Assembly (NCBI GenBank): GCA_016926135.1
Contig: JAFGPH010000637.1
Span: forward strand, 1 to 8,093
DNA from: Deltaproteobacteria bacterium
Lineage (GTDB): Bacteria > Desulfobacterota > DSM-4660 > Desulfatiglandales > HGW-15
Direction: 5' to 3'
Length of the DNA: 8,093 nt
In this document: positions 1-8,093 of the stretch, in pieces
Position numbering within the stretch: position 1 is the stretch's first letter
How the letters are laid out: each line of letters starts with the position of its first letter
The notes under the pieces: model-generated
What the model was told of the DNA's origin: nothing
Seen by the model: the letters and a program-made list of their open reading frames with translations, nothing else
Database searches by the model: none
Program-made: the position numbers and the translations under genes

Positions 1-528
1 AGCGCCCCCGACATGATCCTGTCCGGCATCAACCTGGGGGCGAATGTGGGTGTAAATGTGCTCTACTCGGGAACGGTCTCCGCGGCCACGGAGGGGGCTT
101 TTCTGGGGATTCGATCGGCCGCCATGTCCCTGGATACGAGAGAGAACCCCGATTTCCGGTTTGCCGCGCGATTCAGCCGGGAAATCATCCGCTTCATCCT
201 TCAGGTCGGCCTCAGGGAGCGGACGGCGCTCAATGTGAACTTGCCGGCGCTCCCGATCGAACAGATCGCCGGTGTCAGGATCACCAGGCAGGGCGTTGGC
301 AGGTTCAAGGAGAGATTCGACAAACGCACGGATCCGCGGGGAAACATCTACTACTGGCTCTCGGGTGAGAAACCCGCCGAAGAGGGCATTGCCGATTCCG
401 ATGCCGAGGCACTGAAAGAGAGATGGATCTCCATTACCCCGGTGAGCTATGACCTGACCTGTATGCCGGAAGTGGAGCGGTTGAGGGGGTGTCAACTGCC
501 CGATCCCAAAAGGCCGGCAGGTGACTGA
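1..528 (+). CDS. surE: 5'/3'-nucleotidase SurE, C-terminal part (5' end outside window)
   Basis: SurE is a cytoplasmic, divalent-metal-dependent phosphatase that removes phosphate from nucleoside monophosphates and belongs to stationary-phase survival functions. The frame is open from base 1 and ends at TGA 526-528, giving 175 residues. The first visible residues include SGIN, whose Asn (about fragment residue 11) matches the fourth metal ligand of the family. YSGTVSAATEG follows, equivalent to the conserved YSGTVAAAMEG-type motif, and then a C-terminal block ending in PVSYDLT, typical of SurE. By comparison with full-length SurE (about 250 residues), roughly the first 80 residues, including the Asp-Asp and Ser metal ligands, lie upstream. 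The ATG at 13 is internal and not the start. The next gene on the same strand begins 125 bases later and could be co-transcribed. Identification is firm; completeness of the gene cannot be judged. Confidence 0.95.
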   Translation, partial: SAPDMILSGINLGANVGVNVLYSGTVSAATEGAFLGIRSAAMSLDTRENPDFRFAARFSREIIRFILQVGLRERTALNVNLPALPIEQIAGVRITRQGVGRFKERFDKRTDPRGNIYYWLSGEKPAEEGIADSDAEALKERWISITPVSYDLTCMPEVERLRGCQLPDPKRPAGD

Positions 529-530
529 AA

Positions 531-616
531 GGTGCAAGGTGCACGGCACGCGGTGCAAGGAAGAGAAGAAACCATTTGTGAAACCTTGTTGGACCCTGGA
601 CCTTTGTTTGCCTTGT
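531..616. repeat. Degenerate GGTGCAAGG / CCTTGT intergenic repeat
   Basis: Between surE and the Nudix gene, GGTGCAAGG occurs at 531-539 and again at 552-560, 21 bases apart. CCTTGT occurs at 584-589 and 611-616. CAAGG and CCTTG are complementary, so the copies form nested imperfect inverted repeats. A small perfect GTGC-ACG-GCAC hairpin lies at 539-549. No coding frame on either strand here looks real. This may be a fragment of an interspersed intergenic repeat family, but copies elsewhere in the genome cannot be seen. Confidence 0.35.
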
Positions 617-653
617 ATCTGACCGTTTTTGAGCCACCTGCTGAAGGAGGCAG

Positions 654-1202
654 ATGAAACAGCGGAGTATCAGGCGGGAATATCCGGAAGGCCCGGTCGT
701 TGGAGTGGGGGCCGTCATTTTTGACGGAGACCGGGTCCTCCTGGCGCGGAGAAACCATGAACCGGGAAAAGGGATATGGACGCTTCCCGGCGGTGTGGTG
801 GAATTGGGGGAAACCCTCGAGGAGGCCCTTCGGCGGGAAATTCTGGAAGAGACCTCCCTGACCATTGAGATCGGCGGTCTGGCGAAGCTGCTGGACCGGA
901 TCGTCCACGACGGGAAACAGGCCGTCCGGTATCACTACGTGATTGCGGATTACTGGGGATGGAAGGTTTCCGGGACGCTTCGGCCCGGTTCCGATGCGGG
1001 CGACGCCCGGTTTGTCCCGCTGGGGGAAATCCCCTCCCTGGGACTCCATGCAGAGGTCGTGGAGACAATTCATACCGCAGTGAGAATGAGGCAGGAGTCA
1101 CGCAACCGCCTTTTTCAGCTCCGCATAGACCCTGTCCAGGGCCAGGATTCTTTTGAAAAGGGAAAGGCAGATGTTGGCCATCAAACGAAAGGAAAGGTCT
1201 GA
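654..1202 (+). CDS. Nudix hydrolase (ADP-ribose pyrophosphatase-like)
   Basis: Nudix enzymes hydrolyse a nucleoside diphosphate linked to another group, using metal ions held by the Nudix helix. Translation begins at ATG 654, with AAGGAGG at 644-650 in front. The Nudix box G-x5-E-x7-REUxEExGU spans residues 47-69: G47, E53, R61-E62, E65-E66. The usual Gly near the end is Ser (S68). The domain start (VVGVGAVIF) and the later block GSDAGDARFVPLGEIP (residues 112-127) resemble the small ADP-ribose pyrophosphatase/NUDT-like group, but substrate is not readable from sequence. Domain homology seems to end near residue 147. The last 34 or so residues are translated from the antisense of the facing minus-strand gene, an overlap of about 105 bases, and look like a read-through tail. 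It may be co-transcribed with surE, another nucleotide-cleaving enzyme. Confidence 0.9.
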   Translation: MKQRSIRREYPEGPVVGVGAVIFDGDRVLLARRNHEPGKGIWTLPGGVVELGETLEEALRREILEETSLTIEIGGLAKLLDRIVHDGKQAVRYHYVIADYWGWKVSGTLRPGSDAGDARFVPLGEIPSLGLHAEVVETIHTAVRMRQESRNRLFQLRIDPVQGQDSFEKGKADVGHQTKGKV

Positions 1203-3668
1203 CCGGCTCAGCAGGGAATCGTTGAAGGATTTTTTGTCCACAAAGGCGAGCTTGCAGGGTGTGATGGTCGTAATGCCGGCCGATCTGGGCTTGTCGTCGA
1301 TCAGGGCCATTTCGCCGAAGATGTCTCCTTTGCCCATTTCTCCCAGGGTGATCTCATCGAAGCGTTCCGAAAAGGTGATGACCTTCACCCTCCCTTCCAG
1401 AATCATGTACGCGCCGTCTCCCGCATCTCCCTCAGCGAAAACGAGCGCGCCCGGGCCGTACTCCCGGATCTCCCGGAATACGCTGAGGGCCTCTTCCAGC
1501 GTGATGGCAGGCAGCCATTCCCCCTTGGTGCCGAGAGCGATGTCCGCTTCCCCGGGCACTTCGGGTCCGTCGCCGTTGCGGTCCAGGAAAAGATAGAGTG
1601 CATTGAAGGCGGTCCTGTATTTCTCGTTCAGGTTTCTCAGCCTCTCCGGAAGGATGTTGTATAGGCGGTAGATGAGATCGTAGGTGTGAGGCCGACCCGT
1701 CAGGAGCAGGGACTCAAAGGCTTCTCTGTCGAGCACGCCGATGCGTGCAGCGTCTGTGGCGGCCACGATGGTGGCGGTTCGGGCCACGTTATAGAAGAGA
1801 CTGATCTCCCCGAATATTTCCCCGGGCCCCAGGGTCGCCAAGGGGGTATCGTCGATCAGGACCGTGACTTCCCCCTCCTTGATATAGTACATGGCCTGGC
1901 CGGGTGTGTGCTGCCGGCAGATGACTTCTCCTTTCCCGTAGGTCTCGGTTTTCGAGAAGATCTTGTCCAGATGCTCGTTGTTCAACGTGCCGAAAAGGGC
2001 GCCGCTGATGTTCTGGCAGATCAAGTCCAGCTCACTCTTCTCCAGCACCCCGCGCTCGCTCTGTACGGGCAACAGCAGGTCGTCGATGTATTCAATCAGG
2101 TCATTCCGGAACTTGAGCGGCATTCTCATGAAGGCCGTGGAAATTTTTTTCGCCTCCTCCACGGAGAGGGACTTCTGTTCCTGGATCTTTCTGAATACGA
2201 GATACTCCTTGAGGGCCGGGAGGCCGAAGAGGCCGGCCAGGAAAAGGTAGGGCCTCTTTTTCCGGATCGACGGCGGGATCAGGGGTTCAAACCCCAGGGA
2301 GTTCATCTCTTCCGCCCCCCTGGACACCCAAGACTCGTAGGGGCCTTCCAGGGGTTCGGTCTGGGCCTCATGGATGAGGAGGATGTCTTCACGCGTGAGA
2401 GGCTGGATCTGTTCGGCCACCACGTCAAAGTGGTGCCCCATGCTGCGAAGGAGCTTGATGATGGCGGTGTTGTTGATCCCTCGACCGGAAACATTGCTGT
2501 GAACGTCGGCGCTGTAGGCCGGCGGGGTGAAGAGGAGCCTCCCGTAGTTGTCCGTAGCATGAAGTCGCAGGGGCACCCCTTTGGCGAGACACCAGAGGCC
2601 GATTCTCTCGGCGCCTTCCAGGGGGTCTTCCCCCTCAATGTTGAGGTGTCCCACATCGAGGGTGATTCCGAAATTGGTTTTGAGCACATCCTCCGGCAGG
2701 TGACTCATGATCTCCTCCACACCGGCGAGGAAGGGCCCCGAGCTCTGGAGGCAGGGGGTCTGGCAGTAGTTCTCGAAGGTGACGCGCACTCCGCTGCCCC
2801 CGGACCTGGCGACCAGTTTGGCCATCTCGGCCGGGCGCGACGGATCGATGAGGTGAATCACGACCGCCCCTGCGCCGATATCGCGCGCCAGGTCGATGGT
2901 TTCGCACTGAACCCTGAAGCATTTCAAGGGATCGAAGAAGAGCTGGCGGCCTTTTCGCGGGTCGGGAAAGGGCGCGTAAGGGCCTACGATGGGTGAATGG
3001 ATATCGATTTTGAGCCCTGCTTTCAGGGCGGCCTCCCGGATCTGTCTCCGTTTTTCCGGGGAGAATTCCTCGGGAAGGAGCTTCCGATAATTGAACGGGT
3101 GGAAGTCCACACTCAGTTCGCACCCCAGCAGGTTTTCACGCCTGGCCTTGTCCAGGAGGGCCAGGGGATCGAAGGTCTGGTTTTCCCAGAAGGTGACCCC
3201 GATCACACGCCAGGGCTGAAGGAGCTTTTCCCACTGATCCGTGGGCAGACGGTTCAGGAGAAACTGCTGCTCATACTCTTCGGCGAATCTTGTGATGAGG
3301 GAATCCAGATCCCTGGAGGATGCCTCGTTGCGGAAGAGATAGTAAGGCGCGTGCTCGTAGATCCAGCCCGCCTTCATGAGGAAGAGCGGGGACTGCGCGA
3401 GTCGGCGCAGAGGACTGTCAGGGGAAGCTTCTCCCGCCATCCCGAGAAGATGGGAGACGGTCTCGGGGGAAAGGGTGTAGCCGTACTTGGCCATGGAGCT
3501 GTGGCGGGCGAGCAGCAGGAGGGCCTCGTCCCCGGAAAGACCCAATCGGCGAAGATCCCGGCGGCTTTTCCGTGCGTAAAAGTCCGTCTCCCGAAGGCCG
3601 GAGTCCAAGGTTCTGCGGACTGATTCATCCTCGAAACCCGGCTCTCCGATTCCCACTGTATTCACCAT
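1098..3668 (-). CDS. TIM-barrel (AP endonuclease 2/xylose isomerase-like) protein fused to two cyclic-nucleotide-binding domains
   Basis: An 856-residue, probably cytoplasmic protein of unknown function. Residues 1-150 are helix-rich and unrecognised. Residues 152-440 form a TIM barrel of the sugar-phosphate isomerase/endonuclease IV superfamily, with candidate metal ligands H224, H272, E299, D338, H341, H370, D388, H390 and E419; their spacing closely follows the nine ligands of E. coli endonuclease IV. Residues 455-560 are a helical linker with a hydrophobic stretch at about 474-492. Two cNMP-binding domains follow, about 562-657 and 723-818. Their phosphate-binding cassettes keep Gly-Glu and Arg: G620/E621/R630 (ARTATI) and G785/E786/R795 (PRSAG). 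An EF-hand-like DRNGDG loop lies between them at 696-707. A short helix ends the protein. The ATG at 3668 is 28 bases after the lepB stop, so the two are probably one operon. SD-like GGGCAGG is very close to the ATG, while the stronger GGAGGG lies 18 bases upstream. The domain calls are strong; the enzymatic reaction is unknown. Confidence 0.88.
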   Translation of the reverse strand: MVNTVGIGEPGFEDESVRRTLDSGLRETDFYARKSRRDLRRLGLSGDEALLLLARHSSMAKYGYTLSPETVSHLLGMAGEASPDSPLRRLAQSPLFLMKAGWIYEHAPYYLFRNEASSRDLDSLITRFAEEYEQQFLLNRLPTDQWEKLLQPWRVIGVTFWENQTFDPLALLDKARRENLLGCELSVDFHPFNYRKLLPEEFSPEKRRQIREAALKAGLKIDIHSPIVGPYAPFPDPRKGRQLFFDPLKCFRVQCETIDLARDIGAGAVVIHLIDPSRPAEMAKLVARSGGSGVRVTFENYCQTPCLQSSGPFLAGVEEIMSHLPEDVLKTNFGITLDVGHLNIEGEDPLEGAERIGLWCLAKGVPLRLHATDNYGRLLFTPPAYSADVHSNVSGRGINNTAIIKLLRSMGHHFDVVAEQIQPLTREDILLIHEAQTEPLEGPYESWVSRGAEEMNSLGFEPLIPPSIRKKRPYLFLAGLFGLPALKEYLVFRKIQEQKSLSVEEAKKISTAFMRMPLKFRNDLIEYIDDLLLPVQSERGVLEKSELDLICQNISGALFGTLNNEHLDKIFSKTETYGKGEVICRQHTPGQAMYYIKEGEVTVLIDDTPLATLGPGEIFGEISLFYNVARTATIVAATDAARIGVLDREAFESLLLTGRPHTYDLIYRLYNILPERLRNLNEKYRTAFNALYLFLDRNGDGPEVPGEADIALGTKGEWLPAITLEEALSVFREIREYGPGALVFAEGDAGDGAYMILEGRVKVITFSERFDEITLGEMGKGDIFGEMALIDDKPRSAGITTITPCKLAFVDKKSFNDSLLSRSDLSFRLMANICLSLFKRILALDRVYAELKKAVA

Positions 3669-3696
3669 GACCTGCCCGTGATGCGGCCCTCCAAGC

Positions 3697-4371
3697 TCAG
3701 TGAATGAGACGGAAGCACCTTTTCCAGTGCGGCCACGACCAGTAGACGATGAACGCCTTTCCTTTGACGGACTTGGCGGGTACGAAGCCCCAGAATCTGC
3801 TGTCGTAACTGTGGTCCCGGTTGTCCCCCATCACGAAGATCTGATTCTCCGGCACCGTGACGGGACCAAACGGGTTGCCGCCCCCTGAAGGGTTTCCCTT
3901 GCCTTGGTTGAGGCTGTATTGTCCAAACTTGTCCTCGTATATCGTTCCATTAATATAGATCTTGCCGCCCCGGATCTCGATGGTTTCCCCCGGCAGGCCG
4001 ATGACCCGCTTGATGAAATCCTTGGTCCTGTCCACCGGATAAATGAACACCACCACATCGTCTCGCTGGGGATCGCCAAGGGGAATGAGGGTCTTCTGCG
4101 TGAAAGGAATTTTGATGCCGTAAATGAACTTGCTGACCAGGATGTGATCGCCGATCAATAGGGTAGGTTCCATGGAGCCGGAGGGTATTTTGAATGCCTG
4201 CACTACGAAGGTCCTGATGAAGAGGGCCAGCAATACGGCGATTGCAGCGGCTTCCAGGTACTCCCATAGCACATTCTTCTTTACAGGTTTTGAATCGACC
4301 CTTTTTGTCTTCAAGAAAATCTCACGATCAAGATGTCGGCAAATAAGGATGGAGCCCGGTTCCGGTGCCAT
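3697..4371 (-). CDS. lepB: Signal peptidase I
   Basis: Type I signal peptidase, an inner-membrane serine/lysine protease that removes signal peptides from exported proteins on the periplasmic side. One membrane segment lies at about residues 39-58. It is followed by IPSGSMEPT with catalytic Ser66, then IKRVIGLPGE with general-base Lys121, and the signature GDNRDHSYDSRFWG at 182-195. A Gly/Asn-rich insertion (about 155-170) precedes the last box. The 224-residue length is normal for the compact bacterial form. The ATG at 4371 has no clear ribosome binding site. An in-frame TTG at 4314 (residue 20, 205-residue product) would begin just before the basic KTKR stretch, as is usual for LepB, and may be the real start. 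It is the first gene of a minus-strand pair with the TIM-barrel/cNMP protein downstream and is divergent from the pilus operon. Confidence 0.96.
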   Translation of the reverse strand: MAPEPGSILICRHLDREIFLKTKRVDSKPVKKNVLWEYLEAAAIAVLLALFIRTFVVQAFKIPSGSMEPTLLIGDHILVSKFIYGIKIPFTQKTLIPLGDPQRDDVVVFIYPVDRTKDFIKRVIGLPGETIEIRGGKIYINGTIYEDKFGQYSLNQGKGNPSGGGNPFGPVTVPENQIFVMGDNRDHSYDSRFWGFVPAKSVKGKAFIVYWSWPHWKRCFRLIH

Positions 4372-4414
4372 GCTGTCGGCGGATCATTCAGAGGGCTCCC
4401 TGAAAACAGGGCAC

Positions 4415-4444
4415 AATCTAATCTCAGCCGTGCAGGTTTGTAAA
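4415..4444 (-). promoter_or_regulatory. Possible lepB promoter
   Basis: On the minus strand TTTACA (4444-4439) and TAGATT (4420-4415) are separated by 18 bases, a moderate match to sigma-70 -35 and -10 boxes. Transcription would begin near 4408, some 37 bases before ATG 4371 or 94 bases before TTG 4314. No better-matched pair with allowed spacing was found for this direction. Tentative. Confidence 0.3.
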
Positions 4445-4480
4445 GGGATTTCTGTCCTTTGGCTTCTCAACGGGCCGTGA

Positions 4481-4522
4481 GGGCATACACAATATGTAGT
4501 GAGCGCTTATCATATTATGCCC
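4481..4522. promoter_or_regulatory. Interrupted inverted repeat in the lepB/pil divergent region
   Basis: GGGCATA at 4481-4487 is exactly complementary to TATGCCC at 4516-4522. Inside it, ATATG at 4492-4496 pairs with CATAT at 4511-4515, and the loop holds the self-complementary AGCGCT (4502-4507). No T-run follows on either strand, so it does not look like an intrinsic terminator. Its place upstream of both divergent transcription units suits a regulator binding site or a structured DNA element; function is inferred only. Confidence 0.4.
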
Positions 4523-4570
4523 TATATATACACAAATTATGTCAATTTTAGTTAATTTATAGAAAAATAC

Positions 4571-4598
4571 TTGACAAATATTAACATATATGTATGAT
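4571..4598 (+). promoter_or_regulatory. Sigma-70-type promoter for the HTH-pilMNOPQ operon
   Basis: A perfect -35 box TTGACA (4571-4576) is followed by 16 bases and then TATGAT (4593-4598), five of six matches to the -10 consensus. It sits in the most AT-rich part of the window, immediately before the regulator gene and pilM. The predicted transcript start is near 4605, which rules out the ATG at 4590 as a start codon for this transcript. Confidence 0.7.
4584..4593. promoter_or_regulatory. Perfect palindrome in the promoter spacer (candidate operator)
   Basis: ACATATATGT reads the same on both strands and fills much of the spacer, touching the first base of the -10 box. A dimeric helix-turn-helix repressor bound here would block RNA polymerase. 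The small XRE-type protein encoded just downstream is the obvious candidate for autoregulation. A 10-bp AT-rich palindrome can occur by chance, so this stays a hypothesis. Confidence 0.35.
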
Positions 4599-4642
4599 AG
4601 TGCGCAATCGAGCAGGGAAGAATTGTGGTTCAACGAGAATCT

Positions 4643-4647
4643 GGAGG
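4643..4647 (+). promoter_or_regulatory. Shine-Dalgarno GGAGG fixing the HTH gene start
   Basis: GGAGG at 4643-4647 ends 5 bases before TTG 4653, ideal spacing. It is the best ribosome binding site downstream of the predicted transcript start that still leaves the whole helix-turn-helix domain in the product. Confidence 0.5.
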
Positions 4648-4652
4648 AGAAA

Positions 4653-4859
4653 TTGGGCCAAAACATTGTCAAAGAGATCAGAGAGGAGCTCTTGATGAGT
4701 AAGGCCGAGCTTGCCAGAAAAGCAGGGGTATCCCCTTTGACGATCGACAGGATTGAGAAAGGCAAGAGCTGCCGGATGGAGACGAGGCGCAAGATCATCC
4801 TGGCGCTTGGCTACAAGCTCTCGGACAAGGACAGAATATTCCCTGAGTCCTTAAGGTAG
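4653..4859 (+). CDS. Small XRE/Cro-type helix-turn-helix regulator
   Basis: A DNA-binding protein of about 68 residues, almost entirely one HTH domain. Counting from TTG 4653, helix 1 is NIVKEIREELL, helix 2 is KAELARKAG, and recognition helix 3 is SPLTIDRIEKG, the usual XRE pattern. The tail contains CRMETRRKIILALG followed by a short acidic/basic end. The frame is open back to ATG 4590, but that codon overlaps the promoter's -10 box, so I chose TTG 4653 with GGAGG in front. TTG 4623 is also possible. ATG 4695 has a good GAGGAG but would lose helix 1. The stop at 4857-4859 is 9 bases before pilM, so the gene is probably first in the pilus operon. Role inferred: local regulator of pilMNOPQ and perhaps of itself. 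Family call strong, target unproven. Confidence 0.85.
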   Translation: MGQNIVKEIREELLMSKAELARKAGVSPLTIDRIEKGKSCRMETRRKIILALGYKLSDKDRIFPESLR

Positions 4860-4868
4860 GTTGAAAAT

Positions 4869-5975
4869 ATGCCTATTGCAAAAAAATACCAGATTGTAGG
4901 TTTGGACATAGGTTCCCATGCCATCAAGCTTGTCGAGATCGAGGATACCAAGAAAGGAATGGTCCTGAAGAATGTAGGGATCATTGGCCTGCCCCGTGAT
5001 GCGATTGTGGAGGGCGCAGTCAAGGAAATGGATATCGTCTCCGCAGCGATCAAGGCCCTGTTCAAGAATCTCAAGATCAGCAACAGAAATGTTGCGACCT
5101 CCATCTCCGGCTACTCCGTCATCGTCAAGAAGATCAGCCTTACCAGGCGGGCGGAATCCGAGCTGGAAGGCACCATCCACGAGGAGGCGGAACAGTACAT
5201 CCCCTTTGACATCCATGACGTGAATCTGGACTTCGAGATCCTTTCCGAGCCGGAGGAAACGGAGGGAGAAGCGGGAGGGGAGAAGGAAGGGAAGAGCAGG
5301 AGGGAAGAGTCGGGCATGATGGACGTCATGCTGGTGGCCGCCAAGAAGGATATCGTGGAAGACTATGTGAGCCTTCTGCAGGCATCGGGTTACAATCCCG
5401 TGATCCTGGACGTGGATGCCTTTGCGCTCCAGAACGCCTTTGAACTCAGCTTCGAGAAAACCACCGGATGTTTTGCCCTCGTGAATGTGGGGGCTGAAGA
5501 ACTGGGAATCAACGTGATCAAGAACGGGGTGTCCATCTTCACCAGAGACTCTTCCTATGGCGGCTTCCAGATCAACGAGGGAATCATGTCGAAATTCAAA
5601 GTCGCTTACGAGGAGGCCGAAAAGATCAAGCTGGGCGGGACCAAGGTGGAGAGCAAAGACAAGGGAAAGCTGGAGGAGGTTTTCACCTCGGTGATCTCGG
5701 GGTGGGTAAACGAGATCAAACGGGCCCTGGACTTCCTGGTCACCACGTATCCCGATGAGACCATCGAGAAGGTGTTCGTCAGCGGAGGATCCTCCCGGAT
5801 TCCCGGATTCCAGAAGGTCCTGGAGGTGGAAACCGGTATCCCGGTCGAGGAGTTGAACCCTTTTGCCAATTTGCAGATCAATGAGAAGCTTTTCGACCCC
5901 AAGTACCTCAGCTACATGGCCCCCCAGGCCGCCGTCGCCGTGGGCCTGGCGTTGAGGAGCATAGGTGACAAATGA
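4869..5975 (+). CDS. pilM: Type IV pilus assembly protein PilM (actin-like ATPase)
   Basis: PilM is a cytoplasmic actin-fold protein that binds the N-terminal tail of PilN and links the pilus motor to the inner-membrane platform. The 368-residue product shows the FtsA/PilM phosphate-1 motif GLDIGSHAIKLVEI (residues 11-24), the conserved EEAEQYIPFDI (105-115), phosphate-2 LVNVGAEELGINVI (204-217) and the adenosine motif VFVSGGSSRIPGF (302-314). It ends with the usual AAVAVGLALRS. Length is normal, apart from a highly charged Glu/Gly/Lys/Arg insertion at about 127-149 encoded by a nearly all-purine stretch. AAGGTAGG lies just before ATG 4869. The stop overlaps the pilN start (ATGA), implying translational coupling. 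Identification is secure. Confidence 0.97.
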   Translation: MPIAKKYQIVGLDIGSHAIKLVEIEDTKKGMVLKNVGIIGLPRDAIVEGAVKEMDIVSAAIKALFKNLKISNRNVATSISGYSVIVKKISLTRRAESELEGTIHEEAEQYIPFDIHDVNLDFEILSEPEETEGEAGGEKEGKSRREESGMMDVMLVAAKKDIVEDYVSLLQASGYNPVILDVDAFALQNAFELSFEKTTGCFALVNVGAEELGINVIKNGVSIFTRDSSYGGFQINEGIMSKFKVAYEEAEKIKLGGTKVESKDKGKLEEVFTSVISGWVNEIKRALDFLVTTYPDETIEKVFVSGGSSRIPGFQKVLEVETGIPVEELNPFANLQINEKLFDPKYLSYMAPQAAVAVGLALRSIGDK

Positions 5976-6565
5976 TCAAGATCAATCTTCTGCCCTTCAG
6001 GGCTGCCAAGAAGAGAGAGAACATCAAGAGACAGATCACCATTTTCTTCGGCGTGGTGGTGGCTCTCTTGTTGGCGATGACCTACTTCTTCATTAACCTG
6101 AACAGCGAGCTGACGGCGCTTCAGACTCAGCAGAAGCAGCTGAGCGACGAACTGGCCGGCTATGAGAAAACCCTGGCGAGGATCGCCGAACTCGAAAAGA
6201 AGAGCAAAGAGATCAAAAGCAAGCTGGACGTCATCAAGGACCTGGAAAAGAAGAAAACGGGGCCGATTCTCCTTCTCGATGAAATTGCCATGGCGGTTCC
6301 CAAGGACAAGCTCTGGCTTACCTCCCTGTCCGAGACGGCGGGCGTTCTGAAACTCACCGGGACCGCGATGGACAATGAGACCGTGGCCCTTTTCATGACG
6401 AACCTGGAGAAGTCGCCCCACATCACCTCGGTGGAGCTGCAAAGCGCCAGGCTTACGAATCTGGCCCAGTACAGGTTAAATGTGTCTGATTTCACATTGG
6501 AATGTAAGACCTATGCGTTCAAGGAGAAACCAAAAGCAGCCCCTAAGCCCGCTCGGAAGAGGTAG
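5972..6565 (+). CDS. pilN: Type IV pilus inner-membrane assembly protein PilN
   Basis: PilN is a bitopic inner-membrane protein: its short cytoplasmic tail docks in PilM and its periplasmic part pairs with PilO. The diagnostic PilM-binding motif INLLPFR is at residues 4-10. It is followed by a basic stretch, a membrane segment at about 22-42, a coiled coil at about 44-95 rich in Glu/Lys/Leu, and a ferredoxin-like domain at about 98-183. The end is a Lys/Pro/Ala/Arg-rich tail. The 197-residue length is normal. The start overlaps the pilM stop by 4 bases; AGGTGA (5963-5968) or GAGGAG (5954-5959) inside pilM can serve as ribosome binding site. A 37-base gap separates it from pilO. Confidence 0.96.
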   Translation: MIKINLLPFRAAKKRENIKRQITIFFGVVVALLLAMTYFFINLNSELTALQTQQKQLSDELAGYEKTLARIAELEKKSKEIKSKLDVIKDLEKKKTGPILLLDEIAMAVPKDKLWLTSLSETAGVLKLTGTAMDNETVALFMTNLEKSPHITSVELQSARLTNLAQYRLNVSDFTLECKTYAFKEKPKAAPKPARKR

Positions 6566-6578
6566 CTGCGCTTCCTAA

Positions 6579-6592
6579 CCCTTCGACAAGGG
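6579..6592 (+). promoter_or_regulatory. Small hairpin overlapping the likely pilO ribosome binding site
   Basis: CCCTT (6579-6583), loop CGAC, AAGGG (6588-6592) form a perfect 5-bp stem. Its right arm overlaps AAGGGG (6588-6593), the best-spaced SD sequence for ATG 6603 (9 bases away). A second SD-like AGAGG at 6597-6601 is almost against the ATG and poorly spaced. Folding could reduce pilO translation; the stem is short, so the effect may be nil. Confidence 0.3.
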
Positions 6593-6602
6593 GATCAGAG
6601 GA

Positions 6603-7199
6603 ATGGAATCCGGAGCTTTTTTAGAGAAGATTGAAAAGATCAAGATGCCTGTCAGGATTGTCATCCTGGTTGGGACCGTGGTTGTGCTGGCGGGGTTGTT
6701 CGTCTGGTTCTATTATCTTCCCCAGATCGAAGCGATCGACAAAACGAAGGCGGAGATCGCCACCATCCAGCTGAAGCTGAACAAGGCCAAGGTCATGGTC
6801 AGGCGCCTGAAGAAGTTTGAGGCCGAGTGGGCGGAACTCGACGCCCAGTACAAAGAGGCGCTGAAACTTCTCCCCAACACCAAAGAAATTCCGACCCTTC
6901 TGAAGACCATCACCCAGTTGGGGAGCGACTCGCAGCTGGAATTCCGCCTCTTCAGCCCTCAGAGGGAAAGGCCCCAGGATTTTTTCATTGAAATCCCTGT
7001 TTCCATAGAAGTGAGCGGCACGTACCATAATGTGGCCGTGTTTTTCGACAAGGTGGGCGCCATGGAGCGTATCGTGAACATTCTGAATGTCTCCATGACC
7101 CCCTCCAAGCCGCGCTCAACGGTTCTGAACACAAAGTGTGATGCCGTAACCTATCGTTTCAAAGGGGAGGGAGATGTCAAACCGGCTCCTAAGAAATAG
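6603..7199 (+). CDS. pilO: Type IV pilus inner-membrane assembly protein PilO
   Basis: PilO is a bitopic inner-membrane protein that dimerises with PilN and contacts PilP, forming the periplasmic part of the alignment complex. The 198 residues comprise a short cytoplasmic tail, a membrane segment at about 16-38 ending in VWFYYLPQ, a coiled coil at about 42-90, and the conserved PilO ferredoxin-like domain at about 92-190. That domain contains LPNTKEIPTLL, EIPVSIEVSGTYHNVAVFFDKV and RIVNI, all typical of the family. The C-terminus is basic (KPAPKK). The end overlaps the pilP start by 26 bases, suggesting coupled translation. Identification is secure. Confidence 0.96.
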   Translation: MESGAFLEKIEKIKMPVRIVILVGTVVVLAGLFVWFYYLPQIEAIDKTKAEIATIQLKLNKAKVMVRRLKKFEAEWAELDAQYKEALKLLPNTKEIPTLLKTITQLGSDSQLEFRLFSPQRERPQDFFIEIPVSIEVSGTYHNVAVFFDKVGAMERIVNILNVSMTPSKPRSTVLNTKCDAVTYRFKGEGDVKPAPKK

Positions 7200-7728
7200 C
7201 GTTTGTCTGGTGTCTCTGCTCGGATGGGTTGCACTGTGCGCCTCCATGGCCTCCGCGGCCCAGGATGTTGTCTACAAGGACAGCATGCCCATGAAGAAGG
7301 TCTTCGAGGACCGGAAGGGTCCCGGAGCGCCTGCGTCTCCTGCCGAGCAGGCTAAGGAAGGCAGGGTCGCATACGATCCCACGGGCAAGACGGACCCGTT
7401 CAAGACCTTTCTGGCGGAACCTCAGGAGGTAGGAGAGGATAAGAAGGTGGCCAGAAGGCCGAAGACCTTCCTGGAGACCGTGGATCTTTCCCAATTGGAA
7501 CTGATCGCGATCGTGGTGGGACCCAAGGGCAATTGGGGCATGGTGCGGGACTCCAAAGGGGTCGGGCATGTGATCCAGAAAGGGACCCTGATCGGAACAA
7601 ACGGCGGGGTGGTCCACGCCATCACGGATAAGGAAGTCACCATCCGGGAGGAATACAAGGATTTCAAGGGAAAGGCTCAATACAAGGACATAGCCAAGAA
7701 ACTACCGGGCCTCCTGGCAGCGCAATAA
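7174..7728 (+). CDS. pilP: Type IV pilus assembly protein PilP (periplasmic, no clear lipobox)
   Basis: PilP bridges PilN/PilO in the inner membrane and the PilQ secretin. The 184-residue product begins at ATG 7174, preceded by a strong purine-rich SD (7162-7173), and overlaps pilO by 26 bases. Residues 1-28 are a signal sequence with a hydrophobic core and an Ala-Ser-Ala site, as for signal peptidase I. The only nearby cysteine (C22, context VALC) has Leu at -1 and is a poor lipobox, unlike the lipoprotein PilP of Pseudomonas or Neisseria. The YDPTGKTDPFKTFL block (67-80) and the beta-rich C-terminal domain (about 98-165, with LSQLELIAIV, GHVIQKGTLIG and VTIREEY) are characteristic of the family. 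A flexible linker lies between signal and domain. Confidence 0.94.
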   Translation: MSNRLLRNSVCLVSLLGWVALCASMASAAQDVVYKDSMPMKKVFEDRKGPGAPASPAEQAKEGRVAYDPTGKTDPFKTFLAEPQEVGEDKKVARRPKTFLETVDLSQLELIAIVVGPKGNWGMVRDSKGVGHVIQKGTLIGTNGGVVHAITDKEVTIREEYKDFKGKAQYKDIAKKLPGLLAAQ

Positions 7729-7796
7729 GGGCCCGAGATTGCTTTCGGGGAGAGCTTTAGGCCGTGAAAAAAACATCTTATGTAAGGAGCACACAT

Positions 7797-8093
7797 ATGG
7801 GGAAGAAGCCGAATCAAGGTACGAGAGGTTCAGTCCTACTCGTATATCTGGCGTTGGGCGCCCTGCTTCTGGGGGGGTGTGCCGCACCCTCGGCATATCA
7901 AACCCAGCCCGGGGAGGCGACGGTTCCCCTCATCCAATCCATGAAGGTGAATCCCTCCCTGGAGCGGACGGTGCTGGAGGTATACGGTACAGGGCCCATA
8001 CCCTACACCGCCTTCCGACTCACGGATCCGCCCCGGATCGTGCTGGATCTCCAGGGCGGGGTTTCGAAGGATCTGCCCCTGCTCTCCGAGGTG
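7797..8093 (+). CDS. pilQ: Type IV pilus secretin PilQ, N-terminal part (3' end outside window)
   Basis: PilQ is the outer-membrane secretin ring through which the pilus passes. Only 99 codons are present, and the frame is open to the end of the window. ATG 7797 has AAGGAG at 7784-7789, 7 bases in front. The N-terminus has basic residues, a hydrophobic core (about 13-25) and a lipobox LGGC with C28 followed by Ala, so the protein is predicted to be lipidated and sent to the outer membrane. From about residue 45 the sequence fits an AMIN domain (peptidoglycan-binding, usual at the start of PilQ): VLEVYGTGPIPYTAFRL followed by DPPRIVLDLQG. Position directly after pilP fits pilMNOPQ order. The secretin domain itself is not visible, so a separate AMIN lipoprotein is a minor alternative. 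Confidence 0.9.
   Translation, partial: MGKKPNQGTRGSVLLVYLALGALLLGGCAAPSAYQTQPGEATVPLIQSMKVNPSLERTVLEVYGTGPIPYTAFRLTDPPRIVLDLQGGVSKDLPLLSEV

Follow-up and report, generated by a model that had tools for sequence, protein, structure and literature searches.

A rare bacterial protein family joining a predicted AP_endonuc_2 barrel to two cNMP-binding domains, a candidate cyclic-nucleotide-gated phosphoesterase

An 8,093-nucleotide stretch of deltaproteobacterial DNA (the window) encodes a member of a rare protein family whose makeup, judged from sequence, is conserved: an N-terminal domain, a predicted AP_endonuc_2 TIM barrel, a connector and two cyclic-nucleotide-binding (cNMP) domains in one chain (Table 1). 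Cyclic-nucleotide allosteric control of the barrel is the likeliest reading of this layout. More specifically, we regard it as an evenly balanced proposition that the protein is a single-chain, cAMP- or cGMP-gated multi-metal phosphoesterase, with metal binding, chemistry, nucleotide and gating all predicted. Bacterial cNMP signaling is thought of mostly as transcriptional, and to our knowledge bacterial cAMP or cGMP rarely gates a metabolic or phosphoesterase barrel directly. With this family, a second barrel fold would join the few such cases, of which Bd1971 of Bdellovibrio is the solved one, and the role of cAMP would become more accessible in uncultured Desulfobacterota-type bacteria, the carriers of which have several cyclase domains each.

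Table 1. Features of the fusion gene and its upstream neighbor in the window
Feature	Position	Strand	Remarks	Basis
Fusion gene	1098..3668	minus	N-terminal domain, TIM barrel, connector, cNMP-A, cNMP-B; 856 aa	Open frame, Pfam, 240 matches
N-terminal domain (residues 1-150)	3219..3668	minus	Conserved, no known family	17-sequence alignment
Predicted AP_endonuc_2 TIM barrel (about residues 150-440)	2349..3221	minus		By sequence only
Nine predicted metal ligands (H224, H272, E299, D338, H341, H370, D388, H390, E419)	span 2412..2999	minus		Endonuclease IV columns
Connector (residues 441-560)	1989..2348	minus	Conserved, no known family; ~120 aa	
cNMP-binding domain A (about residues 565-660)	1689..1976	minus	Cassette 619-632 at 1814-1773	
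Conserved segment after domain A (residues 661-690, LIYRLYNILPERLRNL...)	1599..1688	minus		Majority-residue share
cNMP-binding domain B (about residues 735-830)	1179..1466	minus	Cassette 784-797 at 1319-1278	
Signal peptidase I (lepB)	3697..4371	minus	Directly upstream of fusion gene, same strand, 28-nt gap	

Architecture and distribution of the fusion family

The gene runs from an ATG at 3668 to a stop codon at 1100-1098 as a single unbroken frame. The initial annotation had described one uninterrupted 856-residue frame joining a barrel to two cNMP domains, a description borne out by Pfam and the family matches; the minus strand, the N-terminal domain and the connector were absent from it. 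A protein search found that 240 of 7,995 scored candidate proteins, the window's own included, match the fusion at E<=1e-3, and the architecture is thus not a product of chance. The best 120 of these 240 matches, the window's own excepted, share 54-82% identity across 92-100% of the fusion protein, and 115 of the 120 (window's own included) are 840-880 aa long. Shorter family matches whose sequences were inspected look truncated. Carriers are rare: in two orders, they make up 4 of 155 genomes and 6 of 194. Literature searches of openly licensed papers found neither a published study of this layout nor a characterized protein or orthologue possessing it, in agreement with the initial annotation, which had recognized none.

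No sensor-less form of the fusion was recognized among the candidates scored, since the short matches that were inspected stop early, start late or have short or unrelated tails. A barrel-only search for close free-standing relatives gave 12 matches; in the three inspected (P0123-P0125), the N-terminal domain of the family comes first and a short or unrelated tail last, and the others were judged from length and Pfam alone. One of the three also lacks part of the barrel. A profile of the N-terminal domain plus barrel, with a length filter of 0.55-1.75 times 430 residues, found 26 shorter proteins, and of the nine with inspected ends, six stop early and three start late; contig ends limit this result.

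The N-terminal domain and the connector have at most scattered weak Pfam matches and no credible Pfam or PDB relative: neither part gave a PDB match at E<=1, and the window's own N-terminal sequence gave no Pfam match at E<=0.5. S58, K61, K99, W102, H106 and P108 of the N-terminal domain are invariant in all 17 aligned sequences. The connector is a candidate coupling or dimerization part.

Several other identities were rejected. A transmembrane or secreted protein is contradicted by the highest 19-residue mean hydropathy of 1.4, and mobile cargo by a search of 72,556 plasmid records and 50,697 phage records, none of which matched residues 1-545 at E<=1e-5. Pfam matches in the chain at E<=0.1 are limited to cNMP, AP_endonuc_2 and a weak Cupin match below threshold, with no EAL domain and no C-terminal HTH, which argues against a transcription factor of the CRP/FNR type. 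A plus-strand frame of 436 aa (1686-2996), lying inside the fusion gene on the opposite strand, was taken for its shadow. PADLOC matches of the fusion fall on the cNMP part.

In two loci (L022 and L034) the fusion gene is split into two frames, and these are described only; in another (L031) the gene includes a stretch of Ns, and this locus was omitted from counts. The gene tree omits L022, L030, L031, L033, L034 and the duplicate L036, and is too poorly resolved for transfer between phyla to be judged. In it, MAGs named "Deltaproteobacteria" carry a Myxococcota label, which comes from taxonomy mapping.

Metal ligands and relatives of the barrel

The middle region is predicted to be an AP_endonuc_2 TIM barrel. 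The Pfam model (PF01261) gives 30.6 bits for the whole protein, just below its cut-off of 31.1, and 34.6 bits, above the cut-off, for the barrel alone; each of 27 family barrels, that of the window among them, is matched at E<=0.01. The nine metal-ligand positions of endonuclease IV (HHEDHHDHE) are all kept in 120 of 120 proteins (the best 120 of the 240 matches) and in every locus frame covering the position, that is, 33 or 34 of 36, the remainder being gaps in fragments; some of these loci duplicate proteins among the best 120. Of 32 free-standing relatives chosen from the fetched loci, 20 have the full set, including all six endonuclease IV-type sequences. Two of the 12 relatives without it are CbiR, in which one column is gapped although the Asp-His is present; the best models of the other ten are isomerase/epimerase (eight), IolE dehydratase (one) and CbiR (one), all below cut-offs. 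Phosphoester chemistry is favored because the full ligand set is absent from barrels resembling isomerase/epimerase models; as the same set is shared with many uncharacterized barrels, it is no proof of phosphoester cleavage. The initial annotation had proposed a nuclease or sugar-phosphate isomerase, of which phosphoester chemistry finds support in the ligand set, whereas endonuclease IV is opposed by score, profile comparison and motifs. The active-site loops DFHPFN, HSPIVGPY, HATDNYG and PPAYSADVH are tightly conserved, suggestive of one specific substrate.

By profile comparison, the closest relatives of the family barrel are full-set barrels without known role (96-97%); the two CbiR sequences give 81.0%. 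Two incomplete-set barrels, a xylose-isomerase-like one (L051, 76.4%) and L053 (62.4%), are nearer than the six endonuclease IV-type sequences, which stand at 12.8%. The other isomerase/epimerase-like sequences give 11.5% (L066), 5.6% (L049/L050), 3.3% (L075), 1.8% (L067), 0.2% (L074) and 0.1% (L057). The closest solved sequence by profile is MJ1311 (3wqo; E 1.5e-4), which is listed as uncharacterized and, at 293 residues, is too short for sensor domains.

How well do the known activities of this superfamily account for the barrel? An unlikely one is a cNMP-gated sugar or sugar-phosphate isomerase/epimerase with one metal on ligands of the E299/D338/H370/E419 type, the other conserved residues binding substrate. 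PF01261 includes many isomerases, the source annotation of the barrel, where present, reads "sugar phosphate isomerase/epimerase," L051 is close by profile, and a gene for a GFO_IDH_MocA plus hexapeptide protein lies downstream in five loci (L021 scanned, the others from clustering); against this stand the invariance of H224, H272 and D388-x-H390 in the best 120 of 240 matches, the incomplete ligand sets of all eight sampled barrels best matching isomerase/epimerase models, and the poor profile comparison (0.1%-11.5%) of the remaining sequences of this kind. Still less probable is a CbiR-like phosphodiesterase under nucleotide control, with cobamides or a related cofactor as its substrate. CbiR is a metal-dependent phosphodiesterase of the same superfamily, encoded beside cobamide genes (PMC7733943). 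Its metal ligands are like those of the fusion, its NCBIfam model (NF041277) is the enzyme model that matches most family barrels (25 of 27 at E<=0.01), its profile is close, and the hosts appear to be mostly anaerobes. However, CbiR is free-standing, and plain CbiR was rejected, the window reaching 22.1 bits where the cut-off is 105. The CbiR model gives higher scores to other free-standing barrels from these genomes (<=78.5 bits, below cut-off), so the likeness is generic. A true CbiR above cut-off occurs in 2 of 14 carrier genomes, and the annotated neighbors, part of which were scanned, showed no gene for cobamide synthesis. One locus (L008) has a B12-binding radical SAM gene near the fusion.

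That the fusion is a DNA-repair nuclease, such as an AP endonuclease, under cNMP gating is very improbable. The fusion shares its family and all nine ligand positions with endonuclease IV (Nfo; our reference, L087, matches solved endonuclease IV chains), and 6 of the 27 family barrels match the endonuclease IV model weakly. Moreover, a strong endonuclease IV match apart from the fusion (one model, E<=3.3e-26) exists in only 6 of the 14 carrier genomes, the remaining carriers having weak matches (three), the fusion as sole match (one) or none (four), in assemblies that may be incomplete. In contrast, the window has no match to that model at E<=0.01, the profile comparison is poor, and ENYC and DVH stand where all six endonuclease IV-type sequences have their E-(N/T)-TAG and DRH motifs; on these three grounds plain endonuclease IV was rejected. 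Endonuclease IV is also free-standing, about 285 aa long and devoid of a nucleotide sensor.

Nucleotide-binding domains and proposed control

The cNMP_binding model (PF00027) matches two stretches of the fusion with 142.5 bits (cut-off 27.5; E 4.2e-42). The Gly-Glu...Arg cassettes that the initial annotation had read as intact are so in both domains: FGEISLFYNVARTA (619-632) in domain A and FGEMALIDDKPRSA (784-797) in domain B. E621, E786 and R795 are invariant in the best 120 of 240 matches, and position R630 of the first pocket is occupied by Arg in 111 of these and by Lys in the other 9. Residues 661-680 have a mean majority-residue share of 0.83, and segment 661-690 is probably the B/C helix. 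The best solved-structure sequence matches of the C-terminal half are the PKG and PKA regulatory chains, which likewise carry tandem cNMP domains, with a cassette spacing that we take to be alike. Those chains regulate a protein kinase, whereas the sensors of the fusion are joined to a barrel enzyme.

Bd1971, the cNMP domain of which was also matched by sequence, is the solved precedent for a cNMP-gated barrel enzyme, and the fusion is, by analogy, alike in logic, since its single chain would likewise unite cNMP sensing with a metal phosphodiesterase of barrel type. Bd1971 is activated by cAMP and cGMP (PMC6717892). The two proteins differ in that Bd1971 has an EAL domain and one N-terminal sensor instead of an AP_endonuc_2 barrel and two C-terminal sensors, and has no N-terminal domain or connector of the fusion's kind. 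In the proposed mechanism, the endonuclease IV-like barrel would hold up to three divalent metals with its nine His/Asp/Glu residues and cleave a phosphoester in a small molecule, nucleotide or nucleic acid. The tandem C-terminal domains would bind a cyclic nucleotide, most likely cAMP and possibly cGMP, upon which their C-terminal helices would move; through the connector and the N-terminal domain, this movement may open or order the barrel active site.

The sensors and the barrel could each be read otherwise. The cNMP domains might bind another ligand or serve assembly only, leaving the enzyme constitutive, which we consider distinctly unlikely: some bacterial members of the cNMP fold do bind other ligands, and Lys replaces R630 in 9 of the best 120 of 240 matches, but the other three cassette residues are invariant there and all 14 carrier genomes searched have cyclase genes. 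Slightly less probable again is a self-limiting messenger enzyme, in which a three-metal barrel hydrolyzes a cyclic nucleotide or other nucleotide messenger and is switched by cNMP domains reading cAMP or cGMP; such an enzyme would convert one signal into the loss of itself or of another. We know of no AP_endonuc_2 enzyme gated by, or degrading, a second messenger.

Cyclases and gene neighborhood

Class III cyclase domains were found in 14 of 14 carrier genomes, with 2 to 15 matches per genome, versus 5 of 14 control genomes. Class III cyclases are widespread, however, so that finding them counts as weak evidence. In one locus (L023), a GAF-GAF-PAS-cyclase gene starts within the stop codon of the fusion gene (TGATG overlap); a cyclase gene directly adjoining the fusion was seen in this 1 of 34 loci, many with short flanks. 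A cyclase-sequence search of the neighbors also matched frames in L004, L006 and L031, of which the L006 frame turned out to encode a TPR-containing response regulator.

Among 36 mapped neighborhoods, many with short flanks, no conserved operon partner naming the substrate was found. In the window, lepB and the fusion gene are probably cotranscribed, and a lepB-like gene lies upstream of the fusion in 8 of the 36 neighborhoods, the window included. A NusG-like gene lies downstream in 7 of 36 (two scanned, the others from clustering). Six of these NusG-like-gene loci fall in one clade of the gene tree, and the seventh, L022, is not in the tree.

Domain architecture and nucleotide pockets of the fusion protein

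The initial annotation described one uninterrupted 856-residue frame joining an endonuclease IV/xylose isomerase-type barrel to two cyclic-nucleotide-binding (cNMP) domains with intact Gly-Glu...Arg cassettes, a layout for which it recognized no characterized protein, and this description holds up well. The minus-strand frame encodes 856 residues without a stop codon, and its GC content (59.1%) and GC3 (76.4%) either fall inside the spread of the neighboring genes (50.0 to 59.9% and 65.6 to 76.3%, respectively) or barely exceed it. Pfam assigns two cNMP_binding stretches, which total 142.5 bits, and a predicted AP_endonuc_2 barrel at residues 198 to 421, which scores 30.6 bits against a cut-off of 31.1 in the whole protein and 34.6 bits, above the PF01261 cut-off, when the barrel is cut out; PF01261 also recognizes each of the 27 family barrels tested (E ≤ 0.01). 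The C-terminal half is nearest by sequence to the PKG and PKA regulatory chains and also matches the cNMP domain of Bd1971, a Bdellovibrio protein with an EAL phosphodiesterase. The N-terminal domain (residues 1 to 150) and the connector (residues 441 to 560) are conserved; searches of PDB chains gave no hit for either at E ≤ 1, and their Pfam hits are weak and scattered (best E, 0.018). The component domains are known. The only name found for their combination, "CRP-like cAMP-binding protein/sugar phosphate isomerase/epimerase," comes from source annotation, and no description of such a fusion was found among the papers listed from the openly licensed literature, judged by title and start of abstract.

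The cassettes FGEISLFYNVARTA and FGEMALIDDKPRSA both span nine residues from Glu to Arg, the same spacing as we take PKA and PKG to have. Among the best 120 of 240 fusion matches, the window's own protein included, E621, E786, R795, and S796 are invariant, position 630 carries Arg in 111 proteins and Lys in the other 9, and position 631 carries Ser in 61 of them, Thr in 58, and Ile in 1. Ser or Thr at this pocket position fits cAMP as well as cGMP, and therefore the ligand is not named from the pocket. Binding of a cyclic nucleotide by at least one of the two domains is very likely.

Distribution and gene neighborhood

The 240 matches came from 7995 scored candidates in a search of ~5.8 billion proteins, and 115 of the 120 best-matching proteins are 840 to 880 residues long. 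Scanning 84,980 species, each represented by a single genome, gave 71 pattern matches and 34 loci, a lower bound because two peptide patterns were used. All 34 loci are titled MAG, under Syntrophales, Syntrophobacterales, Smithella, Desulfobacterales, many under "Deltaproteobacteria," and three under Lentisphaerae or Lentisphaeria. In whole-genome samples, the fusion is rare in the phylum (4/395 genomes) and order (4/155) of a Syntrophales carrier, in the order of a Desulfobacterales carrier (6/194), and in the phylum of a Lentisphaerae carrier (2/288, one of them only a 30% match to a free-standing barrel). Each of eight carrier genomes tested has one full-length copy, the remaining matches spanning the cNMP part only. 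Plasmid and phage collections searched with residues 1 to 545 gave no match. In the gene tree, the window's gene clusters with those of L001, L002, L003, and L005 (support, 100/100). The gene is broken into two frames in L022 and L034, through decay or assembly error. AP_endonuc_2 barrels are unusually many in two Lentisphaerae carriers (101 and 72 matches; each of the eight further carriers searched has 2 to 6).

Features of the window and of other fusion loci
Feature	Sequence	Position	Strand	Remark
SurE	window	1-528	+	cut by window edge
NUDIX hydrolase	window	654-1202	+	overlaps fusion 3' end by 105 nt (1098-1202), tail to tail
Fusion gene	window	3668..1098	-	open frame, 856 residues
Signal peptidase I, lepB	window	3697-4371	-	28 nt upstream of fusion, same strand
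Small HTH_3 protein	window	4590-4859	+	between lepB and pilM
pilM-N-O-P, then start of AMIN protein	window	4869-8093	+	
82-aa frame	L018	8718-8966		
UshA-like 5'-nucleotidase	L012	8089-9798		Pfam-scanned
UshA-like 5'-nucleotidase	L032	1788-3488		by clustering
GAF-GAF-PAS-class III cyclase	L023	3591-5999		next gene after fusion
Ser/Thr kinase with cNMP domain	L009	3251-4642		Pfam-scanned
Ser/Thr kinase with cNMP domain	L011	12581-13972		by clustering
Ser/Thr kinase with cNMP domain	L013	11118-12515	-	by clustering

In 8 of 36 neighborhoods (the window, L017, L018, L019, L021, L022, L028, and L031, the last retaining part of the fusion gene only), the fusion gene is preceded on its own strand by a lepB-like gene; divergent Pil genes are present in the window, L017, L018, L021, and L022. 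Since the window and the tree-included lepB loci fall on opposite sides of the midpoint-rooted gene tree, this gene order may be ancestral in the family. The 82-aa frame of L018 resembles the window's small HTH_3 gene in position. A NusG-like gene is downstream in seven loci (L017 to L022 and L028; scanned in L018 and L028), followed in five by a gene for a GFO_IDH_MocA plus hexapeptide protein (scanned in L021), and this arrangement could represent the start of a polysaccharide operon. The UshA-like 5'-nucleotidase is upstream of the fusion in two related loci; SurE and NUDIX genes are near it in the window.

Chemistry of the barrel

The barrel was aligned with a reference set of 32 free-standing proteins from the fetched loci (22 of 30 PF01261-search loci plus ten from other searches; of the remaining eight, four were fusion copies and four lay outside the listed table). 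H224, H272, E299, D338, H341, H370, D388, H390, and E419 share alignment columns with the endonuclease IV ligands, which we take to be H69, H109, E145, D179, H182, H216, D229, H231, and E261. Six references are of endonuclease IV type (NF002198, 92.6 to 124.7 bits, under the sub-model cut-off of 244), and one, L087, aligns with Escherichia coli endonuclease IV (1qtw) over nearly its whole length. The nine predicted ligands are conserved in all 120 listed proteins and in every locus frame that extends over these positions (33 or 34 of the 36, which partly repeat listed proteins or one another). Endonuclease IV holds three metals, as passages of one report state (PMC5301497). That the fusion barrel is a metalloenzyme we hold with high confidence.

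Which chemistry it performs, possibly that of a nuclease or sugar-phosphate isomerase in the initial annotation, can be approached from the free-standing relatives. The full set occurs in 20 of the 32 and is incomplete in 12. Two of the 12 are the cobamide phosphodiesterase CbiR, with one column gapped though Asp-His is present. An NCBIfam scan of the other ten gave an isomerase or epimerase as best model in eight (psicose, keto-gluconate, ribulose-5-phosphate, hydroxypyruvate, and xylose types), IolE dehydratase in one, and CbiR at 35 bits in one; none reaches its cut-off (nearest L057, 346.2 versus 353.45). Because the incomplete references are mostly isomerase- or epimerase-like, having all nine ligands characterizes the endonuclease IV-like branch of the superfamily. 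The complete set makes phosphoester chemistry likelier than isomerization, without proving it, as most full-set references have no known function here and the scan covered the ten incomplete ones; we lean modestly toward the former. Endonuclease IV proper did not stand: at E ≤ 0.01, NCBIfam models of endonuclease IV match 6 of 27 family barrels but not the window's, other residues stand in place of the TAG and DRH motifs, and comparison with the endonuclease IV profile gives 12.8%. CbiR was rejected on a score of 22.1 bits, where its model requires 105; its profile comparison is nonetheless 81.0%. By these profiles, which are rough, with one to six sequences each, the closest barrels are full-set proteins without known role (L041, 96.9%; the L059/L060/L081 group, 96.5%; the L061 group, 93.3%), but the incomplete-set barrels L051 (76.4%) and L053 (62.4%) outscore the endonuclease IV group, counter to an endonuclease IV-like reading.

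Proposed nucleotide gating and signaling genes nearby

As shown for Bd1971 in passages of its description (PMC6717892), the barrel enters an active state when the cNMP domain binds a nucleotide. By analogy, the most economical model for the fusion would be similar gating, in which a bound nucleotide shifts the barrel to an active state; two tandem sensors could permit cooperative or dual-signal gating, and the N-terminal domain and connector, both unique, are likely couplers. Gating of the barrel by a nucleotide is probable, while a nucleotide-gated metal phosphoesterase, taken as a whole, is about evenly balanced.

Class III cyclase domains are present in 14/14 carrier genomes, and the same model matches 5/14 control genomes. 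In the Lentisphaerae locus L023, the cyclase ATG overlaps the fusion stop codon (TGATG), an arrangement suggesting that messenger synthesis and sensor are translationally coupled. In this cyclase, the Lys of DKYIGDA and the Asp of IGDSVNVASR resemble those in the Lys/Asp motif of adenylate cyclases. A cyclase adjoins the fusion in 1 of 34 loci, many of which have short flanks. Other signaling genes beside or near the fusion, suggestive only as context, encode the Ser/Thr kinases with their own cNMP domain in three loci, a PAS protein in L010 (clustered genes in L012, L014, and L016), and a GGDEF protein in L005. The kinase layout is that of a bacterial counterpart to a cyclic-nucleotide-dependent kinase.
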